Assembly: GCA_903910495.1 (NCBI GenBank)
Contig: CAIVZW010000807.1
Coordinates: 1 to 8,063, forward strand
Length of the DNA: 8,063 nucleotides
Direction: 5' to 3'
Source: an uncultured beta proteobacterium
Lineage (GTDB): Bacteria; Pseudomonadota; Gammaproteobacteria; Burkholderiales; Rhodocyclaceae
The notes below the pieces were generated by a model. It was not told the origin of the DNA. It saw nothing but the letters and a program-made list of their open reading frames with translations, and ran no database searches. The position numbers were made by a program, and so were the translations under genes. Shown in pieces: positions 1-8,063 of this stretch (its first letter is position 1; the number at the start of each line of letters is the position of its first letter).

Positions 1-79
1 ATGGCGGAATCGGTAGACGCACGGGACTCAAAATCCCGCGCCGCAAGGCGTGCCAGTTCGACTCTGGCTCGGGGCACCA
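1..79 (+). tRNA. tRNA-Leu (anticodon CAA), 5' end cut by the window edge
   Basis: Class II tRNA reading UUG codons. The anticodon stem is CGGGA (22-26) with TCCCG (34-38), and the seven-base loop places CAA at 29-31. A long variable arm (CGCC 39-42 with GGCG 47-50, loop GCAA) is typical of leucine tRNA. The T arm is GCCAG/CTGGC around TTCGACT (52-68), followed by the 3' acceptor strand TCGGGGC (69-75), discriminator A76 and an encoded CCA (77-79). The first six acceptor bases lie outside the window; base 1 would be tRNA position 7, pairing with T69. It is convergent with the following minus-strand gene. Confidence 0.95.
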
Positions 80-113
80 TCCTCAATAATTCAGGCGGTT
101 GCGAAGCGGCGCA

Positions 114-917
114 TTATAGCACGCCGTTTCCAGCCTCTCCGGCCTGTGCTGGCAAGGGTTCAAACCACGCCAGCTTGGCGTGCAGGCTGACCACGGAGCC
201 GACGATGATCAGTGCCGGCGAGCCGATTCCGGCTTCTTCTGCCTTGCCCGGCAGTGTCGCGAGATCGGCCGTGATTATGCGCTGGCGTTCGGTGCTGCCA
301 TTCTGCACCACGGCGGCCGGATGCGTTGGCGGCAATCCGTGGGCAATCATCTGGCGGCAGATTTCTCTGAGGCCGCCGATGCCCATGTAGAAAACGACAG
401 TCTGTTTCGGGCGCGCCAGAGCCGGCCAGTCAAGGTATACGCTGCCATCCTTGAGATGGCCCGTGGCGAAGATCACAGTCTGGGCGTGCTCACGATGGGT
501 CAGCGGGATGCCGGCATAGGCGGCGCAGGCTGTGGCGGCGGTTACGCCGGGGACAACCTCGAAAGGGATACCGCACGCGAACAGGGTTTCGATTTCTTCG
601 CCGCCGCGTCCGAAGATGAAAGGATCGCCCCCCTTGAGCCGGACCACTTTCTTGCCTTCCCTGGCCAGTTGGACCAGCAGAAGATTGAGCTCGTCCTGCG
701 GCAGTGTATGGTTCGATGACTTTTTTCCGACGCAGATGATCTGCGCATCGCGGCGTACCAGGCCGAGAACACCGTCGGCGATCAGGTGGTCATGGACGAC
801 CACATCCGCTTCGCCGACCAGGCGTGTGGCACGCACGGTCATCAGATCAAGCGCGCCGGGACCGCTGCCCACGAGATAGACGGTTCCTTCCTTGGCGTGT
901 TGCATTGTCGGCTTCAT
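114..917 (-). CDS. cobA: Uroporphyrinogen-III C-methyltransferase (SUMT), stand-alone
   Basis: Transfers two methyl groups from S-adenosylmethionine to C2 and C7 of uroporphyrinogen III, giving precorrin-2, the branch point to sirohaem (sulfite and nitrite reductases) and cobalamin; cytosolic. The 267 residues carry the family landmarks in order: the N-terminal glycine loop [15 protein letters not shown] (13-27), the SAM-binding segment [18 protein letters not shown] (91-108), [20 protein letters not shown] (123-142), YMGI (177-180), [10 protein letters not shown] (205-214) and SPALIIVG (233-240). The length suits single-domain CobA rather than the longer CysG fusion with a dehydrogenase/chelatase. 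The start is uncertain: ATG at 915-917 or ATG at 903-905 (four codons shorter), and neither has a clear Shine-Dalgarno. It runs toward the tRNA, with 34 bp between them. Function is firm; whether it serves sirohaem or B12 cannot be told here. Confidence 0.95.
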
Positions 918-945
918 TGGTTCGCGGCATTATTGTCGAACTGCA

Positions 946-974
946 AGCATAAGTGCCGTGATACTTCTGTTCAA
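946..974 (-). promoter_or_regulatory. Candidate sigma-70 promoter for cobA
   Basis: Read on the minus strand, TTGAAC (plus 969-974) and TATGCT (plus 946-951) are separated by exactly 17 bp, and the -10 box lies about 30 bp before the cobA start. Each box matches 4 of 6 consensus bases. This is only a spacing-and-consensus call. Confidence 0.35.
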
Positions 975-1068
975 CAGATCTTTTACAATAGTTCATGTGG
1001 CCGGTGAAGGATGCCTGTCCGCCGAGTTGTTCGTTATCATGGCAATATCCTGATCAGGGAGCTTAATC

Positions 1069-1503
1069 ATGGAAATCGTGACCAATATCATTGCCGCCGA
1101 AGAAGAGGAATATACCGCTATCGGCGATTCAGCCTGTCCGCTGGACGAATGGAGCGGCATCGAGGCCAATGGCCTCGATACGCTCAAGATTGCCACCCTG
1201 CACTGTCTGCTGACCAGTGATTCACTGCAGATGGCGCTTGATCTCTACGAGCCGGTCTATGTGTCGGTCAATGAAACCGTCGTGCTGCGCATGGCCGACG
1301 AGTTGCTGGAGCACCTGGCTGCACTTGACGAGGATGCGCTCGATAGCGTGGCCAGTGAATTGGCCGCGAGCGAAGAGTTCGAAAGCGAGCAGTGGCATGT
1401 CGACGACGTTCTTGCGCAGTTGACGGAACTGGCCGAACTGGCGCAACTGGCCGAATCGCAGGGGCAGGTCCTGTTTGTCTGGATGTGTCCGTTACAAGAC
1501 TAG
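1069..1503 (+). CDS. Hypothetical extremely acidic protein, 144 aa
   Basis: I do not recognise this protein. The ATG at 1069 is preceded by GGGAG (1057-1061) at a workable distance, and the gene ends in TAG just before a strong terminator, so it looks real. The composition is striking: I count 32 Asp plus Glu against one Lys and one Arg. An EEEE run sits at 11-14, a DED cluster near residue 87, and the C-terminal third has Leu/Ala/Glu repeats (TELAELAQLAES), probably helical and perhaps a short coiled coil. Three Cys are present, but not as a CxxC pair. There is no signal peptide or membrane segment, so it is probably cytosolic. It diverges from cobA across a 151-bp gap, which need not mean a shared role. 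Extreme acidity fits a nucleic-acid mimic, a chaperone-like partner or a binder of a basic protein, but nothing selects among these. Confidence 0.75.
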   Translation: MEIVTNIIAAEEEEYTAIGDSACPLDEWSGIEANGLDTLKIATLHCLLTSDSLQMALDLYEPVYVSVNETVVLRMADELLEHLAALDEDALDSVASELAASEEFESEQWHVDDVLAQLTELAELAQLAESQGQVLFVWMCPLQD

Positions 1504-1511
1504 AAGCGCAG

Positions 1512-1528
1512 GGACAGAAAGGGTGTCC
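1512..1528 (+). other. Small hairpin after the acidic-protein gene
   Basis: GGACA (1512-1516) pairs with TGTCC (1524-1528) around a GAAAGGG loop, nine bases after the stop codon. No T-tract follows. It may protect the 3' end of the transcript ahead of the terminator at 1543; it could also be chance. Confidence 0.3.
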
Positions 1529-1542
1529 GGCAAGAATTACAT

Positions 1543-1589
1543 GCAAAAAACCTCCACCGGTTTCCCGGCAGAGGCTGGAGTTTTTTTGC
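1543..1589. terminator. Bidirectional rho-independent terminator
   Basis: GCAAAAAACCTCCA (1543-1556) pairs with TGGAGTTTTTTTGC (1576-1589) with one mismatch, and an inner CCGG-TTTC-CCGG (1557-1568) can fold in the loop. Flanking A and T tracts give a U-tract in both directions. It lies between two converging genes, the acidic-protein gene (ends 1503) and ulaG (ends 1623), so it probably serves both. Confidence 0.85.
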
Positions 1590-1590
1590 A

Positions 1591-1614
1591 GACTCGCCGC
1601 GTAGGCGGTGAGTC
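1591..1614. other. Strong hairpin in the ulaG 3' untranslated region
   Basis: GACTCGCCGC (1591-1600) pairs with GCGGTGAGTC (1605-1614), with one G-T wobble, around the loop GTAG. It begins nine bases past the ulaG stop when read on the minus strand. No U-tract follows directly, so it is more likely an mRNA-stabilising stem or an accessory to the adjacent terminator than a terminator itself. Confidence 0.6.
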
Positions 1615-1622
1615 AGGTTTCC

Positions 1623-2687
1623 TCAAAGGAAGGACGGGAAGGGCAGATCGGTATCCTTGGTGAAGACGTCGTCAAAGCCGCGGTAGAAGTGGAATTCCAT
1701 GTCATCCTTGTTGTCCGGGAAGACGAATTTGCCGCCGACCTGCCAGATGTAGGGTTTGAACTTGTACTTCAGGCGATCCTTCTTCATCTTCCACAGCATG
1801 GTGATTTCCATCGGGTCGGCCATGAAGTTGGACCAGATGTCGTGGTGGAAGGGAATCATCACCTTGGTGTTGAGAGCTTCGGCCATGCGCAGGATGTCCG
1901 ACGAGGTCATCTTGTCGGTGATGCCGCGCGGATTCTCGCCGTAGGAGCCGAGTGCCACGTCGACCACGTGCTCGTTGCCGTGCTTGGCGTAGCCGTTCGC
2001 GTAGTGCGAGTCGCCGCTATGGTAGAGGTTACCGCCGGGGGTCTTTACCAGATAGTTGACTGCGACTTCGTCCATGTCGGCCGGCATCTTGCCTTTCGCG
2101 GTTTCTTCCTTGGGCAGGGTGATGGCCATGGTGCGGTCGAAGGACTCAAGCACCACCAGTTCGATATCTCCGACTTTAATGACATCGCCGGGCTTGACCT
2201 GAACGATGCGCTCGGCTGGAACGCCCCATTTCTTCCACATGTCGGCACAGGACTTGGGCCCGATGAACGGCACCTTGGCGTCGCAGTTCTTGAGCACGGC
2301 CGCCGCCACATTGACGTCGATGTGGTCGTTGTGGGTGTGCGTGGAAATCACGGCATCGATCTGTTTGATGGCAAACGGGTCGATCACGAAGGGCGATACA
2401 CGCAGGTTGGGTTGCAGCGCCACGCAACCGCTCATGCGCGCCATCTGGTGATGCGCATCCATCAGCGGGTTCTTCATCGAGCGCTTGCCGGTACCGCACC
2501 ACAGGTCGATACAGATATTGGTGTTGCCTTCGGTCTTGACCCAGATGCCGGTACAGGCCAGCCACCACATGGCAAACGTACCGGGTTTGACCACTTCGCG
2601 CTCTATTTCTTCATTCAGCCAGGTACCCCATTGCGGGAAGGTGCTCAGAACCCACGATTCCTTGGTGATCTCATCTACTTTTGCCAT
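1623..2687 (-). CDS. ulaG: UlaG-family L-ascorbate-6-phosphate lactonase (metallo-beta-lactamase fold)
   Basis: UlaG hydrolyses the lactone ring of L-ascorbate-6-phosphate to 3-keto-L-gulonate-6-phosphate, the first cytosolic step of anaerobic ascorbate use. The 354 residues equal the length I recall for E. coli UlaG, and the sequence resembles it throughout. Visible landmarks are [20 protein letters not shown] (10-29), [10 protein letters not shown] (103-112), the metal motif HTHNDH at 117-122 (HxHxDH), LYHSGDSHY (221-229) with the metal-ligand type Asp226, [16 protein letters not shown] (247-262), [11 protein letters not shown] (278-288) and the C-terminal PSFL. The ATG is preceded by AGGAG (minus strand, plus 2694-2698) with a six-base gap. 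It lies downstream of and co-directional with the FG-GAP-like gene, but the 151-bp gap holds its own promoter and operator-like boxes. The family assignment is firm. The physiological substrate is inferred, because the PTS that would make ascorbate-6-phosphate is not in the window. Confidence 0.96.
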
Positions 2688-2706
2688 TTCTTTCTCCTGT
2701 TAACTG

Positions 2707-2781
2707 TTCATATTGATCTGTTGAGAAGATCATAATGCAATAATATGACCGATAATATTGATTTGCAAGATCATATTGATA
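2707..2781 (-). promoter_or_regulatory. ulaG promoter with a cluster of TCATAWT operator-like boxes
   Basis: On the minus strand TTGCAA (plus 2763-2768) and TATTAT (plus 2740-2745) are 17 bp apart, a good sigma-70 pair about 53 bp before the ulaG ATG. At least four related AT-rich boxes surround it: TTCATATTGATC (2707-2718), GATCATAATGCA (2728-2739), GATAATATTGAT (2751-2762, inside the promoter spacer) and GATCATATTGAT (2769-2780). A fifth, weaker copy is readable on the minus strand at 2738-2750. TGATC (2714-2718) and GATCA (2728-2732) also form an inverted pair. Repeated boxes on and around a promoter suggest repression, plausibly by the DeoR-family protein at 5569. Confidence 0.6.
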
Positions 2782-2838
2782 ATTGCAGCCTTCTTGGTGT
2801 GAGTAGGCGAAGAAATCCCTTTATCTGTCCGACTTGCC

Positions 2839-3876
2839 TTATTGCTGACTGACGAAATAGAGCGCGGCTTCGGCCTTTTCACGGTTGGCCGCGACGATGA
2901 TGTCCCGGTTTTTCTCATGCAGGACATGGATGTTGCTGGGGCCGACGCCTTCCTCGATGACTTCCGCCCGGAGTTCCAGCGGCTTGGCCTTGCTGGCATG
3001 AACATAGAAAAGCTGTTGTTTGCCGCGGCGGCAGCCGCCGATGAATACCGGTTGTTTTGCCAGGGTCGTTCCGACGACGACGTGATAGAACTCGCTCTGT
3101 TCGGGATGTTCGAAAATTTTCCTGAAGACGCCGTCGATCTTTTTGTACACCCTGAAATACGTGCCGTGGAAGGGTTCGATGGTGGCAAACTCGAGTTCGC
3201 CGTCGCCGTCGATATCCACGGCAGAAATATCGCTGATCGGCCAATCCATGAACTGTTCAACCGTCCAGCCGGCGCCCGGCGTTTGCGGCGGGGTGACTTC
3301 AAACGCACCTTGTTCGCAGGTCACCAGGCTGGACATTCTTCCATTGCGGGTGAGCCGGCTATAGCCATGATTCCTGGTCAGGCCGTCCTTGAGGACCTTT
3401 AACTGAAGCGGGCCGCTGGCGGTGAACTCGCCGACCCAGATTTTCCCAGGATTTGACCAGTCCTCCCTGGACTCCTTGCTGGTGGCCAGCGTGCAGCCGA
3501 TGAAATAATGCCTGTCGCCGACGCTCAGCAGGTCAAAGCGGTGGATGTAGGGGAGGTGGAGAATGTCACTGACTGCATAGCCGCCTGTTTCCAGGGGGCG
3601 AACATGGACGACTTTCGCCTCTTCCCACTGGAACATCTTGAAAAATTTCTGGACGGCCAGGAACTCGCCATTGGTACCGGGAATGGGAACGATGGACATG
3701 GTGCCGCCGGGGCCTTCCCATACCGTATGCGCAGTGTCGTATTCGGGGCCGGACCATGCCAGGCAGGGGCCTTCGCCTTCGGTTGCCAGCATTATCCGGG
3801 TCTGGCCGTCTACTACGATGCTGCTGGCTGAATAGCAGCGGTTCATCTGCGTCAGAAAGCGTTTTTCGATTTTCAT
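2839..3876 (-). CDS. Uncharacterised FG-GAP/VCBS-like (probable beta-propeller) protein, 345 aa
   Basis: Function unknown. The sequence shows one clear FG-GAP-type calcium loop, DIDGDGELEF (221-230), and spaced beta-strand-like segments such as ARxMLATEGEG-type (28-36), YIHRFDLLSVGDRHYFIGCTL (110-130) and YHVVVGTTLAKQPVFIGGC (264-282), as in propeller folds. There is no signal peptide or membrane segment, unlike many FG-GAP proteins, which are secreted, so it is probably cytosolic. The ATG at 3874-3876 is preferred because GAGGA sits seven bases upstream; an in-frame TTG seven codons earlier (3895-3897) lacks this. It is divergent from the kinase and upstream of ulaG, so it probably belongs to the same catabolic locus. 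It could be a lactone or sugar-acid enzyme, a mutarotase-like helper or a ligand sensor; nothing visible decides. Confidence 0.85.
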   Translation of the reverse strand: MKIEKRFLTQMNRCYSASSIVVDGQTRIMLATEGEGPCLAWSGPEYDTAHTVWEGPGGTMSIVPIPGTNGEFLAVQKFFKMFQWEEAKVVHVRPLETGGYAVSDILHLPYIHRFDLLSVGDRHYFIGCTLATSKESREDWSNPGKIWVGEFTASGPLQLKVLKDGLTRNHGYSRLTRNGRMSSLVTCEQGAFEVTPPQTPGAGWTVEQFMDWPISDISAVDIDGDGELEFATIEPFHGTYFRVYKKIDGVFRKIFEHPEQSEFYHVVVGTTLAKQPVFIGGCRRGKQQLFYVHASKAKPLELRAEVIEEGVGPSNIHVLHEKNRDIIVAANREKAEAALYFVSQQ

Positions 3877-3926
3877 GAAAGCATCCTCGGATATCAAAAT
3901 GACTGAAAAATTGAAAAGTTTGTTTG

Positions 3927-3955
3927 ATTTTATATCATAATGATGAAATCGTAAA
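3927..3955 (-). promoter_or_regulatory. Promoter of the FG-GAP-like gene with an operator in its spacer
   Basis: On the minus strand TTTACG (plus 3950-3955) and TAAAAT (plus 3927-3932) are spaced by 17 bp, about 50 bp before the ATG. The spacer contains the perfect palindrome ATCATAATGAT (3934-3944), the cleanest version of the boxes seen upstream of ulaG. An operator between -35 and -10 is a classic repression site, and the local DeoR-family protein is the obvious candidate. Confidence 0.55.
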
Positions 3956-3990
3956 TAATATAACGATCAAAAAGATCGTATTGCAACGAT
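3948..3990. promoter_or_regulatory. Array of inverted ACGAT half-sites in the divergent promoter region
   Basis: Four half-sites alternate in orientation: ATCGT (3948-3952), ACGAT (3963-3967), ATCGT (3975-3979) and ACGAT (3986-3990). The middle pair forms the 17-bp palindrome ACGATC-AAAAA-GATCGT (3963-3979), and the last pair forms ATCGT-ATTGCA-ACGAT. The last three centres are 11-12 bp apart, about one helix turn. The array lies between the divergent FG-GAP-like and kinase genes and could bind the DeoR protein or another regulator. Confidence 0.45.
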
Positions 3991-4011
3991 GCTTTTTGCC
4001 CGCAGAGGCTT

Positions 4012-4037
4012 TACAATGAAACGCACACAACGTGTGT
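4012..4037 (+). promoter_or_regulatory. Weak candidate kinase promoter -10 box and leader palindrome
   Basis: TACAAT (4012-4017) is a good -10 box 32 bp before the kinase ATG, but I find no convincing -35 hexamer 16-18 bp upstream, so this promoter may need an activator. Just downstream, near the expected transcription start, ACACA-ACG-TGTGT (4025-4037) is a perfect five-base inverted repeat that could be an operator. Confidence 0.3.
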
Positions 4038-4049
4038 AACGGGGCGTTC

Positions 4050-5558
4050 ATGAAGGGAATCATTACTGTCGACATCGGGACCAGCAGCATGAGAGCAATT
4101 CTCTATGATGCCGACGGGGGGGTGATCGATGTCCGGCAGCGTGAAAATCAGCCGGAGTATTTCACCGACGGCCGGGTTGAGCAGGATCCTGCTGCCTGGC
4201 AGAACGTCTTGTGCGACGTATTGAAGGCTTGCGCGGCTTGTGCTGCGGCCAAAGGCATTGAACCGCTCTGCGTGTCGGTTACCGCGCAGCGATCATCAGT
4301 CATCCCGGTCGATGCAGAGGGCGTTCCCCTGCACCCGGCCATCATGTGGCAGGATAGGCGGTCGGCTGATCTTGCACGGGCCATGGAAGCACATGACCCC
4401 TTGGTCTATCGGAAGACCGGACTGAAGATCTCCCCGGTTTTTTCGGCCCTCAAGATGACCTGGTTGCGCAGGCAGCATCCCGGCTTATGGCAGAAAACCC
4501 ACAAGATGATCGGCATCCAGGACTGGGTGCTCTATCTCCTGACCGGCCGGTTCGTAACCGACCATAGCTTTGGCAGCCGGACCAATCTGCTCGATCTGGA
4601 GAAGCGGGACTGGGATCCTGAACTGCTGTCGCTGTTCGAGGTCGAGCCCCGGATGTTGTGCGATCTGGTGGCGCCGGGGTCGATTGTCGGTGGACTAACG
4701 CCGGCCATGGCCAGAGCCACCGGACTGGTCGCCGGTTTGCCCGTGGTTTCCGCTGGCGGCGATCAGCAGTGTGCGGCACTGGGCCTCGGCTTGTTTTCCG
4801 GCGAACGGGCGGTTTCCAACACCGGAACCGGCTCGTACCTGATCGGCCACACGGACAGGCCGGCATTCGATGAAGAAATGCGTCTGGCCTGCAATGTTTC
4901 GGCCGTCCCCGGCGCGTACATCGTCGAGGCGGCCGTGCTGACTTCGGGAACCATTTATCGCTGGTTCAGGGAATCGATTATCCAGCCGGACGACAGCGGG
5001 GGAAATCCATTTGCCACCATGGATGCCGAGGCGGAAGCTGTTTCGCCCGGTGCGAACGGTCTGCTGCTTTTGCCACATTTCAAGGGGTGTGGCGCGCCGT
5101 ACTGGGATCCGGAGGCCAAGGGCGTGTTCTTCAACATGACCCTGAGTACTTCTCGCGGGGAAATGGCGCGCGCCATTCTGGAAGGTATCGCCGTCGAGAT
5201 GAAGGGAAGTCTCGAACTGGTCGAGACGCTTTGCGGCAAGGTGGGTTCGGTCAGCGTTTCCGGCGGTATGACCAAGTCGGACCTGTTCAACCAGATTCAG
5301 AGCGACATTTTTGAACGCCCCATCGTCCGCTTCCGGAATAACGAAGCGACCTCGCTGGGGGCATGGATTGCCGCTGCCGTTGCCGTGGGGCTGGAAAAGA
5401 GTTATTCAGGTGCCTTTGCCCGTGTGGGTGACGCCGGCTCGGCGCGCACCTATCAACCCGATGCAGCCAACCGTGAAATTTATTCAGCCCAGTGCCGCCG
5501 TTCAAGGGCGCTGTATCAGGCTCTCGCCACACCGGAGTTCCGGGAATTGATCAAGTAA
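4050..5558 (+). CDS. FGGY-family carbohydrate kinase (substrate unknown)
   Basis: ATP-dependent sugar or polyol kinase of the FGGY superfamily (xylulokinase/glycerol kinase/gluconokinase relatives), cytosolic, 502 aa, the usual length. The N-terminal phosphate-binding loop VDIGTSSMRAILYD is at 7-20, QDRRS at 101-105, a near match to FGGY signature 1 around K135-MTWLRRQ, the catalytic-base motif GGDQQCAALG at 236-245 (Asp238 aligns with the glycerol kinase GDQQ Asp), NTGTGSYL (257-264), GAPYWDPEAKGVF (348-360), RAILEGIAVEM (374-384) and the adenine-site segment SVSGGMTKSDLFNQ (402-415). The ATG at 4050 is chosen because MKGIITVDIG is the normal family start; an in-frame GTG at 4032 adds six unlikely residues. 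The weak ribosome site is GGGG (4041-4044). It is followed ten bases later by the DeoR gene. L-xylulose, L-ribulose, ascorbate- or gulonate-type substrates are all possible. Confidence 0.9.
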   Translation: MKGIITVDIGTSSMRAILYDADGGVIDVRQRENQPEYFTDGRVEQDPAAWQNVLCDVLKACAACAAAKGIEPLCVSVTAQRSSVIPVDAEGVPLHPAIMWQDRRSADLARAMEAHDPLVYRKTGLKISPVFSALKMTWLRRQHPGLWQKTHKMIGIQDWVLYLLTGRFVTDHSFGSRTNLLDLEKRDWDPELLSLFEVEPRMLCDLVAPGSIVGGLTPAMARATGLVAGLPVVSAGGDQQCAALGLGLFSGERAVSNTGTGSYLIGHTDRPAFDEEMRLACNVSAVPGAYIVEAAVLTSGTIYRWFRESIIQPDDSGGNPFATMDAEAEAVSPGANGLLLLPHFKGCGAPYWDPEAKGVFFNMTLSTSRGEMARAILEGIAVEMKGSLELVETLCGKVGSVSVSGGMTKSDLFNQIQSDIFERPIVRFRNNEATSLGAWIAAAVAVGLEKSYSGAFARVGDAGSARTYQPDAANREIYSAQCRRSRALYQALATPEFRELIK

Positions 5559-5568
5559 GGAATCTGAA

Positions 5569-6369
5569 ATGAAAGAGACAAGCAAGCGCCCACTGTCAAC
5601 GGTATCCAATTACCGCCATAAAAAAATTCTGGAGATGCTGTATCAGCGGCAGTCGGTTTCCGCTGACGAATTGGCCACTGAATTCGGCGTCTCCAAGATC
5701 ACCATCCGGCGCGACCTGGATGCACTGGCCGGTGATAAATATCTGGAGCGGACGCGTGGCGGGGCGGTTACGGTTTCCGGTCTCCGGCTGGAAGAGTTTT
5801 TTGAGGAGAAGGACCATTCGGCCAAGCGGGAAAAAATGCTGATCGGCCGCTATGTAGCTTCTCTGGTTTCGGAAAACGAAACGGTTTTCGTCAATGCCGG
5901 CTCGACGACGCTGGAGGTTGTCCGGCATCTGAACGGCAAGAAAGTGAGGGTCGTCACCAACAATGCGGCGTGCCTGGGACTTGAACTTGATCCCCAGCAG
6001 GAACTGATCCTGCTCGGTGGTGATTACCGCATTCAATCCAAATCACTGGTTGGCGACCTGACCATCGCCGGCCTGCACAGTATATTTTCCAGTATTACCG
6101 TGCTCGGTATCAACGGGGTGAGCATCAAGAAAGGCTGCACCTCGGCCGTTCACCAGGAAACCAGTGTGAACAAGGCCATGATCGAGAACTCAAGCGGCAA
6201 GGTCATCGTGGTGGCTGATCATACCAAGATGAATTGCGTGTCCAGCTTCCTCACCTGCCCGCTGAGCCGCATCGACATGATCGTGACCGACTGGATGACG
6301 CCGCCCGCTTTCTGCGAGGAGCTCGAAGAGTCGGGTTTGTGTGTGGTGCGTGTTGCGGAAGAAAACTGA
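5569..6369 (+). CDS. DeoR/GlpR-family transcriptional regulator
   Basis: Sugar-phosphate-responsive repressor, 266 aa. The N-terminal DeoR-type winged helix-turn-helix spans about 15-67, with ILEMLYQRQSVSADELATEF (20-39), the recognition helix VSKITIRRDLDAL (41-53) and the wing RTRGGAV (61-67). The C-terminal sensor domain (about 86-245) has the sugar-phosphate-binding pattern FVNAGSTTLEVVRHL (107-121), VVTNNA (128-133), LGGDYRIQSKSLVG (149-162), LGINGVS (179-185) and VIVVADHTKM (212-221). Its ribosome site AAGGA overlaps the TAA of the kinase gene, ten bases away, so the two are translationally close and co-transcribed. E. coli UlaR, which controls ulaG, is of this family, so an equivalent role is plausible, but orthology cannot be shown here. 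Probable operators are the ATCATAWTGAT-like boxes at 2707-2781 and 3934-3944. Confidence 0.93.
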   Translation: MKETSKRPLSTVSNYRHKKILEMLYQRQSVSADELATEFGVSKITIRRDLDALAGDKYLERTRGGAVTVSGLRLEEFFEEKDHSAKREKMLIGRYVASLVSENETVFVNAGSTTLEVVRHLNGKKVRVVTNNAACLGLELDPQQELILLGGDYRIQSKSLVGDLTIAGLHSIFSSITVLGINGVSIKKGCTSAVHQETSVNKAMIENSSGKVIVVADHTKMNCVSSFLTCPLSRIDMIVTDWMTPPAFCEELEESGLCVVRVAEEN

Positions 6370-6412
6370 CTCGTAATCCTTTAGGGAAACACTGATTAAG
6401 TATCGAATTGTC

Positions 6413-6427
6413 ATTCCGGCGAAAGCC
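6413..6427. repeat. Left part of the REP hairpin interrupted by the IS
   Basis: ATTCCGGC (6413-6420), the loop GAAA (6421-6424) and GCC (6425-6427) are the first part of a hairpin whose missing arm GGAAT resumes at 7812-7816, directly after the IS. Joining the two gives a perfect eight-base stem with a GNRA loop, which fixes the IS boundaries to within a base or two. Confidence 0.8.
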
Positions 6428-6433
6428 AATGGG

Positions 6434-6446
6434 ATGGACTCCTCCC
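6434..6446 (+). repeat. IS left subterminal inverted repeat
   Basis: ATGGACTCCTCCC, an exact reverse complement of 7795-7807. It sits inside the left end of the IS, upstream of the transposase. Confidence 0.92.
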
Positions 6447-6513
6447 CCCTCACGGCATCGAAGTGCCAAACTGGGAGTGTCATCAACCAGTCAAGAGAAG
6501 GAAGGAGTCCGAA

Positions 6514-7548
6514 ATGAACGTTACACGTATTGGTCTTGATTTGGCAAAGAACGTCTTTCAAGTTCACGGTGTTGATCGGCAGGAGTCCGTGATCGTCAAG
6601 CGCAAACTCAGTCGCAGCCAGGTGCGCGGCTATTTCGAGAAACTTTCCCCCTGCCTGATCGGGATGGAAGCCTGCGCCAGCGCCCATTACTGGGCACGCG
6701 AGTTTGGCCGAATGGGCCATCAGGTCAAGCTCATCGCCCCCCAGTTCGTCAAACCGTACGTCAAGAGTCAGAAGAACGACGCCAATGATGCCGAGGCCAT
6801 CTGTGAAGCGGTGGGGCGCCCCAACATGCGCTTTGTCGCCGTCAAGACGGTGGCGCAACAAGATGTCCAGGCCATCCATCGCATCCGCAGCGAACTGGTC
6901 CGGCAACGCACGGCCAAGGCCAACCAGATCCGCGGCCTGCTGGGCGAATACGGGATCGCCGTGCCTATCGGTATCGGCGCACTGCGGCGTGCCCTGCCGG
7001 AACTTCAGGAGGACGCGGAGAACGGCCTGAGCGGCGTGTTCAGGCGTCTGCTGACCGGTCTGCGTGAGGATCTGGAAAACTTCGATACCCGCGTTGCGGC
7101 GCTGGATGAAGAAATTGCTATCGCCGCCCGCGATGATGCCGTAGCACAGCGCCTGCAGAGCATTCCGGGCATCGGGCCGATGGGGGCGACAGCCTTGGTC
7201 TCTGCCGTCGGCGATGCTCGGCAATTCAAGCGCGGACGGGACATGGCCGCCTGTTTGGGGCTGACCCCGGGTCAGCACAGCAGTGGCGGCAAGGAACGGA
7301 TCCTGGGGATCAGCAAGCGCGGCGACAGCTATCTGCGCCTGCTGCTGATTCATGGCGCCCGGGCCGTGCTCAAGGTGGCCGGCAGGAAAACAGACCCGCG
7401 CAGTTGTTGGGTGATGAACATCGCCGCCCGGCGCCACAAGAACGTGGCGGCGGTGGCGCTGGCCAACAAGAATGCACGGATTGCCTGGGCGTTGCTGACC
7501 CAGGGTGGCGTGTATGATGCCAAGCATGGCATGGCGGCGACTGCCTGA
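6514..7548 (+). CDS. IS110-family (IS1111-group) DEDD transposase
   Basis: RNA-guided recombinase of 344 aa that moves the IS through a circular intermediate. The N-terminal RuvC-like DEDD domain shows IGLDLAKN with Asp9, LIGMEACASAHYW with Glu52, and KNDANDAEA with Asp89 and Asp92. A helical middle (about 115-210) leads to the C-terminal Tnp domain: IPGIGPMGATALVSAVGD (217-234), the catalytic-serine region GLTPGQHSSGGKERILGISK (249-268; Ser256/Ser257 are the candidates), and GDSYLRLLLIHGARAV (270-285). The ATG at 6514 is chosen because GGAG (6504-6507) is six bases upstream and MNVTRIGLDLAKN is the usual family start; an upstream in-frame extension has no such support. The frame is complete with all catalytic residues, so it may be active. 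Confidence 0.95.
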   Translation: MNVTRIGLDLAKNVFQVHGVDRQESVIVKRKLSRSQVRGYFEKLSPCLIGMEACASAHYWAREFGRMGHQVKLIAPQFVKPYVKSQKNDANDAEAICEAVGRPNMRFVAVKTVAQQDVQAIHRIRSELVRQRTAKANQIRGLLGEYGIAVPIGIGALRRALPELQEDAENGLSGVFRRLLTGLREDLENFDTRVAALDEEIAIAARDDAVAQRLQSIPGIGPMGATALVSAVGDARQFKRGRDMAACLGLTPGQHSSGGKERILGISKRGDSYLRLLLIHGARAVLKVAGRKTDPRSCWVMNIAARRHKNVAAVALANKNARIAWALLTQGGVYDAKHGMAATA

Positions 7549-7605
7549 GTCGCTATCGAGAAACAAAACTCTTTCAACCCGCGATTGCAAAAGAGAGAAG
7601 AGTGA

Positions 7606-7770
7606 TGGCAAAACGGTCGAACCGGCGGTGGGAGAGACTGAGGATTCCGGTGGCCCTTGAGGCCGAAAAGCCGATAAGTCCCCGCCGCGCGCATGCCCAT
7701 CATGGCCGGGTGCATTCAACATGTGCCACCAACAGGTCGGATATACGGTCGCAGTCGCACCCATTTGCCA
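7606..7770 (+). ncRNA. Predicted seekRNA/bridge RNA of the IS1111-group element
   Basis: IS1111-group elements encode their guide RNA downstream of the transposase, and this 3' region folds accordingly by eye. A stem of CGGCG (7623-7627)/CGCCG (7683-7687), GGG (7630-7632)/CCC (7680-7682) and ACT (7637-7639)/AGT (7677-7679) encloses an internal loop capped by the hairpin GGCC-CTTGA-GGCC (7652-7664). The loop sides are GGATTCCGG (7642-7650), complementary to the rebuilt target CC+GGAATCC, and AAAGCCG (7667-7673), identical to the target strand on the other side. A second loop has ATATACGG (7741-7748), identical to the IS right junction (7806-7813), and CCCATT (7760-7765), complementary to the left end AATGGG (6428-6433), around the short stem GGTCG-CAGT-CG(C)ACC. 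TGGCAAA (7606-7612) can pair with TTTGCCA (7764-7770), so the limits given are approximate. Confidence 0.65.
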
Positions 7771-7794
7771 AATCTCAACTCACTCTTGCAAATA

Positions 7795-7807
7795 GGGAGG
7801 AGTCCAT
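7795..7807 (+). repeat. IS right subterminal inverted repeat
   Basis: GGGAGGAGTCCAT, an exact reverse complement of 6434-6446, four bases inside the inferred right end. Confidence 0.92.
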
Positions 7808-7858
7808 ATACGGAATCCGACCGTAGGGAATGCAGAGCCAGAAGAATCAACGAACTGG

Positions 7859-7900
7859 ACCCCGGCACCCCAAGGGCACTTCCTGCGGGGCGCTTTCGCC
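7859..7900. other. Compound hairpin region before the epimerase stop
   Basis: Two competing folds are visible: CCCCG-(G)-CA (7860-7867) with TGCGGGG (7884-7890), and CCGGC (7862-7866) with GCCGG (7898-7902). GGCG-CTTT-CGCC (7889-7900) can also form alone. It is the second hairpin of the REP-like element with extra bases in its loop. It lies downstream of the minus-strand epimerase gene and may act as a transcript end, but no U-tract follows. Confidence 0.45.
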
Positions 7901-7926
7901 GGTGTGACGACTTATTCAGTGCGTCC

Positions 7927-8063
7927 TTAGTTTTGCCCGTAATAGGCGCCGGGGCCGTGCTTGCGGTTGAAGTGCTTTTCCAGCAGATGTTGCGGCATCG
8001 GTGGCAGATTCTTTTCCAGTTGCAGGCTGAGCAGCGCCATGCGCGCGGTCAGTTCCAGGACTG
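7927..8063 (-). CDS. araD: L-ribulose-5-phosphate 4-epimerase family (AraD/UlaF/SgbE), C-terminal 44 residues only
   Basis: Class II aldolase-fold enzyme that interconverts L-ribulose-5-phosphate and D-xylulose-5-phosphate through a retro-aldol step, the last step of L-arabinose and of UlaD-UlaE-UlaF ascorbate breakdown. Only the C-terminus is in the window; the gene runs in from the right edge on the minus strand and ends in TAA (plus 7927-7929). The visible end has a helix VLELTARMALLSLQLE and then LLEKHFNRKHGPGAYYGQN, which matches the KH..RKHG..AYYGQ tail characteristic of this family. I recall the UlaF/SgbE form (KHGPxAYYGQ) as closer than AraD, and the ula-like context supports that, but 44 residues cannot settle the paralogue. 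It converges on deoR. The stop codon lies within the right end of the REP/MITE-like element, so the last residue and the stop may derive from that element. Confidence 0.88.
   Translation of the reverse strand, partial: VLELTARMALLSLQLEKNLPPMPQHLLEKHFNRKHGPGAYYGQN

Follow-up and report, generated by a model that had tools for sequence, protein, structure and literature searches.

A member of the IS1111 group of insertion sequences, at 6427–7810 of the window (the whole stretch of 8,063 nucleotides analysed here), very probably makes a two-module RNA of about 174 nt, a bridge RNA or seekRNA in which a target arm and a donor module would carry two guides each. The RNA structure is conserved among related elements, and three guides (the two for the target and the left one for the donor) co-vary with the DNA of the element that carries them. 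Comparison with these relatives confirms three of the four guides predicted from the window, and it replaces the fourth by a likelier candidate.

The element and its surroundings

By its sequence features, the element belongs to the IS1111 group of the IS110 family. Two perfect 13-bp sub-terminal inverted repeats (sTIRs) lie at 6434–6446 and 7795–7807, with extensions of 7 bp on the left and 3 bp on the right, which is the rule given for IS1111 elements in PMC11187229 (this and the other papers cited here are represented by parts of their text). All features of the element, its RNA and its target are on the plus strand. One C is shared by the two borders (6427/7811), and thus the ends are ambiguous by one base. 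A reading made earlier from the sequence alone (the sequence-only reading) gave a span that ends at 7811. Under the published 7-bp/3-bp rule the element covers 6427–7810, which is 1384 bp, and C7811 belongs to the flank, with the one-base ambiguity remaining.

The element encodes a DEDD transposase of 344 aa at 6514–7548, with matches to PF01548, PF02371 and NF033542. The NCBIfam model NF033542 names it an IS110 family RNA-guided transposase. The ATG at 6514 is our choice of start; the listed open reading frame begins with a GTG at 6463. Read by eye, GLTPGQHSSG in the translation fits the motif GL-P----S(T)G that PMC11187229 defines for the IS1111 group. A sequence search of the PDB returned only ISCro4 and IS621 below E 1e-3. 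The non-coding DNA amounts to 262 bp after the transposase stop codon and about 80 bp on the left side. Overall, this is an ordinary, well-formed IS1111 member with an unusually readable RNA.

The genes to the left of the element include an L-ascorbate-6-phosphate lactonase (1623–2687, minus strand; NF008688, E 3.6e-193), an FGGY sugar kinase (4032–5558) and a DeoR-type regulator (5569–6369). Together, the region 1623–6369 resembles a sugar-acid utilisation cluster. The stretches 2839–3897 (minus strand) and 1069–1503 had no Pfam or NCBIfam match, and a tRNA search of the window reported none. An orthologous locus in another genome (L210:3493–3733) has no insertion sequence: about 107 bp after its DeoR gene comes the sequence that lies downstream in the window, 73% identical over 134 bp.

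Elements compared

The first set of relatives was drawn from the best 80 of 529 transposase relatives. Ends were obtained for 61 of the 62 selected loci (L079 gave none); the remaining loci of the 80 were left out for want of a clear sTIR or because the contig ended too soon. The free target search used 56 elements with flanks of at least 12 nt, with L069 left out. The fixed-column tests used 49 elements, from which L068, L069, rows with short flanks and rows at least 85% identical had been removed.

A larger set began with 178 transposase hits, of which 137 had an sTIR score of at least 10 and 101 remained after rows at least 85% identical were dropped. The tests used 100 elements (without L196), 98–99 where flanks were required, and 93 in the column-by-column comparison. 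The filter on the sTIR score fixes some outer bases of the repeat in this set. L069 was included here; the inverted match that contains its ends scores 73 and greatly exceeds the length of a normal sub-terminal repeat. The z scores compare own with foreign sequences by permutation and are uncorrected for kinship. Word frequencies by chance come from 3000 dinucleotide shuffles of the 246-nt stretch 7549–7794, in which a word was counted if it occurred exactly at least once.

Conserved RNA structure

In a consensus structure of 34 sequences, 96.3% of the cells were paired. Its covariation score was 0.510; shuffles scored 0.170 ± 0.013 and slid controls 0.06–0.13, the latter comparison favouring the structure because it was derived from the same 34 sequences. 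The alignment holds 34 of the 49 elements, with 15 more divergent ones omitted, and it therefore leans to closer relatives. The sequence-only reading had proposed folding the 3' region together with related elements, and the conserved structure that it expected is there. The target-arm stem (7625–7632 with 7681–7688) is the best supported part, with changes on both sides at all eight of its pairs. The helix 7604–7608/7697–7701 has such changes at one of five pairs, and the donor module has a stem of its own (7704–7707 with 7735–7738).

Adding the long-range helix 7583–7588/7751–7756 gave a score of 0.446 against 0.163. An RNA bounded by this helix would span 7583–7756, a length close to the long form of 145–170 nt in PMC11187229. 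The sequence-only reading had the RNA begin at 7606; the start is probably nearer 7583, if the helix marks the edge. An Rfam search of 6300–8063 found no match up to E 1, and single-sequence folding was not exceptional (z −1.69 and −1.44).

Target guides

All four segments named by the sequence-only reading are present where it had placed them. The first, GGATTCCGG, was taken as the guide for the top strand of the target, and this assignment held up: it lies at a conserved place, and 7642–7649, complementary to the right flank from +1 to +8, co-varies with the relatives' own flanks. The predicted guide for the bottom strand (7667–7672) is identical to the left flank from −5 to −1 plus the core base, and a small hairpin (7652–7664) separates the two. 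The word occurred in 0.2% of shuffles for GGATTCCGG and in 4.7% for AAAGCCG.

At fixed columns in 98 non-redundant elements, the bottom-strand guide matched its own flank at 5.36 of 6 positions, against 1.83 after permutation (z 30.8), and the top-strand guide at 4.50 of 7, against 2.17 (z 20.6). With ±3 nt of slack, the top-strand guide reached 5.92 against 3.45 (z 27.0). The smaller set of 49 elements gave the same picture for both. Column by column, RNA bases 7667–7671 track left-flank bases −5 to −1 and RNA bases 7642–7649 track right-flank bases +8 to +1. Where the left flanks of sister elements differ, the RNA had followed at 97 of 135 changed positions, a count that includes one pair with an element that has no left flank (L145). 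When the top-strand and then the bottom-strand guide were searched for freely, the window's own target scored 15 of 17 and the best foreign target 13; across the set, the own target outscored all 55 foreign targets outright in only 20 of 56 elements.

AAAGCCG had been read as a seven-base guide to the left side of the target. The part at 7667–7672 co-varies as described, and the seventh base is dispensable, since a relative in the related genome G001 has the same bottom-strand guide and the target CAAGCC, against AAAGCC in the window. In the element, the top-strand match stands 5' of the bottom-strand match. This is the order of IS1111 seekRNAs and the reverse of IS110 according to PMC11187229.

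Left donor guide

The predicted left donor guide (7741–7746) repeats the five terminal bases of the right end together with the core base. In most relatives, CCG(G/A) in the RNA precedes a copy of that element's own five terminal right-end bases and its core base. At fixed columns the match was exact in 92 of 100 elements, against 8.0% for foreign ends (z 20.3). The guide had first been located with the element's own end, which is circular, and a retest therefore used a neutral anchor consisting of the surrounding conserved letters only. This anchor occurred once in 76 of 101 elements, several times in 4 and not at all in 21; with it, 71 of 76 were exact, against 8.0% in cross comparisons (z 16.8). 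Where sister elements differ in the right end or core, the RNA tracked 45 of 51 changed positions. Together, the column matches, the retest and the changes between sisters identify 7741–7746 as a left donor guide, and the claim that a second module reads the right end of the element is supported. This guide sits where helices meet, in agreement with the multiloop position in many IS1111 orthologues (PMC11208160).

The sequence-only reading had matched a longer word, ATATACGG (0.03% of shuffles), to the right junction. Its first six bases are the guide just described, while the G after the core fits the right flank and not the end of the element. Target and donor differ at the second base after the insertion point in 64 elements; RNA base 7747 agrees with the target in 57 of these and with the donor in 4, although the agreement with the target rests largely on a common G. 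With the neutral anchor, the agreement held in 3 of the 7 elements in which the second right-flank base is neither G nor that of the donor. A base 7747 that reads the target would explain one of the two additional Gs in ATATACGG, and the signal recalls the handshake guides of IS621 (PMC11208158). The core base itself differs between the left end and the right flank in 11 of 99 elements (e.g., L023, L038 and L096), and 7 of the 11 have the base of the insertion sequence in their RNA.

These results bear on the rival that survives best, namely that the RNA guides the choice of target only, that its likeness to the donor reflects inheritance or another role, and that the transposase itself reads the sub-terminal repeats. 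For ISEc11, an RNA of 82 nt is reported to suffice for movement (PMC11187229), which speaks against an essential donor module. Moreover, the ends are inherited, so kinship can mimic co-variation, and co-variation of the right donor guide between sisters is weak (see below). Against this stand the 45 of 51 right-end and core changes that the left donor guide has followed and its 71 of 76 exact matches under the neutral anchor, and we consider a target-only RNA unlikely.

Proposed right donor guide

For the left end of the element, the sequence-only reading had proposed CCCATT (7760–7765), which is the exact complement of the window's left-end AATGGG and is unchanged in a relative whose 3' region is 90% identical. 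If this were the right donor guide, the donor loop would have its bottom-strand guide first, opposite to the target loop. The assignment fails among the relatives: the homologous columns read otherwise, the own left end is matched in 1 of 49 and 1 of 100 elements (in both cases the window itself), and the scores are chance-like (z 0.7 and 1.7, or −0.4 and −0.5 with slack). CCCATT also occurs in 8.2% of shuffles. We regard it as very improbable that this segment is the guide.

The likely right donor guide is instead CCCAT at 7696–7700, complementary to left-end bases 3–7. In the first set of 49 its signal was weak among 22 elements with unusual left ends (z 1.5–2.2), and the set of elements was enlarged for this reason. 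Among 100 elements, 51 matched exactly, against 20.8% in cross comparisons (z 10.2), and z was 6.6 in the 34 elements whose left-end bases 3–7 differ from ATGGG or ATGGA. The signal comes from base 6 (90% versus 63%) and base 7 (60% versus 33%). Left-end bases 3–5 hardly vary and are thus uninformative, and bases 1–2 were not read by 7696–7700 in the 100 elements. Several elements illustrate the match: L192 and L194 have a left end in ATGTG and CACAT in the RNA, L124 has ATGCC and GGCAT, L066 has ATGAC and GTCAT, and L121, L161, L164 and L167 have ATGAG and CTCAT.

Between sister elements, the RNA at 7696–7700 tracked 10 of 40 left-end changes; it was unchanged in 24 and had changed otherwise in 6. 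Four of its five bases also pair with 7604–7608 in the conserved helix. The opposite strand of that helix, 7604–7608, was considered as a copy of the left end and showed no co-variation in the large set (z −0.6). As a part of the proposed mechanism, the guide at 7696–7700 is moderately supported. The sequence-only reading had found the strand sense of the two loops to disagree; with 7696–7700 both loops run with the top-strand guide first, so this conflict is gone if the assignment is right.

Target hairpin and copies in a related genome

Joining the flanks of the element by the 7/3 rule restores an intact REP-like hairpin, ATTCCGGCGAAAGC^CGGAATCC, with no added duplication. The left part, ATTCCGGCGAAAGC, lies at 6413–6426 and the right part, CGGAATCC, at 7811–7818, and the joined target is a perfect 8-bp hairpin. 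The related genome G001 has the uninterrupted hairpin in four exact copies and in four with one mismatch. One of its loop bases is A or C.

Among the best 80 of 529 relatives, the closest is L001 in G001: its transposase is 81% identical to that of the window, and the DNA of its insertion sequence aligns at 78%. Copies of this close relative in G001 lie at contig borders, and their 3' region is 90% identical to that of the window. Their guide letters are those of the window. All four left flanks have CAAGC before the shared C, one of them with a mismatch further out, and all four right flanks begin with CGGAATCC. The sequence-only reading had named copies at unrelated targets as the finding that would speak against it; applied to this close relative, the test came out in its favour, with four of four left and four of four right flanks in the same hairpin. 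It is thus supported that the target loop of the predicted RNA spells the REP-like hairpin that the element entered.

The remaining rival, in which the transposase responds to the fold of the REP hairpin and the matching letters are incidental, has in its favour the perfect 8-bp hairpin and the fact that REPs are known landing sites of several insertion sequences (PMC1525189), but relatives with quite different flanks keep matching guides (z 20.6 and 30.8), and it can practically be dismissed. The sequence-only reading had spoken of direct evidence for RNA-programmed entry into the hairpin. Readable target guides are supported, while "direct" is too strong a word for evidence that is comparative.

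G001 also holds a second insertion sequence (L086 and L090–L093) with the left end TAATGGA. At three of four places, its left flank ends in CGGAA, directly followed by the T with which the element begins; apparently it inserts into this repeat family too, but at a different position. The last ten bases of the right end of the first insertion sequence lie next to L091. In the copy L086 the guides fit the flanks poorly (5 of 7 and 5 of 6). In genomes of the family of G001, five elements (L105, L107, L109, L113 and L115) share guide letters and have left flanks ending in GAAT. Their right flanks fit the top-strand guide at 7 of 7 positions in three elements and at 5 of 7 in two, and these mismatches suggest tolerance or drift on the right side.

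Relation to known elements

The same guide order was read in the named elements IS5075 and IS4321 (L211 and L212), with 7 of 7 for the top-strand guide, 5 of 6 for the bottom-strand guide and both donor words exact; the word for the right donor guide occurs twice in the region, once at the conserved place. These two differ from the element in the window in target and left end, and their transposases are about 38% identical to its own. An element of Pseudomonas veronii gave 6 of 7, 6 of 6 and both donor words. In L214 the bottom-strand guide was placed with a short gap, and its letters occur again beyond the hairpin. For IS5708 (L213) the ends were not found and the guides were not readable.

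The mechanism class has been published, and this element adds one more member. It resembles the IS1111 elements ISEc11, ISPa11 and ISKpn4 (Siddiquee et al. 2024, PMC11187229) in its sub-terminal repeats with 7/3 extensions, in an RNA region after the gene, in a top-strand guide 5' of the bottom-strand guide and in overlapping target matches. ISPa11 also targets a REP. The element differs from the three in its target and in a donor module that comparison with relatives reveals here; no donor match for IS1111 is given in the cited parts of PMC11187229.

The bridge RNA of IS621 likewise has a target and a donor module, each with two opposite-strand guides that include the core (PMC11208160, PMC11208158). 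The left end of IS621 contains the RNA, whose loops have the bottom-strand guide first, that is, the left guide 5' and the right guide 3'. The element in the window has its RNA in the right end and, with 7696–7700 as the right donor guide, both loops would be reversed. Thus, an RNA in the right end with the top-strand guide first in the target loop sets it apart from the IS110 group of the IS621 type. It is like the predicted IS1111 bridge RNAs of PMC11208160, which lie in the right end and have donor nucleotides in a multiloop. The donor guides in that paper come from inspecting six elements, and three of the six belong to the IS1111 group. Among the matches listed in a literature search (titles and the starts of abstracts, with few subscription papers covered), no other study pointing to IS1111 donor guides was found.

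Proposed mechanism

In the proposed mechanism, one guide of the target arm would pair with the top strand to the right of the insertion point and, after the small hairpin, the second would pair with the bottom strand to its left. The donor module would follow the same order, with the short guide to the left end (7696–7700) first and the guide to the right end and core (7741–7746) second. The transposase loaded with this RNA would bring the junction of the circular insertion sequence and the hairpin together, and the two would recombine at the core base they share. We infer the transcription of the RNA, its binding by the protein and the reaction itself from what has been published on other members.

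A further model, which we put forward tentatively and think somewhat less probable than not as a whole, is that the long IS1111 RNA is a full bridge RNA whose donor polarity is reversed like that of the target arm. Here, the right donor guide may double as a strand of the helix 7604–7608/7697–7701 and act as a switch between a free and a donor-bound state, and base 7747 may be a handshake-type base that reads the target and checks the product. If this is true, the helix and donor binding would exclude each other.

For most of the relatives tested, the letters of the RNA fit the insertion site and the right end, and thus both are largely readable from the RNA. The analysis adds evidence, drawn from comparison, that IS1111 RNAs have a donor module. 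PMC11187229 left this point open, as it calls both the role of the long RNA form and the recognition of the ends open. The left donor guide makes end recognition and the role of the long RNA testable, and the rule for strand order is needed for programming IS1111-type systems.
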